DNA of 64,000 nt from assembly GCF_000526375.1 (NCBI RefSeq), contig NZ_JAFY01000002.1, positions 1 to 64,000 of the forward strand, written 5' to 3'. Shown one piece after another: positions 1-64,000 of the stretch (position 1 is its first letter; the number at the start of each line of letters is the position of its first letter). The stretch comes from Aminiphilus circumscriptus DSM 16581. GTDB taxonomy: Bacteria; Synergistota; Synergistia; Synergistales; Aminiphilaceae. A model generated the notes under the pieces. The model was given only the letters and a program-made list of their open reading frames with translations. It did not search any database and was not told the origin of the DNA. The position numbers and the translations under genes were made by a program.

Positions 1-5
1 TATGT

Positions 6-2082
6 GTTTCCATCCCTCGTAGGAAGGCTCACAACTGGGAAGGACTCAAGCTCTGCCTCGCTCATTGTTGGAGTTTCCATCCCTCGTAGGAAGGCTCACA
101 ACCTGGCATTGGTACGGTGAGCACAGAGCGAGAGCCAAAGTTTCCATCCCTCGTAGGAAGGCTCACAACACCGTCCTGCGCACCTTCAGGCCCCGAAGAT
201 AGTTGGTTTCCATCCCTCGTAGGAAGGCTCACAACCACCCCAGGGGGAAGATCGAAGACCGAGCCATACCCGTTTCCATCCCTCGTAGGAAGGCTCACAA
301 CGGCGTGCGTTTTTCGCTGCAGGCCTTGGGATGAGATGTTTCCATCCCTCGTAGGAAGGCTCACAACCGGACTGCCCCACAGAGGCGACGTGTATGACGT
401 CGGTTTCCATCCCTCGTAGGAAGGCTCACAACGAGCAGGCGCACCAAGGCCACTCGGGGCGGCAAAATCGTTTCCATCCCTCGTAGGAAGGCTCACAACG
501 ATTCGAGACCCCTCCGCCTCCGCCACCGCCGCCGCGTTTCCATCCCTCGTAGGAAGGCTCACAACTGGATCTGCAGATTCGATACTGGTAGGCCCTTGCG
601 AGTTTCCATCCCTCGTAGGAAGGCTCACAACACGTGGCGTACTGGATCGGAAGGGACCGGGTGACCGTTTCCATCCCTCGTAGGAAGGCTCACAACCCAT
701 GAAGGAGGTACGCAAATGGCGTTCAATCTGAAGTTTCCATCCCTCGTAGGAAGGCTCACAACGGAGACGTCATTGATCTCCTGCGAAAAGCACTTGAGAT
801 GTTTCCATCCCTCGTAGGAAGGCTCACAACAGAGGATGATTGATATGCCTACATATCTGAATGAAGTTTCCATCCCTCGTAGGAAGGCTCACAACGAGGC
901 AGCCACAGGGTTGCTCTGGAGCGCGGCTATCCTGTTTCCATCCCTCGTAGGAAGGCTCACAACGAAATGACCGTTCAAGAGTTCCGAGCCGACGCCGATG
1001 TTTCCATCCCTCGTAGGAAGGCTCACAACGCGCACCCTGCGCCATATTCCCTCGTCGGTGCCACGTTTCCATCCCTCGTAGGAAGGCTCACAACCGACCG
1101 CGAACGAACATCAGTGGCCATCGGACGTGAGTTTCCATCCCTCGTAGGAAGGCTCACAACTCCCCAGATTGCCCCCGTCTATCTACGGGGACAAAGTTTC
1201 CATCCCTCGTAGGAAGGCTCACAACGAGAGTATGCTGGCGCTCTTTGGGCCAGGGAATTTCGTTTCCATCCCTCGTAGGAAGGCTCACAACATGGACGGG
1301 AGTATGAGGTTGTAGTGGTCGATCATAGTTTCCATCCCTCGTAGGAAGGCTCACAACCTTGTTTGGGCGCTCAGTTAGTCCCCGGATTTTTGGTTTCCAT
1401 CCCTCGTAGGAAGGCTCACAACGACAACGCTCGACGGGATCTCCATGGAGGATGTCTCGTTTCCATCCCTCGTAGGAAGGCTCACAACTTCCCCCTTCTC
1501 AACCACCTCCCAATTCATAATCCGAGTTTCCATCCCTCGTAGGAAGGCTCACAACTATGACTGCGGTCGAGGTTGCGAAGGAATGCCTTCTGTTTCCATC
1601 CCTCGTAGGAAGGCTCACAACCGAGCGATGCCATTGCTGCCGAGTTAGCTGAAATTGGTTTCCATCCCTCGTAGGAAGGCTCACAACCATTTCGACAACA
1701 AGGCCTGCGATGAGACCAGCCGCGTTTCCATCCCTCGTAGGAAGGCTCACAACGTCCCTGACGAGATGCTTGGACTCACTGTCGCCAGTGTTTCCATCCC
1801 TCGTAGGAAGGCTCACAACGAGCGGGTGCGGGGTCTCGTGTCTGGATCTGGTTGGTTTCCATCCCTCGTAGGAAGGCTCACAACTCATCGAATCTTCTGG
1901 TTTCGTGGAATTCCATGGAAGTTTCCATCCCTCGTAGGAAGGCTCACAACCCAGAGTCGAGATCCGCGACGGCACGACGACCGCGCGTTTCCATCCCTCG
2001 TAGGAAGGCTCACAACCGCTTGTGATATCAGGCTCCCTACTGTCGATTGAAAGTTTCCATCCCTCGTAGGAAGGCTCACAAC
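6..2082 (-). CRISPR. CRISPR array, 32 visible repeats (type I-B locus)
   Basis: A 30-bp unit starting GTTTCCATCCC and ending GGCTCACAAC occurs 32 times with no mismatch that I can see (first at 6-35, last at 2053-2082). Starts are 65-68 bp apart, which leaves 31 complete unique spacers of 35-38 bp. The window opens inside another spacer, so the array continues to the left. Read on the minus strand the repeat ends ATGGAAAC, the usual form of an 8-nt crRNA 5' handle. The adaptation genes and the probable leader lie at the right end, so transcription is inferred to run right to left. All ORFs inside the array are artefacts of repeat translation. Confidence 0.98.
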
Positions 2083-2504
2083 CCGCCGCGACACTCATCA
2101 TACCCGCTTTTCCGTCGGGTGGCCAGAGCAAGAAACATTACGGTTGTCAAGATGCGTGTTGCGTCGAACTCGTTGCCGTCACAGAATTCGGGAGTCTTGC
2201 CTCGCTGCGTCGATCTCCCGGGTTTTACTCGCTACCGAGGGTGGACGCAGGCAAACTTCAAAGGCGGCGTCGGCTGGTCCCACATGGTGAACTTTCCCGG
2301 AGCAGAGCCACACAAACATGGACAGAAGAACAGGCACCACAGGGGCAACAAGAACAACAGCAACAAACACAACAACAAGGACGATAACGGTGTGGGCTCC
2401 AGACGGCGGACGAGGTAATCGACATGAGGCAACAAAACAGCAAGGACGACAGGAACGACAGGCGCATGAGAGAGTTTCGGATCCGGCATTGCCTTGACGC
2501 TCCG
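2083..2504 (-). promoter_or_regulatory. Probable CRISPR leader region
   Basis: This 422-bp non-coding stretch separates the first (leader-proximal) repeat from the stop codon of cas2. Read on the minus strand it contains a T/G-rich tract (about 2330-2390), a TTGACA (2145-2150) and a TATGAT only 15 bp before the first repeat (2097-2102). These two hexamers are not at normal spacing from each other, so neither is firmly a promoter. The position next to cas2, and the perfect repeat at this end, fit a leader where new spacers are added. Several short ORFs cross it but none resembles a protein. Confidence 0.6.
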
Positions 2505-2777
2505 TCAGAGAAACTGATCCCCGCTTCCCCGCTCCTGACCCAGGATTTCCCGGGTAGCGTAACGCTCGGTGCGCCAGGTGTAGAAGATAACGCTGTCGTA
2601 TTCCCTGTCGAGAACGTGCCGCATGTCCGCCTTGAGCTGCTGGTAGACCGCGGGCGAGAGTTCACCCTCGAAGACAGAGTTCTGTACCCAGGACAGATAG
2701 CGCCGCCCCACCTTCAATGCCCGGGCGACTCGCTTTTCCCCCACATCGTAGACCATGATGACGAACACGGCTACCAC
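2505..2777 (-). CDS. cas2: CRISPR-associated endoribonuclease Cas2
   Basis: This 90-residue protein has the small ferredoxin-like fold of Cas2, seen in the N-terminal strand VFVIMVYDVGEKRVAR with its conserved Asp. The length is normal for the family. Cas2 dimers bridge two Cas1 dimers in the spacer integration complex. The start is GTG at 2777, overlapping the cas1 stop by 7 bp (GTGGTAG), so the two are translationally coupled. The gene lies last in the minus-strand adaptation operon and is directly followed by leader and array. Confidence 0.95.
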   Translation of the reverse strand: MVAVFVIMVYDVGEKRVARALKVGRRYLSWVQNSVFEGELSPAVYQQLKADMRHVLDREYDSVIFYTWRTERYATREILGQERGSGDQFL

Positions 2778-3781
2778 CTGGAAACAAAGGGCTCGTAGGG
2801 ATGATCCCCGAGAATGTGCTTCTCCAGCTTGTAGGCTTCCATGCGCAAAAGAGTTCTGTAGCTCACCTTGCGGTTCAGCGTGGAGTGGTCAATGGTGCCC
2901 TGGAGGCGCTCCTCCCAGGTTTTGAGGACGATCTCCCGCCCCGCGTCGGTGAGCAGCACGCCCTCGCCGGAGGTGGAAAAATGTTTCGGCTGAAGCGCCT
3001 TTCGATTCAGCAGGGAAAAGATGACCCGATCCACGAGGATTGGTTTGAAAATCTCCGCCAGATCAAGGTTCAGGCTGAATCTGCGAAAGTTCGTCTCGTG
3101 CAGGTAGGCGATGCGCGGATCCAGATGCGTCCGGTAGATCTGGGAGAGCACCGCCACATAGCACAGGGAATTGCAGAAGCTGATGAGTGCATTCATCCGG
3201 TTTCCCGGCGGACGCCGGCTCCGGCCTCCGAAGAGAAAACGCTCGTCCTCCACGATGGCGTCGAAGGCGCCGTAATAGGCGTCTCTGGCATTTCCCTCGA
3301 AGGCCATGAGCTGTGCCACGTCCTCGGCGTCCTCCAGGCGTTCGCGAAAGCGACGGAGTTCCGCCGCAGCTTCGTCGATGCACTCTCGACGCTCCGGAAT
3401 CTCCTTGCGATTGGCGTAGTAGGCAAGGACTTTCTCCATGTTCGACGTCGCCCCGTCCACGAAGCGCCGCGCCAAGACCAGGCGCTCCGCTCCGTCGAGG
3501 TAGGCCTTCACCTGGGCCACCACTACCGCGCCCGCGTTGAGGTGCTCCCGTGGATAGTAGGTTCCCTGATAATAACCGTAATGATTAAAGAAATGAAGGA
3601 TCAGTTGCGTCGTCGTTGCGAACTCGAGAAAACGCTTGTTCAGCGTCACCTCCCCGAACACGAGAATTTCGTCCGTCGTCTCCACGGGAACGAAACGCCG
3701 TCCGGTCTCGCTCTCCACGACGATGGTGTTGTCCTTGCGCTTCAGCTCTCCCGATGAAAGAAGGTACAGCGTACGTCCCAT
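2771..3781 (-). CDS. cas1: CRISPR-associated integrase Cas1 (type I-B)
   Basis: The 336-residue protein is a full-length Cas1, the metal-dependent integrase that inserts spacers at the leader-repeat junction. Candidate metal ligands are visible: Glu162 in FEGNARDAYY, His228 in IAYLHE, and Asp240/Glu243 in LNLDLAEIFKP. The ATG at 3781 follows a strong ribosome site (GGGGAGGTAACGA). It lies upstream of cas2, which overlaps it. Unusually for cas4-cas1-cas2, it is separated from cas4 by about 310 bp that hold a MITE-like element. Confidence 0.97.
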   Translation of the reverse strand: MGRTLYLLSSGELKRKDNTIVVESETGRRFVPVETTDEILVFGEVTLNKRFLEFATTTQLILHFFNHYGYYQGTYYPREHLNAGAVVVAQVKAYLDGAERLVLARRFVDGATSNMEKVLAYYANRKEIPERRECIDEAAAELRRFRERLEDAEDVAQLMAFEGNARDAYYGAFDAIVEDERFLFGGRSRRPPGNRMNALISFCNSLCYVAVLSQIYRTHLDPRIAYLHETNFRRFSLNLDLAEIFKPILVDRVIFSLLNRKALQPKHFSTSGEGVLLTDAGREIVLKTWEERLQGTIDHSTLNRKVSYRTLLRMEAYKLEKHILGDHPYEPFVSRW

Positions 3782-4090
3782 TCGTTACCTCCCCTCGCGC
3801 ATTCAGAAGCCTGGGGGAAAAACTCGGGTTCCGCGTTTGGGTGCAGAGCTTTACTTTAGGAAGCCTCTGAATAAGGCTGCGTCAGCCTCGCAGAGCCTGG
3901 TGCGACCCGAGTCAAGGAAAAGCGCAAGGCCTTTATTCAGAGCTTCCTTAGTGCTTGGAGACAAGGCTCGGGTCCCGCGTTCAAAGTCGCCGGTCTGGCT
4001 TCGGGCGCCCCTTCCACCCGATCGTTCAAGCCCCACGCCACTCCGGTTCTGCCCGCTTCGGCTCCGGCACGCATCCGGATCGGAGCACCT
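3782..4090. other. Non-coding gap between cas1 and cas4, holding a MITE-like copy
   Basis: No gene is visible in these 309 bases. The middle is occupied by the inverted-repeat element at 3859-3947. A 15-bp imperfect direct repeat (CTCGGGTTCCGCGTT near 3823-3837, CTCGGGTCCCGCGTT near 3967-3981) flanks the element at a distance. The GC-rich part next to cas4 has open frames on both strands but none with family features or a ribosome site. Confidence 0.6.
3859..3947 (+). repeat. MITE-like inverted-repeat element, copy A
   Basis: The element begins GGAAGCCTCTGAATAAGG and ends CCTTTATTCAGAGCTTCC, which are near-perfect inverted repeats of each other. The 89-bp unit shares its interior (GCTGCGTCAGCC and GCGACCCGAGTCAAGG) with copies at 12709-12808 and 17299-17398, but lacks about 11 bp present in those. 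It has no coding capacity. TTA borders both ends and may be a target duplication. It sits between cas4 and cas1. Confidence 0.8.
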
Positions 4091-4609
4091 TCAACTCCAG
4101 CACCATTCGCCGTAGGCACAGGACCGGCAATAGGCGCAGCGCGCAAGAGGCGGCGGAGAGGCAGCGCTCGCAATGGCCCTGATCTCCTCGTAGATCCGGT
4201 CCAGGCGCTTCCGGAGGGGTTCGTCCAGGAGCACCTCCTCCCGGCGACGCTCCTGGGGAAAGAGCAGAACCCCCTTCGCCTCCTGGCCCTGCTTCTCCAG
4301 CTCATACAGATAGTGACCGAGCTGGAGCCTTGCGGCGGCCATGCTTCGCGAACTTTTCTTCACCTCCGCCACGACGAGGGTGCCGCCCTCTTCGCGGAGG
4401 ATGTCGAAGCGGTTGTCCCCAAAGGAAATATCGTGCCGGTCGCGGACGTAGGTTTCCCGGTCGTTCAGTCGCCCGAGGCGGAGCAGTTCGTCCCGCCGGT
4501 CAGGCTCCACGCCGCGGGCCATGAGCCACACCTGGCGCGAACAGATCGCGGCGTACCAGACCAGCGTTCCGCCGATGCGGGCGGATTCAGAAAGAATCGG
4601 GCCAGTCAT
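4091..4609 (-). CDS. cas4: CRISPR-associated exonuclease Cas4
   Basis: The 172-residue product is a Cas4-type RecB-family nuclease that trims prespacers and checks the PAM with Cas1-Cas2. It has a GDNRFDILRE segment and the VVAEVKKS motif (Asp-Glu-x-Lys type active site). One Cys lies near the N-terminus (AAICSRQVWL) and three at the C-terminus (CAYCRSCAYGEWC), the normal four ligands for a 4Fe-4S cluster. I start it at ATG 4609 because MTGPILSESARIGGT matches the usual Cas4 N-terminus; the frame is open back to 4699 but that part is unlike the family. Confidence 0.93.
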   Translation of the reverse strand: MTGPILSESARIGGTLVWYAAICSRQVWLMARGVEPDRRDELLRLGRLNDRETYVRDRHDISFGDNRFDILREEGGTLVVAEVKKSSRSMAAARLQLGHYLYELEKQGQEAKGVLLFPQERRREEVLLDEPLRKRLDRIYEEIRAIASAASPPPLARCAYCRSCAYGEWCWS

Positions 4610-5103
4610 CGTCCTGCCGCGTCCTGGTGAAAAAGGCTTGCGAGATGCAACACTCGAACATGGGACATCTCCTCTACACAAAGCAAACAATCTGAGCATA
4701 GTGTATCACCTGATCCATCCCTAGGGTAAGTTTACCACGAATATTTCAGAGACTTTCCAATTTCAGCTGATTATGATAACATAGAGCGAGGAATAACCTT
4801 AACTAAAAATTTTTCAGAATTGTCGGATAAGATCTCGCTTGCGTTGGAAATCAGCTCGACCACGTCCACGGATTTCACGTTTTGTTTAAAAGTTTACTTT
4901 AACTATTGAAATAAATTCTTCATTTTATTGAGTTAAATAATTATTTCCACAAAAAACTTTAGAGTATTGTTGTGGCCAGAGTCATTGACATATCTTACTA
5001 ACTAAAATTGCGAGCGAGAACCCTGTCAGATTCAGGCACGCGAAGCCCTCTCTTAAAGCACAAATATGAATAAAAAATAATTCACTAAAGAAGGTGGCGC
5101 TCC
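4610..5103. promoter_or_regulatory. Divergent AT-rich intergenic region, cas4 / cas8b
   Basis: This 494-bp stretch lies between divergently transcribed adaptation and interference operons and is far more AT-rich than the rest of the window. It carries TTGACA at 4985-4990 on the plus strand, with no well-spaced -10 that I can defend. The ribosome site AGAAGGTGG precedes the cas8b ATG. It probably drives both operons. No gene is visible. Confidence 0.5.
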
Positions 5104-6723
5104 ATGGGCTTTCTTGATGCAATAAAAGCACTTGGAAAAATGGAAGAAGAACTTACACAAGAGGGGGAGAGCGTTAAAAAAACAAATGAAAAAAACGATC
5201 CATTGGTAGAAATCGCCAATCTTCTTCAACTTCCTTTACCCTTGCCAAAGGGGAAGGGTACTCCGCCAAAGGTCATACGCATATGGTGCAAGGTTAGTGA
5301 TTTGGAGAAAAATCTCGTCAACGAAGATCTCCCTCTCGACATCTTGGGCATAGAAAAGATTGACATGGTGGAGTACAGCGCCGGTGGGGATGCACCTGAC
5401 CCAGAAGACATTAAAAAAAAGTATTTGTATCACTCCCCTGCTGGGACGAACATCAAGTGGCAATACTCCCCCTTGTATAAGCTGGGAAAGGCGAAAAAAA
5501 ACGCAAACGCACAGGAAGAGCTTGTGGGAGAAGGCGGCTCTTGGAACGAGAATACAGAAACCAGGTTTTTCAAGCTTAAAAAGAGCGTTTTGCAAGCATA
5601 TGAGACGTGCAGTGTGTGGACATCTGGAAGTGTCGAGCGAATCATGAAGGACCTCGAGGAGCACGTTGAGAATCTCGCTTCTCTTTGGAAAGATGCCAAT
5701 GCCTCGACGCTTTTAGTGTTCGGCGCCAAATCTCCGTCAGGGGAATTTCTTTGGCCTGGTGAAATTCCAGCTTATCGCAGATATTTCAAAGAGAAGGTTA
5801 GGGAGAAGCTTGCCTCCTCTCCAAAGAAGACTAGAGAGAAGCTTGCCTCCTCTCCTACCTTGCGCTGCTCCTCTTGTCTTAGTGAAATCCATGCTTCCGA
5901 GCCTCATTTTAACCTGGATAAGATTTTCAAGTTTGCCACTCTTGACAAACCGAGCTTTCTGCCGGGCAACCAGGGGAAAGCCGTGTCCGGAAAGATCTGG
6001 CCCCTTTGTCAGAATTGCTGTGGCCTGATGTCTCGGGGAAGAGGGTATATCGAGGAACACTACATGCGAAGCGGCATCTTTCCGGGGCTTCACGTCTTCG
6101 TGATCCCGGAGTTGCTCTTCACCGATGGCGATATGTCGAAACATCTTCCGGCGGTGGCCGAAGAGACCAAGGATTTTCTGAGGCGCGGCATCAAGAAAGA
6201 GAAGAAACTCTTCAGTTTCCTGGCCAATCAGAAAGAGTCGCTGGTTTTCCATTTCCTGTTCTGGGAGAAAAACAATTCCCAGGAGAGAGTACATCTCATG
6301 GTTGAGGACATACCGCCGTCGCGACTCAAGCGACTGGAAGAAAAATGGAAGGGAGCAGTGACCGCATACCCTTTCACCCCTAAAGGCGAACTAACAAAAC
6401 CTCAGCGTGATTATGTGGAGTCTCTGGACTACGCCTTTGGAGCCATCAGCAACTTCTTTCTCTGGAATGCCAAGGATGAAAGCCAGAAGAAGTGGCTTCG
6501 GGACAGAGCATTGAACATCATCGGAAGGCTCATGGGAGAGGAACAGGTGGATATAAGGGAGGCGAAGCGCCTCGCGGTTTCCAGGCTTCCCGCCCATTTC
6601 CACAACAGTGACAACAGAAGGGAAAAGAGCAGAGATAAAGGGGATGAATCCGGCATTAGGGAGGATCCTGTGATAAGCATGGCGCGGGTTGTGGATTTTC
6701 TAGTTCGAACGAATGAGAGGTGA
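5104..6723 (+). CDS. cas8b: Type I-B Cascade large subunit Cas8b (Csh1/TM1802 family)
   Basis: The 539-residue protein is placed as the Cascade large subunit, which recognises the PAM and positions DNA for Cas3. Two CxxC pairs are visible, CSSC near residue 254 and CQNC near 301, the zinc-finger pattern of the TM1802/Csh1 family. The gene is first in the interference operon. Members of this family often continue into a C-terminal small-subunit region; here that part is on a separate ORF starting right after the TGA. A 33-bp tandem duplication (REKLASSP twice, nt 5803-5855) lies just before the first CxxC. Lysine and Asn codons are much more frequent than in flanking housekeeping genes. Confidence 0.88.
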   Translation: MGFLDAIKALGKMEEELTQEGESVKKTNEKNDPLVEIANLLQLPLPLPKGKGTPPKVIRIWCKVSDLEKNLVNEDLPLDILGIEKIDMVEYSAGGDAPDPEDIKKKYLYHSPAGTNIKWQYSPLYKLGKAKKNANAQEELVGEGGSWNENTETRFFKLKKSVLQAYETCSVWTSGSVERIMKDLEEHVENLASLWKDANASTLLVFGAKSPSGEFLWPGEIPAYRRYFKEKVREKLASSPKKTREKLASSPTLRCSSCLSEIHASEPHFNLDKIFKFATLDKPSFLPGNQGKAVSGKIWPLCQNCCGLMSRGRGYIEEHYMRSGIFPGLHVFVIPELLFTDGDMSKHLPAVAEETKDFLRRGIKKEKKLFSFLANQKESLVFHFLFWEKNNSQERVHLMVEDIPPSRLKRLEEKWKGAVTAYPFTPKGELTKPQRDYVESLDYAFGAISNFFLWNAKDESQKKWLRDRALNIIGRLMGEEQVDIREAKRLAVSRLPAHFHNSDNRREKSRDKGDESGIREDPVISMARVVDFLVRTNER

Positions 6724-7155
6724 ATGTGCGTGAAACTCGACTTCTTCGATCGCTTTTCAGACCCCTATGTACAAACCGACGCGGGCAGGGGGGTGTTTTT
6801 GAGCGGCATCGTGCTGAGCATTGTGGCGTCACAGCAGGCGGAGAACCTTTTGGACGCACCGCTCTTCAAACAGATCTCCTTCGGAAGGATGCAGATGCGG
6901 GACCTCGAGAAACTCCTCTCTCGTGTACCAGAGCTCTCAAAGGCTTACCATCTGGAAAATGCGGGCAGAGTAGCACAACTTCTTGGCACAGCAGGCGATC
7001 TTCTGCTCTCGGACAAAGGGAAAGATCTCGGAGTGGATGGCAATTTCGCTTTCGCAATAGCTTTCGTCAACGCGTGGCGCTACTATAAAGACATTTTTCC
7101 AGAGGAGAAAATTGCACCTTCGGAGTCGAATGATCTAGACGCAAAAACAGAATAA
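6724..7155 (+). CDS. Separately encoded Cas11-like small subunit of Cascade
   Basis: The product is 143 residues and predominantly helical, with segments such as GRGVFLSGIVLSIVASQQAE, PLFKQISFGRMQM and FAFAIAFVNAWRYYKDIFPE. This pattern resembles the C-terminal domain of Csh1/TM1802 proteins, which forms the small subunit (Cas11b) and is normally made from an internal start inside cas8b. Here it has its own ORF. ATG 6724 abuts the cas8b stop; GTG at 6730 is better spaced from the AGAGGTGA ribosome site and would give MKLDFFDRF. The assignment rests on position and helical pattern, not on a search. Confidence 0.7.
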   Translation: MCVKLDFFDRFSDPYVQTDAGRGVFLSGIVLSIVASQQAENLLDAPLFKQISFGRMQMRDLEKLLSRVPELSKAYHLENAGRVAQLLGTAGDLLLSDKGKDLGVDGNFAFAIAFVNAWRYYKDIFPEEKIAPSESNDLDAKTE

Positions 7156-7196
7156 TTATAATCAAATTTTTTATTTCATAAAAGGAGGAATCACAT

Positions 7197-8213
7197 ATGG
7201 CCTTTGAGAGGCGCAGAGAATTTCTCTTCCTCTACAGCGTGAGGGATGCAAACCCGAACGGAGATCCTCTGAACGGCAACGCCCCGAGGAAGGACGAAGA
7301 GACGGGACAAATCCTGGTCTCTGACGTGAGGATAAAGCGAACCGTTCGGGATCAATGGATTCGCGAGGGAGGCAAGAACGTCTTCGTGGACGGAAAGGCC
7401 GTAACCCTTAACAAAAGAGTAGATGAGCTCAAGAGACAACTAGACAAAAAATTAAAAAATAATAAATCAGGAGACTCAATAAAAGACATAATAAATTCAT
7501 GCATAGACGCAAGGTTGTTTGGCGTTACTTGTACTATTAAGGAAGAGAAAGCATCCGGCAAAAGCAAGAAAAACAAGGCCGCTGAAAACATGGAGAATGC
7601 GGAGGAAAATGTCTCCAGCAAAGGGAAGTCTTTTTCCTGGTGCGGTCCAGTGCAGTTTAAGTGGGGACGGAGCCTTCACAGAGTCCGGGAGCAGTTCGTC
7701 CAGGGCACTGCGGCTTTTGCCACGGAGGGAAAAGAGCAGCGCTCCTTCAGAAATGAGTATATCGTGCCCTTCTGCGTGATAGCGAGCTACGCCATAGCCA
7801 ATCAGCACGCCTCAAAAGACTCGGGGGCCACAGAGGAAGACCTCAATGATCTTGTAGATACCCTCTGGAAGGGTACTGAAAACCTCATCAGCCGAAGTAA
7901 GGTGGGACACACACCCCTCCTGCTTCTAGAGATCACTTACCGAGAGGAATTTGATGGCCTCATAGGAGCCTTGGACGAGCGCGTGAGCCTCAAAACCCTT
8001 GACTGCAAAACGTTGGACGAGAACGCCCAGTACGCCCTGCGATCTCTGGACTCGGTATTGTTGGATATCGCCCTTCTTTTAAAGGCAGTGGAATCTAAAA
8101 AGGACAATATCGACCAACTTCGGCTGATCCACAACGGACAGCTCAACATCTCTGGTAAAGACGAACTGAAGAACATCCTCGGAGAAGAAAGGGTCAAGGA
8201 AGAGACGAGGTGA
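7197..8213 (+). CDS. cas7: Type I-B Cascade backbone subunit Cas7 (Csh2)
   Basis: The 338-residue protein forms the helical crRNA-binding backbone of Cascade. The start MAFERRREFLFLYSVRDANP and the motif NPNGDPLNGNAPR are typical of Csh2/Cas7. A Lys/Asn/Glu-rich stretch (about residues 80-145) is probably the flexible thumb region. ATG 7197 follows an excellent ribosome site (AAAAGGAGGAATCACAT). The gene lies between the small subunit and cas5, and its stop overlaps a possible GTG start of cas5. Confidence 0.95.
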   Translation: MAFERRREFLFLYSVRDANPNGDPLNGNAPRKDEETGQILVSDVRIKRTVRDQWIREGGKNVFVDGKAVTLNKRVDELKRQLDKKLKNNKSGDSIKDIINSCIDARLFGVTCTIKEEKASGKSKKNKAAENMENAEENVSSKGKSFSWCGPVQFKWGRSLHRVREQFVQGTAAFATEGKEQRSFRNEYIVPFCVIASYAIANQHASKDSGATEEDLNDLVDTLWKGTENLISRSKVGHTPLLLLEITYREEFDGLIGALDERVSLKTLDCKTLDENAQYALRSLDSVLLDIALLLKAVESKKDNIDQLRLIHNGQLNISGKDELKNILGEERVKEETR

Positions 8214-8218
8214 GGTCA

Positions 8219-8932
8219 ATGGCCCTGGCTTTCGATATCAACGGCCCCATGGCTATGTTCCGAAAATCCTACACCACCACCTCGTCGATATCGTTTCCCT
8301 TTCCGCCTCCTACGGCAATAGCAGGGCTTATCGGTGCCATAGTGGGGTTTAAGAGTGGGAGCCACTCCAATGGCTGCGCTGCCGATTTCTGGGAGGAGAT
8401 GAAAGGGAATCGTGTTGCACTGCGGATACTCCATGCCGGAACCATTGCCCGTCATGGACTCAACTTTTTCGATCACAGAGACAACACTCACAGCCCAGTG
8501 AAGCACCAGTTCGTCCTGTCGCCAAAGTATAGAATCTACGTGGAAGGAGCGGTGGAAGAACGTTTGAGGCCTCGCCTCGAGGCGGAAAGCTTCGTCTACA
8601 CTCCATATCTTGGCGTGGCGTATGCCCTGGCAAACATATCTTACGCCGGTTCTTTTGAGCCGACGACTCTGAACGTAGAAGACGAAGAAGATAAAAAAAT
8701 ATGCGTGGACAGCGTGATCCCCTGGAAAGAAAACATGTCCATCGACGTTGTAGCTTCCGGGGGGGCGTTCAGGGAACGGATGCCCTTCTCCATGGATCGC
8801 CAACGTGCCCTCGAAAGAGTTATCGATGTGCTCTATAACCCAAAGGGCCGCAAGCTCTGCCTGACAGATAAAGGAGACGCCTATGTCACGAGATGCAATG
8901 ATGACGTGGTGGCCTGGTTCCCTCACTGGTAA
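8219..8932 (+). CDS. cas5: Type I-B Cascade subunit Cas5
   Basis: This protein of about 237 residues is the Cas5 RAMP subunit that caps the 5' handle of the crRNA. The N-terminus MALAFDINGPMAMFRKSYTT is followed by SISFPFPPPTAIAGLIGAIV, the classical Cas5 signature. I prefer ATG 8219, well spaced from GAGGTGAGG; GTG 8210, overlapping the cas7 stop, is the alternative. The 3' end overlaps the start of cas3 by about 50 bp. Confidence 0.94.
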   Translation: MALAFDINGPMAMFRKSYTTTSSISFPFPPPTAIAGLIGAIVGFKSGSHSNGCAADFWEEMKGNRVALRILHAGTIARHGLNFFDHRDNTHSPVKHQFVLSPKYRIYVEGAVEERLRPRLEAESFVYTPYLGVAYALANISYAGSFEPTTLNVEDEEDKKICVDSVIPWKENMSIDVVASGGAFRERMPFSMDRQRALERVIDVLYNPKGRKLCLTDKGDAYVTRCNDDVVAWFPHW

Positions 8933-11120
8933 GAAAAGCCATCCGGACAAATGTCTCGTCGACCACCTGGAGGGTGTAGCAGCCTTGGCGAAACGCCTGG
9001 CCCAGACCCATGGCGTGCTAGACAAAGCGGACATTGAAAAGCTTTTTGATATGAGCCTTACCCATGACCTGGCAAAAGCACGGGACAAATGGCAGCGGTA
9101 CCTTGAGGGAAAGGGAGAAGGAACGCCTCACTCGGAAAGCTCCTCCTTTTTCACCCTGGATCTAACGCACGATGTGATGGCAGCCGAACTAGTCCGTTGT
9201 CATCACGGTTCACTCAAGAACATTGAAGACGTGAAATCCTTTTGGGTAAATGATGACTTTAAACTATGCGATATCGTCTCAAAAATAAAAGAAATCTTGC
9301 CGGAATGGGAACCCTCGCTGAACGACGCAACGTGGGAAAAGATTAATAATGACCTGCTCTTCGAATTTAAGACAGACGAGAACTTTTGGTTAAGATATCG
9401 CGCTCTACTATCGTATTTTATTGCCGCCGACAGAATGGATGCCCTGGGAGTCTCGGGCTTCGACCCCACGCCTCTTCGGTTCAAGCAACCCAGCTTCGAC
9501 CAAAGGAATGACCTCGACAAGTGGAGGCAAGAAGTCCGGGTTGAGTGTCTTGATAATGCAAAGTGCAGGGGAGAACCCGGAGTGTATACCTTGACGCTTC
9601 CCACCGGGACGGGAAAAACCACCATCGGCCTTGAGATAGCCCATATGTGGGCGAAAAAACACGGTTATCAGTCCATCATCTACGCTCTACCGTTCATCAG
9701 CATCACCGAGCAGAATGCAGAGGTAGCCCGTCGGCTCCTCGGCGAGGACGCAGTCCAGGAAGATCATTCCATGATTAAACGAGGTGGGGATGACGACACT
9801 CCGTCTCCTTTGAAAAGAATGGAGGCACTGTTTCGTTATTGGCATCTTCCGGTGGTAATTACCACCATGGCTCACCTCTGGGAGGTTCTTTATGGTGACA
9901 GGGTCAACTCCACCATCAATTTCCATCAGCTCGGGAAGTCGGTGGTTATTTTGGACGAACCCCAATCTATTCAGGCAGAGCACTGGGCAGGATTGGGCAA
10001 GACACTGCATCTCGTTTCGAAAAAGTTCAAAACCGCTTTTATTCTCATGACAGCAACACAACCCCATATAGCGGAATCCGCCACGGAAATCGCTCCGTGT
10101 GCATGCCAAAAACCCATATCAAATAGATACCACTGCAAGATCCTGCGCGAGGAACTCTCCCTCGGGAAATTACCGGATGTACTTAATCACCATCTTCCCT
10201 TAAAAGAGCCCTCGGGGCTCATCGTGGCCAACACCCGCAGAGAAGCGCTCAAAATCCACAAAATCATGTGCGAAATGCAGGAAAAGCAACAAATTTCTCG
10301 GGGGCCGGTCCTTTTCCTCTCCACGTGGATGACACCGGCGCACCGCAGGCGAACCTTGAAAAAGCTCAGGGACCTCGAGAAAGAAGATCATCCGCGGTTT
10401 CTGGTTTCTACGCAGGTAGTGGAAGCAGGGGTAGACCTGGATTTCCATTGGGTAGCCCGGGACGAGGGCCCCTTAGACAGCGTAATACAGGTGGCGGGCC
10501 GCTGCAACCGCCACGGCAAGCGTAACGTCGGCATGGTACTGGTCGTGAGGCTCAAGAATGATAGAGGAAAACGTTTCTCCCGCATGGTTTATGACTCTAT
10601 ATTGCTTCAGGCCATGGAGGAAGTAACAAGCGAAATTTCGGAGTTCGAGGAGCGTCAGATCGGAGATGTGGTAGGTAAATACTATGAACGAGTCTCGGGA
10701 AGCAAAAAAGGCAGCGGCCTTTGGGATGACATCGTCAAGGGAAAATGGGCGACGCTGCCTCCCCTTTACGCGAAAGAAAGACCAGCGCTGGTGACGCTGG
10801 TGGTGGAGGCGGAAGATTCCAACGTAGGCGAACTTGTGGATTTTTTAATCAAAGAAGAATGGAATCTCAAAAACATAGAAGAAAAGAAGTCTTTTCTCAG
10901 GGAAATTCAACAACATGCCGTAGAAATTCCTGAAAAGCTTCTTCTAAAATGCCGCGAAAAGTCTTCCTCTATTCTTTCCTCCAAAAATCCGTTAAGACAG
11001 ATCAACAACAGCGACATGTGGTTCCTGTCGAAGGAAGCTGTGAGCATACTCTACGACCCGGTGACGGGCTTCACTCCCCCAGAAGAAGAGGACGACGACA
11101 TAAATGGGTGCTTCGTCTGA
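8883..11120 (+). CDS. cas3: CRISPR-associated helicase-nuclease Cas3
   Basis: The 745-residue protein has both Cas3 parts. The N-terminal HD nuclease shows His28 (VDHLEG), His61-Asp62 (LTHDLAKA) and a CHHGS motif near residue 107. The superfamily 2 helicase shows Walker A LPTGTGKTT (about 240), a DEPQ box (about 358), TATQP (about 390) and QVAGRCNRHG (about 535). Cas3 is recruited by Cascade and degrades the displaced strand. Several ATG codons cluster at 8883-8904, so the exact start is uncertain; the MTWWPGS start a few codons later is also possible. It is the last plus-strand gene of the interference operon. Confidence 0.96.
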   Translation: MSRDAMMTWWPGSLTGKKSHPDKCLVDHLEGVAALAKRLAQTHGVLDKADIEKLFDMSLTHDLAKARDKWQRYLEGKGEGTPHSESSSFFTLDLTHDVMAAELVRCHHGSLKNIEDVKSFWVNDDFKLCDIVSKIKEILPEWEPSLNDATWEKINNDLLFEFKTDENFWLRYRALLSYFIAADRMDALGVSGFDPTPLRFKQPSFDQRNDLDKWRQEVRVECLDNAKCRGEPGVYTLTLPTGTGKTTIGLEIAHMWAKKHGYQSIIYALPFISITEQNAEVARRLLGEDAVQEDHSMIKRGGDDDTPSPLKRMEALFRYWHLPVVITTMAHLWEVLYGDRVNSTINFHQLGKSVVILDEPQSIQAEHWAGLGKTLHLVSKKFKTAFILMTATQPHIAESATEIAPCACQKPISNRYHCKILREELSLGKLPDVLNHHLPLKEPSGLIVANTRREALKIHKIMCEMQEKQQISRGPVLFLSTWMTPAHRRRTLKKLRDLEKEDHPRFLVSTQVVEAGVDLDFHWVARDEGPLDSVIQVAGRCNRHGKRNVGMVLVVRLKNDRGKRFSRMVYDSILLQAMEEVTSEISEFEERQIGDVVGKYYERVSGSKKGSGLWDDIVKGKWATLPPLYAKERPALVTLVVEAEDSNVGELVDFLIKEEWNLKNIEEKKSFLREIQQHAVEIPEKLLLKCREKSSSILSSKNPLRQINNSDMWFLSKEAVSILYDPVTGFTPPEEEDDDINGCFV

Positions 11121-11198
11121 TTCTTCTGAAGGAGTGATCCTACCGTACTTTTAATGGACATTCTAAAAAGTAAGTACAACACCTATCAGAGGTAGACC

Positions 11199-11576
11199 AT
11201 GAGCGAACGCATGACCGCCGAGTTGGTGCGCGATGTGCTTCGAATGGCATTCCCCGTTCATTCGGACTGTGGGAGCCGCTATTGCTCCGCCTTGTACCGA
11301 GATTTACCCACGCGGCACGAACTGTGCTGTCGCATGGGCGATAAGGAAAACTGTTTCGACAACGCATGCACCGAGAGTTTCTTCATTATTCCCTTGAGAT
11401 CGAGGCGATTCACGACAACGACAACCACTTTCCACGCAAGAGGTGTTCCGACAAACGGTCTTCGAGTATATTCCGTCACCTACAACCGCGTCCGGCGTCA
11501 CACTACTTTCGGAAATGTGAGTTCCGAAACTTTCGAAGCGATGTTTGCCGCAAAGTCGTGTGTCCACGACTACTGA
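11199..11576 (+). pseudogene. IS3-family transposase remnant (OrfB C-terminal part)
   Basis: The readable frame contains ERMTAELVRDVLRMAF, HSDCGSRYCSALYRDL, CFDNACTESFF and YNRVRRHTTFGN. These are the C-terminal parts of an IS3-group transposase DDE domain (usual forms SDRGSQYCS, NxYDNAxxESFF, YNxxRRH). The catalytic core and OrfA are missing. The middle is frameshifted: the family-like pieces SLEIEAIHDN and VFRQTVFEYI occur in other frames near 11386-11480. It is a dead fragment lying between cas3 and cas6. Flanking bases to 11708 hold nothing else recognisable. Confidence 0.8.
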
Positions 11577-11708
11577 TGGGCAAAATCAGAGGGTTATCTG
11601 GATTATCCTCAAGGGAGCCCTCGATTCCCAAATAAATCACATGAATTCACCTTTTACAAAAAATACGTGATACAACTCCCCCTCAAGGCCGCCCTCCGGC
11701 CCGGAACC

Positions 11709-12551
11709 TTATCCGCAAGGAACCGCGGAAACCGCTCCGGTCGCCTCCTCCGCATCTCCCGCCTCCCGCACCAGTTCGACGCATCCCCAGCCGCTCGAAT
11801 TCTTCGCACCCAGCCCCGCGTCTAGTGCGAGCTGCAACAGCTCCTGCGGCCCTTCGAGACGGAACAGGCCGTCCCACCCCTTCACCGGAAAGGTATCCCC
11901 GGGAGAAAAAAAGCCGGTCACGCGATGCACCCTTCCCACGGGGCGAAAACGAAGCAAAGGGTCTTGCGAAACCTCCGCGTCGTCGCGTTCGCCGGGGCAG
12001 TTCTTCTCCGCAGTTCCGGCGAGAGCGGCCTGTTTTTTTCGGAGGTTCGACGCAATCTGTTCTGAAAAGGCCGTTTCCTGCGGCTCGTAATACACCGTGT
12101 AGGGGCGCCCGTCCCCTCTGCGCAGCGTGGAGTAGACCGTAATGGGCGAGAGCGTGCGCAGCAGGACCCGCGTTCCTGCCACCACGGGAGCCGTCACTTC
12201 CACGCCGGAACAGAGCAGTTCGTTGTTCCCCAGACGGAACAGCCGCCCCGAAAGAAGTCCCTGGGCGCACTCCTCGAGAATATCCAGCACGGGAGAAGAA
12301 AGGACGAACGAGAGAGGCGAGTCGAAGAGAAGAACGTCTTTCTCTCTTCGAGGAGGGGAGACGCTTTGAAGCCGGGAGAACGTGAAGAGGCGGAAGGAAC
12401 GTTTTTCGAAGAGAAATCCCGGACCGTGGAGGAACGCCGCGAGGTCCTCCGAGAGGAGCCCGTATACGGCGGCCTGCAGATAATGCCGATACGCTTCGGG
12501 GAGACGCACGGGACCGCTCTGTTTGGATTCAATATGAACCGTCATGCGCAT
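11709..12551 (-). CDS. cas6: CRISPR repeat endoribonuclease Cas6
   Basis: The 280-residue protein has the two-domain Cas6 pattern. The N-terminal part reads YRHYLQAAVYGLLSEDLAAF then LHGPGF, and the C-terminal glycine-rich loop GLGAKNSSGWGCVEL is diagnostic. Cas6 cleaves pre-crRNA in the repeat, which leaves the 8-nt handle. The gene is on the opposite strand from cas3 and separated from it by a dead IS3 fragment. ATG 12551 is used; ATG 12545 is equally possible and the ribosome site is weak. Confidence 0.88.
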   Translation of the reverse strand: MRMTVHIESKQSGPVRLPEAYRHYLQAAVYGLLSEDLAAFLHGPGFLFEKRSFRLFTFSRLQSVSPPRREKDVLLFDSPLSFVLSSPVLDILEECAQGLLSGRLFRLGNNELLCSGVEVTAPVVAGTRVLLRTLSPITVYSTLRRGDGRPYTVYYEPQETAFSEQIASNLRKKQAALAGTAEKNCPGERDDAEVSQDPLLRFRPVGRVHRVTGFFSPGDTFPVKGWDGLFRLEGPQELLQLALDAGLGAKNSSGWGCVELVREAGDAEEATGAVSAVPCG

Positions 12552-12708
12552 GGCGCTTTCTCATTTTTCCAAGAAACAAACAACATTGCCAATCCACCTC
12601 CAAAAAAGAGGAGCTTTTTCTCAGTATATTCATCCTCTCTTATTTTTCAATCCTGCCGCAAGTCCCGATTGTCCGCCTTCACCCCCGCGAAATCCCACAA
12701 TTCCTTGT

Positions 12709-12808
12709 GGAATCTCTGAATAAGGCTGCGTCAGCCCCACAGGGCGCCTCGTAGAGCCTGATGCGACCCGAGTCAAGGGAAAGTGAAAGACCTTTATTCA
12801 GAGCTTCC
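12709..12808 (+). repeat. MITE-like inverted-repeat element, copy B
   Basis: This 100-bp copy starts GGAATCTCTGAATAAGG and ends CCTTTATTCAGAGCTTCC. It matches copy C (17299-17398, opposite orientation) almost base for base, including the CAGGGCGCCTC segment that copy A lacks. It lies 160 bp upstream of the cas6 start, in the gap before the PTS operon. Confidence 0.8.
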
Positions 12809-12820
12809 TTGCGATTTACA

Positions 12821-12909
12821 AAGGCAATCCCTCATAGGAAACCTAAGTCATATGTGTTGTTTTCCACGAGAGCAATAATGTTTCCAACCCTGATAGAAAT
12901 ATTTTTCAA
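12821..12909 (+). repeat. Two decayed CRISPR-like repeats
   Basis: Two short stretches resemble the repeat of the main array. At 12827-12840, ATCCCTCATAGGAA matches the array core ATCCCTCGTAGGAA in 13 of 14 positions. At 12880-12899, GTTTCCAACCCTGATAGAAA matches the repeat start in 16 of 20. The inferred repeat starts are 59 bp apart, close to the 65-68 bp period of the main array. Both outer parts have decayed. Chance similarity is possible because the region is short. Confidence 0.35.
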
Positions 12910-13209
12910 ATAGTATCACGCAAAATAATAACCTTAACCACCATAGCCACTGGAAATAATTTACTGCCTTAGAGTATTTAAAACAAAAATCAAAACATCT
13001 TCATCCTTGGGCATCTTGATATCTCACCTCCAGCTTCTCTCTCATGATAGTCGCATCATAACACCAACCCTCGACTTGCATATTTCAACAAGAGATATAA
13101 TCAAAAAATTTTTTGAACGTAAAAAAAACCCCCTCTTAGATCTCGAGATGCTATGCAACAATCCTTCCTGGTTCACCGCACAACTCGGAGAGCCCTTCCG
13201 TGCGAATCG
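12910..13209. other. AT-rich intergenic stretch, nothing recognised
   Basis: About 300 AT-rich bases lie downstream of the PTS operon. One plus-strand frame is open from 13007 but runs into the antisense of the epimerase gene and has no family features. No clear terminator for the operon is seen. Confidence 0.4.
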
Positions 13210-13806
13210 TCAGGAATACCCGAAAACGGCCCTGCCCATGACAGCCACAGTCGCTCCGGCCCGTTCCATCTCCTCCAGACAATCCCGACTCAGGTCGCCG
13301 TCGACCCAGATCTCTGCAGCGGGAAACAGACGCGTGCTCATTCGTACTTTGGCAATCATGACCGGGAGAAACTCTTGCCCCCGGCCATCAGGTTCCGCGG
13401 TGAGGACCAGGACACCATCGAGGCGATCCGCCAGGTACAGGAGGGGTTCCGGTGATGTTTTTGGGTTGAAGGCCAGTCCCGCTCGAAGCCCGGCTTTCCG
13501 GGCCAAGGCGAGAAAATCCGAGGGGTAGTCCAGGGCCTCCACGTGGGCAAAGACAATGGAAGCCCCCATCTCGGAGATGTCCTCCAGGTAGGTCGACGGC
13601 CGGTTTACCATGAGATGAAAAGAAAATGGAAGAGCCGTGACCCTCCGGAATGCTCGGACGGCCTTCATCCCGAAGGTGATATTCGGGATGAAGTTTCCGT
13701 CCTCAATATCGATGTGTAGATCCCGGTAACCTCCCTGCTCCACCGCACAGAGCGCCTCGCGCCAGCGCAGCGGATCGGCGGAGGCAATGGAGGGGGAAAT
13801 TCTCAT
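13210..13806 (-). CDS. Ribulose-phosphate 3-epimerase-like protein of a PTS operon
   Basis: The 198-residue TIM-barrel protein begins MRISPSIASADPLRW, the Rpe family opening. Metal-binding features are visible as HIDIEDG, FHLMVNRPS, HVEA and WVDGDLS. It is about 20 residues shorter than housekeeping Rpe and is the last gene of the PTS operon, the same place as SgcE/AlsE-type epimerases. A role on the phosphorylated sugar imported by the PTS is therefore inferred. Its ATG overlaps the IIA stop by 4 bp. Confidence 0.8.
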   Translation of the reverse strand: MRISPSIASADPLRWREALCAVEQGGYRDLHIDIEDGNFIPNITFGMKAVRAFRRVTALPFSFHLMVNRPSTYLEDISEMGASIVFAHVEALDYPSDFLALARKAGLRAGLAFNPKTSPEPLLYLADRLDGVLVLTAEPDGRGQEFLPVMIAKVRMSTRLFPAAEIWVDGDLSRDCLEEMERAGATVAVMGRAVFGYS

Positions 13807-14303
13807 CGCCCGGTCTCTCTTTCCTCCAAGGCGGCAGGAGGAAAGAGCAGAAGGCGCAACGCCTCTCCCTCCGTCTCGACGTTTCCGAGACGCTCCAGCA
13901 GCGTCGGATTCTGCAGGAGTTCTACCAGTTCTCGGATCAACCCTACCTGCTTCTCTCTTTCCCTGATCGCCAAGAGGAAGACGATCTTTGCCGTGACCGT
14001 GCTGGATCCGTCTGTTCCCATCAGTCCGAAAGCCGCGGGCGACGCAAGGATACCGACAGCGATTCCCGAGGCGGAGACCCGGTCCGGATCGGCATGAGGA
14101 ATCGCCGTTCCCAGAGGTAGCGTGGGCAATCCGGTGGGATAGATCTTCTCCCTCGCAACGGCGTCATCCGCGTACCCCGGCTCCGCGAACCCCTTTTCGA
14201 CCAAGCGAGACGCGAGAGCACGAATGACCGTCTCCGCATCGGAGGCCTCCACGTGAACCGCGATGAGATCTTCCCTCAGAAGGTCGGCAAGCGAGCGCTG
14301 CAT
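13803..14303 (-). CDS. PTS EIIA component (fructose/galactitol type)
   Basis: The 166-residue cytoplasmic domain belongs to the mannitol/fructose EIIA fold (PTS_EIIA_2). The phosphorylated histidine lies in TAIPHADPDRV (His71), and the LPLGTAIPHA context is typical. It passes phosphate from HPr to the IIB cysteine. The 3' end overlaps the epimerase start, and IIC lies 19 bp upstream. Confidence 0.88.
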   Translation of the reverse strand: MQRSLADLLREDLIAVHVEASDAETVIRALASRLVEKGFAEPGYADDAVAREKIYPTGLPTLPLGTAIPHADPDRVSASGIAVGILASPAAFGLMGTDGSSTVTAKIVFLLAIREREKQVGLIRELVELLQNPTLLERLGNVETEGEALRLLLFPPAALEERETGR

Positions 14304-14322
14304 CAGACACGCATCCCTCCGC

Positions 14323-15603
14323 TCACGCGCCGAAGAGAAGCTGGGTGATCTTCATCATGATCCAGGCAATCCAGTTTCCGTTGGAAAGCCCGGAGATCAT
14401 CGTCGCTCCCTCGGGAATGGCGTAGACACCGCTCGACCGGGCGATATCGGTGATGACCGGCGCAAAAGAGCCGGCGAGATAGAGAATCATCGCCATGATG
14501 ATCGTGCCGTAGAGAATCGTGCGGAAAAGATTCCCTCTCGTCATGGGCGGAACCATGCAGACAAAGAACGCAGTGGCCGCCAAGTCCGCGAAGGGCAATA
14601 CCCGGTTGCCCGGAAGAACGAAGGCGAGAAGAAGCGTGATCGGAATCAGAACAATGGCTGCCGCGATGGTGATGGGGTGTCCTATGAGAATGGCCGAATC
14701 GAGACCGATGTAGAAATCGCGCCCCTTGAAGTGCTTCTGCATGAACTGTCTCCCCGCCTCAGAGAGAGGAGTCAACCCTTCCATAAAAATTGCGATGATG
14801 CGCGGAACCAGCAGCATGACCGCCGCCATCTGAACCGCCAGGAGAAAGGTATTTTTCGCGAAACCATAGGCGAAGAAGCCCAGGAACAATCCCAGGACCG
14901 CTCCCATCGTGACGGGCTGTCCGAGAACGCCCAACTTCTCCCGGATAGTCTTTTCGTCCCAGTTTATGTTCCTCAGACCGGGAATGCGCTCCATGATCCA
15001 GTCGAGAACGGCAATGATCGGGACGCTGGTGACGCACCACCCTTGGGGAATGGAGATGTTCGGCAGGTGAAAGAATTCCTGCACTCTCTTCGCCGTATAA
15101 TCCCCGATGAGCAAGGCAATCACGCAGTGTGCTCCTCCAGCCGCGAGGCCCAGGATCAGCCCCTTGCCGCCGCCACCCGAGACTAAATAGACCACCGATC
15201 CGGTGAACGCGAAATGCCAAAAATTCCACATGTCCACATTGAGAGTTTTCGTGGTTTTCGTGAGGAGCATTACGATGTTGATGCCGAAAGCCAGTGGAAT
15301 GATGAGGGCACCGATGGTAGTGCTGAACGCGATTGCAGCACCCACTCCCCACCCGACGTCGACCGCTTCGAGCTTGACGTCGGTAGCGGCAATAAGGGCC
15401 TTGGTCGCAGGATCCAGGGCGCCCAGCAACAGACCGATCACCAAGTTCAGTCCGACGAATCCAACACCCACCGTAATTGCCGAAGTGAGGGCCCTTCCCG
15501 GCTTCTGCCCCAGGATCAAGCCCAGGCAAAAAACCACGATTGGAAGCATGATGGTGGGACCCAATCCCGTCATGAAATCACTGATCGTCTTGATGCTTTC
15601 CAT
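14323..15603 (-). CDS. PTS EIIC permease, galactitol (GatC/SgcC) family
   Basis: The 426-residue integral membrane protein has about ten or more hydrophobic segments. Features of the galactitol EIIC family include VGWGVGAAIAFSTTIGALII, GLILGLAAGGAHC and GLDSAILIGHPITIAAAIVL. It forms the translocation channel and works with the separate IIB and IIA proteins in the same operon. The substrate could be galactitol or another polyol/sugar; sequence alone does not decide. No sugar-phosphate dehydrogenase or tagatose enzyme is in the operon. Confidence 0.9.
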   Translation of the reverse strand: MESIKTISDFMTGLGPTIMLPIVVFCLGLILGQKPGRALTSAITVGVGFVGLNLVIGLLLGALDPATKALIAATDVKLEAVDVGWGVGAAIAFSTTIGALIIPLAFGINIVMLLTKTTKTLNVDMWNFWHFAFTGSVVYLVSGGGGKGLILGLAAGGAHCVIALLIGDYTAKRVQEFFHLPNISIPQGWCVTSVPIIAVLDWIMERIPGLRNINWDEKTIREKLGVLGQPVTMGAVLGLFLGFFAYGFAKNTFLLAVQMAAVMLLVPRIIAIFMEGLTPLSEAGRQFMQKHFKGRDFYIGLDSAILIGHPITIAAAIVLIPITLLLAFVLPGNRVLPFADLAATAFFVCMVPPMTRGNLFRTILYGTIIMAMILYLAGSFAPVITDIARSSGVYAIPEGATMISGLSNGNWIAWIMMKITQLLFGA

Positions 15604-15624
15604 CTCTTACCCCACTCCTTTCGA

Positions 15625-15942
15625 TTACGTGGCAGACATGTTTTCGTCGAGTTTGGCGGCGATTTCGTCCACGAGCTCCTCCATGCCGATTCCCGTCAGG
15701 AAAGCAATAGCGCTGGTGAATACAGGGACGGAAAGCTCATAAGGGACCTGAGCCGTCGAGACGACCGCGTCGGCATCTTCCGCATAGGCTGGTATTTCCG
15801 GAACGCGGCACTGCACGATCTCGACACGGTCCTTTCCACGCTCGGCAAGCATTTCCTTCAGCTTAAGAGCGACATGCGTCGATGTGGCAATACCGGTTCC
15901 ACAAGCTACAACGATCCGATACGTTCTTTTCACCGCATCCAT
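15625..15942 (-). CDS. PTS EIIB component (galactitol type)
   Basis: This 105-residue protein carries the phospho-cysteine loop VVACGTGIATSTH near its N-terminus and ends with a GMEELVDEI helix, as in GatB/SgcB. I start it at ATG 15942 (MDAVKRTYRIVVACG), which has a GGTGGAGTGTCC ribosome site. The open frame back to 16077 has no family similarity. It lies between the regulator and IIC. Confidence 0.9.
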   Translation of the reverse strand: MDAVKRTYRIVVACGTGIATSTHVALKLKEMLAERGKDRVEIVQCRVPEIPAYAEDADAVVSTAQVPYELSVPVFTSAIAFLTGIGMEELVDEIAAKLDENMSAT

Positions 15943-16114
15943 GGACACTCCACCTTTCCCGAGAGAATCAAGGGTGAACGCGTCGAAAACGACACATTCC
16001 TCCGCCAGCGACTCGGACGTTCCATGGCGCCACCGCCAATCCGCAACCCGCTTCTCCCAACGCATTGAGTCATCCACCGTGTTTGATCCGCCCCCTTTCG
16101 CTCACCCGCACGTC

Positions 16115-16903
16115 TCAGGCGAGCGTGACCGCCACGCCATTCCTGCGGAGAGCATCTAGAGCTGCAGGGTCGGCTCCCCTATCGGTAACGATCCGCGTGA
16201 TGCGTTCCATACCGCAGATTTCCACCAGGGCCGTCTTTCCGAACTTGGAACGGTCCGCGACGACGATCACTTCACACGCCGATTCGATGAGGAGCTGCTT
16301 GACGGCCGCTTCTTCGAAGTTCGCATTGAAGATTCCCCGGTCCGGGTCAATGGCGTCCGCCCCGAGGAAAGCCTTATTCACCCGCACGCGGCGGAAGAAA
16401 CGTTCCGTCTCGCTCCCGAGAGTCAAACCGAACCCCCGACGAACCCTGCCCCCCGCCAGAAGAACCGAACTCGTCGGGTTGTAGTCCACCGTTCCGGCAA
16501 TCAGAAGATCGTACGTCATGACCGTCAAGTGCCTGAGATTGATCAGCCTCCTGGCGACTTCCAGCGTCGTCGAACCCGCATCCAGAGCGATGGCCTCTCC
16601 ATCCGCCGCCAGCGCGGCTGCAACGGCGCCGATACGACATTTTTCCTCCAGGTTCTTGAACTGTTTTTCCGCATAACTGTCCTCGAAAGCCGTACTGGTC
16701 CCGGGAGAGACAGCGCCGCCATGGGTCCGGCTCACCAGCCCCTTGGCGCTGAGTGCTTCGAGATCCCGCCGAACCGTGGCCTCGGAAACTCCGAGATGAC
16801 TGACCAGACCCTCCACCGTCACCCCGCCACCGGAGCGAATTGCTTCCAGAATTCTTCTCTGGCGCTCCGCCGGAAGAATCGAAGGATGAGCCTGCCTCTG
16901 CAT
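16115..16903 (-). CDS. DeoR-family transcriptional repressor of the PTS operon
   Basis: This 262-residue protein has an N-terminal DeoR winged helix (ERQRRILEAIRSGG, VSEATVRRDLEALSAKGLV, RTHGGA). A C-terminal DeoR sensor fold follows (ALDAGSTTLEVARRL, LTVMTYDLL, FLGADAIDPDRGIFN). ATG 16903 is chosen for its GGGGAGGAACGGAAT ribosome site; an in-frame ATG at 16924 and an open frame to 17014 exist. It is the first gene of the operon, and its promoter overlaps a 14-bp inverted repeat, so autorepression and sugar-phosphate induction are inferred. Confidence 0.9.
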   Translation of the reverse strand: MQRQAHPSILPAERQRRILEAIRSGGGVTVEGLVSHLGVSEATVRRDLEALSAKGLVSRTHGGAVSPGTSTAFEDSYAEKQFKNLEEKCRIGAVAAALAADGEAIALDAGSTTLEVARRLINLRHLTVMTYDLLIAGTVDYNPTSSVLLAGGRVRRGFGLTLGSETERFFRRVRVNKAFLGADAIDPDRGIFNANFEEAAVKQLLIESACEVIVVADRSKFGKTALVEICGMERITRIVTDRGADPAALDALRRNGVAVTLA

Positions 16904-16985
16904 ATTCCGTTCCTCCCCGTACATGGGATGAAGAACCGCTGGTCCCGCAGCGCATCGCACAGCGATTCTCGATTCATTAGACACC

Positions 16986-17046
16986 AGTGTACGGGAGGCA
17001 CACAAAGAAATCAATATCGATCATTTTTTTTGATTGATATTGATCA
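16986..17046 (-). promoter_or_regulatory. Promoter and operator of the deoR-PTS operon
   Basis: On the minus strand a -35 TTGATT (17009-17014) and a -10 TACACT (16986-16991) are separated by exactly 17 bp. Two arms, ATCAATATCGATCA (17010-17023) and the inverted ATCAATATCAATCA (17031-17044), are separated by seven T. The near arm covers the -35 box, which is the expected place for a DeoR-type repressor. Confidence 0.75.
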
Positions 17047-17097
17047 GTAAAAGTCACCGTGGCAGCGACAAAGCAAGAAGACATGCACGGCAGGAGA

Positions 17098-17131
17098 AGA
17101 TCCGGCCTTTACCGAAGGCCGGATCTTTTTT
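17098..17131 (+). terminator. Intrinsic terminator without an assigned gene
   Basis: A perfect 12-bp stem, AGATCCGGCCTT / AAGGCCGGATCT, with a 5-nt loop is followed by six T on the plus strand. No plus-strand gene lies upstream within several kilobases; the nearest upstream sequence is the divergent operator. It either ends a short untranslated RNA starting near 17047 or is a remnant. The surrounding bases 17132-17298 hold no gene. Confidence 0.75.
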
Positions 17132-17298
17132 CAAGACACACAACTCCGGGAGATCCGACGGGAAAGGACCATTAAACGCCGGGCCCCGTCTTTGAGAGTG
17201 GGATTTTCTGCGGATACGGAAAAAATCCGGGAACATCCTCGAAGAAGAGGGCTTTGTCCCCGCTACTTTTCGCCGTAGTGACTTTTCGGAAGATATAG

Positions 17299-17398
17299 GG
17301 AAGCTCTGAAGAAAGACCTTTCGCTTTTCCTTGACTCGGGTCGCGTCAGGCTCTGCGAGGCGCCCTGCGAGGCTGACGTAGCCTTATTCAGAGATTCC
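17299..17398 (-). repeat. MITE-like inverted-repeat element, copy C
   Basis: This is a 100-bp copy in the opposite orientation to A and B. It is flanked on both sides by ATAG (17295-17298 and 17399-17402), which looks like a 4-bp target duplication. It has inserted at the 3' end of the transporter pseudogene, and its bases TGGAATCTCTGA supply that reading frame's last codons and stop. Confidence 0.85.
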
Positions 17399-18243
17399 AT
17401 AGGGCGAGGCTTGAGAGAAGCGCCGCAAGCACGCCGCAGGCGAGCTTGAAGGCGCTGTCATAGAGCAGCGGCGCCAGAAACCCCGAGACGACGGCGAGGA
17501 TGAGGGTCTGGACGAAGGCCTGCAGCGAAGCCGCCAAGCCCCGGCTTTCTGGAAAGAGTGCAAGGGCCGTGACGGTGATCCCCGGCGCAGCGATGTTCAT
17601 GCCGAAGGCGTAGAGCATGAGGGGCAGGACCGCCCAGGGGAGTGCGGGGGCAAACAGGGCGGTGTAGGCCACGTTGCACAGCGCCGCCACCCCCATGACG
17701 CCGAAGCCGATCCGGATGATGGCCCCGGTGGAAAAAGCGGCGCGTCAGCCGCGCCGAGGTGGCGGCCCCCGTGACCATGCCGGCCACGAGGGGAACGAAG
17801 AGCCAGCCGAATCCGGTCTCGGGCTGGTGGAGGATGTTGATGACGAAACTGGCCGCCGAGCCGATGTAGAGCCCGAATCCGATGAAGAAGGTTCCCATGG
17901 ACAGGATCAGCCGGAGAAAGCGCATGTTCCGGACGACCTTTCCGTAGTCGGCGAGGATGCCCGCGGGTCGGAAGCGGTGGCGCATCCCCCGGGGAAGGCT
18001 CTCCGGAAGCAGACGGAAGAACGCGACGCTCATGAGCAGGGCAAAGGCCGCGAGGAAGAGAAAGACCGATCTCCAGCCGAAAAGCACGTGCAGCCATCCG
18101 CCGAGAATGGGGGCGATAGCGGGAGCGAGGCCGAAAACCATGGTGATGTAGGACATCACCCGGTGCGCCTCTGCACCCGAGGCGAGATCCTGCACGACCG
18201 CCCTTCCCACCACGGCTCCGCCCGCCGCCGCAAGATCTTGCAC
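17388..18243 (-). pseudogene. Broken MFS transporter gene (Bcr/CflA-like)
   Basis: The frame starting at 18243 reads GRAVVQDLASGAEAHRVMSY and GLAPAIAPILGGWLHVLFGW, the region from transmembrane helix 4 of Bcr/CflA-type exporters. About the first 100 residues are absent. Near 17732-17736 a run of five T (minus strand) breaks the frame; with four T the protein continues as STGAIIRIGFGVMGVAALCN. The C-terminus is cut by MITE copy C. A sequencing error could explain the T run but not the missing N-terminus. It lies directly downstream of trpB. Confidence 0.8.
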
Positions 18244-18254
18244 TCCTCGACGCG

Positions 18255-18345
18255 GCGTGCCCTGCACCGCGGCGCAGGGCACGCTTCCACGACGGCGCGA
18301 CCGTCGCGAGGGCGGCGTTCCGCCGCAGCCTTACGCGGCGGAACG
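18255..18345 (-). terminator. Two strong hairpins after trpB
   Basis: Two 11-bp perfect stems lie just after the trpB stop: GCGTGCCCTGC / GCAGGGCACGC (18255-18284) and CGTTCCGCCGC / GCGGCGGAACG (18316-18345). Neither has a T tract. They may slow or end trpB transcription or protect its 3' end. They occupy the place where the missing N-terminus of the transporter gene would be. Confidence 0.5.
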
Positions 18346-18354
18346 ACACGAAAC

Positions 18355-19587
18355 CTACAACCCGAGCAGCGGCAGGAGCGTGTCCAGGTCCTTGTCACCC
18401 CTGCCGGAGAGGTTCACCAGGAGGATCTGTTCCTTCTCCATCGAGGGAAGCCTCTTCAGCGCGTAGGCGAGCGCATGGGAACTCTCGATGGCGGGAATGA
18501 TGCCCTCTTCCCGACAGAGGCGCCCGAAGGCGGTGATGGCCTCCTCGTCGGTGACGGCCACATACTGCACCCTCCCGGTATCTTTGAGATAGGCGTGCTC
18601 TGGGCCGACGCCAGGATAATCGAGCCCCGGAGCAATGGAATAGACCGGAGCGGGCTCGCCCGCGTCGTCGGCGAGCACATAGGTGTTGAAGCCGTGGACG
18701 ACGCCGGGAGAACCCGCTACGAGAGTGGCCGCGTGGGCGCCGAGGCCGAGGTGCAGCCCCTTGCCCGCGGGCTCCACGCCCGTGATGGCCACCTGCGGGT
18801 CCGCAAGAAATCCGGAGAAGATGCCGATGGCGTTGCTGCCGCCGCCGACACAGGCCACCACTTCGTCGGGAAGCCGTCCCTCCCGCTGGAGCATCTGCGT
18901 CCGGGCCTCGCTGCCGATGACGCTCTGAAAGAAGCGGACGATTTCGGGATAGGGAGAGGGGCCGACGGCGGAACCGAGGAGATAGAACGCCTCGGGATCC
19001 TCCATCCACGCCGCGAGCGCGCCGTCCACCGCCTCTTTGAGCGTGGCCTGACCGAAGGAGACGGGGACCACCGTTGCGCCGAGGGCACGCATGCGCCCCA
19101 CGTTGGGAGCCTGACGCGCCACGTCCACCGCGCCCATGTAGACAACGCACTCCATGCCGAGCAGCGCCGCCGCGGTGGCGCTGGCCGTTCCGTGCATTCC
19201 CGCGCCGGTCTCGGCGATGAGGCGCTTCTTTCCCATGCGCTTCGCCAAAAGCCCCTGTCCGAGAGCGTTGTTGATCTTGTGCGCCCCCGTGTGGTTCAGG
19301 TCCTCCCGCTTCAGAAAGAGCCGCCCGCCGCCGCACGCCCTGGAGAGGTTCCGGCACTCCGTCACGGGGGAAGGTCTGCCCACGAACTCCACCAGCACTT
19401 CGTCCAGCTCCTTCCGGAACGTCGGATCCGCCACGGCCTCGTCGAAGGCCTTCTCCAGCTCTTCCAAAAGCACCGCGATCCCCTCGGGAACGAATCTGCC
19501 GCCGTAAGGGCCGAAATAGCCCCGCTTCGTCCGCGCCGCACCCTGTTCGTTCAAAACCGCCGTTCCGCCTTTGCTCATCTCTGCCAT
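18355..19587 (-). CDS. trpB: Tryptophan synthase beta chain
   Basis: The 410-residue protein is a TrpB1-type enzyme that joins indole and serine using pyridoxal phosphate. It has the [13 protein letters not shown] start, the Schiff-base Lys104 in [23 protein letters not shown] and the phosphate loop [10 protein letters not shown]. Relative to many TrpB proteins the sequence around [10 protein letters not shown] has Met where Gln is common. There is no trpA or other trp gene nearby. ATG 19587 has a GAGGAGGCGAGGAAC ribosome site. A Trp-codon leader peptide and terminator lie upstream, so control by attenuation is likely. Confidence 0.95.
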
Positions 19588-19816
19588 GTTCCTCGCCTCC
19601 TCTGGTTTCTTTCGATGTCCCTCCGCTGCGCTGCGTTTTTCTTCCCCTTCTCACCGCTCCTCTTCTTTCCCCTTCCCTTCTCCACTCCTCGCCTTTTCTC
19701 TGCTCTCTTCCTTCTTCTCCATGCCCCTTTCTTCCGGGCGCTCTTTTCCGTTCGCTCCGCGTTCTCCCGCTTGCGTTCGCGTCGTCCGCGCCCGCCGCTT
19801 CGCGACGGACCGACAT

Positions 19817-19895
19817 ACAAAAAGGGCCGTCGTCGCGACGGCCCCGAAAAGGACAACGCAGGGGGCCGCGGGAATGCGCCTGTCCCGCGGCCCCC
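19817..19895 (-). terminator. trpB attenuator: competing hairpin and intrinsic terminator
   Basis: Downstream of the leader peptide, on the minus strand, a 13-bp stem (GGGGGCCGCGGGA / TCCCGCGGCCCCC, 19861-19895) is followed by a perfect 9-bp terminator stem GGGCCGTCG / CGACGGCCC with a CGA loop and five T (19820-19844). The stretch GTCCCGC just after the leader stop (19918-19924) can pair with GCGGGAC in the first stem (19882-19888), and 19875-19885 can pair with 19851-19860. Alternative folds are thus possible, as attenuation needs; which fold antiterminates was not computed. Confidence 0.8.
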
Positions 19896-19925
19896 CTTGA
19901 AAAACAGGTCAAAGGCGGCGGGACC

Positions 19926-19976
19926 CTAAGGCCACCACCACCAGAAATGCGTCAGACGAAAACCGTTCCTGGACAC
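19926..19976 (-). CDS. trpL: trp leader peptide with four consecutive Trp codons
   Basis: A 16-codon ORF ends RLTHFWWWWP then TAG; its four TGG codons are adjacent (19929-19940). The GTG start at 19976 has AGAAGGG upstream. An in-frame ATG at 19994 would make 22 residues but falls almost at the predicted transcription start, so GTG is preferred. Leader peptides rich in the regulated amino acid let ribosome stalling report charged tRNA-Trp. It lies between a good promoter and a terminator 340 bp upstream of trpB. Confidence 0.85.
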   Translation of the reverse strand: MSRNGFRLTHFWWWWP

Positions 19977-20001
19977 TGCACCCTTCTGCGTCATGGACGG
20001 G

Positions 20002-20031
20002 ACCATACCACGGAAACCGCGCCTCTGTCAA
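20002..20031 (-). promoter_or_regulatory. Promoter of the trpL-trpB unit
   Basis: Minus-strand TTGACA (20026-20031), an 18-bp spacer and TATGGT (20002-20007) predict a start near 19995, just before the leader peptide. The -35 is a perfect consensus. Confidence 0.75.
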
Positions 20032-20245
20032 CGCCGTTCCGTCGCCCCTCCACCGAGCGAGAACCCCGTCACGACGGCACCCGCCGAAGCGAGACACGAC
20101 ATCCCCCACTCCAGCAACAGGCAGCGAAAATGACCCGGCGGCCTGTCCCGGACAGATGCACCTTCTCCCGAAGCCGTTGCACGCGACACAACAATCCCGA
20201 CATCGAAAAACTTTATTGCCCTCGGATCCAACTGCGTCCATGCTC

Positions 20246-20310
20246 TTGTATTGCGCTACAGGACTTGTTATAATACCTTTATTATCTTACTAAGTTAGAT
20301 TATATCTAAC
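20246..20310 (+). promoter_or_regulatory. Promoter and palindromic operator upstream of the IclR gene
   Basis: TTGTAT (20246-20251), a 17-bp spacer and a perfect TATAAT (20269-20274) form a promoter facing the regulator. A perfect palindrome, GTTAGAT-TAT-ATCTAAC (20294-20310), lies about 13 bp after the predicted start, where a bound repressor would block transcription. A leader of about 240 nt without visible genes follows. Confidence 0.65.
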
Positions 20311-20547
20311 CACAAGGGCCTCGTCGCTGCAAAACGCTCCCGCGTAAAACACGGTTCCGGTCCAGCTCCTTCGGCACGGCAGCGGCGTGCGGACAAAATC
20401 CGCCGCGGAGCACCCGCACTCGGAAAAAAGCACGACATCCGCCGTCGCGGCGATTTCTGCACTTCGAAGACACGGCGTTTTTCCCGTTCATGTTCATGTT
20501 CACGTTCATCACAAACACGCATCGATGAAAAAGGAGGAACTCCGCAC

Positions 20548-21324
20548 ATGAAACCGCCCACGAGCATCGAAAAAGCGGCCTCCGTCCTGGACAGACTGGC
20601 CGAACCGCCCTACACCATGTCCCTCACGGAGGTGGCGGATTTTCTCTCCATGAGCAAGCCCGGTGCGCTGAGCATGCTCGACGCCATGGAACAGTGCGGG
20701 TTCGTCTTCCGCGATTCCCTGACAAAGCGTTACACCCTCGGGGCCTCTCTCGTCCGGCTCGGCAAGGCCTTTCTGGAGCAATCCGATCTGGAGGACACGG
20801 TCATGCCCCATCTGGTCCGCCTCAAGGAGACGACGCCCGGAGGAAGGGGACACACCTATCTGAGCATCTGGGACGGGCGGAAGTGTTTTCTGCTCCTCTC
20901 CGTGGATTTTCTCCACGACCGGCGGACCTACGGTCCCTACGAGGGAGGCGGAATTCCACTCCACGCGGGACTCACGGCGATCCTCCTGGCGGCCTACCAG
21001 GACCAGGCGACGATCCGGCGCATGCTGGAGGCGGCGGTCCCGCTGAAGAAAGTGACGGAGAACACCCTCACGGACATCGATCAGATCATGGAGCACTATC
21101 GCAGAGTCCGCGAACAGGGGTACCACCTGGGCAACGAAGGATACCGCATCGGTTTCGTGGGCATCGCCGCACCGGTGTTCGACAAGGACGGCAGAGCCTT
21201 CGCCGCGGTGGCCCTCTCCTGTCCCAAGACACTGCTCTCCCGGGAGGCGCTTGTGGAGAGCTACCTGGACGGCGTGCTCGAAACGGCCCGGGTCATCACC
21301 CGAAAGATCGCCCTTCGGGGGTGA
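20548..21324 (+). CDS. IclR-family transcriptional regulator
   Basis: The 258-residue protein has an N-terminal winged helix (SIEKAASVLDRLAE, SLTEVADFLSMSKPGALSML) and an IclR effector domain (PLHAGLTAILLAAYQ, GYHLGNEGYRIGFVGIAAPV, AFAAVALSCPK). The start has a GGAGGAACTCCGCAC ribosome site. It heads a plus-strand run of peptide-use genes and probably regulates them; the ligand is unknown. Confidence 0.9.
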   Translation: MKPPTSIEKAASVLDRLAEPPYTMSLTEVADFLSMSKPGALSMLDAMEQCGFVFRDSLTKRYTLGASLVRLGKAFLEQSDLEDTVMPHLVRLKETTPGGRGHTYLSIWDGRKCFLLLSVDFLHDRRTYGPYEGGGIPLHAGLTAILLAAYQDQATIRRMLEAAVPLKKVTENTLTDIDQIMEHYRRVREQGYHLGNEGYRIGFVGIAAPVFDKDGRAFAAVALSCPKTLLSREALVESYLDGVLETARVITRKIALRG

Positions 21325-21455
21325 TTCCGCCCGAAGCCGCCACCGCCGCAGGTTCCGAAGCGATGGCACGGCGCCGGACGGGATGTCCTGTCCGTTCGGC
21401 GAGCGGACAAAAACGACGGCGCAAAGGGGCGCCGCAGGAGGAGCAGGAGAACGAA

Positions 21456-22745
21456 ATGGAAGGTGAAACGATCATGCGCGGAGAAACCGCTCCCGGGAAG
21501 GACGTCTCCGCCGGGAAGTTCTTTTCGGAAAAACGCTTCATCGAAGACTACGTCCGCCGCAACCGGGAGAACATGCTCGACTTCTGGGAAGCACTGGTGA
21601 ACAGAGAAAGCTTCTCCGGGGACAAACCTTCGGTGGACGCCCTGGCGGCGTGGCTCGCCGAACGCTTCGACGAGATCGGAGGAACCTGCGAACTTCTGCG
21701 CTTTGCCAAGGCCGGGAATGGCCTCGCCGTCACGCTGAACGGAAACGCGCCCGGCAGGCCGGTCCTTCTGCTCGGCCATTACGACACGGTCTTTCCCCCG
21801 CTCGCGGAAGAGCGGCGGACGTTCCGTATTGAGGATGGGCGTGCCTACGGCCCGGGGGTCCTGGACATGAAGGGGGGCATCACCATCGCCTTTCACGCCG
21901 TCCGGGCCCTTCTCGAAGGGGGGTTCAGGGAGCGCCCGATCCGGGTTCTCCTCGCGGGAGACGAGGAGACCGGGCACCCCGAGTCCGACATGGGGGAGCG
22001 TTTCCGCGCCGCCGCCGCGGAATGCGTCGCGGCCTTCAACCTGGAGACGGGCGCTCTCGACGACGGGGTCATCGTGGAACGCAAGGGCATGAGCCGTTAC
22101 CTTCTCGACGTGCGGGGCAGAGCGGCCCACGCGGGGCGCGACCTCGAAGAGGGGCGGAGCGCCGTGCTCGAGGCGGCGCACAAGACCGTCGCCATCTCCG
22201 CCGCGTCGGGAGAGGACATGGGCTTCAACGTGGGTGTCTTCCGGGGAGGCACCGTGGCAAACGTCGTGGCGGACAGGGCGGAGCTGCACATCGACGTGCG
22301 CACCCGCACCACCGGCGCCGCCGCCCGGGCGGAAGCGCTGCTCCGGGACGTGGCCCGCCGCAGCACCGTGGAGGGTACGGAGGCGAACCTGTCAGGGGGA
22401 ATGTTTTTCCCTCCCATGGAACGCACCCCGGGCAACCTGGCGCTCTTCGAACATCTCCGGTGGGTGGCGGACTCTTTCGACCTGCCTCCGGTGCACCCCG
22501 CCGCCTCGGGGGGGAGTTCCGATTCGGCCTTCACCGTCGCGGCGGGAACCCCCACGGCGGATCAACTCGGCGTCAAAGGCAGGCACAACCATTCCCCCAT
22601 GGAGTGGGCTGACGTGGCCTCGCTCTTTGAGCGCACACGCTTTCTCTTTTGCGCCGTCGCCACCCTGGGGAACTTCGAGAAAACGTGGACGGCAGCGGAA
22701 CGAAAGGATTCCCACGGGAAGAACCACGAGAAGGGGGGTGTCTGA
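21456..22745 (+). CDS. M20-family metallopeptidase (carboxypeptidase G2-like)
   Basis: This 429-residue zinc hydrolase has the M20 signature: GHYDTVF (His, Asp), GPGVLDMKGG (bridging Asp), DEETGHPES (general base Glu and ligand Glu), HAGRD in the lid domain and GRHNHSPMEW (last His ligand). It resembles glutamate carboxypeptidases and probably splits peptides or N-acyl amino acids in the cytoplasm. ATG 21456 follows GGAGGAGCAGGAG; ATG 21474 is a second choice. It lies between the IclR gene and the transporter operon. Confidence 0.9.
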   Translation: MEGETIMRGETAPGKDVSAGKFFSEKRFIEDYVRRNRENMLDFWEALVNRESFSGDKPSVDALAAWLAERFDEIGGTCELLRFAKAGNGLAVTLNGNAPGRPVLLLGHYDTVFPPLAEERRTFRIEDGRAYGPGVLDMKGGITIAFHAVRALLEGGFRERPIRVLLAGDEETGHPESDMGERFRAAAAECVAAFNLETGALDDGVIVERKGMSRYLLDVRGRAAHAGRDLEEGRSAVLEAAHKTVAISAASGEDMGFNVGVFRGGTVANVVADRAELHIDVRTRTTGAAARAEALLRDVARRSTVEGTEANLSGGMFFPPMERTPGNLALFEHLRWVADSFDLPPVHPAASGGSSDSAFTVAAGTPTADQLGVKGRHNHSPMEWADVASLFERTRFLFCAVATLGNFEKTWTAAERKDSHGKNHEKGGV

Positions 22746-22877
22746 AGACAGAGGCGGAGAGGACACATCCCTTTCGTGTCGGCGCGACAGGGAGCGGACG
22801 CGGCACGCAGCCTCCGGCACGGGTTCACCCGCGTCCTTCGGTGGTTCCACGGCCCCATTTGGAGAGGAGTGAAGGAA

Positions 22878-24416
22878 ATGAAAAGGAAAATCGCTCGTGT
22901 GTGTCTCGGCCTCCTGTTGACACTGAGCCTCGTCGTTCCCGCGATGGCCCGGGAGCTGGTCATCGTGGCGGCGGAGGAGATCGAGAACACGGACATCCAG
23001 CAGTGCACCACCAGCTTCGCGACGCACGACTTCCTCTACGCCCCCATGCTCGTTCTCGACAGCGACATGACTCTGCAGAAGGGATACGTGTCGGACTGGA
23101 AGGTCTCCGAGGATGGAATGGTCATCACCATGACCATTCCGGAGGGACTGAAATTCTCCAACGGCGACCCCGTCACGGCGGAGGCGGTGATGCGCTCCTT
23201 CGTGCGCTACGCGGAGACATCCTCCTTCGGGGCGGATTTCAAGAAGGACTGCAGCTTCAGCGTGAACGGCAACGACTTCATCATGACCTGGACGGACTCC
23301 CCCGCCGCGAACTTCGTGGACATGGCAAGCGCCTTCACGGGCCTGGTGGACGTGGCCGCCGCGGAACGCACGGACAAGGACGAATTCGCCCGCAAGGCCG
23401 TGACGTTCGGCCTCTTCGCGGTGGACGAGTGGGTCCAGGGATCGCACATCATCCTCAAACGCAATCCGTACCACCGGACGAACATTCCCTTCGTGGAGAA
23501 CAAAGGCATCGCCCTCGTGGAATCCGTACGAGTGCGCTTCGTCCCCAGCGGCTTCACCCGCGTGTCGGAAATCCAGGCGGGCAAGGCGGACATCGCCTTC
23601 AACATCCCCATCGAGAACGTGGACGAACTGGAGAAGAACGACAACGTCGAGATGATCCGCTATCTCCTCGCGGGAGGGAGCATGTACTACCTGAACGACA
23701 AGGTTCCCGGCCTGAATGATCCCGCAGTGCGCCAGGCGATCATCCGGGGCATCGACAAGGAGGAACTCGTGGCGGTTCTGGACGACAAGGCCCAGGCCCG
23801 GTACGGTTTCATGCCCCCCACCATGTCGGGCTACAGCGAGGCCGCGGAGGAAGCGTTCTCCCGGGACTTCGGCTACGACATGGAAAAGGCGAAGGGGCTT
23901 CTTGAGACCGCGGGGTGGAAGGCCGGCAAGGACGGCATCCGCGAGAAGGACGGCGTGCGGCTGAGCTTCACCATGATGGTTCCTCTGGACATTCCCGAGA
24001 TGGCCTCCACGGCGCCGCTGATCCAGGCCCAGCTCAAGAAGCTCGGCATCGCTGTGGAGATCCGGGAGTTCGAGCACAACTACGTGAAGAACCAGACGCG
24101 CAAGGGCGAGTACGAGATCGCCGGACGACGCTACAACTGGCCCGACGGCAGCATGGTGAACTACCTTTTCGAATCGACCTACAAGTACACGAGCGACCCC
24201 GAGGTGGACGAGGTGCTCAAGGTCGCCGTGAACGAGACGAACCCGGCGAAGCGCATGGAGCTCTACGCAAAGGGGCAGCGCCTGGTGCTGGAGAAGGGGC
24301 TCGGCGTTCCACTCCTCACGCCCTTCCGCTACCTGGCGTTCAGCAAGCAGATCAAGGGATACAAGATGACGGGGAACACGATCCTTCTGCTCAACGACGT
24401 GGAATTCGTGAAATAG
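22878..24416 (+). CDS. Peptide ABC transporter substrate-binding protein
   Basis: This 512-residue family 5 solute-binding protein starts with a clear signal peptide (MKRKIARVCLGLLLTLSLVV then AMA) at ATG 22878, with ribosome site GGAGAGGAGTGAAGGAA. Family features include LKFSNGDPVTAEAV, DPAVRQAIIRGIDKEEL and YDMEKAKGLLETAGWK. It captures di- or oligopeptides in the periplasm for the permease and ATPase genes that follow. The specific ligand cannot be read from sequence. Confidence 0.93.
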   Translation: MKRKIARVCLGLLLTLSLVVPAMARELVIVAAEEIENTDIQQCTTSFATHDFLYAPMLVLDSDMTLQKGYVSDWKVSEDGMVITMTIPEGLKFSNGDPVTAEAVMRSFVRYAETSSFGADFKKDCSFSVNGNDFIMTWTDSPAANFVDMASAFTGLVDVAAAERTDKDEFARKAVTFGLFAVDEWVQGSHIILKRNPYHRTNIPFVENKGIALVESVRVRFVPSGFTRVSEIQAGKADIAFNIPIENVDELEKNDNVEMIRYLLAGGSMYYLNDKVPGLNDPAVRQAIIRGIDKEELVAVLDDKAQARYGFMPPTMSGYSEAAEEAFSRDFGYDMEKAKGLLETAGWKAGKDGIREKDGVRLSFTMMVPLDIPEMASTAPLIQAQLKKLGIAVEIREFEHNYVKNQTRKGEYEIAGRRYNWPDGSMVNYLFESTYKYTSDPEVDEVLKVAVNETNPAKRMELYAKGQRLVLEKGLGVPLLTPFRYLAFSKQIKGYKMTGNTILLLNDVEFVK

Positions 24417-24671
24417 ACTACCCGCCTTCGGAACGCGCCGGAGATGGACGGAGAAAGCCCTTCCGCCGCCCGCGCGTTCCGCACCGAAGCATTTTTCGCG
24501 GCAGCGTCATCTCCGTCGCTTGTCACGGGACTTTTTCCCGTCACGGCGGCGGGCTCCTGCGGGGCTCTCTTTCGGAAATGTCCCGGCGGGCATCCGTCCG
24601 TGAAGAAGCCCTCCGGTAACGACGCGGCGGACAAAGAAGGCGGAACAAGAGCGACGGAAGGAGGATCTCCG

Positions 24672-25619
24672 TTGGGTGATTTTCTCGCGTTCACGGCAAA
24701 ACGTCTCTTCCAGGGAGCACTCGTGGTGCTCACGGTCTCCTTCGTGCTCTTCTCCATCATGCACATGATGCCCGGAGACCCCATCCAGCTCATCGACAAT
24801 CCAAGGGCATCGGAGGAGACCATCGAGCGCCTCCGCAAAGAATGGGGACTCGACAAACCCTTCCTGGTGCAGTACGGCTACTGGCTCGGCAACGTCCTCC
24901 GGGGCGATCTGGGAAGATCCATCACCACGGGGCAGTCCGTGACGTCCCTCATCGCGGGGCGCTTTCCCTTCACGCTCAAGCTCACCCTCACGGCACTGCT
25001 GCTGCAGTATCTCGTCGCCACGCCCCTCGGACTCTGGGCGGCCTACAAGCGGGACTCCTGGTTCGACAAGTGCTGCGTGGTGGTCACATCGGTCCTCCGG
25101 GCCATTCCCTTCTTCTGGCTGGGCATCCTGCTCATTCTCGTCTTCAGTGTCCACTTCGGCCTTCTTCCCGTCTCGGGGGCTTCAGGGCCGGCATCCTACA
25201 TCCTGCCCGTGCTGACCCTCATGCTCCCCCGTCTGGCGGAGACACTGCGCATCACCCGCTCGGAGGTGCTGGAGATTCTCCGGGAAAAGCACGTGGCCAC
25301 GGCCTACGCCAAGGGACTGAGCGAGCGGGCCGTCATGATCCGCCACGTGCTGCGCAACGCCCTCGTGCCCGTGACAGTCATGTTCTTTCTCGCCGTTCCC
25401 TGGCTCATCGGGGGCTCCATCATCACCGAAACCATCTTCGCCTGGCCGGGCATGGGGCGTCTGCTCTGGAAATCCGTGTCGGTGCAGGACTTCCCGGTCG
25501 TGCAGGGCATCGTGCTCCTCATCGCCATCCTCACCGTGGTGAGCACCACTCTGGGGGACCTCCTCACGGGGCTGCTGGACCCGCGCATTCGGGTGGAACT
25601 GAGGAGGGAACAGGCATGA
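24672..25619 (+). CDS. Dipeptide ABC transporter permease (DppB-like)
   Basis: This 315-residue membrane protein has six hydrophobic segments and the binding-protein-dependent permease loop EILREKHVATAYAKGLSER (EAA motif). MHMMPGDPI and DKPFLVQYGYWLGNVLRGDLG are typical of DppB. I choose TTG 24672 because AAGGAGG is 8 bp upstream and the length then matches the family; the frame is open back to 24444. The stop overlaps the next ATG. Confidence 0.92.
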   Translation: MGDFLAFTAKRLFQGALVVLTVSFVLFSIMHMMPGDPIQLIDNPRASEETIERLRKEWGLDKPFLVQYGYWLGNVLRGDLGRSITTGQSVTSLIAGRFPFTLKLTLTALLLQYLVATPLGLWAAYKRDSWFDKCCVVVTSVLRAIPFFWLGILLILVFSVHFGLLPVSGASGPASYILPVLTLMLPRLAETLRITRSEVLEILREKHVATAYAKGLSERAVMIRHVLRNALVPVTVMFFLAVPWLIGGSIITETIFAWPGMGRLLWKSVSVQDFPVVQGIVLLIAILTVVSTTLGDLLTGLLDPRIRVELRREQA

Positions 25620-26461
25620 AGACGGAAGCGTTCCGCACCCACCTGGGCGAGGCCTGCCGCAACAGAACCTTTCTCGCGGGGTTTCTCATTCTGGCGAGCG
25701 TGGTGGTGGTGGCCCTCTTCGCCGAACGCATCGCACTCCGCCCCTACGACGAAATCAGCGTGCGGGAGAAGCTGCAACCCCCCTCGGCGTCCCACTTCTT
25801 CGGCACGGACCATCTCGGGCGGGATCTCTTCTCCCGGGTGATCCACGGCTCCCGGATCACGCTGAAGATCGGCGTCATCGCCGTGACCATCCAGGTGCTT
25901 TTGGGCGTCACCCTGGGACTTCTCGCCGGTTTCTACGGCGGCTGGCAGGACAAGGTGATCCTCTTCTTCACCGACGCCACCTGGGCACTGCCGCCGACGA
26001 TCCTCGCCATCGCCATCTGTGCCGCCCTCGGCCCGGGGCTGACGAACGTGATCATCGCCGTGGCGCTCGTCTCTTGGGCGCGGTTCACTCGCGTCATCCG
26101 CGCCAAGACCCAGAGCATCAAGAATCTTCCCTTCATCGAGTCGGCCCGGGCCTTCGGCGAGAACGACGCGGCGCTCCTCTTCCGCTACATTTTCCCCAAC
26201 GTGGTTCCCGTGACCATCGTGCTGGCAACCCTTTCCCTCCCCGCCACGATCATCACCACCACGGCCCTGGGCTTCCTCGGCCTCGGCGCGCAGCCGCCCT
26301 CGCCGGACTGGGGCGTGATCCTCTCGGACGGCATGACCTACATGACCCGCGCCCCCTGGCTGAGCGTCTTTCCGGGGTTGGCCATCATCTACGTGGTGCT
26401 CGGCTTCAACCTCATCGGCGAGGGACTCCGGGATCTCCTCGATCCCCGGCTGAAGATCTGA
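25616..26461 (+). CDS. Dipeptide ABC transporter permease (DppC-like)
   Basis: This 281-residue partner permease shows the DppC features FGTDHLGRDLFSRVIHGSR and the coupling loop ESARAFGENDAALLFRYIFP. It has about six membrane segments and ends LIGEGLRDLLDPRLKI, the standard C-terminus. Its ATG overlaps the dppB stop (ATGA), so translation is coupled. Confidence 0.94.
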   Translation: MKTEAFRTHLGEACRNRTFLAGFLILASVVVVALFAERIALRPYDEISVREKLQPPSASHFFGTDHLGRDLFSRVIHGSRITLKIGVIAVTIQVLLGVTLGLLAGFYGGWQDKVILFFTDATWALPPTILAIAICAALGPGLTNVIIAVALVSWARFTRVIRAKTQSIKNLPFIESARAFGENDAALLFRYIFPNVVPVTIVLATLSLPATIITTTALGFLGLGAQPPSPDWGVILSDGMTYMTRAPWLSVFPGLAIIYVVLGFNLIGEGLRDLLDPRLKI

Positions 26462-26477
26462 CGGGAGAGACGGAACG

Positions 26478-27608
26478 ATGACGAACGTGTGGAACAACCC
26501 AAACGGACACGAAAAACGCTTCCACCGCCATGAGAGAGGAAACGGCACCGCCGGAGACACTCTTCCCGGGGCCGGGGCAAGAAGCGAAGGCGAATCCCTG
26601 CGCACGGGACCGGGCGGTGCCGACGGAACGGCACTCCTTTCCGTGGAGAACCTGGCGGTTTCCTTCCGCACGGCCCGCGGAACGAGCCGCGCCGTGGACG
26701 GGGTAAGTTTCTCCATCCGCCCCCGGGAGATCTACGCTCTGGTGGGCGAATCGGGATGCGGCAAATCGAGCACCGCCCAGGCCGTCATGGGTCTTCTCTC
26801 GGAGACGAACGCACCGGGACGGCGCATCACCGGCACGATCCGCTTCGGGGAGCGGAACCTTCTCGATCTGCCCGACCGGGAACTCTCCGCCATCCGGGGA
26901 AGCCACATCGGCATGATCTTCCAGAACCCGCTGGACTCCCTGAATCCCCTCTACACCGCGGGGTACCAGACCTGCGAGGCGGTTCTCCTGGACGGCCTCG
27001 CCAAAGCCCCCGCGATGCGGCGAGTGCTGGAACTCTTCCGGGGCGTCCGCCTGGCGGACCCGGAGCAGAAGCTCCGAAGCTATCCCCACGAACTCTCCGG
27101 CGGCATGCGCCAACGGGTGATGATCGCCATGATGCTCGCCCGGCACCCCAAACTGCTCATCGCCGACGAGCCCACCACGGCGCTGGACGTGTCGATCCAG
27201 GCCCAGATTCTCGACCTGATGCTGGAGCTGCGAAGGAGCTTCAACATGGCGATGCTCCTCATCACCCACGACTTCGGCATCGTCTCCGAGACGGCCGACC
27301 GCGTGGGTGTCATGTACGCGGGCAAGCTCGTGGAGGAAAACGAAGTCTTTGCCCTCTTCGACGCGCCCCGGCACCCCTACACGCGGATGCTCATGCGCGC
27401 TCTTCCCAGGGGGACCAAACAGGGCGGGCGGCTGGAGAGCATTCCCGGAACCCTGCCGGATCCGACGGAGCCGTACCGGGGGTGCCTCTTTTTCGAGCGC
27501 TGCCCCCTGCGCGTGGGGCGCTGTGCGACGGAGGAACCCCTCCTGCGCCGCCTCGGAGAAACCCATCGCGTGGCCTGCTGGCGCGCGGAAGAGGAGGAAC
27601 AGCCATGA
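26478..27608 (+). CDS. Dipeptide ABC transporter ATPase (DppD-like)
   Basis: This 376-residue ATPase shows Walker A GESGCGKSS, Q-loop FQNPLDSLNP, signature LSGGMRQRV, Walker B LLIADEPTTALD and switch His LLITHDFG. The C-terminal oligopeptide-family extension has three or four Cys (CLFFERCPLRVGRC), a pattern linked to iron-sulfur binding in DppD/OppD. About 50 N-terminal residues before LLSVENLAVSF are Gly/Arg-rich and unlike the family, so a later start is possible. Confidence 0.94.
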   Translation: MTNVWNNPNGHEKRFHRHERGNGTAGDTLPGAGARSEGESLRTGPGGADGTALLSVENLAVSFRTARGTSRAVDGVSFSIRPREIYALVGESGCGKSSTAQAVMGLLSETNAPGRRITGTIRFGERNLLDLPDRELSAIRGSHIGMIFQNPLDSLNPLYTAGYQTCEAVLLDGLAKAPAMRRVLELFRGVRLADPEQKLRSYPHELSGGMRQRVMIAMMLARHPKLLIADEPTTALDVSIQAQILDLMLELRRSFNMAMLLITHDFGIVSETADRVGVMYAGKLVEENEVFALFDAPRHPYTRMLMRALPRGTKQGGRLESIPGTLPDPTEPYRGCLFFERCPLRVGRCATEEPLLRRLGETHRVACWRAEEEEQP

Positions 27609-28579
27609 CCTGCGCGCACCCCCTGCTCGACGTGCGTCACCTGAAGAAACACTTCCGCGTCTCCGGCGGTTTTCTGCGGAAACCGGGCACGGTCAGGGCC
27701 GTGGACGACGTGAGCTTCCGTCTCGACGCGGGGAAGACCCTCGGCCTCGTTGGCGAGAGCGGCAGCGGCAAGACCACCGTGGCCCGGCTTGTGCTGCGCC
27801 TTCTGGCCTGCACTTCCGGGGAGATCCTCCTGGACGGAGAGAACCTGGCCACCGCTCCTTCCGGGGAGATGAAGCGCCTGCGCCGGAAGATGAGCGTGGT
27901 CTTTCAGGACCCGAACGCCTCGCTCAATCCGCGGATGACCATCCGCCGCTCCCTGGAGCGCCCTCTCCAGGTCAACGAGGAGGGTGCGGACGACCCGGAG
28001 GAGCGGATCCGGGAAGCCATCGCCCGAGTGCATCTCCGGGAGGAGGTGCTGCACCGCTACCCACACCAGCTCTCGGGAGGCCAGCAGCAGCGGGTCTGCG
28101 TGGCCCGGGCCATGCTCCTGCGCCCCAGGCTGCTCGTGCTGGACGAGCCGACCAGCGCCCTGGACATCTCCGTCCAGGCCCAGGTGCTCAATGTCCTGAC
28201 GGACCTGCAGCGCACCCTCGGCCTCGCCTATCTCTTCATCTCCCACGACCTGCACGTGGTGCGCTACGTAAGCGACCACACGGCGGTCATGTATCTGGGA
28301 AGGATCGTGGAGACCGGTCCCTCGGAAATGGTCTTCGAAAACGCACTGCATCCCTACACGCAGGGGCTCTTCTTCGCATCGCCCCCGACGTCGCCCAGAG
28401 AGCGCGGGCGCAGGCGGACCCTGCTCTCCTCCGATCCGCCGAGCCTGCTCGATCTTCCCCCGGGGTGCCGCCTCGCACCGCGGTGCCCCTACAGAACCGA
28501 CCTGTGCGACACCGAGGAACCCGCCATGAGAGAGGCCGCTCCGGGACATTTCGTGGCGTGCCACCGGATCGCGGAATGA
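27605..28579 (+). CDS. Dipeptide ABC transporter ATPase (DppF-like)
   Basis: This 324-residue second ATPase of the transporter has Walker [11 protein letters not shown]-loop [10 protein letters not shown], signature LSGGQQQRV, Walker [13 protein letters not shown] and FISHDLH. The Cys-containing tail [14 protein letters not shown] closes the protein. The ATG overlaps the dppD stop by 4 bp. Confidence 0.94.
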
Positions 28580-28656
28580 GCAGCCTCCGGGCGGAGCGAC
28601 ACCTTGCCGCCCGGAACGGAGAGACCTTCGGACCCCGACGACAAGGAGACGATACC

Positions 28657-30270
28657 GTGTACGACCTGCTCATTCGCAACGCGACGATCTACGACGGAAC
28701 GGAAAACGAAGAGGCCCTGCACGGCGCCATCGCCATCGCGGGAGATACCATTGCCTCAGTGGGACACTGCGACGGAACGGCCCGAAGAACCCTCGACGCC
28801 GACGGCCTCGTCGCCTGTCCCGCCTTCATCGACATCCACTCCCACGCGGATCTCAACATTCTTGCCAAACCCACCGCGCCGAACTATCTGAAAATGGGGG
28901 TCGGCACCGTGGTCACCGGCCAGTGCGGCATCTCCATGGCTCCTCTCGGGACGACGGAAGAACTGTTCGCCCTCTCGAAAAACAGCACCGGCGGCGCCGT
29001 GCCGGAGGATGCGCGTTTCCGGTGGACCTGGCGCGGCTTCGGCGAGTTCTGCCGCCTCGTGGAGGAGATCCGCACCGGCGTGAACATCCTCCCCATGGTG
29101 GGACACGGCAGCGCCCGAACCGCCGTGAGTAGCTTCCGGAAGGAACCTCTCGGCGGGGAGGACATCGCCCGCCTGGTGAACCTGCTCGACGACGCGCTCC
29201 GGGAAGGCGCATGGGGCGTCTCCACGGGGCTGTTCTATCCTCCTGGGTGTTTCTCTTCCGAGGCGGAGATGGACGCCGTCTTCCGCCTTCTGGGGCGGAG
29301 AAAGGCGCTCCACGCCACCCACATGCGCGACGAGAGCGACTTCGTGGTGGAGTGCGTGGCGGAGAACATCGCCCTGGCGCGACGCTGGGGCTTTCCGCTC
29401 CAGATCTCGCACCACAAGGCGTCGGGCCGGAAAAACCGGGGGAAGGTCCGCACCACCATGGAGATGCTCCGTCGCGCCAGGGACGAAGGCCTGGACGTCG
29501 CCTGGGACGCCTATCCCTACCATGCCAGCTCCACGGGAATCACCATCTGTCTTCCCGACAGGGCTCTGGAGGGGGGCAAGGAGGCGATGCTCGCCCGGCT
29601 CCGCGATCCCGACACGCGAACCGCGCTGCGGCGGGAGATGCTGGAGAATCCGCACAGCATCTTTCCCCGGGAGTCGCCGCCGGAGTCGATCATGATCGCC
29701 AACTGCCCCGCCCTCCCCCGCGACCAGGGGCGCATGCTGAGCGACATTCTCGGAAACGGGTCTCCCGAAGAACGGACGGAACGTTTCTTCGACTGGCTTC
29801 TCGCCTGCGGCGGCGACGCCCGGGCCATCTTCTTCGCCATGGACGAGGAGGACGTGGCATACGTCATCTCCCGGCCCGGAACGATCATCGGCTCGGACTC
29901 ACGGATCGCCGATCCGGCGGACGACGGCGCGCCCCATCCCCGGGTCTTCGGCACCTTTCCCCGTTTTCTGCGCCATTTCGTCCTGGAGAGAAACCTTCTG
30001 TCCCTCGGGGAGGGAATCCACCGCATCACGGGTCTTCCCGCCAAGAGGCTCGGCCTGCGGGACCGGGGCGTTCTTCGCCCTGGAGCCAGGGCGGATATCG
30101 TGCTCTTCGATCCCTCCCGCCTCGACGGGGGCCCCGGATTCGGTGAGCCCCCCCGCTTCGCCGAAGGGATCGTCCATCTCTTCGTGAACGGGGTCGCCGC
30201 CGTGGAGGAAGGGCGCCTCACCTCCAGCCGCTCCGGCCGGGTCTGCCTGAAGACATCCACAGGGACGTGA
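28657..30270 (+). CDS. N-acyl-D-amino-acid deacylase (D-aminoacylase)
   Basis: This 537-residue amidohydrolase begins with the beta-sandwich YDLLIRNATIYDGTENE and the metal motif FIDIHSHADLN. GQCGISMAP, ATHMRDES, ISHHKASG and GSDSRIADPADDGAPHPR match D-aminoacylases. The enzyme releases D-amino acids from N-acyl forms. GTG 28657 is chosen for its AAGGAG site 8 bp upstream; an ATG at 28576 overlapping the ATPase stop is possible but adds an unlikely 27 residues. It lies between the dipeptide transporter and alanine racemase. Confidence 0.92.
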   Translation: MYDLLIRNATIYDGTENEEALHGAIAIAGDTIASVGHCDGTARRTLDADGLVACPAFIDIHSHADLNILAKPTAPNYLKMGVGTVVTGQCGISMAPLGTTEELFALSKNSTGGAVPEDARFRWTWRGFGEFCRLVEEIRTGVNILPMVGHGSARTAVSSFRKEPLGGEDIARLVNLLDDALREGAWGVSTGLFYPPGCFSSEAEMDAVFRLLGRRKALHATHMRDESDFVVECVAENIALARRWGFPLQISHHKASGRKNRGKVRTTMEMLRRARDEGLDVAWDAYPYHASSTGITICLPDRALEGGKEAMLARLRDPDTRTALRREMLENPHSIFPRESPPESIMIANCPALPRDQGRMLSDILGNGSPEERTERFFDWLLACGGDARAIFFAMDEEDVAYVISRPGTIIGSDSRIADPADDGAPHPRVFGTFPRFLRHFVLERNLLSLGEGIHRITGLPAKRLGLRDRGVLRPGARADIVLFDPSRLDGGPGFGEPPRFAEGIVHLFVNGVAAVEEGRLTSSRSGRVCLKTSTGT

Positions 30271-30568
30271 TCTTCGAACCGCCTCCCATCCTCCGGCACG
30301 CCCCCCCGGAGCTGCACACCGCTTCCGGAACGGGCCGCTCGGAGGGGAAAAACCGCGTTTCGTTCACCGAGCCCGGAACCGCTCTCACCCGACCGAGCCA
30401 GGTTTCACCGCGGACCGGGCGTCCCGCCGGATCATTCCGTGTGCTTCTCCGGAAGCGGCTAAAATCGGCACGGTACCCGCGAAAGAAGACCGGGTTGTAC
30501 AATTTGGACGGACAGACAACACATCTTGCACCGAAGGACATTTTCCTGCCGAGGAGGCATGTTCCCCC

Positions 30569-31714
30569 ATGGAGAGCCGGTTTCAGACAGATCACGATAT
30601 CCAGCGCTTCCACCCCACCCGCATGGAAATCTCCCTCTCCAGCCTGAGACGAAACTACGCGACCGTCCGCGAACTCCTGCCCCCGCAGTGTGACATCATG
30701 GCCGTGGTGAAGGGCGACGGCTACGGGCTGGGCATGCATCCCGCGGCGGAGGCTTTTTTCGGCGAGGGGTGCCGTCGCTTCGCCGTGGCCACGATCGATG
30801 AAGGGCTCTCGCTCCGGGCGGCGTTGCGAGACGTGGAGATTCTTCTCCTGGGAATTCCTCCCGTCTCCGCCACCGAGGCGGTGGTGCGACAGAACCTGTG
30901 CGCCACCTGCGGCGACATGGCCTTCGCCTCGGCCCTGCGCGACGCGGCGAGGGCGGTGGGCAGGCGGGGACGGATCCATCTGAAGGTGGACACCGGCCTC
31001 GGGCGGATCGGCTTTTTTCCGGACGAACTCGTCGAGGCGGCCCGAACGATCCTCTCCTGGGGCGACCTGGAAATCGCCGGAATCTATACCCACTTCGCCA
31101 CCGCCGACGAGGAGAATCTGGACTACACGCGGGCGCAGTACCGGCGTTTTGCGGAGAGCATCAAGGACCTGGAGCGCAACGGCATCTCCCTTCCACTGCG
31201 GCACGCCTGCAACAGCGCGGGGCTCATCAACGTCCCCGAGGCACATCTCGACGCGGTGCGCGCGGGGCTTCTCCTCTACGGCTACCGGAGCGGCTTCGAA
31301 AACCGTGTTGTTCCCAAGGCGCCCGCCGTCACGGTGAAGAGCGCCCTCGCATCCGTCCGGACCCTTCCACCGGGGCATCCCGTGGGATACGGCCTGCGCT
31401 ACGTCACCAGGGGCACCCAGCGGCTCGGCATCATCCCCATGGGCTTCCACGACGGCCTGGTGCGCTCCATGAAGAACACCCAGTTTCTCCTCCGGGGACA
31501 CCGCGTCACGGCGGTGGGCGCCATCTGCATGGACTCCGTCACCGTGGACCTCACCTCCCTTCCGGACGCCGCCGTGGGAGACGAGGTAGTCTTCATCGGT
31601 CGCCAGGGGGACGAGGAAATCACCGCCCAGGAAGTGGCGGACCGTCTGGACACCATCGTCGCTCAGGTTTTTTCCTTCTTTTCTCCCCGGGTGAAGCGCA
31701 TCTACCTCGACTGA
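30569..31714 (+). CDS. Alanine racemase-family enzyme
   Basis: This 381-residue fold-III PLP enzyme has its catalytic Lys in MAVVKGDGYGLG (most Alr proteins have VKADAYGHG). It also has HLKVDTGLGRIGF, HACNSAGLI, RAGLLLYGY and GAICMDSVTVDL with the usual CMD motif. It interconverts L- and D-alanine, or possibly serine given the altered lysine loop. The preceding 298 bp (30271-30568) hold no gene and no clear terminator. Confidence 0.88.
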   Translation: MESRFQTDHDIQRFHPTRMEISLSSLRRNYATVRELLPPQCDIMAVVKGDGYGLGMHPAAEAFFGEGCRRFAVATIDEGLSLRAALRDVEILLLGIPPVSATEAVVRQNLCATCGDMAFASALRDAARAVGRRGRIHLKVDTGLGRIGFFPDELVEAARTILSWGDLEIAGIYTHFATADEENLDYTRAQYRRFAESIKDLERNGISLPLRHACNSAGLINVPEAHLDAVRAGLLLYGYRSGFENRVVPKAPAVTVKSALASVRTLPPGHPVGYGLRYVTRGTQRLGIIPMGFHDGLVRSMKNTQFLLRGHRVTAVGAICMDSVTVDLTSLPDAAVGDEVVFIGRQGDEEITAQEVADRLDTIVAQVFSFFSPRVKRIYLD

Positions 31715-32360
31715 GGCTCCCCACGGGCACCTTTGCTCCGGTACACCCGCACCACCGGAATCCGTGACGAGGCGGGCGCTTTCTTCGGAAAACGCGCCCG
31801 CCTCTCCCTCTTCCGGCAACGCGCTCCCGCCCAATGCGTCCTCATTGCCATCGCCATGCCGCACCCTTTGCGAGCATAAGCGCCGATGCGCACTGAGCCA
31901 TCGTTTCTTCCGTGGCTTCGTCCTCCGAAACCGGACTTCCCCGGCAGATGCCTGTTCACGCACCAAGAACCGCCGCGATTCCTCCATCGTCATGAAGATT
32001 TATGAAGACGTCGCCCCTGTTCGTCATGGGTGCCCTTTTCTCGTCCCGCTCAGGGGCAATAAGATCAGTGCCCTGTTACACCAAGGCACACATTCCTAGT
32101 CTCCGCCATGTGCTCCTTTGCTATAATCGAAGCCACCTCTACGTGAAAGCCATAGATGAAATGAAACGAAACGTGACGTACAAGGAGTTTTCCCAGAAAG
32201 GCAGGAAGCTCTTCGGGCACATCACCCGAAGGTCTTGAAACGCGAGGGAACGTGAAAGGAGTTTTTCCAGAGCCTGCGCGTCGTTCTGCCCCTGCGGCGG
32301 GGCCCAAAGGGATGCGCGCCGGACGCACCTGCCGCGCCTCGGCATGGAGGAGGAATTTTT
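31715..32360 (+). promoter_or_regulatory. Intergenic region with extended -10 promoter before addB
   Basis: No recognised gene occupies these 646 bases. An extended -10 box, TGCTATAAT (32119-32127), faces addB. A 25-codon ORF from ATG 32161 (MKRNVTYKEFSQKGRKLF) follows it, without family similarity; it may be a leader peptide or chance. The purine-rich GGAGGAGGA at 32347-32354 is the likely ribosome site for addB. Confidence 0.45.
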
Positions 32361-35300
32361 CTGTCCCTGACTATTTCCACCTACTACAGCCTTGCGGAAC
32401 TGCGGGAAGGGCTCGCCCGGCACGAGGCGGCGCACACGAGCGCACCGCCGGTCTTTCTGGTGCCTTCCTCGGAGGATCGGGCGCTGCTCCGGGCGCTGCT
32501 TCCCGAACCCGCGACGCTTTCTCGGGAGCGACCTCGGGTTTGGCTCTGGAACGACCTCTACCGCGAGGCGGCGGACCTGCTCGCCCCGCAGGAGATCCTG
32601 CGGCGGCAGATCGATCCTCCGGACCACCACCTCATCCTCCTCCGGCTGGTGGCGGAGGAACGCCGCACCGCCGCGGAAACGTTGCTCCCGCCGTTGCGGC
32701 ACCGCGGTTTCGTGACGATCCTGGGCGAACAGGTCCGAGAGCTGCTGCGGGAGGATGTCTCCCCCCGGGACCTGGCGCTCTCCCTGGGATGCGGAGATGC
32801 CTGCGGCACCTCCACCGCAGCGGCGGAAGCGCCCGCTCCTCCTTCCTGTCCGAAGGACGACCCGGCGGCGGCCCTCCTCTGCCACCTCTACCACCGCTAC
32901 CTGGACTACCTGGAGCGCCAGGGGCTCGCGGACAGTGCCGCCGTGCCCTCCCTGACGCGGGATCTTCTGGCGCGCCTCCGCACCGCGCCCGCTCCGGCGG
33001 GGGAGCTGGTGCTCGTGGGCTTTCTCTCCTTCACCTCCGCCCAGTTGAATCTGATCCGGGAGCTCGCGGCGATCCTTCCGGTGACGCTCTTTCAGCCCGA
33101 TCCCCGCCTCGACGGCGTCTACGACGCCCGGGAACAGCTTCGGGCCGCAGTCAGGGTTGGCGCGGCTCCGTCAGGCATCGAAATCGTTTCCGACGCCTCC
33201 GGCGGCGCGGGCACCGCGCCCCAGCGGTGCCTCGAACTTCCCGTTCCCGACGTCTCCCGCCAGGCGGACCAACTGGCCCGGGAATTACTGCTCTGGCGGG
33301 AGGGGATGGGGCGCCTCGCCCCGCTGGGAACCTTTCCAGGTTGGGGAGCACTGGCCCTCCTGGCGACGGAATCCGACGCGCCGCTCTTCACCTGGGCTTT
33401 CCGGCGCTACCGCATTCCCTTCGTCCGCGCCGAAGGCGAATCCGCCGCGGCGTCACCCCTGGGATATCTCCCCAGGGCGATCTACGGCGCCTTCCGCGAA
33501 AACTGGCCCCCCATAAAGACGGCGCATCTTCTGGCCTCTCCCTGCCTGCTCGGCACGCTGCACACCCAGGAGTTTTTCCTCCGCGCCGCGAGCAGCCCAA
33601 AAGAGCGGGGAGAGAAGCTGGTGCGGCATTGCCTGGGGCGCCTTGCCCACCGGCACGAAGACGGCGAGGCGATCTTCGAGGCCCTCCTGGCCTTCTGCCG
33701 CCGCATCGAGGAGGGGGACACCCCGCGGGGCCTTCTGGAGGCACTGCGCCTTCTCGCCGCGGGACCTCCCTCGTGGCTCTCCCGCCTCGCCGCTTTCGCC
33801 GAGGACGACCCAGGCCTGGATGAATCGGTGCGCCTGCTCGCGGGATCCCTCGCGGAACTGGAGCGGAAGTGTCTCTTCCTGGACGAACTCACCCCCTCCC
33901 TCGGCGAGGCCGGAGAGGTGCGGCTCCGCGGCGGAGACGCCCTGGCCTTTCTCGCCGAATGGGCGGAGAACGCCACCACCTCGCCTCCTCTCGGCACCGC
34001 GGAGAGCCTGCGGCTGTACGACCGGCAGCCCCCGGTCCTCGCGGGAGCGCCGGTGTGGATTCTCGCGGACGTCACGGCGGCCGCCTGGCCAGGGACGCTC
34101 CGGCAGGCCCCCTTGGCGGGGGAGGCGCTCCGGGAGCGGGTGAACGAGACCCCCCGCGCGAGGGGCGGGGCGATGCATCTTCCGCTGCTTGCGGAGCGCC
34201 GGTTGGCGCGGCAGGCCCTCTTCAGCCGCATGACCGCCCTTGGAGAACGCGCGACGATCTTTTTGCGCCCTCTTGCGGACGACAAGGGACGCCCCCTCGC
34301 ACCGTCGCCCTTCGTGCAGCACCTCCGGGAGGATCCCCGGTGGCGCTTCGTCGAGCCTGCCCCGCCGTGCGAGACGTCCCGCGAGGGCGGTGACGACGAC
34401 CGGGACGAACCACGCGATGCACGCTCCCGGGAGACAAAAACACTTCCGCCGGGGGGCTTTCTGCCGGTGGAGACGGAAATGTGCTTCTTCCCCGCGGAGA
34501 TCCGCCGGAACGCCCCTCCCTTGTCTCGAAAGCCCTTTCCCCGGGTGGCAACCTTGGGCGTGACTCCGGAGGCGGAACAGGCTCCCTGCGCCACCGCTTC
34601 TCTGAGCGATCTGGACATTTTCGTCTCCTGCCCCTTCCGCTACTGGTGCACCCGGGTATTGCGCCTGGAGGAGCCCCCCCGGGAGCTCTTCGACAGCGCC
34701 GCGGCGGGACAGGCCCTCCACACGCTCTGGCAGCGGGTGTGGCAGCGCCTCGCCGAGGAGGAGCGCTTCGCCGAGGCGGGAAATCCCCTGTTCTTCCGGG
34801 CCCTCGCGGAGGAGGAGTGGCACCGCCTCTTTCCGGAAGAGGGCGAAGGAACTCCCTCCCCGGAGGCGCTCTATCCCCAGCTCGTGCGCGATCCCCGCCT
34901 CGCCGCCGCCGCGGCGCGCCTGCACCGTCAGGTCCTCGCCCTGGCGGACGCCCAGGCCGCCACGGAGGCACGCCTCGTCGAGGCGAAGATCCGCCGCCTT
35001 GGCGTTCGCCTGGAGGTGCCCTGCCCGGACCTGACGATTCAGGGCGTCCTCTTCCGGGGGCGGTGCGACCGCATGGATCTTCTCGACGCGGGAACGGTGA
35101 TTCTGGATTACAAGCTCGGCGGGGCCGCGCGCCTGCGGTCGCGTCTCCAGACCGCCGCCTACGCGGTGGCCTTCGGCCTCGATTCCTGCGGCGGCTTCGG
35201 CTTTCTGGGACACGGCGACGGCGCGACAGCGGGAGTTTTCGCGCCGGAGGTGAAGTGGAGCTACACGGGCAAGAGGGCGACGAAGCGGGACACCACGCCC

Positions 35301-35510
35301 GAGGCGCGCATGGAGGAGGCCCGCCATGCCCTCGAGGGCATGGCGACGAGCCTGAAGGAAGGGCGCTTCGAGGCGGACTACGAGAGCGACCTCTGCCCAG
35401 GCTGCTCTTTCCGGGGACTCTGCCGGAGGAGCGAGTACCGGGGCGAGGGACGCGGCGAGGAACCGGACGGACCGGAGGACTTCCCCGGAGACGGAGCGGA
35501 CGATGCATAA
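32361..35510 (+). CDS. addB: AddB-type helicase-nuclease subunit
   Basis: This roughly 1,049-residue protein is paired with AddA for processing DNA double-strand breaks. The C-terminal RecB-type nuclease has IQGVLFRGRCDRMDLL and ILDYKLGG. Four cysteines frame it (SCPFRYWC near 757; CPGCSFRGLC near 1,012), as in the AddB iron-sulfur domain. No Walker A is seen at the N-terminus. The first ATG/GTG/TTG is GTG 32460, which would cut the first beta strand (VFLVPS). In-frame CTG 32361 lies 7 bp after GGAGGAGG, so I extend to it; ATT 32355 is also possible. Confidence 0.82.
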   Translation: MSLTISTYYSLAELREGLARHEAAHTSAPPVFLVPSSEDRALLRALLPEPATLSRERPRVWLWNDLYREAADLLAPQEILRRQIDPPDHHLILLRLVAEERRTAAETLLPPLRHRGFVTILGEQVRELLREDVSPRDLALSLGCGDACGTSTAAAEAPAPPSCPKDDPAAALLCHLYHRYLDYLERQGLADSAAVPSLTRDLLARLRTAPAPAGELVLVGFLSFTSAQLNLIRELAAILPVTLFQPDPRLDGVYDAREQLRAAVRVGAAPSGIEIVSDASGGAGTAPQRCLELPVPDVSRQADQLARELLLWREGMGRLAPLGTFPGWGALALLATESDAPLFTWAFRRYRIPFVRAEGESAAASPLGYLPRAIYGAFRENWPPIKTAHLLASPCLLGTLHTQEFFLRAASSPKERGEKLVRHCLGRLAHRHEDGEAIFEALLAFCRRIEEGDTPRGLLEALRLLAAGPPSWLSRLAAFAEDDPGLDESVRLLAGSLAELERKCLFLDELTPSLGEAGEVRLRGGDALAFLAEWAENATTSPPLGTAESLRLYDRQPPVLAGAPVWILADVTAAAWPGTLRQAPLAGEALRERVNETPRARGGAMHLPLLAERRLARQALFSRMTALGERATIFLRPLADDKGRPLAPSPFVQHLREDPRWRFVEPAPPCETSREGGDDDRDEPRDARSRETKTLPPGGFLPVETEMCFFPAEIRRNAPPLSRKPFPRVATLGVTPEAEQAPCATASLSDLDIFVSCPFRYWCTRVLRLEEPPRELFDSAAAGQALHTLWQRVWQRLAEEERFAEAGNPLFFRALAEEEWHRLFPEEGEGTPSPEALYPQLVRDPRLAAAAARLHRQVLALADAQAATEARLVEAKIRRLGVRLEVPCPDLTIQGVLFRGRCDRMDLLDAGTVILDYKLGGAARLRSRLQTAAYAVAFGLDSCGGFGFLGHGDGATAGVFAPEVKWSYTGKRATKRDTTPEARMEEARHALEGMATSLKEGRFEADYESDLCPGCSFRGLCRRSEYRGEGRGEEPDGPEDFPGDGADDA

Positions 35511-38500
35511 ACGACAGAAGTCTCTTTCCGAAGGACTGGCGCCCCTTCTCGCGGGGGCGCGCCCGGAGCAGCGGGAGGCCGTGACGGCGCCGGAGCCGCT
35601 GGTGGTGGTGAGCGCCGGAGCCGGCACGGGGAAAACCTTCACCCTGGCGGCGCGCTTCGCCTGGCTCCTCGCGTCGGACCCCTCCTGCCGGATCGAGGAG
35701 ATCCTCACCCTCACCTTCACCGACAAAGCCGCGGGAGAGATGCGGGAACGCATCCGCACCACCCTTCGAAACCTGTACGAAGGGGCTCCCGAGGCGCTCC
35801 CCCATCTTCGGGACGCCCTGGCACGACTGGACGACGCCTACATCGCCACCATCCACGCCTTCGCCTCCCGGGTGCTCCGGGAGGCGGCCCTGAACCTGGA
35901 CCTGGACCCCCGGGCCACTCTGGCCGCTCCCCCCTGGGAGGAGCAGTTCTGGGAGGACGCGGAGGAAGCACTCTCACAGTTCGACCCGGAGTGGTTCGCC
36001 TCCCGCCTCGCTCCGCCCTGGCGCGAGCGGGCAAGAACTTTCTTCGCCCAGGAGGATGTGCTCTCCCTGGCGGGAGGTTTTTCCGCCGCGGACCTGGCGA
36101 CCCTCGCCCGAACCTGCGCGAGCGTCATCGGCGGCGCGGGAAAGACGCCGGAGACGCTCTGGAACTGGGACGAGGAGGCGGACCGCGCCGCGGCGGCGCC
36201 GCTGCTTCCAGCGCTGCGGCAACGGTGGAACCAGGCCTGGGAACTCTGGCACGAGAGACTTTTCCCCGAACTGGAAACGGTTCTCTCCAGAGAGAAGAGC
36301 GCCTTCGCGGGGGCTCTCGGGGAGTTCTGGAAGGCCTGGAAGCACGAAAGGGCCGACGCGACGGAAACGGAATCAGCGGCGCCGGGCGCGGCGCGCTTCC
36401 TCGGCGCCCTTCTGGAGGGACCGCTGGCGAAACTTCCTCCGAAGAGCGACGCAAAGAGCCGCATCGAGGAGATGCTGGGGCGCCCTCTCAAGGAGTGGCG
36501 CGACGAGGCCCGCGAGGACTGGCAGGTTGCGGCGATTCTCCTGGCGACTCCCTTTCTGGGAGAACCGGAACGCTCCTTTCGCACGCTCCTCTTCCGCCTC
36601 GCCTCCCTGGTGTGGCAGACCTGGAACGAAACCAGAGCCTCCGCGGGAGTGCTCACCTTCGACGACCTCATCCGCTTCGCCGGCGAGGCCCTCGCACCAA
36701 ACGGGCGAGACGGAGCGGAGGCGATGTCCCCGGGAACACGTCTCCGCTTCCGGCACATTCTCGTGGACGAGTTTCAGGACACGGATCCGCTCCAGGACCG
36801 GCTCCTCCGGCGGCTCTGGCGCCCCGGAGAGAACACGCTCTTTCTCGTGGGCGACCTCAAGCAATCCATCTATCGCTTCCGCCACGCGGACCTGCGCCTT
36901 TTCGCGGCATACATCCGTGCCGCCCGGAGCGGAACCTGCGCCTCCCTTTTGGAAGACGGCGCCCCGAAGGCGGCTTCCGCCGCCCGCTACGTGTCCCTCG
37001 CCACCTCCTTCCGGAGCGCTCCGGGAGTGCTGGAGGCGGTGAACACCCTCTTCGGATTCCTCTGGCGGAAAGGGCTCTCCGGTGCCTCGGAGGTGCCGCT
37101 TCCCTACGAGCCGCTCCGCTCCCCCGAGGGAGAGAACGGCGCTTCGCCTTCCGGAAGTCCCGACAATCCCGAAACCACCGAAAAAGAAGGCGCCGGCCCT
37201 CTGAGACCCCTCGGAGAGACCTTCCCGGGAAAAGCGAACGCCGCCGTGCCTCGCGGAGACGATGCGCCCTCTCCGGACACCCGCCTCCGGAACGACGGCA
37301 CACCGCCCCCCCTGACATTGCTCGTGGCGGTGCGCGGAAAGGGTTCCGGAGAAAACGGCGCCCCCTCCGGTCCTTCCGGGAAGGGGCGCGGCAACGACGC
37401 GGAAAGCGGAAGCACGCATTCCGGCGAAACGGAGTCCGCCGCGACAGCCCCCGGTGACGTACTCCCGGGAGGGGACGACGGTGAGGAGGAAAAGCTCGCC
37501 TCGGCGCGGAGCCGCCTCGCGGAGGAACTGGCGGCGCTCCTGCTCGCCTGGCGGCGCGAGGGATGCGCGGTCCGGGAGAGAGAGGGAACCACCGTCGTGC
37601 ACCGCCTCCTCCGCTGGGGAGACGTGGCGGTGCTCACCCCCGCACGAAGCTTCTACGGCGTTCTGGAGCAGGCCTTTGAGCGGGCGGACATTCCCGCCCG
37701 CTTCGAGAAGAACCGCTCCTTCTTCACCCGGGGCGAGGTCTCGGACCTGACAAACGGTCTCGGCGCCCTGGCCGATCCCGAGGACGATCTGCTCCTGGCG
37801 GGATGGCTGGCCTCTCCGTTCTCGCTCGTTTCTTCCGAAGAGGCCCAGAGGATGCTGGACGAGGCGGCGACACTGCGGCATTGCGGCACGAGGGGCGAAA
37901 AAGCGGCGCCTGGACGGGGAATGCTGCATTCCCTCCTCGCGGAACGACATCCTCTCGGGGCGGAGCGCTTCGAGACACTGCGACGACGAGCGCTTTGCGA
38001 AGGCCCCGCGGCGGCCCTCGCCTCCCTGACGGAGGATCTGCGCTGGCTCCGGAGCTACCCCGCCGCAACCCGGTCCAGGGTGGCGGCGAACCTGCAGCGC
38101 ACTGTGGAACTAGCCCGGGAATACGAGAGCACCTTCGGCCCCTCCCTGGCGGGCTGCGCCGCCTACCTCGGGCGGGCGCTCCGGCGGGAACGGGACGTGG
38201 AGGAATCCGGCGGCGACGAAGGCGCCGACCAGGTGCGCATCCTCACGGTGCACGCCGCGAAGGGGCTCGAATTTCCCGTGACGGTGCTCTTTGGCTTGGA
38301 GCGAACCCCCTTGACGGGACATCGGGAAGGGGCACTCCGGACCTCCCGCGCCCTGGGCGTCGTGGCAACCCGCACACCCGACGGGGAGAGCGATCCCGCG
38401 ATCCTTCCGGCGAAACGCCTCGCCAAGGCCCTGGAGGAGCAGGAGGAGCGGGAGGAGCAGGCCCGCCTCTTCTACGTGGCGGCCACCCGGGCCAGGGACG

Positions 38501-39615
38501 CCCTGGTGCTCTGCGGCGTGGCGAAGAGGAAAGAACGGGACGGAGAGGCGAACCTTTTTCCACCGGAGCATTCCTGGCTCGCCTGGACTCGGGATGCTCT
38601 GGGAGATTTGGAGCGGCATCCGGCGGTCCGTCTGCTGGAGGTGGAGGACGCGCTTCCGGAAACAGGCGCTCTTTCCGGGAGCGCGCCGGAAGCGGGCGCT
38701 CCCGGCGTCGCCGGAGCTGGAGCAGCACCGGAGCCGGAGGGCCGGTGCGTTGTGGTGCACCTTTCTCCCCGGGAGGAGATGCCGCGCTCTCTGGAGCGCC
38801 TGAGCGCCACCTCCTTCGCCCTGTGGGAGTACTGCCCGAGGGCGTGGCGCAGACAGTACCGGCAGGGAAGGGATCTGGAGTGGGAGCGCTTCCGCGAGGG
38901 AGGAGAGAGTGAAGGCGGGGCCGATCTCGGCAGTCTGGCCCACGAACTTCTCAAAAGGTGGAATTTCCTCCCCGACTCCCTGGACCGGCTGCTGCCGGTC
39001 TCTCCCGACGCGGCGCGGCAGCTTCTGGCGAAACGCCTTCCGCCGGCTCTTCGGGGTGTGCTCAGGAACCGGAGTGCGCTGACGCACCTCCGGGGCTGGC
39101 TTTCCGCCTTCGCGACAACGGAGGAGGGACGGCGTCTCGCTGGCCTCGCGGCGGAGGAAAGCGTCCCGCTCTTCCGGGAATGGCCCTTCCACATCTCCCT
39201 GGAAACGCTCGTGCTGGAGGGCGCCATCGACCTCTTCTGGATCGACGGCGAAGGGCTCCATCTCCGGGATTACAAGACCGGTCCTCGGAGGAGCGCGCCG
39301 GAAACGCTCCATGAAGACCAGCTCCGGTTCTACGCCGTGGCAGTCCTGCGACGCATCGAGGAGGGGCGTTCCTCTTTCGGGGAAACGCCCCGGACCATAC
39401 CACAGGCACTTCCACTTCCGGCGGACCTGCGGATTCTCTACCTCCGCCCCCCCCTTCAGTCGGTTTCCGTGACGTTTCCGGAAACCACCCAGGGCTTACG
39501 GGAGCTGGAGCAGCGCATCCTCCGCGCCGGGAAAAACGCCGCGAACGGCCCATGGCCCCGGGGACACGGATGCGCACGCTGCCCCTGGAGACAGACCTGC
39601 GGCGACGCGTCGTAG
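35503..39615 (+). CDS. addA: AddA-type UvrD-family helicase-nuclease
   Basis: This 1,370-residue superfamily 1A helicase has Walker A VSAGAGTGKTFTL (Lys44), LTFTDKAAGEMRERI, ILVDEFQDTDPLQ (about 421), VGDLKQSIYRFR, ILTVHAAKGLEFPV and LFYVAATRARDAL. A RecB-type nuclease follows (LEGAIDLFWID, LRDYKTG near 1,256). Four cysteines (YCPRAW near 1,110; CARCPWRQTC near 1,357) surround it, which is more typical of AddB. A Pro/Gly/Ser/Glu-rich insert of about 120 residues (nt 37130-37490) lies between motifs. The start overlaps addB by 8 bp. Confidence 0.92.
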   Translation: MHKRQKSLSEGLAPLLAGARPEQREAVTAPEPLVVVSAGAGTGKTFTLAARFAWLLASDPSCRIEEILTLTFTDKAAGEMRERIRTTLRNLYEGAPEALPHLRDALARLDDAYIATIHAFASRVLREAALNLDLDPRATLAAPPWEEQFWEDAEEALSQFDPEWFASRLAPPWRERARTFFAQEDVLSLAGGFSAADLATLARTCASVIGGAGKTPETLWNWDEEADRAAAAPLLPALRQRWNQAWELWHERLFPELETVLSREKSAFAGALGEFWKAWKHERADATETESAAPGAARFLGALLEGPLAKLPPKSDAKSRIEEMLGRPLKEWRDEAREDWQVAAILLATPFLGEPERSFRTLLFRLASLVWQTWNETRASAGVLTFDDLIRFAGEALAPNGRDGAEAMSPGTRLRFRHILVDEFQDTDPLQDRLLRRLWRPGENTLFLVGDLKQSIYRFRHADLRLFAAYIRAARSGTCASLLEDGAPKAASAARYVSLATSFRSAPGVLEAVNTLFGFLWRKGLSGASEVPLPYEPLRSPEGENGASPSGSPDNPETTEKEGAGPLRPLGETFPGKANAAVPRGDDAPSPDTRLRNDGTPPPLTLLVAVRGKGSGENGAPSGPSGKGRGNDAESGSTHSGETESAATAPGDVLPGGDDGEEEKLASARSRLAEELAALLLAWRREGCAVREREGTTVVHRLLRWGDVAVLTPARSFYGVLEQAFERADIPARFEKNRSFFTRGEVSDLTNGLGALADPEDDLLLAGWLASPFSLVSSEEAQRMLDEAATLRHCGTRGEKAAPGRGMLHSLLAERHPLGAERFETLRRRALCEGPAAALASLTEDLRWLRSYPAATRSRVAANLQRTVELAREYESTFGPSLAGCAAYLGRALRRERDVEESGGDEGADQVRILTVHAAKGLEFPVTVLFGLERTPLTGHREGALRTSRALGVVATRTPDGESDPAILPAKRLAKALEEQEEREEQARLFYVAATRARDALVLCGVAKRKERDGEANLFPPEHSWLAWTRDALGDLERHPAVRLLEVEDALPETGALSGSAPEAGAPGVAGAGAAPEPEGRCVVVHLSPREEMPRSLERLSATSFALWEYCPRAWRRQYRQGRDLEWERFREGGESEGGADLGSLAHELLKRWNFLPDSLDRLLPVSPDAARQLLAKRLPPALRGVLRNRSALTHLRGWLSAFATTEEGRRLAGLAAEESVPLFREWPFHISLETLVLEGAIDLFWIDGEGLHLRDYKTGPRRSAPETLHEDQLRFYAVAVLRRIEEGRSSFGETPRTIPQALPLPADLRILYLRPPLQSVSVTFPETTQGLRELEQRILRAGKNAANGPWPRGHGCARCPWRQTCGDAS

Positions 39616-39670
39616 ATCCACCCCGCATCCTTCGGAAGCGGAGACCCGGATCGCCGCAAGGTCCTTCGGG

Positions 39671-40201
39671 TCATTTCGTCGACGAGAAGAGCACTGTTTG
39701 GACATTTCCCTCCGGAACAGACTCCGCCTCCCGCGGAGATGGAGCATCGCCTCCGGCGCTCGCGGGCACGTCCGGGGAGAGCGCCCCCGCGGGATGCTCT
39801 CCCTCGCGGAGGAGTGCCTCGGGAAGAATCTCCGCCACCTTGCGCCAGATCCGCTCCGCATCCAGCGCCAGGTCGGGGAGGTGACGCCGCACCAGGGCGA
39901 GTCCTGCGGCGAGGCTCCGCACCTCGCTCTCGGAAAGCCCCAGATTCAGCAGATATTTCCCCGTTCCCCGCAACACGTAGAATCTTTTCGACCGATCGAA
40001 GCCAACTTCCACCTGGAATTCGTTCCGCAGATATTCCAGGTCCCGCTGCAGCGCCCGAACCGCCCCGCGTCTCGTGTTCGTCCCGTTGCGGTAGCCAAGC
40101 TCATCGAGTATTCTGTCCGTCGTTCCCCGCCGGTTCATGAAAAAAAACTGCATCAACCGATTGAGTCTCGAAATGCGGATGGAACTGAGATCCTTGCCCA
40201 T
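39671..40201 (-). CDS. HTH transcriptional regulator resembling a WYL protein without its WYL domain
   Basis: This 176-residue protein starts at ATG 40201 after AAGGAGG. The N-terminal part (RISRLNRLMQFFFMNRRGTT, RRGAVRALQRDLEYLRNEF, VGFDRSKRFYVLRG) is the helix-turn-helix and wing seen at the start of WYL-domain regulators. It continues LNLGLSESEVRSLAAGLALV and stops in an Ala/Pro/Glu-rich tail where a WYL domain would begin. It may be a natural short form or a truncated gene. The gene converges on addA (56 bp apart). Confidence 0.65.
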   Translation of the reverse strand: MGKDLSSIRISRLNRLMQFFFMNRRGTTDRILDELGYRNGTNTRRGAVRALQRDLEYLRNEFQVEVGFDRSKRFYVLRGTGKYLLNLGLSESEVRSLAAGLALVRRHLPDLALDAERIWRKVAEILPEALLREGEHPAGALSPDVPASAGGDAPSPREAESVPEGNVQTVLFSSTK

Positions 40202-40870
40202 GCACCATTCCTCCTTCCAGAACATGCCGCGTCCTTGCGGCTTTGGCGAAAACTTGCCCTCGCGTGCCCCGTGCACGCCTCCGGAGAATCCGAATTCTCC
40301 CGGTGATACACAGAGAGCATACCGATGCGAGGCGACAAGATAGGCGATACGGGGCAAAACGGACGCCCCGTCTTCGATGAGGACAGGTGTCAAAAGGCAT
40401 CCTTTTGATTTGTATTTTTTATCGAAACAGGAGCCGTTCTTCAAAAAACACGCTTGCGACGGAACGGAGTGCATGCCGACACCATCGGAAGCGGAACGTG
40501 CGCTCCTCCTGCCCGTGTTCGTGTGCTGTCACCACCCTGCGCATCTCTCCCGATGCGTGCCGGGGGACCGAAAACAGGGCGGACGCCGTTTCTGACCACG
40601 ACGACGCAGGAGAGGCCGCGGAAACGCCTGAGGGTGCAAACAAACATGCGGAAGAAACCGGGCCAGAGAACACGCGAACGGAAGCAGGAAGAGACACGGC
40701 GGAGGTGGTTGTGGGATCACCGGATGGCGACATTTCCGAGGCTGGGGAAGAACACCCCGGAGAGGAAAGCGCAGAACGAACAGCGCGGGGAGTTCCCGAA
40801 ACGCAAGGAACTCCCCGCGGACAAGCAGCGACGGCGGAAAGCGTTTCCGTGGAACGGATCCTTTCCTCCG
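40202..40870. other. Intergenic region between the HTH gene and the GGDEF gene
   Basis: No gene is assigned in these 669 bases. A 19-bp palindrome TCAAAAGG-CAT-CCTTTTGA (40390-40408) overlaps a minus-strand TTGACA and is followed on the plus strand by a T-rich run, so it could be an operator or weak terminator. A Glu/Gly-rich open frame (from 40387) continues into the antisense of the GGDEF gene and is not credible as a gene. Confidence 0.4.
40785..40818 (-). terminator. Hairpin at the end of the Wsp-like operon
   Basis: A perfect 12-bp stem, GCGGGGAGTTCC / GGAACTCCCCGC, with a 10-nt loop lies 53 bp after the last gene of the operon. It lacks a T tract, so termination efficiency is uncertain. 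Confidence 0.5.
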
Positions 40871-42295
40871 CTACGTCTCCGACCGGAGCTTTCTCTTCGC
40901 GATTTTTTCCTTGTACATACTCTGGTCCGCCTCATCCATCAGTTCCGAAAGCGTACAGGGTGTCTCGGGGAGGCGCATGGACACGCCGAGGCTCAGGGAA
41001 AGGCGGACGGAGGGGTTCTCGTTTCGCACGTTGGCCTGCTCCAGGGTGTGGCGCAAACGCGCCATGACCGCGCCGATTCCCTCCGGGCCGTCCTGAACCA
41101 GAAGGACCGCAAACTCGTCGCCGCCGATGCGGCCGAGGACATCCGCGGCGCGGAAGGTGCGCCGCAACACATCCGCGGTCTCCCGGAGAACCCGGTCTCC
41201 CTCCTCGTGGCCGAAGGTGTCGTTCACAGCCTTGAAGCCGTCCAGGTCGGCGAAGAGACAGACCACGGAGAAGCCGAGGCGGTCCGCCAGGGCAAGACGC
41301 TCCTCCCCGAGCATGAGAAAACCCCGGCGATTGTAGAGGCCCGTGAGAGGATCCGTGATGGCCTCTTCCTTCAGACGCTCCCGAAGGAGCACCATCTCGG
41401 TGATGTCCCGGATCGTCACGAGGCGAACCACCTCGCCGTCCCAGCTGGAATTCACCACCCGCATGTCCCCCACGAGAATGTCGCCGTTCGGGCTGGTGAT
41501 GTTGATCTCCCGTTTGCCCTCCTCCTCCAGGGGAAAGAGAAAGGGCGTCCCCGTGAGTTCCTCCGCCCGGACATCGAAAAGCAGCTCCGCCGCGGGATTC
41601 ACGTAGCGCACCGTCCCCTGGGCATCCACCACCAGCACCGCATCCCCCGTGGTCTCCATGAGGGTCCGGAAGTTGGCCTGGGCCTGCTTGATCTCCTCCA
41701 GGGCGTGGCGGTAGTCCCCGTTCAGTTTCTGGAGCTGGGTGCTCTGGAGGACCGCCGCCTCGAAGGTGGAGAGCAGCAGGTCGATGATCTGAATGCGGTC
41801 CGCGGTGAGGCGGTGATGCTGCCCGGCGAAGAAGACCTCCACGGTCATCTGGGCGTGCCCCTCCCTGCGGAGTTCCAGATTCACCAGAATATGGTGGAGC
41901 CGTCGCAGGAGATGGGCGTCCTCGTAGGGTTTCGTCAGAAAGTTGTCCGCGCCGCACTGAAGCCCCCGGATCACGTCCCGGGGATCCGAGAGGGACGTGA
42001 GAAGAACCACCGGCACATCCCGGAGCGTTTCGTCGCCCTTGATCCGGCGACAGAGTTCGTATCCGTCCATCTCGGGCATCATCACGTCCGTGATGACCAC
42101 CGTCGGTTTTTTCTCCCGGGCGAAGGCCAGACCCTGAAAACCGTTCCGGGCGATCCGAACGCCGTACCCGTGTTCCTTCAGGAGGCGTTCGAGTCGCTTC
42201 GCCTGAGTGAGGCTGTCCTCCACCACCAAAATCTCCGAGGCATTCCGCAATGCCGCCGTCCGATCTTCCATCACAAGTCCATCTTGCATACTCAT
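40871..42295 (-). CDS. WspR-like response regulator, REC-PAS-GGDEF diguanylate cyclase
   Basis: This 474-residue protein has a receiver domain (ILVVEDS, phosphoacceptor Asp70 in VVITDVMMP, Lys in FLTKPYED), a helical linker and a PAS domain (NFRTLMETTGDAVLVVDAQG). A GGDEF domain follows, active-site GGDEF near 391 with DPLTGLYNRRGF before it. RAAD five residues before GGDEF is an intact inhibitory I-site. It should make cyclic-di-GMP when phosphorylated by the CheA of the same operon. WspR itself lacks the PAS domain. ATG 42295 is chosen, just after the CheB stop. Confidence 0.92.
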   Translation of the reverse strand: MSMQDGLVMEDRTAALRNASEILVVEDSLTQAKRLERLLKEHGYGVRIARNGFQGLAFAREKKPTVVITDVMMPEMDGYELCRRIKGDETLRDVPVVLLTSLSDPRDVIRGLQCGADNFLTKPYEDAHLLRRLHHILVNLELRREGHAQMTVEVFFAGQHHRLTADRIQIIDLLLSTFEAAVLQSTQLQKLNGDYRHALEEIKQAQANFRTLMETTGDAVLVVDAQGTVRYVNPAAELLFDVRAEELTGTPFLFPLEEEGKREINITSPNGDILVGDMRVVNSSWDGEVVRLVTIRDITEMVLLRERLKEEAITDPLTGLYNRRGFLMLGEERLALADRLGFSVVCLFADLDGFKAVNDTFGHEEGDRVLRETADVLRRTFRAADVLGRIGGDEFAVLLVQDGPEGIGAVMARLRHTLEQANVRNENPSVRLSLSLGVSMRLPETPCTLSELMDEADQSMYKEKIAKRKLRSET

Positions 42296-42330
42296 CACCA
42301 CGATTTCTTCACTTTTTTGTTCCAATTCCT

Positions 42331-43371
42331 TTATTTTTCCAGAACGATCCTCGCCAGCACCTGGGCGATGCGATGCGGCGGCAACACGTGTTCCGCTCCA
42401 CCGTAACGAACCGCAGCGCCGGGCATCCCCCAGGCGACGGAACTCTCCTCGTCCTGGGCGAAGGTGAGGCCACCGCTCTCGCGGATGCGTCGCAGTTCCG
42501 CCGCGCCGTCCTCTCCCATTCCCGAGAGGAGAATCCCCGCGACGGCACCGCCGAAGGACTCCAGGGCGGAACGGAAGAGCCGCGACGCGGAAGGCCGGAC
42601 ACCGTGCTCGGGCGGCGCATCGGTGAGATGCACCACCCCTCCGGAAAGGACTTCCGTGTGGCGTCCGTCCGGCGCGACATAGACCCTTCCGGAGGAAATC
42701 CTCGTGCCTTCGGCGGCGAGCTCCACCGGAAGGGATGAGCTTCCCTTGAGCCATTTCACGAACCCCGGGGTGAATCCGGGACTCATGTGCTGCACCAGAA
42801 GGATGGGCAGGGAAAACTCCCGGGGCAGTTCCGAAAGGAACGTGCGGACCGCCACGGGACCTCCCGTCGAGGCGCCTCCCACCACGATCCGAAGCGCCCT
42901 GTCGGAAACGGGAACAACCAGCGCGGAACAATGGGCGGCCGCACCCGGAGGTTTGGAAATCCGGGAACGCACCTGCGTCGCCGCCGCCTCCCGCACGGTT
43001 TTCACGAGTTCGGCGGCACGCTCTCCCGAGAGAGAATCCGGCTTTGGAAGAATCGCCACGGCTCCCGCCGCCATGGCCTGGAAAGTCTTCTCCAGCTCCA
43101 GAGGTTCCCAGCCGGAACTGATCACCACGATGGGCACGGGGCGCAGGGCCATGATACGTCGGGTGGCCTCGAAACCGTCCATGCCGTCCATGTGAATGTC
43201 CATAGTCACCACATGAACGGTGTTCTCCTCGAGGAAGTCCAGGGCCTCTTCGCCGCTCGCCGCCTGTCCCACCACGCGAATGTCCGGCTCGCGCCGGAGA
43301 AGGTGCTCGAGGTACTTCCGGAGTACCGCCGAATCGTCAACAACGAGAACGTCGATCATTCTTCGCCCCAC
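42331..43371 (-). CDS. cheB: CheB/WspF protein-glutamate methylesterase
   Basis: This 346-residue protein has a receiver domain (VLVVDDSAVLRKYLEHLL, phosphoacceptor Asp58 in VTMDIHMDGMDG). A CheB esterase domain follows with the catalytic triad Ser168 (GGASTGGP), His195 (QHMSPGF) and Asp288 (GMGEDGA). It removes methyl groups from the operon's MCP and resets sensitivity. ATG 43359 (MIDVLVVDDS) is an alternative start. Confidence 0.95.
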   Translation of the reverse strand: MGRRMIDVLVVDDSAVLRKYLEHLLRREPDIRVVGQAASGEEALDFLEENTVHVVTMDIHMDGMDGFEATRRIMALRPVPIVVISSGWEPLELEKTFQAMAAGAVAILPKPDSLSGERAAELVKTVREAAATQVRSRISKPPGAAAHCSALVVPVSDRALRIVVGGASTGGPVAVRTFLSELPREFSLPILLVQHMSPGFTPGFVKWLKGSSSLPVELAAEGTRISSGRVYVAPDGRHTEVLSGGVVHLTDAPPEHGVRPSASRLFRSALESFGGAVAGILLSGMGEDGAAELRRIRESGGLTFAQDEESSVAWGMPGAAVRYGGAEHVLPPHRIAQVLARIVLEK

Positions 43372-43387
43372 CTCCGGAGGAAACGCC

Positions 43388-45991
43388 TCACACGAGGCGG
43401 CGCACCACTTCGAGCAGGTGTTCCTGGTCGAAGCTGCTTTTCACGATATAGGCGTCGGCACCGACGGAAACGCCCCGTTCCCGATCCTCCCTCGATTCCA
43501 GCGAGGTGACGAGCACCACGGGGAGATGGGCGAACCGCGGTTCCGAGCGGATGCGTGCGGTGAGGTCGAAACCGCCCAGCCGGGGCATCTCCACGTCGGA
43601 GACCACCACGTCGAAGGGCTCTTCCTCGAGGGCATTCCATGCCTCCATGCCGTCCACCACGGCCCGGACCTCGAACCCAGCGGAGGCGAGGACGTTTCGG
43701 AGCAGCGTTCGGGACGTGATGGAATCCTCCGCGAGAAGAACCCGCCTCGCCCCAGCCCTTCCATCGGAATGCGCCTCCTTGGACCGCCCGGAAAGAGCGG
43801 CACCGCTCCCCAGAGCGGAACGGATCAGGTCGGAGGCGCTCAGGACGAGCGCGACATCTCCGGAGCCGAGCACCGTGGCGCCCGCCACGTTGCGGACCCT
43901 TCGAAGCTGCGGGCCGAGGTTTTTGAAGAGGATCTCCTGTTCGCCGAGAATCCGTTCCACCTCGAAGGCAACAGCATGTTCTCCTCCCCGGGACGCCCTG
44001 GTGTCGCACCGCACCACCAGGAGTGAGACCTTCCGCTCCCGGGAGGTTTCTCTCCGCGCTCCCCCCGGGGCGGAGAATCGCCGCTCCGGCTCCGCTCGGG
44101 AAGGCGCCGGCCCTGTTCCGAGCACTTCGCCGAGACGACGGAACACCAGGGGGCGCCCGTCCAAAAAGACCGTGTCCCTGTTCCCAACGGTCTTGATCTT
44201 CCCCGCGGGAATACGGGCCACCCGCTCGACATTCGCCGTGGGCACCACAAAGAGCCGTCCCGCCTCCTCCACCAGCAGACCCCGGAGGGTGGCGAGCGTC
44301 AGGGGAAGGGAAAGGCGGAAGGTCGTCCCCGCACCGGGCGTGGATTCCACGGCGACGCTGCCTCCGAGTTTTTCCACGCCTTCCTGGACGATGGCCATGC
44401 CAAGTCCTCTTCCGGAGATGCCCGTGATGATCCGGCTCGTGGAAAACCCGGAGCGGAAGATGAGGAGAAGGGCTGCCCGATCGTCCAGATTTCCCGCCTC
44501 CTCGGCGGAGACGATGCCCATTCGCACCGCCTTCTCCCGGACTTTTTCCGGATCGATGCCGCTTCCGTCGTCGGTGACACACACCTCCACACGCCCTCCG
44601 GAGGCGCGGGAGACCGTGATGGCAAGCGTCCCCCGGGGAGGTTTTCCCGCGGCGGTTCGGGCCTCGGGGGTCTCCATGCCGTGGTCGACGGCATTGCGCA
44701 CCAGATGGATGAGCGGGTCCTTGATGCCCTCGAGAATGCGCTTGTCCACCTCCACTTCGCTGCCGCGGATCTCCGTTTCCACGTCCTTTCCCAGTTCCCC
44801 GGAAAGATCGCGCACGATTTTGGGAAACCCCTGGAGGATTGCACCGAAGGGGAGCATGAGCACCGTCTTCGCTCCCTCCAGAAGATTTTGCACCAGCGTT
44901 CCCGCTTCGGTCTGATCGGCCCGGAGGGATCTCCTGAGTCGGCGGAGGCGCTCCTCCAGATCGGCGAGGCGGGTTCGGTTGTCCGCGAAGACATCCCGGA
45001 ACGGCGCGGACGCCGCGGGCGAGAGCGCGTTCCACAGACGGAGCGAAGTCTTTTCCCATTCCTCCCTCCAAAGAACCACTCCGGAGAGAAGTTCTTCCAG
45101 ATCCGCGAGACGCTGCTGCAGCGAGAGCTTCACCGAGAGGAGTTCCTCCGCCTGGAGAAAGAGCGCGTCCAGCTTCGCCGCGGCGATGCGGATCGTCTCC
45201 TGGGCGGCGAGCTTCGGCAGCGGGATCTCCTCGCCGGTCTTGCCCTCCCGGGCAGGCACTCCTTCGGCACGACGGGGAAGCGCGGAAGGATCGGGGGCAT
45301 TCCGTCTCTCCGGCACGGAGGGCACAACGGCGTTTCGGGGCTGCACCACCTCGTCTCCGCGAGGCCGCCGCTCCGTTCCGGAGAGAGAACCCTTCGTCGA
45401 GGCCCTCGTCGGAAACGGAGGCGCGGGGGGGGCTGCGGCGACTCCACCGGAATGGGCCGGAGGCGCTTCGGACTGTTCCGGTGGAGTCGGACGCTCCGCC
45501 CTGGAAAGCGGACGCGGCGGCATCCTCTCTTCCGAGGAGATGTCCCGGGATGCGGGAAGGATGTTTTCGAGGCGGGGGAGTTCCGTTCCGGGAAGTTTCC
45601 GTCCCGCCGCAAGACGTTCCAGCTCCTTGATGCAGTCCTCCGCCTTCGCGCTCTCTTTTCCCGCCACAAGGGCGGCCACGGCGTCGATACTGCGCTGGAG
45701 CAGGTCGAAATCCTTTCTCTCAAGAGAGAAGAAGCCGGACTTCAGGCCGGAGAAGACGCTCTCCATGGGCTGGCACAGGGCGGCCACGGCGGGAAGCTGC
45801 ACCGCATGGGCCGCTCCCTTCAGGCTGTGCGCGGCCCGATACACCGCCTCGATGACGGTGCTTCCGGGATTCTCCTCCAGCTCGATCAAGCCGGACACGA
45901 TGGTCTGGAGGTGCTCCTCCGCCTCGAGGACAAAGTCCCTGCGCAGCTCTTCCAGAAAAGCCTGTTCCGAGAGATCGGGCATTCCACTCAT
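43388..45991 (-). CDS. cheA: Hybrid CheA-REC histidine kinase (WspE-like)
   Basis: This 867-residue kinase has an HPt domain with His55 (AAHSLKGAAHA), a long Pro-rich linker (about 150-265) and dimerisation and HATPase domains (HLVRNAVDHGME, TDDGSGIDPEKV, GRGLGMAIV). A CheW-like regulatory domain and a C-terminal receiver (VLLAEDSITSRTLLRN, VVVSDVEMP, AYIVKSSFDQ) follow. Fusion to a receiver is characteristic of WspE-type and related kinases rather than flagellar CheA. It should phosphorylate the REC-PAS-GGDEF protein and CheB. Confidence 0.95.
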   Translation of the reverse strand: MSGMPDLSEQAFLEELRRDFVLEAEEHLQTIVSGLIELEENPGSTVIEAVYRAAHSLKGAAHAVQLPAVAALCQPMESVFSGLKSGFFSLERKDFDLLQRSIDAVAALVAGKESAKAEDCIKELERLAAGRKLPGTELPRLENILPASRDISSEERMPPRPLSRAERPTPPEQSEAPPAHSGGVAAAPPAPPFPTRASTKGSLSGTERRPRGDEVVQPRNAVVPSVPERRNAPDPSALPRRAEGVPAREGKTGEEIPLPKLAAQETIRIAAAKLDALFLQAEELLSVKLSLQQRLADLEELLSGVVLWREEWEKTSLRLWNALSPAASAPFRDVFADNRTRLADLEERLRRLRRSLRADQTEAGTLVQNLLEGAKTVLMLPFGAILQGFPKIVRDLSGELGKDVETEIRGSEVEVDKRILEGIKDPLIHLVRNAVDHGMETPEARTAAGKPPRGTLAITVSRASGGRVEVCVTDDGSGIDPEKVREKAVRMGIVSAEEAGNLDDRAALLLIFRSGFSTSRIITGISGRGLGMAIVQEGVEKLGGSVAVESTPGAGTTFRLSLPLTLATLRGLLVEEAGRLFVVPTANVERVARIPAGKIKTVGNRDTVFLDGRPLVFRRLGEVLGTGPAPSRAEPERRFSAPGGARRETSRERKVSLLVVRCDTRASRGGEHAVAFEVERILGEQEILFKNLGPQLRRVRNVAGATVLGSGDVALVLSASDLIRSALGSGAALSGRSKEAHSDGRAGARRVLLAEDSITSRTLLRNVLASAGFEVRAVVDGMEAWNALEEEPFDVVVSDVEMPRLGGFDLTARIRSEPRFAHLPVVLVTSLESREDRERGVSVGADAYIVKSSFDQEHLLEVVRRLV

Positions 45992-46006
45992 GCACCCGCG
46001 CCGCTC

Positions 46007-47686
46007 CTACAGTCTGTAGCGTCCCAGCAGATCCGTCAGCCGCCGTCCCATGTCCTTCAGGCCCTCCGCGGCGCCCTCCAGATCCTTCATGCCCGCCACG
46101 TTCTGCTGTCCCGCTTCTTTCACGTTTTCCATGGCCTGGGTCACCTGGTCCACGCCGAGGAGAAGCTCCTCCGTCGCCGCGGCGATCTGGACCGCCGCCT
46201 GGGCATTTTCACCGAAGCGCTTCATCATGGCCTGAATGGACTCCTGCGAGGGGACGGCGTCCCGGGCTCCCTGCTCCACCGCCTTCGATCCCTGTTCCGT
46301 GGCCATCACGGCCGCTCCCGTGGCCTTTTGGATATCCCGGAGGATGCGCTGCACCTGCTTGGCCGCCTGCCGGGACTCCTCGGCGAGGCTCTTGATCTCT
46401 TGGGCCACCACGGCGAATCCCCGTCCCTGTTCGCCGGCCTTCGCGGCTTCGACGGCAGCGTTTACCGCCAGAAGGTTGGACTGCTCCGCCAGATCCTCCA
46501 CGGTGTCGGTGATCTCCCCGATTTCCTGGCTCTGCTCGCTGAGCTTGACGATGGTCTCCGCGATGAAGCCCATCTGGTCGTTGACGCGCTGGAAGCCGTC
46601 CACAAGAGCATCCGTGGCCTTCTTTCCGCCCTGGAGGATTTGCAGCCCCTGCTGGGCGCGCTCCGCCACGCTCCGGGTCTTGTTGTTCGTCGCCTCGACG
46701 GTGGCGCGGATCTCCTCCATGGTGGCGGTGGTCTCCACCACGGACGCCGCGGACTCCTCCACGGTGGCCGTGGTCTGGACGACCGAGGCGGCGACCTCGC
46801 TCGCCGCGGTGCCGAGAGAGGCCGCCGCCTCGGCCATGGTACGAACCTGGGTGCGCAGGTCCTCCGTCAACGCCTGGAGCGCCTTCGCCAGTTCCCCGAT
46901 CTCGTCCCTTCTCGCACGGAGATGTTCCGGAACATCCTGGGAGAGATCCCCCTCACTCAGGCGAACCAACACCGCCACGCCCTCGCCTATGGGGCCGCTC
47001 ACGCTTTTGGAGATGATCACGGCGAAGAGAACGGAGAGGACCACCGCGGCGATCATGGCCACGTTCAGGGCAAGTTCGACGTCGCGGGTGCGCTTTGTGT
47101 CCTCGCCGACGAGGGTGCTCATGCCGCTCTCGATGTGCGACGTGAGAAATCCGAAGGTCTCCTCCAGGGAATCGGACACGGGCAGCAGACGCTCCAGCAG
47201 GATTCCGTATTCCTCCCAAAGCTCCGAAGAACGCTCCGTCTCCGTACCAGTTTCCGCGAGAGCGGCGAGAACGCGGTCCATCTCGGCGTGGATGCGCCGC
47301 CAGGATTCGTACTGCGTCTTGAGGAGACTCAAAAGCTGTCGTTCCTTCGAACTCCCCTCGGGAAAGGCCAAGAGCGTCTTCCATGCGTCGTCCACCCGCT
47401 TCCAGAGGGCTTCCCGACGGTCCGCGATGGCACGCAGCTCCTTTCGAGGATCCTCCTTCCGCTGGGAGAGCGCGATTCCGAAGGTCTCGACGCGGACAGC
47501 CATGCGCAGATAATTCAAGGTCCAGAGCGTGCGAAGATGCGGCACACTCCGGTTGTTGAGGTGCTCCATGTCCTGCGTGAGCCGGGAAAAACCACGGATC
47601 CCCACAAAGCCCACAAACAGAACGGCGATCACGACGAAACCGAAACCGAGGGTCAGTTTTCTCCCTATTCTGACGTTCTTCAGCAT
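46007..47686 (-). CDS. Methyl-accepting chemotaxis protein (WspA-like)
   Basis: This 559-residue receptor has one membrane helix near the N-terminus (LTLGFGFVVIAVLFVGFVGI), a periplasmic helical bundle of about 160 residues and a second membrane helix (AMIAAVVLSVLFAVII). A HAMP domain and a cytoplasmic signalling hairpin (QSNLLAVNAAVEAAKAGEQG) complete it. The architecture and length fit four-helix-bundle receptors such as WspA. ATG 47686 has a GAGGATGCA ribosome site. It lies inside the operon, between CheA and CheW. Confidence 0.95.
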   Translation of the reverse strand: MLKNVRIGRKLTLGFGFVVIAVLFVGFVGIRGFSRLTQDMEHLNNRSVPHLRTLWTLNYLRMAVRVETFGIALSQRKEDPRKELRAIADRREALWKRVDDAWKTLLAFPEGSSKERQLLSLLKTQYESWRRIHAEMDRVLAALAETGTETERSSELWEEYGILLERLLPVSDSLEETFGFLTSHIESGMSTLVGEDTKRTRDVELALNVAMIAAVVLSVLFAVIISKSVSGPIGEGVAVLVRLSEGDLSQDVPEHLRARRDEIGELAKALQALTEDLRTQVRTMAEAAASLGTAASEVAASVVQTTATVEESAASVVETTATMEEIRATVEATNNKTRSVAERAQQGLQILQGGKKATDALVDGFQRVNDQMGFIAETIVKLSEQSQEIGEITDTVEDLAEQSNLLAVNAAVEAAKAGEQGRGFAVVAQEIKSLAEESRQAAKQVQRILRDIQKATGAAVMATEQGSKAVEQGARDAVPSQESIQAMMKRFGENAQAAVQIAAATEELLLGVDQVTQAMENVKEAGQQNVAGMKDLEGAAEGLKDMGRRLTDLLGRYRL

Positions 47687-47791
47687 TGCATCCTCATCCT
47701 CCCCACGCTGCACCACCCCGAACGCCGGGCTGTTCCGGCGCACATTTTCCGTTCCGTCGCAAGACCCTTTTTCTTCCCGGAAGCTTCGTCG

Positions 47792-48442
47792 TCATTCCGG
47801 AAGTTCTTCCTCCACCACGAGGGAACGATCTCGCAAAAGCGCCCTTCCGTCCAGGAGAATCAGGTCCTCTCCCAGGACACCCTTCAGATAGGCCGATCGA
47901 GGACCGGGCATACTCGGCGGCGCCGGACGGATCTCCTCTCGAAGAAGCGTTCGCACGCCGAGGAGGGCGTCCGCCAGAACGCCCAGCTCCATCTCCTCCG
48001 AGCGGAGAAAGAGCACCATGCCCTCCGGATCTTGGCGCGGCAGGTCGAAGAAAACCCGAAGGTCGAGCACCGAGAGAATCTGTCCCCGGAGATTCACGAT
48101 GCCCGCCACGAAGGACGGCGTGCCCGGGACGGGGACGAGGTTCCGCAGAGGAAACACCTCGCCCACGCAGGTTGATTCCAGGGCATACACTTCCTCGGCC
48201 AGACGAAAGACCACCACTTCCAAGGCATCCCCGATGGAGACGAGCTGCTTCGGCTCCCGGGCCAGCAGGATCGCCCGCTCCCGGAGGATGCGGGCCCTCC
48301 GTTCCCGAAGCGCACTCTCGCTCCTCCAGGACAGGGGAAAGCCCGTCGGAACAGCATCGTTCGTCTCCGCCTCCGCCGGAGGCGAAAAAACCATCTCTTC
48401 GGGAGAAACCTCTCCGGAGTGACCTTTCTCTGGTTTTTCCAC
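47792..48442 (-). CDS. cheW: CheW coupling protein
   Basis: This 216-residue protein has a C-terminal CheW domain (VVVFRLAEEVYALESTCVGE, PGTPSFVAGIVNLRGQILSV, DLRVFFDLP) preceded by about 75 less ordered residues. GTG 48442 is chosen because GAGGAGGACATG lies just upstream; an ATG in another frame overlaps. It links receptor to CheA. It is one of two CheW proteins in the operon, as in Wsp. Confidence 0.9.
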   Translation of the reverse strand: MEKPEKGHSGEVSPEEMVFSPPAEAETNDAVPTGFPLSWRSESALRERRARILRERAILLAREPKQLVSIGDALEVVVFRLAEEVYALESTCVGEVFPLRNLVPVPGTPSFVAGIVNLRGQILSVLDLRVFFDLPRQDPEGMVLFLRSEEMELGVLADALLGVRTLLREEIRPAPPSMPGPRSAYLKGVLGEDLILLDGRALLRDRSLVVEEELPE

Positions 48443-48547
48443 AGCATGTCCTCCTCTTCGGATCCGGGAAAACACCCTCACTCCACCTCCGGGCCGGGTC
48501 ATCACCCTTCACGCAAGAGGACAGCCCCGCCCGCTCCTCCCGATGCG

Positions 48548-50191
48548 CTACCGGGACGACCCTTCCGAAGCAGCCTCCCATGGGCTCAAAAGACGCATTG
48601 CTTCGAGAAGAGCCCGGGAGGACATGTCCTCCATCTCGGGCACCGGCGCGTCCTCGGGCAATCCCGCAAGGAGCGTCGAGGCATTGCGGAAGTGCCGCCG
48701 GACCTCCTCGGTCCGTCCTCCCCGAAGGGCGAGGACGCCGAGGGAATAATGGGCCGCCACGAAGTCCGGATCGAGATAAAGAGCCCGCCGGAGCGCCTGT
48801 GCTCCCTCGTCGTCCTCCCCCCGCTCCTGGTGAATCAGGGAGAGAAGATAAAAGAGGACAGGATCTCCCTTTTCCCTGTCGAGGGCCTGGCGACACAGAT
48901 CCAGAGCACGGTCGTGCCGTCCCCGGTCCGCCTCCAGGCGCACGAGAAGCCTTCCCGCCGAAGCGGAATGAGCCGCCAGAGGTTCCAGAAGGCGCTCCGC
49001 CTCCTCCCAGTCCCCTCGCCGGAAGGCGTCATACGCCGCGTCCTCCGGGCTTACTTCGGACGAGGGTGGAGCATGTCCGATGGCGGCGGAGACACCGTTC
49101 CCGCCGCCATCGGAAGCGAGGTCCTCCGGAAGCTCCTCTCCGAACGCATCGGAAAACTCCGGGGACATCTCTCCACCGGCCTTCCCGGCAAGCACCGAAA
49201 AGGGTTCAACCCCCTCTCCGCCGCTCCCGAAAGGGTGCTCTTCGTTCGCGAAAAAGACGCCCCCGTCGAGCAAGGAGTCCCCGTCGCCGAGCGCCGCGGA
49301 GACGACCCGCAAAGGGCTCTCTTCCGGCGGAGCCTTCCGGAAGGCCGTGACTCCCTCGACGGTAACCGGAACGAACGCGGGGCGCCGCACGAGAGCCGTC
49401 TCGCAGGATGCGACGAAAAGCCATCCCCCCGAGGCGAGGAGACGGGAAAAGCGCTCCAGAACCCGCCGGATCGTGGGAGGAGCGAAGTAGATCAGCACGT
49501 TGCGACAGAAGATGACGTCCACCGCACCGGAATCCCCCCAGGGGGAGCCCGTTTGCTCCACGAGGTTGTCCGGCGCGAAGGTGACGCATTTCCGAAAGCG
49601 GGGATGCACGGCCCAGACATCTCCCTCGCGGCGGAAATCGGCCTCCCGCCGGGCGTCGGAAACACCTCGGAACGACCACTTGGAGTAGACGCCCCTCCGG
49701 GCTTTCTCCAGAAAACGTTCGTTCAGGTCCGTGCCGAGGATCCGCACGGGAGGCAAGGACATCTCCCGGGCCTTTTCCTCCACGAGCATGGCGAGCGTGT
49801 AGGCCTCTTCGCCGGTACTGCATCCGGCGCACCAGAGGCGCAGCTCCTTTCCGGAGGAACGGGCCAGAGCGGGCAGCGCCTCGTCGCGGAAGAGACAGAG
49901 CGCTTTTGCCTCACGGAAAAAGTAGGTCTCTCCCACGGTGAGGTGGGGTGTCAGTCGTGTCACCACGTCCTCCGAAAGGGGTGCCGCGGCGAGACGCGCC
50001 AACACCGTCGCCGCATCCTCTCCGCTCTCCCTCGCGAAGTCCCGCACAGCACGCCAGAGATCAATCCTCCGGTTCTCCGGAAAGGTGAGCCCCAGCCGTG
50101 CCTCCACCTCCGCTCCGAGAGCACGCAACGCCTCTTTGAACTCGGAGGGGAACGCGTCCCGCGCAGCTCCGGCGCTATTCGGAAGGGACAT
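48548..50191 (-). CDS. cheR: CheR methyltransferase with C-terminal TPR (WspC-like)
   Basis: This 547-residue protein has a CheR catalytic domain (LTVGETYFFREAKA, LRLWCAGCSTGEEAYTLAML, ILGTDLNERFLEKARRGVYS, VDVIFCRNVLIYF). An acidic linker and tetratricopeptide repeats (DPVLFYLLSLIHQERGEDDE, LDPDFVAAHYSLGVLALRGG) follow. TPR-fused CheR is characteristic of Wsp-type systems. ATG 50191 overlaps the upstream CheW gene by 17 bp. Confidence 0.94.
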   Translation of the reverse strand: MSLPNSAGAARDAFPSEFKEALRALGAEVEARLGLTFPENRRIDLWRAVRDFARESGEDAATVLARLAAAPLSEDVVTRLTPHLTVGETYFFREAKALCLFRDEALPALARSSGKELRLWCAGCSTGEEAYTLAMLVEEKAREMSLPPVRILGTDLNERFLEKARRGVYSKWSFRGVSDARREADFRREGDVWAVHPRFRKCVTFAPDNLVEQTGSPWGDSGAVDVIFCRNVLIYFAPPTIRRVLERFSRLLASGGWLFVASCETALVRRPAFVPVTVEGVTAFRKAPPEESPLRVVSAALGDGDSLLDGGVFFANEEHPFGSGGEGVEPFSVLAGKAGGEMSPEFSDAFGEELPEDLASDGGGNGVSAAIGHAPPSSEVSPEDAAYDAFRRGDWEEAERLLEPLAAHSASAGRLLVRLEADRGRHDRALDLCRQALDREKGDPVLFYLLSLIHQERGEDDEGAQALRRALYLDPDFVAAHYSLGVLALRGGRTEEVRRHFRNASTLLAGLPEDAPVPEMEDMSSRALLEAMRLLSPWEAASEGSSR

Positions 50192-50624
50192 GCATGTCCT
50201 CGCCGGTGCTTCCGCCTCCCGACGACACGAGAAGGGAACGGATGCGACGGAGAGCCACCGGAACGTGCTCCCCCGGGGAAAGTGCAACCCTGGCATCGCC
50301 GTCGGAAGAAACCGAGACATCCTGAGGTTCGAGGGCACACACTCCTTCCACACCGTCCGTGAGGAGCGCGAAAAGGCGGCCTTCGTCCCGGACAAGAAGA
50401 AAGCGGTCGGAGAGGAGCATGTCCCGCCTCGGGGCTCCGAGACGCTGCCGCAGGTCCACCACGGGAGCCGCCTCGCCGCTCACGTTCACCACCCCGAGAA
50501 CGAAGGGAGGCGCGTCCGGGAGCGGCGTCGTCTCCGCGGCGGCCACAACCCGCTCAATGTCTTCCACGGGAAGGGCAAACCGCTGTTCCGCCACGGAGAA
50601 AACGAGAAAGACCTCACGCACCAC
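50175..50624 (-). CDS. Second CheW coupling protein
   Basis: This 149-residue stand-alone CheW domain has VFLVFSVAEQRFALPVEDIE and PPFVLGVVNVSGEAAPVVDL. The start is GTG 50624 after GGAGGTG. Its position before the TPR-type CheR matches WspB preceding WspC. Confidence 0.9.
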   Translation of the reverse strand: MVREVFLVFSVAEQRFALPVEDIERVVAAAETTPLPDAPPFVLGVVNVSGEAAPVVDLRQRLGAPRRDMLLSDRFLLVRDEGRLFALLTDGVEGVCALEPQDVSVSSDGDARVALSPGEHVPVALRRIRSLLVSSGGGSTGEDMHVPSE

Positions 50625-50770
50625 ACAAACACCTCCAGAAAAAGGGAAAAAGGACGAACGGACGGCAAGGACGCCTCATCGCTCACGCTTTCATGTCTTT
50701 GCAGCGTAGCAAAGAACCACTCCGGAGGCAAGATGCTCCCGGAGCGGACACTTCCGGAACGAGGACGTTC

Positions 50771-53128
50771 TCACGCCCCCGCCTCCTCCAGGGGAAGGAG
50801 AATCGTCACCGTGGTTCCCTTTCCGGGCACGCTCGTCACCGACAGGGAGCCTCCCGCGTCGTCCACGAGGCGCTTCACCATGTGCAGCCCCAGGCCTGTT
50901 CCGGAGACATGGCGCGCGGATTCTCCGCGGAAGAAGGGATCGAAAAGACGCGGGAGATCCTCGGCGGAAATGCCCATCCCCTCATCCGCCACGGTCAGCT
51001 CGAGACAGTCGTCACGGCGTCCCACGACGACCTCCACAACGCTTCCCGGAGGAGAATATTTCACCGCGTTGGAAAGCAGGTTCGTGAGGAGAATACGAAA
51101 GCCCACCGGGTCCAGCGAGGCCACGAGAGGCTCGGCGTCCGTCACGCCCTCGCCGGCGACGCACCGAAGCACCGCATTCCGTCCTTCGCCGGCGGCGAAC
51201 TCTTCCACGAGGCGGCGGCAGAAGGGCAGCACCTCCATGGAAACGCGTTCCCCGAATCCTCCCTCCGTGCAGATCCGGCCCTCCCGCCCATTTCCGGTGC
51301 ACCCGAGAAAAAGCCCTTCCCTCGCCAGGGCCGAAAGATGCCGCACATTTTCCTCGATGCGGTGAAGATGTCCCCTGCGCCGCTCCTCGTCCATGGTGGC
51401 CCAGAAATCCTCCAGGAGCTGCACCGATGTGAGAATGGACGAAAGAGGCGTGCGGAATTCGTGGGAGACCAGAGCAAGCCGCTCCGCCTTCCGCCGGAAG
51501 CCGTCGAGTTCCTCCTCCATCTCCCGGAGACGGCGTTCCAGCTCGGCACGACGTTCTCTTTCGAGGAGGAGCGTTTCATTGTTCGCGGCAAGTTCCTCGT
51601 TCATGGCCGTGAGTTCCTCGTTCATCGCGGAGAGTTGTTCGTTTGAAGCCCCTACTTCTTCGTTCATGGCGGACAGCTCCTCGTTCAGTTCCGCAAGGCG
51701 GGCGTTTTTTTCCTCGAGTGTTCGGTTCGCCTCGACGAGTTCCTTCGTCCTGGCCGCCACACGTTCCTCAAGTTCCGCGTTCAGGATCCGCAACTCCTCG
51801 AAGGCCTTCCGCCGTTCCGTGGTGTCGAGGAAGAACCCTTCAGCGCCCACCACGCGACCATTCTCCACAACGACAGTGAGACTGTAGGTGTGATACCCCA
51901 GGGAACCGTCCCTTCGGAGACGGGCGGATTCGCCCGAGACGGCCCGCTCGCCCTGAAACAGGCGTTCGAGCAACGCCGCCGTCTCCCGTATCTGCTCGGC
52001 GGGAACGTGGTGGAGGAAATCCGTGCCGAGCACGTCCTCCGGGGCGGCAAAGCCGTGCAGGGAGAGCCACGCACGGTTCACATTCCGGACGATCCGGTTC
52101 GTGTCGCAGAAGACGTATCCCGCCTCGCTGTTCTCGACGATGGTCCGAAAACGCCGTTCCCGCTCGCGCAATGCCGCGTGGACCCTGCGCCGCTCCTCCG
52201 CCTCGGCCTGGAGTTCCCGGTTGGCCCGGGTGAGTTCCTCCGTGCGGTATGCCACCTCTCCGGAAAGGGAGACGTACCGCCACAGCGCCGCGTGGACGAA
52301 GAGCGTGAGAACCAGGAGCAGAAGTCCTTCCCCGAGCAGGAAATAACGGAGTCTTTCCCGGATCGCCCCGTTCCAGCCACCCCTCGGCACGGCTCCGAGT
52401 TCCCAGACATTTCCTCCGTAGGAGATGGTCTGTCGCACCGGATCCGCCTCGAAAACCTCGGGGATTCCAAAAAAGACATCTCCGTTCGGGTTCCGCAACG
52501 CAAGGGAGAACTCTTCCCACAGGACACCGAATCCCACCTCGCTCAGGAGTGCCGGGAGCGTCACCACCATGGAGGCGAATCCCCAGAAACGCCCGGCGAT
52601 ATAAATGGGAAGGAGCCCGATGATGCCCCTTCCTCCCTGGCGCAGTTCAACGGGGCCGGTCACGGAGAGCCGCCGTTCTTCCAGAGCGCGGCGCACCCCC
52701 TCGTCCTGGCGCGTCTCGTCCCACCCCGCGAGGAGATCAAGCCCCAGCGCTTCCTCGTTGCCCTCCAGCGGAAAGACGAGACGAATCACCCCTTCCGGGG
52801 CCAGAGCCACCGTGCGCACGCCCTCCACCCGGGCGAAAACCCGTTCCGCATAGGAAAGGAAGTGGAACTCCGGGTAGGAAGAGTCTTCCGCTCCATGAAT
52901 GTCCACGAAGCCCGCAAGTCCCTCCAGGTGAAAGAAACGCCGCTCCAGTGCGTTGGCGAATCCCGCTCGAAGGGGCATCACCTGGGTCAGCACGGAACGC
53001 CTCGCCTCGGCAAGGAGCTGGGCCTGAAACCAGCGGGCAAGCCCCCAAAAACCCATCCCGACAAGGCACGCGAAAAGCAGCGCGCCACCGAGAGGCAGCA
53101 ATCCGGCTCTGCGCGTTGCCTCCATCAT
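50771..53128 (-). CDS. Membrane sensor histidine kinase (CHASE-PAS-HisKA)
   Basis: This 785-residue protein has two membrane helices (about 10-30 and 270-290) around a CHASE-like periplasmic domain (YPEFHFLSYAERVFARVEGV). A PAS domain (about 325-450), a coiled coil with five heptads of the type MNEELxA, a HisKA box LVSHEFRTPLSS and an ATPase domain (NLLSNAVKYSPPG, DEGMGIS, GTGLGLHMV) follow. No receiver is fused. It is transcribed first in the Wsp-like operon, an addition compared with the Pseudomonas system, and may feed a second signal to the REC-GGDEF protein. Confidence 0.92.
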   Translation of the reverse strand: MMEATRRAGLLPLGGALLFACLVGMGFWGLARWFQAQLLAEARRSVLTQVMPLRAGFANALERRFFHLEGLAGFVDIHGAEDSSYPEFHFLSYAERVFARVEGVRTVALAPEGVIRLVFPLEGNEEALGLDLLAGWDETRQDEGVRRALEERRLSVTGPVELRQGGRGIIGLLPIYIAGRFWGFASMVVTLPALLSEVGFGVLWEEFSLALRNPNGDVFFGIPEVFEADPVRQTISYGGNVWELGAVPRGGWNGAIRERLRYFLLGEGLLLLVLTLFVHAALWRYVSLSGEVAYRTEELTRANRELQAEAEERRRVHAALRERERRFRTIVENSEAGYVFCDTNRIVRNVNRAWLSLHGFAAPEDVLGTDFLHHVPAEQIRETAALLERLFQGERAVSGESARLRRDGSLGYHTYSLTVVVENGRVVGAEGFFLDTTERRKAFEELRILNAELEERVAARTKELVEANRTLEEKNARLAELNEELSAMNEEVGASNEQLSAMNEELTAMNEELAANNETLLLERERRAELERRLREMEEELDGFRRKAERLALVSHEFRTPLSSILTSVQLLEDFWATMDEERRRGHLHRIEENVRHLSALAREGLFLGCTGNGREGRICTEGGFGERVSMEVLPFCRRLVEEFAAGEGRNAVLRCVAGEGVTDAEPLVASLDPVGFRILLTNLLSNAVKYSPPGSVVEVVVGRRDDCLELTVADEGMGISAEDLPRLFDPFFRGESARHVSGTGLGLHMVKRLVDDAGGSLSVTSVPGKGTTVTILLPLEEAGA

Positions 53129-53178
53129 GGGACACCGTCCTCTCCCTTCGGGTTTCGGAAACGGCTATCCTTTTGAAT

Positions 53179-53207
53179 AGTATAGCTTTTTTGCCGCACC
53201 GTGTCCG
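53179..53207 (-). promoter_or_regulatory. Candidate promoter of the Wsp-like operon
   Basis: On the minus strand CGGACA (53202-53207), a 17-bp spacer and TATACT (53179-53184) predict a start near 53172, 44 bp before the sensor kinase. The remainder of the 348-bp gap to the glycosyltransferase shows no gene. Confidence 0.45.
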
Positions 53208-53476
53208 TTTGGGAGTGCGCGCCGCCTGCCACCTTTTTTGTGACGGCAAAATGTGTGACGGCGGAATTGCGGAGAGGTTACACCTTCGTGGACGTCGTTG
53301 ACGCCGCGCCGCTTTCTGTGCGAAGGTGACACCGGCGCTTCCGCACGCTTTCGAGACGGAGAACCCTCGCGGTCGGCTCCCGTCTCGAAGAGGATACAAC
53401 CGGGCCGCCACCGCCCTTCGGAGGGTTTCGCCTCCGCCGAGGGCGATCCGATCCCCGAGAAGGAGGCTTTCCCGCC

Positions 53477-54556
53477 ATGAAAATCTGCATTGCCACCGAC
53501 GCGTGGTTTCCCCAGGTGAACGGCGTCGTTCGCACCCTTGCCGCCACGCGGGAACGTCTGGAACACCTGGGGCACACGGTGATGCTCCTCTCTCCGGACA
53601 GGTTCCCCTCGCTTCCCTGCCCGACCTATCCGGAGATCCGCATCGCCTGGGGAGTGTGGGGAGCGGGGCCGGAGATCGCCGCCTTCCGCCCCGACGCGGT
53701 GCACATCGCCACGGAGGGCCCCGTGGGGCTCGCCACGCGGAGCTGGTGCCTCGCCTCGGGAGTCCCCTTCTCCACGTCCTTCACCACCCGCTTTCCCGAA
53801 TATCTCTCGCTCCGTCTCGGCATGGCGCCGGAGTTCTTCTACGGCTATTTCTCCTGGTTTCACAGTGCGTCGTCGAGCGTCATGGTGGCCACGCCGAGCT
53901 TGGAGGAGGAACTGCGAAACCGGGGTTTCCGGAATCTCCGCCGATGGGGACGAGGCGTGGATGCCGCGCTCTTCCATCCCTGGACCGGAAGCGAGGCGGA
54001 ACGGCACGCCTTCGTGGCGTCTCTCCTTTCCGGCGACGACCGGAGCGAAACCGTCGGAACGGAACCGCCGTTTCTTCTCTACGTGGGGCGTGTCGCGGCG
54101 GAAAAGAGCCTTCCGGACTTTCTGAACCTGCGCCATCCCGGCACCAAACTCGTCGTCGGAGACGGCCCGGATCTGGAGATGCTGCGGAAAAACCATCCGG
54201 ACGCACGCTTTCTCGGCGTACGGAACGGACAAGAACTTGCCCGGATCTACGCCGCCTCGGACGTCTTCGTCTTTCCCAGCCGAACGGACACCTTCGGCAT
54301 CGTGCTCCTGGAGGCCCTCGCCTCGGGCGTTCCCGTGGCGGCCCGTCCCGTGACCGGGCCTCGGGACATCCTGGAGCATGGGGGCACGGGATGGCTTGCG
54401 GAGGATCTGGAAGAAGCCGTGAAGCAGGCGCTCCGCCTGGACCGGGCCGCCTGCCGCAACGCGGCCCTCCGTTCCTCCTGGGAAGCCTGCACGGAACAGT
54501 TTCTGGACAATCTCGTTCCCGTCGGCGGCGTTCGGTTGGAACCTCTCGCGTCGTGA
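53477..54556 (+). CDS. Glycosyltransferase family 4 (GT-B)
   Basis: This 359-residue GT-B enzyme starts MKICIATDAWFPQVNGVVRT, the usual opening of family 4 mannosyl/glucosyltransferases. The C-terminal half has FLLYVGRVAAEKSL, LVVGDGPDLEMLR, SDVFVFPSRTDTFGIVLLEA (the EX7E region) and a variable tail. It probably adds a hexose to a lipid or polysaccharide. It stands alone on the plus strand, divergent from the chemosensory operon. Confidence 0.9.
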   Translation: MKICIATDAWFPQVNGVVRTLAATRERLEHLGHTVMLLSPDRFPSLPCPTYPEIRIAWGVWGAGPEIAAFRPDAVHIATEGPVGLATRSWCLASGVPFSTSFTTRFPEYLSLRLGMAPEFFYGYFSWFHSASSSVMVATPSLEEELRNRGFRNLRRWGRGVDAALFHPWTGSEAERHAFVASLLSGDDRSETVGTEPPFLLYVGRVAAEKSLPDFLNLRHPGTKLVVGDGPDLEMLRKNHPDARFLGVRNGQELARIYAASDVFVFPSRTDTFGIVLLEALASGVPVAARPVTGPRDILEHGGTGWLAEDLEEAVKQALRLDRAACRNAALRSSWEACTEQFLDNLVPVGGVRLEPLAS

Positions 54557-54649
54557 GCGACGGAAACGTTTCTTTTCCGCCCGGCAGCGCCGTGGCGACC
54601 GCTGCTCCGGAAAGCTTCGTCATGACGAAAGAGGGCACACGGACGTTCT

Positions 54650-54869
54650 GAGACGGGAAGCGCTCTTCTGCCAGAGAGTCCGATTCGCGGGCCGATGACA
54701 ATGCTCTCGCGCTCGTCTCTGGTAAGATAGTGGTGGCTCATGGCCGGTTTCTCCCGCTAGTTGGCTGTTATGGTGACTCCATCTTAGCGAAGGGCTTGCC
54801 ATGGGCCTCCCTGTTTTTCCCGGGAGACTGTCCCTTAGCCCTTGTTGCGTTTGAAGTGCACATCCACCC
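54650..54869 (-). mobile_element. IS30-like remnant
   Basis: An ATG at 54741 (minus) opens MSHHYLTRDERESIVIGPRI, resembling the helix-turn-helix start of IS30 transposases. The similarity ends after about 23 codons. About 105 bp upstream, GTGCACTTCAAACGCAAC (near 54844-54861, minus) resembles an IS30-type terminal repeat. Only the left end of an element seems to remain. Confidence 0.45.
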
Positions 54870-54876
54870 ACCAAGG

Positions 54877-54911
54877 AAAAAAGGGGCTCCTTCGAAGAGG
54901 AGCCCCTTTTT
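54877..54911. terminator. Bidirectional intrinsic terminator
   Basis: AAAAAAGGGGCTCC / GGAGCCCCTTTTT forms a strong stem with an 8-nt loop and T tracts on both strands. It closes the minus-strand pair of secreted-protein genes and could stop read-through from the plus side. Confidence 0.85.
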
Positions 54912-54991
54912 CGCGCAAACGCCGAAGCGACACGCTGGCCTCGCCCGGTCGAACCTCCGGACCGTACAGAAAAACCTCCGATCCGGGCGGA

Positions 54992-55408
54992 TCACTTCAC
55001 GATCAGGGCTGGCAATCCCACGGGTACAGAGACGGGAAGCGCCTGTGTCGGAAACAGCAGAGGCGCTCCCACCGGAATCCACGAGGGCGACGCCACGACC
55101 ACCGGCGAGGCCGCGACGCCCACGGGAACCACCGAGAGGGGCACCACCGACACCAGGGGAGAGCCCACGTAGACGATCTGCCCGGAGGCGGTGCGCACGG
55201 CGGGATAGCCGTCGGCGGTGAGAAACACGGGGAGTGCCCCGGGAACGATGGTCCAGGAGAACGCCGGAGCGGGGACAAGCCGAACCGTGTAGCCGTCGGT
55301 GTAGTCCGCCACCGTGATGAGCGCCGGGGCGTTCGCCGCGGCGGGAAGCACCGCACAGCACAGCAGAACAAGAGCAACGAGCGGCATAGACAGGAATTTG
55401 CGTTTCAT
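54992..55408 (-). CDS. Small secreted protein of unknown function
   Basis: This 138-residue protein starts at ATG 55408 after AGGAGGCTCTC. A signal peptide (MKRKFLSMPLVALVLLCCAV, PAAANA) is followed by a Val/Pro-rich mature part without Cys. The segment PVFLTADGYPAVRTASGQIV resembles one in the gene just upstream, so the pair may be paralogous. No family is recognised. Probable location is the periplasm or outer surface. Confidence 0.75.
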   Translation of the reverse strand: MKRKFLSMPLVALVLLCCAVLPAAANAPALITVADYTDGYTVRLVPAPAFSWTIVPGALPVFLTADGYPAVRTASGQIVYVGSPLVSVVPLSVVPVGVAASPVVVASPSWIPVGAPLLFPTQALPVSVPVGLPALIVK

Positions 55409-55440
55409 GAGAGCCTCCTCCTTCGTCGCAGGACCTGCGC

Positions 55441-56289
55441 TCACCGCACGCCCAGGGCCAGATGTCCCATCCACAGATATCCCCAGATCGTGGCTTGGTT
55501 CGCCAGCGCGGGGGTCTCTGCGTCATTCCAGAGAAAGCCGTTCTGGTTCACCATCCGCACCAGGGAATAGATGTTGTGCCGGAGGATGTCCGCCACACCC
55601 AGACCGTCCCCGGGGGATTTCATGGCGTACCAGCTCTTTCCCGTCCAGGCGAAGAGCACCGATGGCGCGTCTCCCTTCCATGCGATGGGAACGCGGGGTT
55701 TGTCGAGAATGGCCATACGGTCCACCAGGGCATTCCATCGGCTGACTTCGAGAAACGTCGGATGCACCATCCACCAGGGAACGACGGGCACGGCGGAAGC
55801 GACCGCCGTCACCGGCACCGAGGGAGGAGCGGCGGCCACCACATCCGCCGGGGCCTGCACGACCACGCCCGGAGAGAACGCCCCCTCGGATTGGGGCTGT
55901 ACCGTTCCCGGCGAGGGCGCCGCTCCCTGGGAAGGAAAGAGCGGCATGAGCTGCACCGCTCCGGGGACGACGGAGCCCACCACGTACCCGCTGGGGACAA
56001 TGCCCTTTCCGTCGTAGAAGCCGTAGATCCATTTCCCGTCCTTCGCCTTCATCACCGGATAGCCGTCGAAGGTGACGAACCATCCCGCGGGCATGTTGTA
56101 GGGCCGATACACATAGAAACTCATGCCCGCATAGGCAGGCTGCGTCACGAGCACCGGCTCCGCGATGAGGTGCCCCGGAGCGGGCGCGCACCAGGCCGCA
56201 CCGGCAAGACCGAGCGTTCCGAGCAGCACCGCGCCGATCCAGAGCGCCGCCTTTCGCATTCTTCGTTCGTCCGTTCTCTTTCGCATCAT
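55441..56289 (-). CDS. Secreted protein of unknown function, related to its neighbour
   Basis: This 282-residue protein starts at ATG 56289 with GAAGGAGGCGGTGGA upstream. A signal peptide (AALWIGAVLLGTLGLAGAAW, CAP) may be of lipoprotein or ordinary type. The N-terminal part has WFVTFDGYPVMKAKDGKWIY, matching the neighbour's DGYP segment. A Pro/Val/Ala-rich linker leads to a C-terminal domain with Trp-rich WWMVHPTFLEVSRWNALVDR and GYLWMGHLALGVR. The function is unknown. Confidence 0.75.
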   Translation of the reverse strand: MMRKRTDERRMRKAALWIGAVLLGTLGLAGAAWCAPAPGHLIAEPVLVTQPAYAGMSFYVYRPYNMPAGWFVTFDGYPVMKAKDGKWIYGFYDGKGIVPSGYVVGSVVPGAVQLMPLFPSQGAAPSPGTVQPQSEGAFSPGVVVQAPADVVAAAPPSVPVTAVASAVPVVPWWMVHPTFLEVSRWNALVDRMAILDKPRVPIAWKGDAPSVLFAWTGKSWYAMKSPGDGLGVADILRHNIYSLVRMVNQNGFLWNDAETPALANQATIWGYLWMGHLALGVR

Positions 56290-56390
56290 TCCACCGCCTC
56301 CTTCGTCCATGGCCGGCTTTCCATCCCTGGATGCCACCCTGTTCTCCCTGCGCGAAACCGCACCGAAACACACTGCATGTGCTCTTTTTC

Positions 56391-57302
56391 TCATTCCTCC
56401 TCGAAAAACGACGCCAACGACCGCGCATCCATCTCCACGAGGGCGAGCGCTTTCAGCAGGTGCGCCCTTCCTCTCCCCCGGGCGCGATCCGCCAGGGCGG
56501 ACATGTCGTTCCAGGCCTTCCAACGCGCCGAAGAGGACGTTCCCGCCGCCTCCCGGGCCTTCCAGTCCGCAAGAAGGGCCAGTGCCTCCTCGCGGAAGCG
56601 CTGGGCCCTTCCGAGCCAGTCCCGTGCCTCCGCGAGAAGCCGCTGTGCCTCCGGAGGAACGCCCTCGGGAAGCGGTACCGCGGCAAGCTCCCTCAGGGAG
56701 TTCCGGAGCGCACGCCTCGTTTCCTCCTGAATCGCGGGGAGAGGCTCTCCGGGAAAACCGGCATCGCGCATTCCCGCGACAAAGCGGAGGCTCTCCTCCC
56801 AGGCGACGTCGCCTCGGCGGGCGGCCACCCGGAGGGCCTCCGCGCAGTCGAGCACGCGCTGCTGGGCAAAGGTCGTGTAGGTTCCCCGGAGCCGCACCAC
56901 GTCCGACGCACCATTTCGCACCAAAACAACCAGGCAGGACCATCCTCCGGAAAGGCGCCGTTCGAGATGGGTTTGAACCTCCGAGGGGGTCTTGCCGGAA
57001 AGAACGTCTCCGTCCACTTCCACGAGAAGATCTCCCACGCGGAATCCCGCCTCTTCCGCGGGACTCCCGGGGAGAATTGCCGCCACGGGAAGAAATCCCC
57101 CCGCATCAGGTGGAGCGAGACGGAGTCCCGTTTCGTATGCCGAGGCCGTTTCCGGAAGAGCGCACAAAAGAACGACCAGGAGCAGCAGCAACGCTCCAGG
57201 ACGCGCGGGGAAAAAACCGGCATGCCCCCGGCATTCCGGGGAGCATCGCCACGCAGAGGTTCTCCCCGAAAAAACGCCCGCCTGGCCCCTCCTTCCCCGC
57301 AT
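56391..57302 (-). CDS. Secreted or membrane-anchored PDZ-domain protein
   Basis: This protein of about 303 residues has an N-terminal hydrophobic segment (ALLLLLVVLLCALPETASAY) used as signal or anchor. A PDZ domain follows (GFLPVAAILPGSPAEEAGFR, VGDLLVEVDGDVL). The remaining 170 residues are helical and Arg/Ala/Glu-rich with no protease motif. ATG 57302 has GGAGG 8 bp upstream; other in-frame starts exist at 57308 and beyond. It probably binds peptide tails in the periplasm. Confidence 0.75.
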   Translation of the reverse strand: MRGRRGQAGVFSGRTSAWRCSPECRGHAGFFPARPGALLLLLVVLLCALPETASAYETGLRLAPPDAGGFLPVAAILPGSPAEEAGFRVGDLLVEVDGDVLSGKTPSEVQTHLERRLSGGWSCLVVLVRNGASDVVRLRGTYTTFAQQRVLDCAEALRVAARRGDVAWEESLRFVAGMRDAGFPGEPLPAIQEETRRALRNSLRELAAVPLPEGVPPEAQRLLAEARDWLGRAQRFREEALALLADWKAREAAGTSSSARWKAWNDMSALADRARGRGRAHLLKALALVEMDARSLASFFEEE

Positions 57303-57678
57303 GCGCATCCTCCTCCGTTCTTCCACGTCATCCATCTCCGCAAAAACGGCAGGGTGAAAAAAGACTTTTCCAGCGCGCCGCAGTACTGCGCTCATTCTAT
57401 CACAGGCACCGTTCCTTTTCAGACCGCTTCGCTCGTCTCCGCCCTCTCCCTGTTCTTTCCGGACCACCCGAACCGACCCGGCGGAAAGAAATCCGGGAAG
57501 AAGTCTTTTGCTTCCGCGAACAGACATCGGTCGTTCCGCAAAGAAAAACGCTTTTCCTTTTCTCTCGCTTCCTTCATAATCAATCATAATCAATCCATTC
57601 GGACGGCCCCCGTTCCTGCATCCGAAGCGGTTGTTCCGAAAACGCCCCGACGGGGCAGAACAGAGGAGGTCCGGCAAC
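57303..57678 (+). promoter_or_regulatory. Divergent gap with a 10-bp tandem repeat
   Basis: This 376-bp gap separates the PDZ gene from the GGDEF gene. ATAATCAATC is repeated head to tail at 57576-57585 and 57586-57595, about 85 bp before the GGDEF start. It could be a regulator site. No gene is visible. Confidence 0.4.
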
Positions 57679-59349
57679 ATGCCCGCGAAAAACACCGTCT
57701 TCGCACCCGCCGTCTTGGACAGTCTGAGCGCTCTGGTGGTCGTTCTCGACGCCCGGGGACATATGGTGTACGTCAATCGCTCCCTGGCGGACATGACGGG
57801 ATACGCGCCGCAGGAACTGGAGGGGCAGCCCTACCGGGAACTCCTTCCCGCCGAGGACGCGCCGCAGATCCACCGGATCCTCGACGCACTTTCGGAAACG
57901 GGCGGGTCAGAGCGGACCGAGGGGCGGATTCTCTGTCGCGACGGCTCGGAGCGACTGGTGGAGTGGACCATGACACTCCTTCCCGAAGGCGGCACCGGAT
58001 CCCCGCTGGTGGTCGGCACGGGCACGGACGTGACGCTCCAGACGGCGCTCCGCCGGACCCTCGAAGAGAACGAGGCCCGTTTTTCCGTGGCGCTGGAGAG
58101 CAGCGGCGATGGCATCTGGGACTGGGACATCGCCTCGGACACGGTGCTCCTTTTGGGCCCGCTCGGAAGGGCGTTGCTCGGCTCCGAGGAAGAGACGATC
58201 ACCATCTCCGCCACGGCGTGGCTCCGGCGCATCCACCCCGAGGACGCCCTCCGCGCCCGGGAAGCGGTGCGCCGCCACCTCGACGGCGAGACGGACGTCT
58301 ACGGCGCGGAGTTTCGGGTGACGTCACAGAGCGGAGCCATCCGCTGGCTCCGGGACAGGGGCAAGGTGGCGGTCCGAAACGCTTCGGGAGCGCCCCTGCG
58401 GGTCATCGGAACCGCCGTGGACATCACGGAGCGCAAGGAGGCGGAACTCGCCCTCCTCCGGAGCGAGCAGCGCTACCACACGCTCTACGACGCCGTGTCG
58501 GGAGGCGTGGTGGTGCAGAACAACGAGGGCGTCATCGTGGAAGCCAATGCCACCGCCTGCGATATCCTCGGCTACGACCGGGAGACCATGCTGGGCACGA
58601 CCTTCGCGTCATCCATCTGGGAGACCGTCCACGAGGACGGATCACCCTTTCCTCCGGGCGAACACCCCGCCATGCAGGTCCTCGGAACGGGAAAGCCCGT
58701 CCGGGGCGTCATCATGGGCGTCCGCCATCCGGGAACCGGAGACTTCCGCTGGCTCGTCATCAACGCCCAGCCCGTCCCGAGCGCCGAGGGAGACCGGATC
58801 GAGGCCGCCATGGCGACCTTCGTGGACATCACCGCCCAGAAGCTCCTGGAGGAGCGCCTGGACGCCCTCTCCGCCGTGGACGACCTCACGAAGCTCTACA
58901 ACCGGCGGGGCTTCTTCCGTGCGGCGGAGCAGCTCTTCGAACTGGCGGGACGTCAGAAGCGCCCCCTCTTTCTGGCGCTCGTGGACGTGGACGGCATGAA
59001 GCACATCAACGACACCCGGGGACATCAGGCGGGTGACGAAGCGCTTGTCGTCACGGCGGAGCTGCTCCGGAAGACCTTCCGCAAGGCCGATCTGATCGCC
59101 CGCTTCGGCGGGGACGAGTTCATCGTTCTCGGCATGGAGACAGGAACGCCTCTGGAGGACGCGTCGGAACGTCTCGCGAACAACCTCGCCGCCCACAACG
59201 CACCGCTTCCGCCAGAGCAGCATCTCTCCTTGAGCATGGGCATCACGTCCTGCCGGGAAGAGCCCCTCTGCTCCATCGACCGCCTCATCACCGAGGCGGA
59301 CGCACGCATGTACGCCGAAAAGGACGCCAAAAGGCGCCGGAGGCGCTGA
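57679..59349 (+). CDS. PAS-GGDEF diguanylate cyclase
   Basis: This 556-residue soluble protein has three PAS-like domains (VLDSLSALVVVLDARGHMVY; ARFSVALESSGDGIWDWDIA; YHTLYDAVSGGVVVQNNEGV) and a C-terminal GGDEF domain. The latter has DDLTKLYNRRGF and FGGDEF, with RKAD five residues before it as an intact I-site. It should make cyclic-di-GMP in response to a cytoplasmic ligand or redox signal. ATG 57679 follows AGAGGAGG; the frame is open to 57631. Confidence 0.92.
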   Translation: MPAKNTVFAPAVLDSLSALVVVLDARGHMVYVNRSLADMTGYAPQELEGQPYRELLPAEDAPQIHRILDALSETGGSERTEGRILCRDGSERLVEWTMTLLPEGGTGSPLVVGTGTDVTLQTALRRTLEENEARFSVALESSGDGIWDWDIASDTVLLLGPLGRALLGSEEETITISATAWLRRIHPEDALRAREAVRRHLDGETDVYGAEFRVTSQSGAIRWLRDRGKVAVRNASGAPLRVIGTAVDITERKEAELALLRSEQRYHTLYDAVSGGVVVQNNEGVIVEANATACDILGYDRETMLGTTFASSIWETVHEDGSPFPPGEHPAMQVLGTGKPVRGVIMGVRHPGTGDFRWLVINAQPVPSAEGDRIEAAMATFVDITAQKLLEERLDALSAVDDLTKLYNRRGFFRAAEQLFELAGRQKRPLFLALVDVDGMKHINDTRGHQAGDEALVVTAELLRKTFRKADLIARFGGDEFIVLGMETGTPLEDASERLANNLAAHNAPLPPEQHLSLSMGITSCREEPLCSIDRLITEADARMYAEKDAKRRRRR

Positions 59350-59417
59350 GTCCTCCGGCGGAATCTTTCTTTCGGATTTCGACGAAACGGAAACTCCCGG
59401 AGCGGAGGCGAAAGGGT

Positions 59418-61166
59418 TCAGCGCCGTCCGCTCCGCTGCAGACCCCGTTCCGCCTCCCGGGCTCTGCGCAGAATGTCGTACATGCCGTCGTCCCCGGGAA
59501 CGAAGCCGTCGATGGCGAGTTGTTTCATCGACGCTCCCGCCAGAGGATCCGAGGGGGAAAGGCGCAGGAGTTCCCGGGCCAGGAATTCCACGAACTCCCG
59601 TGGGGCATCCTCCCGCACCGCGAGGGCATCCTTGGGAATATCCTCCGTGCGGGCGAGAATCTGCAGACCGCTCAGATCCATCTTCCGGGACGCCGCATCC
59701 CAGGCATCGGTGTAGGTCGCCCCCGCGGGGACCTCTCCCTTCGTCAGAGCCTCGAGAACCCGGTCGTGACTGCCGAGAAAACGGACCTCGCCGAAAAAGT
59801 TGTCCGGGTCATACCCCTTCTCCTGAAGCAACACCCGGGGGTAGAGGTACCCGGAACCGCTGGCGGGATCCACAAAGGCGAAGACCTTTCCCCGGAGTTC
59901 CGCCAGGGAGGAGATTCCTGCGTCCTTTCTGGCCACGATGAGCCCCTGGTAGGCGGGGCGCCCTTTCACCTTTGGAATGGCGAGAACCCGCAAGGGAACA
60001 TGATCCGCCGCCACCACGTAGGCCAGAGGACTGAACCACCCCAGGTCCACCCCCCCCTCCGCGACGAGCCGCCCGAGGGCCTCGTAGTCCGCGGAGACAA
60101 AGAGCCGCAACCGCCGTCCCGCCTTCCGGGCCAGCGCCTCCACGATCCCGCCGAAATTTTTCTTGATGTATCCTGGCTCCGCGAAGGGGGTGAACCCGAC
60201 CCACAGCTCATTCCCGGGACGATTTCTGGCGGTTTCGAACTGGAGTTCCAGCACCTCCCGGGACATCTCTCCCATGGTGGCGGCGAACTGCTCCGCGGAG
60301 CGGGCTTCTTTCGTCATGGCCTCACCGAGGCGGCTCACCTCGTCGATCACTTGCTCGGTGTCGCTGCCGATGACATGAGCCTCCGAGGCGATAACCTCCG
60401 CAGCTCGCGCCTGTTCCTCCACAATACGCACCAGATCGCGGAAGCGCTCTCCCAGGGCGACCACGGATTCCCCGGCATCTCCGATGACGCGGACGGCACT
60501 CTCCGTTCCGGCGTGTCCCTGGTCGATGACCGCCCGCTCTCGCGTCATGCCATCCACAACCTGAGCCAGGTGAACTCGCATGTCCGCCACCGCGCGATCG
60601 ATCTCCCCGGCGACGCTCTGGGTGGAGACGGCAAGCTTGCCGACCTCGGAGGCCACCACGCTGAAACCTCGCCCCGCATCCCCGGCCCGGGCCGCCTCGA
60701 TGGCGGCATTCAGGGCCAAAAGCTGCGTCTGCCGGGTGATCTTACTGATCCGCGCCAGCAACGTCACCACGTCCTGCGTGGCCGAAAGAAGCTCCTGCAC
60801 CAGAACACCGTTGGTTTGAGCCACGTCCCGGATCTGCCCCAGCTCCTCCCGGAGGGAACGGACGGTCTCCACCGCGTTCAGGACTTCGCCCCTGGCTCGT
60901 TCCTCCCGTGCGGAAAGCTCCGAACCGATGGCGCCCAACTCCTCGCTCTGGGCGGCCAGGTTCTGCACCTCGCCGATGATCCGTTCCACCCGAGGCGCGT
61001 AGGTTTCAATACGTTCCCGCGTGGCGGCCACGACCCTGCGGAGCTGTTCCGCCGCCTTGGCCTGTTCCTTGCTGACCCAGAGCGTCTGCTGCAGCTTCAG
61101 GCCCAGGGTCTCCGTCGTGTCCAGAATCCGGGAAGAAAGACACATCTGCTCCTGTTCCTGCCTCAT
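59418..61166 (-). CDS. Soluble MCP fused to a PhnD-like ligand-binding domain
   Basis: This 582-residue protein has a chemoreceptor signalling domain in its N-terminal half (tip [20 protein letters not shown], about 147-166). A type-2 periplasmic-binding fold of the phosphonate/phosphite (PhnD) family forms its C-terminal half, from about residue 320 ([53 protein letters not shown]). No membrane segment or signal peptide is visible, so the binding domain appears cytoplasmic. This order is the reverse of ordinary receptors. ATG 61166 has only a distant ribosome site; the frame is open to 61346. The downstream gene converges from the other strand. Confidence 0.88.
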
Positions 61167-61607
61167 GGTTGCACCACGACCTCCTCGTCGCTCCCCGTTC
61201 CGGTGGCCCCGGCACATGTCCAAGGACCACGGCGAAGCGACGCGCTCTTCCCTCTCTGGTCGCTTCGTTTCCCGATAAACATGAAAACATTCTGTGCGGC
61301 CCTGCGTTCCTCTTCGTCCCTCGGATTCAGCCGCTCCACGCCACACGTCCCGTCACCGTCGCTTTTTTCGCTTTCGCCTCCTTCTCGAAACAAAGGCCCT
61401 TCCGCTCCGACCGATGCAAACGCGCCGCAAGAAAACTCCCGGTGTTCCGTCGCGCACGCCGTCACCGGTGGTCCGCTCCACACAATTCTTCTTTCCATTC
61501 TAACAGATACGAAAACAATCCATCTCTTTCAAAAATTTCCCCGGTGGAAACAAAATGTATTCAAAATAATATCAAAAGGAATTCCTGAAACACCCGTGCC
61601 TGCGCAC

Positions 61608-61638
61608 AAAAAAAGAAGAAGCGTCCCGAAGGACGCTT
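61608..61638 (-). terminator. Intrinsic terminator after the NlpC/P60 gene
   Basis: On the minus strand, AAGCGTCC-TTCG-GGACGCTT is followed by CTTCTTTTTTT. The UUCG-type tetraloop makes it very stable. It ends the operon whose last gene stops at 61814. The gap 61167-61813 has AT-rich sequence near 61480-61610 that may hold the promoter of the MCP gene, but no gene. Confidence 0.85.
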
Positions 61639-61813
61639 TGAACAGGTCTGTTCAGGTTACGGACACGGGCACGCACGTTCCCGACAACGTCCGGAAGAAG
61701 TCCCGGAAAGACTTCCGGGCGCTCGTCACGCCGGCGCCCGGAAACATTCCTTCGCATCGCGGAAATTCCGAAACGCCCCGGGGAGGTGTTCGGGCACATT
61801 TCCCCGAAAACGG

Positions 61814-62620
61814 TTAAAAAACGCTCCCCCAGGCGGTGATGGAGCGCGCCAGATCGTCCCGGTAGTCCGGATCCTTCGGACGAAGGGAATTTTCCAGGAC
61901 GCCTCCGGACTTGCCCGTGGAGTGCACGTACCGTCCGTCGCCGAGGTAGAGACCGATGTGCCCGGGCCAGAAGAGGAGATCTCCCGTCCGAGCGGCCTCG
62001 GCGGCGACGGGGCGCACGGGGAAACCCTCCCTGATGGAGGCGTCGCGGTAGATGACAAGGCCGTTGAGAAGATACGTCATGGAGCAGAGGCCGGAGCAGT
62101 CGATCCCCTGAGGAGTCTTCCCTCCCCAGCGATACTGGGTCCCCAGGTAGGCGAGGGCATCCTCCGCGAGATGTCGCCGGGTGCACTCCTCGCCCTCCTC
62201 GTTCCAGTTCCGAGCCGGGCGCAGCGCACAGGCCCGGACGAAACCCTCCCTTCCGTCCGCCAGGGTGACGGAGCGCCACTCGGCGTCCTCCCCTGCGGCG
62301 GCTCCTCCGGCGAGCACCGCCCCCCGGGGAAGGGTCACAAGCACCGAGCTGCGGTACGCGGGGGCGGAAAGCACGTCCGCGAAGGGGCGAATCACCACCG
62401 AGCGCGCCTCCACCTCCCAGGCGAGGGCGTCTCTCTCGCCGAGAGCACCCGGACGGGCGAACCCCTCGTAGCGGTAGCGGGTCCGGAACCGGAGCCACCC
62501 CTTTTCCTCCCCGAGCACGGTGACGACCATGCCGTAGAGCACTTCGTCGGCAAGCTCGCTCCCCTCCCGCGGTTCCAGAAAGAGGGGACAGATGGGAACG
62601 GTGACGACCGCGTCACGCAT
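61814..62620 (-). CDS. SH3-NlpC/P60 peptidoglycan-peptide hydrolase (YkfC-like)
   Basis: This 268-residue cysteine peptidase has two SH3-like N-terminal regions (about 10-135). An NlpC/P60 domain follows with catalytic Cys175 (GIDCSGLCSMTYLL), His221 (WPGHIGLYLGDGRYVHS) and His233. Such enzymes cut gamma-D-Glu-diamino acid bonds in cell-wall peptides. No signal peptide is seen, which fits a cytoplasmic recycling enzyme of the YkfC type. ATG 62620 follows AAAGGAG and overlaps the upstream hydrolase by 8 bp. Confidence 0.88.
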   Translation of the reverse strand: MRDAVVTVPICPLFLEPREGSELADEVLYGMVVTVLGEEKGWLRFRTRYRYEGFARPGALGERDALAWEVEARSVVIRPFADVLSAPAYRSSVLVTLPRGAVLAGGAAAGEDAEWRSVTLADGREGFVRACALRPARNWNEEGEECTRRHLAEDALAYLGTQYRWGGKTPQGIDCSGLCSMTYLLNGLVIYRDASIREGFPVRPVAAEAARTGDLLFWPGHIGLYLGDGRYVHSTGKSGGVLENSLRPKDPDYRDDLARSITAWGSVF

Positions 62621-63515
62621 GGAGCCACTCCTTTCTCGTCTCGTAAACGTAACGGGACAGGCGCCCGATGAGTTCCTTCGCCTCCGGTTCGGGCATGCCC
62701 GTGGTAAACACGCCGAAGAAGTAGGCGTCCTCAGGCGCGCTTCCGCTGCCCGGCACATTCCCGCAGGCGGACGCGACATCCCTCGCGCCGGGGAAAAAGA
62801 TTCCCGCATCGTGCCGCACATAGGAAAGTCCGCCGGGCTTGTGCGCAAGAAGACATTCTTCCTCGGTGAAATAACGGAGGAGCATGGAATCCGACCGGAC
62901 GTGGAGCAGGATCTCCAGCGCCTTTCGCGCTCCCTCTCTTCCGCCCCAGGGGATGCTGCTCCGCTCCGAAAAGGCGTTCAAACCGGAGGAGGACATCGCG
63001 TCCGGAAGGGGAAGTCCCCGGGAGACGGCGAAAAGCTCTTCGTAGAGCAGCGCCTGATCCGCAAGGGTCGTGACGTTCTCACGGCCCCGACGGGCCGCGT
63101 CGAAATCCATCATCTTCCGACGAAACTGCGTTCCCGAAAGCCCCAGCGCCCGACCGACCCGGTTCACCCGGTCCATTCCCAGACGGTCCAGGAGGAGATT
63201 CGTGGCAGTGTTGTCGCTGTAGAAAATCATGAGCCGCGCCAGGTCGCCCACGGACCAGACGGGGTTGTCCAGAAGCGACACGAGGCTGTAGGGAACCTTC
63301 TCCTCCTCCCGAGGCGCAAGCGTCTCCTCCCAGGAAATGCCCTCTTCGAGAAGGGCCGCGAGGAGGAGAACCTTGATGGTGCTCGCCGCGGGCATCTCTC
63401 TGTCGACGTTCCGGCAGAAAAGCGTCCTTCCCCTCCCGTAATGCCGCAACAGTATCGCGACGGTGCCACCGCAGGCGGCACAGCGCTCTTCCATCGATTT
63501 CCAGTCCATGGCCAT
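62613..63515 (-). CDS. Class A beta-lactamase-like serine hydrolase
   Basis: This 300-residue protein has the serine beta-lactamase/transpeptidase motifs SxxK (Ser45-Thr-Ile-Lys48 in AASTIKVLLL), SDN (Ser100 in FYSDNTATNLLLDRLG) and HKPGG in place of KTG. No signal peptide is present at the chosen start (ATG 63515, GGAGGAGACGG site), unlike true secreted beta-lactamases. The overlap with the NlpC/P60 gene suggests joint work on peptides or muropeptides rather than antibiotic resistance. Confidence 0.8.
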   Translation of the reverse strand: MAMDWKSMEERCAACGGTVAILLRHYGRGRTLFCRNVDREMPAASTIKVLLLAALLEEGISWEETLAPREEEKVPYSLVSLLDNPVWSVGDLARLMIFYSDNTATNLLLDRLGMDRVNRVGRALGLSGTQFRRKMMDFDAARRGRENVTTLADQALLYEELFAVSRGLPLPDAMSSSGLNAFSERSSIPWGGREGARKALEILLHVRSDSMLLRYFTEEECLLAHKPGGLSYVRHDAGIFFPGARDVASACGNVPGSGSAPEDAYFFGVFTTGMPEPEAKELIGRLSRYVYETRKEWLHA

Positions 63516-63587
63516 GCTCGTACCGTCTCCTCCTTCGCCCCCCGGAGGGAGCGAGACTTTCCTTTCCACCGGAGCGACAAAGCCGAA

Positions 63588-63614
63588 AGCGTCCGGCGGT
63601 GTCCGCCGGACGCT
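63588..63614 (-). terminator. Strong hairpin between the oligopeptide-binding and hydrolase genes
   Basis: A perfect 12-bp stem AGCGTCCGGCGG / CCGCCGGACGCT with a 3-nt loop lies 29 bp after the upstream gene's stop. On the minus strand TTCGGCTTT follows. It may reduce read-through into the hydrolase genes. Confidence 0.65.
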
Positions 63615-63642
63615 CCGAAAACAGGGACGTTCGACGAAAAAA

Positions 63643-64000
63643 TCAGTGGTCTTCGATAACGATATTCCCCATGTACCAGGAACCCATCTTGGTCCGCTCC
63701 AACCCCTTCACGTAGGGACGGATCACGCTGTCGTCCACGGGGTAAAACAGGGGCAGGATGGGCATGTCCTCCATGAAGAGCGCGTGGGCCTTGTACATGG
63801 CCTCGTCGCGCTCCACGCCGGAGACTTGGCGGGCTTTCTGGATGAGTGCGTCGTACTCGGGGTTGCTCCAGCGGGGCCAGTTGGTCCCTGCACCGGTGGT
63901 GAACATTTCGAGGAAGGTCATGGGATCGGGATAGTCACCCCACCAGTTGCCGCGACCGACGTCGTAGTTGCCCTCCCGGCGGGTGCTGGCATAGACCTGC
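63643..64000 (-). CDS. Oligopeptide ABC transporter binding protein, C-terminal part
   Basis: The gene runs off the right edge; 119 codons are visible. NYDVGRGNWWGDYPDPMTFL, WSNPEYDALIQKA and MEDMPILPLFYPVDDSVIRP are typical of the C-terminal lobe of OppA-type solute-binding proteins. It lies directly upstream of the two cell-wall-peptide hydrolases, so import of peptides or muropeptides for those enzymes is plausible. Confidence 0.92.
   Translation of the reverse strand, partial: QVYASTRREGNYDVGRGNWWGDYPDPMTFLEMFTTGAGTNWPRWSNPEYDALIQKARQVSGVERDEAMYKAHALFMEDMPILPLFYPVDDSVIRPYVKGLERTKMGSWYMGNIVIEDH

Follow-up and report, generated by a model that had tools for sequence, protein, structure and literature searches.

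The window analysed here is a stretch of 64,000 nucleotides of Aminiphilus circumscriptus DSM 16581 (contig NZ_JAFY01000002.1), a member of the Synergistota, and its minus strand carries a trpB gene behind a short open reading frame with four adjacent Trp codons. An initial annotation took this arrangement for a Trp-codon attenuator in front of a lone trpB and considered its use on an isolated trpB unusual. The locus raises the questions of whether the leader is such an attenuator, how a ribosome stalled within it could reach the gene downstream and what a stand-alone TrpB would contribute to the cell. Ribosome-mediated attenuation is a textbook mechanism that is documented mainly in Proteobacteria and Actinobacteria. 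In the literature searched, which left most subscription papers outside its scope, we found no Trp attenuator of the Synergistota. We propose, with a probability of roughly 0.9, that the predicted leader attenuates transcription by a ribosome-mediated mechanism, responds to charged tRNA-Trp and turns on the stand-alone trpB in tryptophan starvation. The mechanism is a known one; the phylum, the gene and the layout with tandem terminators are new.

Organization of the trpB leader

A promoter, an open reading frame with four Trp codons, a hairpin, an intrinsic terminator and trpB follow one another on the minus strand, each at the position given in the initial annotation. The features used throughout the text are, in order of transcription and with coordinates of the window:

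20002–20031, minus strand: putative sigma-70-type promoter, TTGACA-18-TATGGT (consensus scan, 10/12 matches), with TTGACA at 20031–20026, TATGGT at 20007–20002 and a spacer of 18 nt
19926–19994, minus strand: leader peptide ORF of 22 codons, MTQKGAVSRNGFRLTHFWWWWP and stop (translation; position and Trp codons conserved in relatives)
19932–19943, minus strand: four tandem Trp codons TGG (segment 1), the proposed sensing site (read directly; kept in orthologous leaders)
19914–19942, minus strand: anti-antiterminator hairpin 1:2, Trp codons paired with CCGCCGCC, -19.9 kcal/mol (fold; cognate pairing in relatives)
19882–19924, minus strand: antiterminator hairpin 2:3, -23.5 kcal/mol (fold with a ribosome on Trp codons 1–3; cognate-versus-swapped test)
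19860–19896, minus strand: hairpin 3:4 (T1), 14 bp, -32.5 kcal/mol (fold; consensus and covariation)
19838–19869, minus strand: candidate 4:5 pairing of 19869–19862 with 19845–19838, 8 bp, -15.7 kcal/mol (complementarity; fold)
19818–19845, minus strand: intrinsic terminator 5:6 (T2), a 10-bp hairpin at 19845–19823 followed by the U-tract TTTTGT
19588–19822, minus strand: purine-rich spacer to trpB, about 230 nt, longer than in most relatives
18355–19587, minus strand: the regulated gene, a trpB paralogue of 410 aa (TIGR00263, above cut-off)

The 185-nt leader folds at -92.1 kcal/mol, compared with -74.7 ± 4.6 kcal/mol for dinucleotide shuffles (z = -3.8). Only 7 nt separate the -10 box from the leader ATG, so that the transcript probably begins at or beside the start codon and the leader peptide is probably translated leaderless. 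The leader mRNA of Sinorhizobium meliloti trpL likewise begins at the ATG (PMC7298713), although the target there is trpE(G), whereas the leaderless spacing proposed here is read from promoter positions and is seen in 17 of 39 related leaders, where the ATG lies 6–7 nt past the best -10 match. Most of the other leaders have a 5' UTR, several of them with a Shine-Dalgarno-like sequence. The Shine-Dalgarno sequence of trpB itself, AGAGGAGG, lies at 19603–19596 (minus strand) within the purine-rich spacer. The spacer was also considered as a genomic repeat, which was rejected on its single occurrence in the genome.

Conservation of the leader in the Synergistota

We compared the locus with 188 Synergistota genomes, 119 of which have a trpB match at an E-value of 1e-60 or better. 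The initial annotation had proposed looking in relatives for short ORFs with tandem Trp codons upstream of trpB, and such an ORF, with at least two adjacent Trp codons, precedes all 49 stand-alone trpB loci examined. Within the phylum the arrangement is therefore normal and no local exception, and the absence of conservation in relatives that the initial annotation had named as a refutation did not materialize. At least three Trp codons in a row are present at 38 of these loci and at least two adjacent ones at the remaining 11; one leader of a stand-alone trpB reads WWRW. Among 2040 random 500-nt windows from related genomes, 34 (1.7%) contain three consecutive Trp codons and a stop within 12 codons, and the Trp-codon pattern was found upstream of none of 80 trpB loci that were taken from a general genome collection and belong almost entirely to other phyla. 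The leaders are mostly 17–24 codons long, and the peptide sequence that precedes the Trp codons is poorly conserved among them. In consequence, hitherto unannotated leader peptides are predicted in dozens of genomes.

The terminators are conserved as well. Two tandem hairpins with T-rich tails were called in 39 of 40 leaders and recognized by eye in the fortieth, and five leaders of family f8 apparently have a single terminator. Some stand-alone-trpB leaders (L142, L143, L145, L146 and L148) have two Trp codons only and apparently one terminator, and are perhaps a simpler form. No gene neighbours of the stand-alone trpB were found to be conserved beyond close relatives, and hence it behaves as a single-gene unit.

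Alternative helices and the proposed mechanism

How the position of a ribosome would affect the window leader was examined by stepwise folding in which the ribosome footprint was excluded from pairing, the comparison of folds with and without a ribosome that the initial annotation had called for. With the A site on Trp codons 1–3 and RNA polymerase just past segment 3, hairpin 2:3 forms at -23.5 kcal/mol; it weakens to -17.1 kcal/mol with the ribosome at the fourth Trp codon, is absent with the ribosome at the leader stop codon and is replaced by 1:2 when there is no ribosome. Full-length folds give 3:4 together with 5:6, and the antiterminator states are less stable than this combination at equilibrium, so that the switch must be kinetic, like known attenuators.

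Pairing across relatives was assessed by comparing each leader's own arms with arms swapped between genera in 23 leaders. Cognate arms of 2:3 pair at -18.66 kcal/mol and swapped arms at -16.70 kcal/mol (p = 0.0004, with shared ancestry only partly corrected for), and the pairings 2:5 (p = 0.86) and 2:6 (p = 0.30), taken as negative controls, give no such signal. These results support a mutually exclusive antiterminator 2:3 whose pairing is conserved across relatives.

We propose that, when tryptophan is present, the ribosome would reach the leader stop codon and mask segment 2, upon which 3:4 and terminator 5:6 would form and transcription would end; in the absence of a ribosome, 1:2 would have the same effect as a masked segment 2. 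A ribosome stalled on the Trp codons would instead leave segment 2 to pair with segment 3. Segment 4 would then be free and could pair with segment 5, and formation of 4:5 would disarm terminator 5:6 and allow trpB to be transcribed.

Possible coupling of the two terminators

T1 is a U-tailed terminator in most relatives. In the window its U-tract is eroded and the remaining tail, GCGTTGTCCTTTT, is poor, so that only the second terminator, 5:6, looks functional there, and a stalled ribosome needs a further step to act on it. The candidate for this step is 4:5, a pairing that is possible in every leader tested. In the swap test on the same 23 leaders the core arms of 4:5 give p = 0.0085, yet the control 3:6 gives p = 0.017, because T1 and T2 resemble each other, and the 4:5 signal is inseparable from this likeness; with extended arms 4:5 looked significant, but with core arms it does not go beyond the 3:6 control.

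The main alternative is a classical four-segment attenuator, in which 3:4 alone matters and 5:6 is an independent back-up terminator without any 4:5 coupling. The U-tract that T1 has in most relatives agrees with such a scheme, as do the apparently single terminator of the five f8 leaders and the fact that the 4:5 covariation cannot be told apart from terminator similarity. It fits the window poorly, however, where T1 is almost without a U-tract and only 5:6 could terminate, so that a stall could reach 5:6 only through a link of the 4:5 type. Moreover, in L081 and L147, the two leaders whose T1 has the poorest tail, 4:5 reaches -18.6 and -27.4 kcal/mol, values that are among the most favourable of the leaders tested. 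On balance we regard the four-segment scheme as rather unlikely and the 4:5 step in the window leader as likely but unproven. The two-terminator design is in any case testable.

The stand-alone TrpB and the trp operon

The statement that this trpB is alone, with no other trp gene, holds for its surroundings; it does not hold for the genome (3.22 Mb), which has a complete trpEGDCFBA operon on the same contig, about 0.63 Mb away (L121:10879–18479, contig 2 at about 643.9–651.5 kb). The operon has a Trp leader of its own, ending in LLRNWWWRA before the stop and followed by tandem hairpins, and its trpB is 63% identical to that of the window. Against TIGR00263 the window TrpB reaches 565.7 bits (cut-off 392.45), which makes it a TrpB1-type enzyme, and keeps the catalytic residues K87, E109, D305 and S377. 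Stand-alone TrpBs form a single clade (48 of 49 rows, support 99/93; the exception is in genome G036) apart from the operon TrpBs. Two genomes have a further arrangement: in the trp operon of G024 (L155) trpA is flanked by a trpB copy on either side, and G025 has two trpB matches at a similar spacing.

At least 14 genomes of 93–100% completeness (G013, G026, G029, G030, G031, G035, G044, G109, G129, G132, G166, G169, G173 and G187) keep a stand-alone trpB, with neither trpA nor trpC detected. Since trpB is kept there without either gene, the only reasonable route in these genomes is from indole plus serine. The use of free indole by TrpB has been documented elsewhere (PMC11085991), and the window TrpB would most likely also make tryptophan from indole and serine without a TrpA partner of its own. 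A set of six residues has been published for stand-alone TrpB (PMC11917138). This set, defined on LBCA (E36, E42, T53, S187, A279 and M280, LBCA numbering), is mostly absent from the window TrpB: in our alignment E36, E42 and T53 are replaced by T, D and S, and A279 and M280 by F and N, the mapping of S187 being uncertain. TrpA independence therefore draws no support from these residues, and indole use stays a prediction. We also considered Met114 of the substrate loop as a stand-alone signature and dropped it, as Pseudomonas TrpBs and some of the operon copies in Synergistota have it too.

The window TrpB might instead be a dosage copy that works with the TrpA of the operon. The trpA gene of the trp operon and the fact that most of the six published residues are missing are what such a copy would lead one to expect; the retention of the orthologue in the near-complete genomes that lack trpA and trpC, and the separate clade of the stand-alone TrpBs, argue against it. 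We consider a dosage copy unlikely and favour indole salvage. The orphan trpB clade thereby gains a functional reading, as an enzyme that would be expressed when tRNA-Trp is uncharged and would probably recapture indole. The indole-salvaging or stand-alone TrpBs of Thermococcus (TrpB1/TrpB2), Bifidobacterium and Pelodictyon use free indole (PMC11085991, PMC11917138), as is predicted for the window enzyme, but the latter differs from them in being of TrpB1 type, in falling into a separate Synergistota clade and in mostly lacking the published residues.

A wider family of tryptophan leaders

A covariance model (R1) trained only on 22 leaders of stand-alone trpB genes finds 14 further stand-alone leaders that had been held out, together with 15 of the 18 leaders of trp operons, all at the expected positions. 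In the genome of A. circumscriptus its top two matches are the leaders of the stand-alone trpB (4.6e-20) and of the trp operon (3.9e-4), and all others have E-values of 0.1 or more. Together with the conserved leader, the cognate-specific arms of 2:3 and the conserved terminators, this recovery of held-out leaders supports the attenuation first suggested for the locus. Across the phylum R1 has matches in 82 of 188 genomes. Away from the units already described, some precede trpE. Others precede genes for TrpP and for a TrpB2-type enzyme, both above the cut-offs of their models (PF17099 and TIGR01415, respectively), for a sodium symporter of the SNF family (PF00209), for an ABC binding protein that is TrpX-like (best match TrpX, below the TrpX cut-off), and for PaaK-like ligases and a few others. 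On sequence grounds these matches would amount to a tryptophan regulon. The predicted switch of the window is accordingly a member of a Trp-switch family that recurs through the Synergistota, and the logic of attenuation would recur there as Trp control on several separate transcription units. The most comprehensive proposal is that a phylum-wide Trp regulon of trp operon, stand-alone indole-salvage trpB, trpB2 and Trp importers is governed by one attenuator family, in which a single ribosome stall would disarm both terminators of a tandem by way of five alternative helices linked in a chain; we advance it tentatively, at somewhat less than even odds.

Several further leaders deserve mention. 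Those before the PaaK-like ligases, an ECF/IorAB-like cluster, TIGR04076-type proteins and an amidohydrolase (L236, L223, L231, L237, L226 and L228) have a candidate link to Trp only. Trp leaders of family f8 (L225, L229, L232, L233 and L235) precede TrpP-like transporter genes, and several of the genomes concerned have no trpB or trpA match. The weak R1 matches L238 and L240 look like chance and were set aside.

Comparison with known regulatory systems

The window as a whole has no match to any Rfam family, and Trp_leader is absent from the leader even up to E = 5. Like the E. coli trpL (Rfam Trp_leader), the window leader has a short peptide with adjacent Trp codons, a set of helices (1:2, 2:3 and terminator) that exclude one another and a Trp-related target; unlike it, it has two tandem terminators and a stand-alone trpB as its target, and belongs to a different phylum. 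The attenuator of the enteric his operon has six segments, A–F, and its D:E helix blocks the last terminator. It resembles the window leader in its chain of alternative helices, D:E corresponding to the candidate 4:5, and differs from it in that the codons here are for Trp rather than His and that, in most relatives, the middle hairpin 3:4 carries a U-tail and is a terminator in its own right. Among the Actinobacteria, Trp attenuators are known for the trp operons of Corynebacterium and Streptomyces and for trpS2; in C. diphtheriae they were predicted on trpB1EDGC and trpB2A, so that there, too, more than one trp unit would be attenuated, and a second trpB heads one of these units (PMC1262725). 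That second trpB is joined to trpA, whereas here it is alone, in some genomes without any trpA.

The leader might mainly yield a trans-acting small RNA or peptide, as reported for rnTrpL/peTrpL of S. meliloti, a function compatible with attenuation in cis. The terminated RNA would be roughly 175 nt long and probably leaderless, as in S. meliloti (PMC7298713). We judge such a main function very improbable, given that the peptide ahead of the Trp codons varies and that what is conserved in the leader is what attenuation in cis requires.

The tnaC system depends on one critical Trp, on arrest by the nascent chain and on Rho. A similar Trp-activated arrest switch, in which tryptophan would induce rather than repress the gene, could point to the Trp codons common to both leaders and to a tryptophanase/tyrosine phenol-lyase family gene in the genome, but 2–4 adjacent Trp codons, variable peptides, conserved intrinsic terminators, 1:2/2:3 alternatives and targets mainly in synthesis and uptake make it the least probable reading of all.

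Genomic neighbourhood

The broken exporter noted beside trpB in the initial annotation is indeed a remnant: directly downstream, at 17388–18282 (minus strand), lies a Bcr/CflA-type MFS exporter whose open part starts from about profile position 100 and whose C-terminal part is in another frame. PTS genes (IIA-like, galactitol-type IIC and IIB) and a DeoR/GlpR-type regulator occupy 13803–17014 (minus strand). On the other side, at 20548–26461 (plus strand), an IclR-type regulator precedes a putative peptidase and an ABC transporter of the oligopeptide/nickel type.
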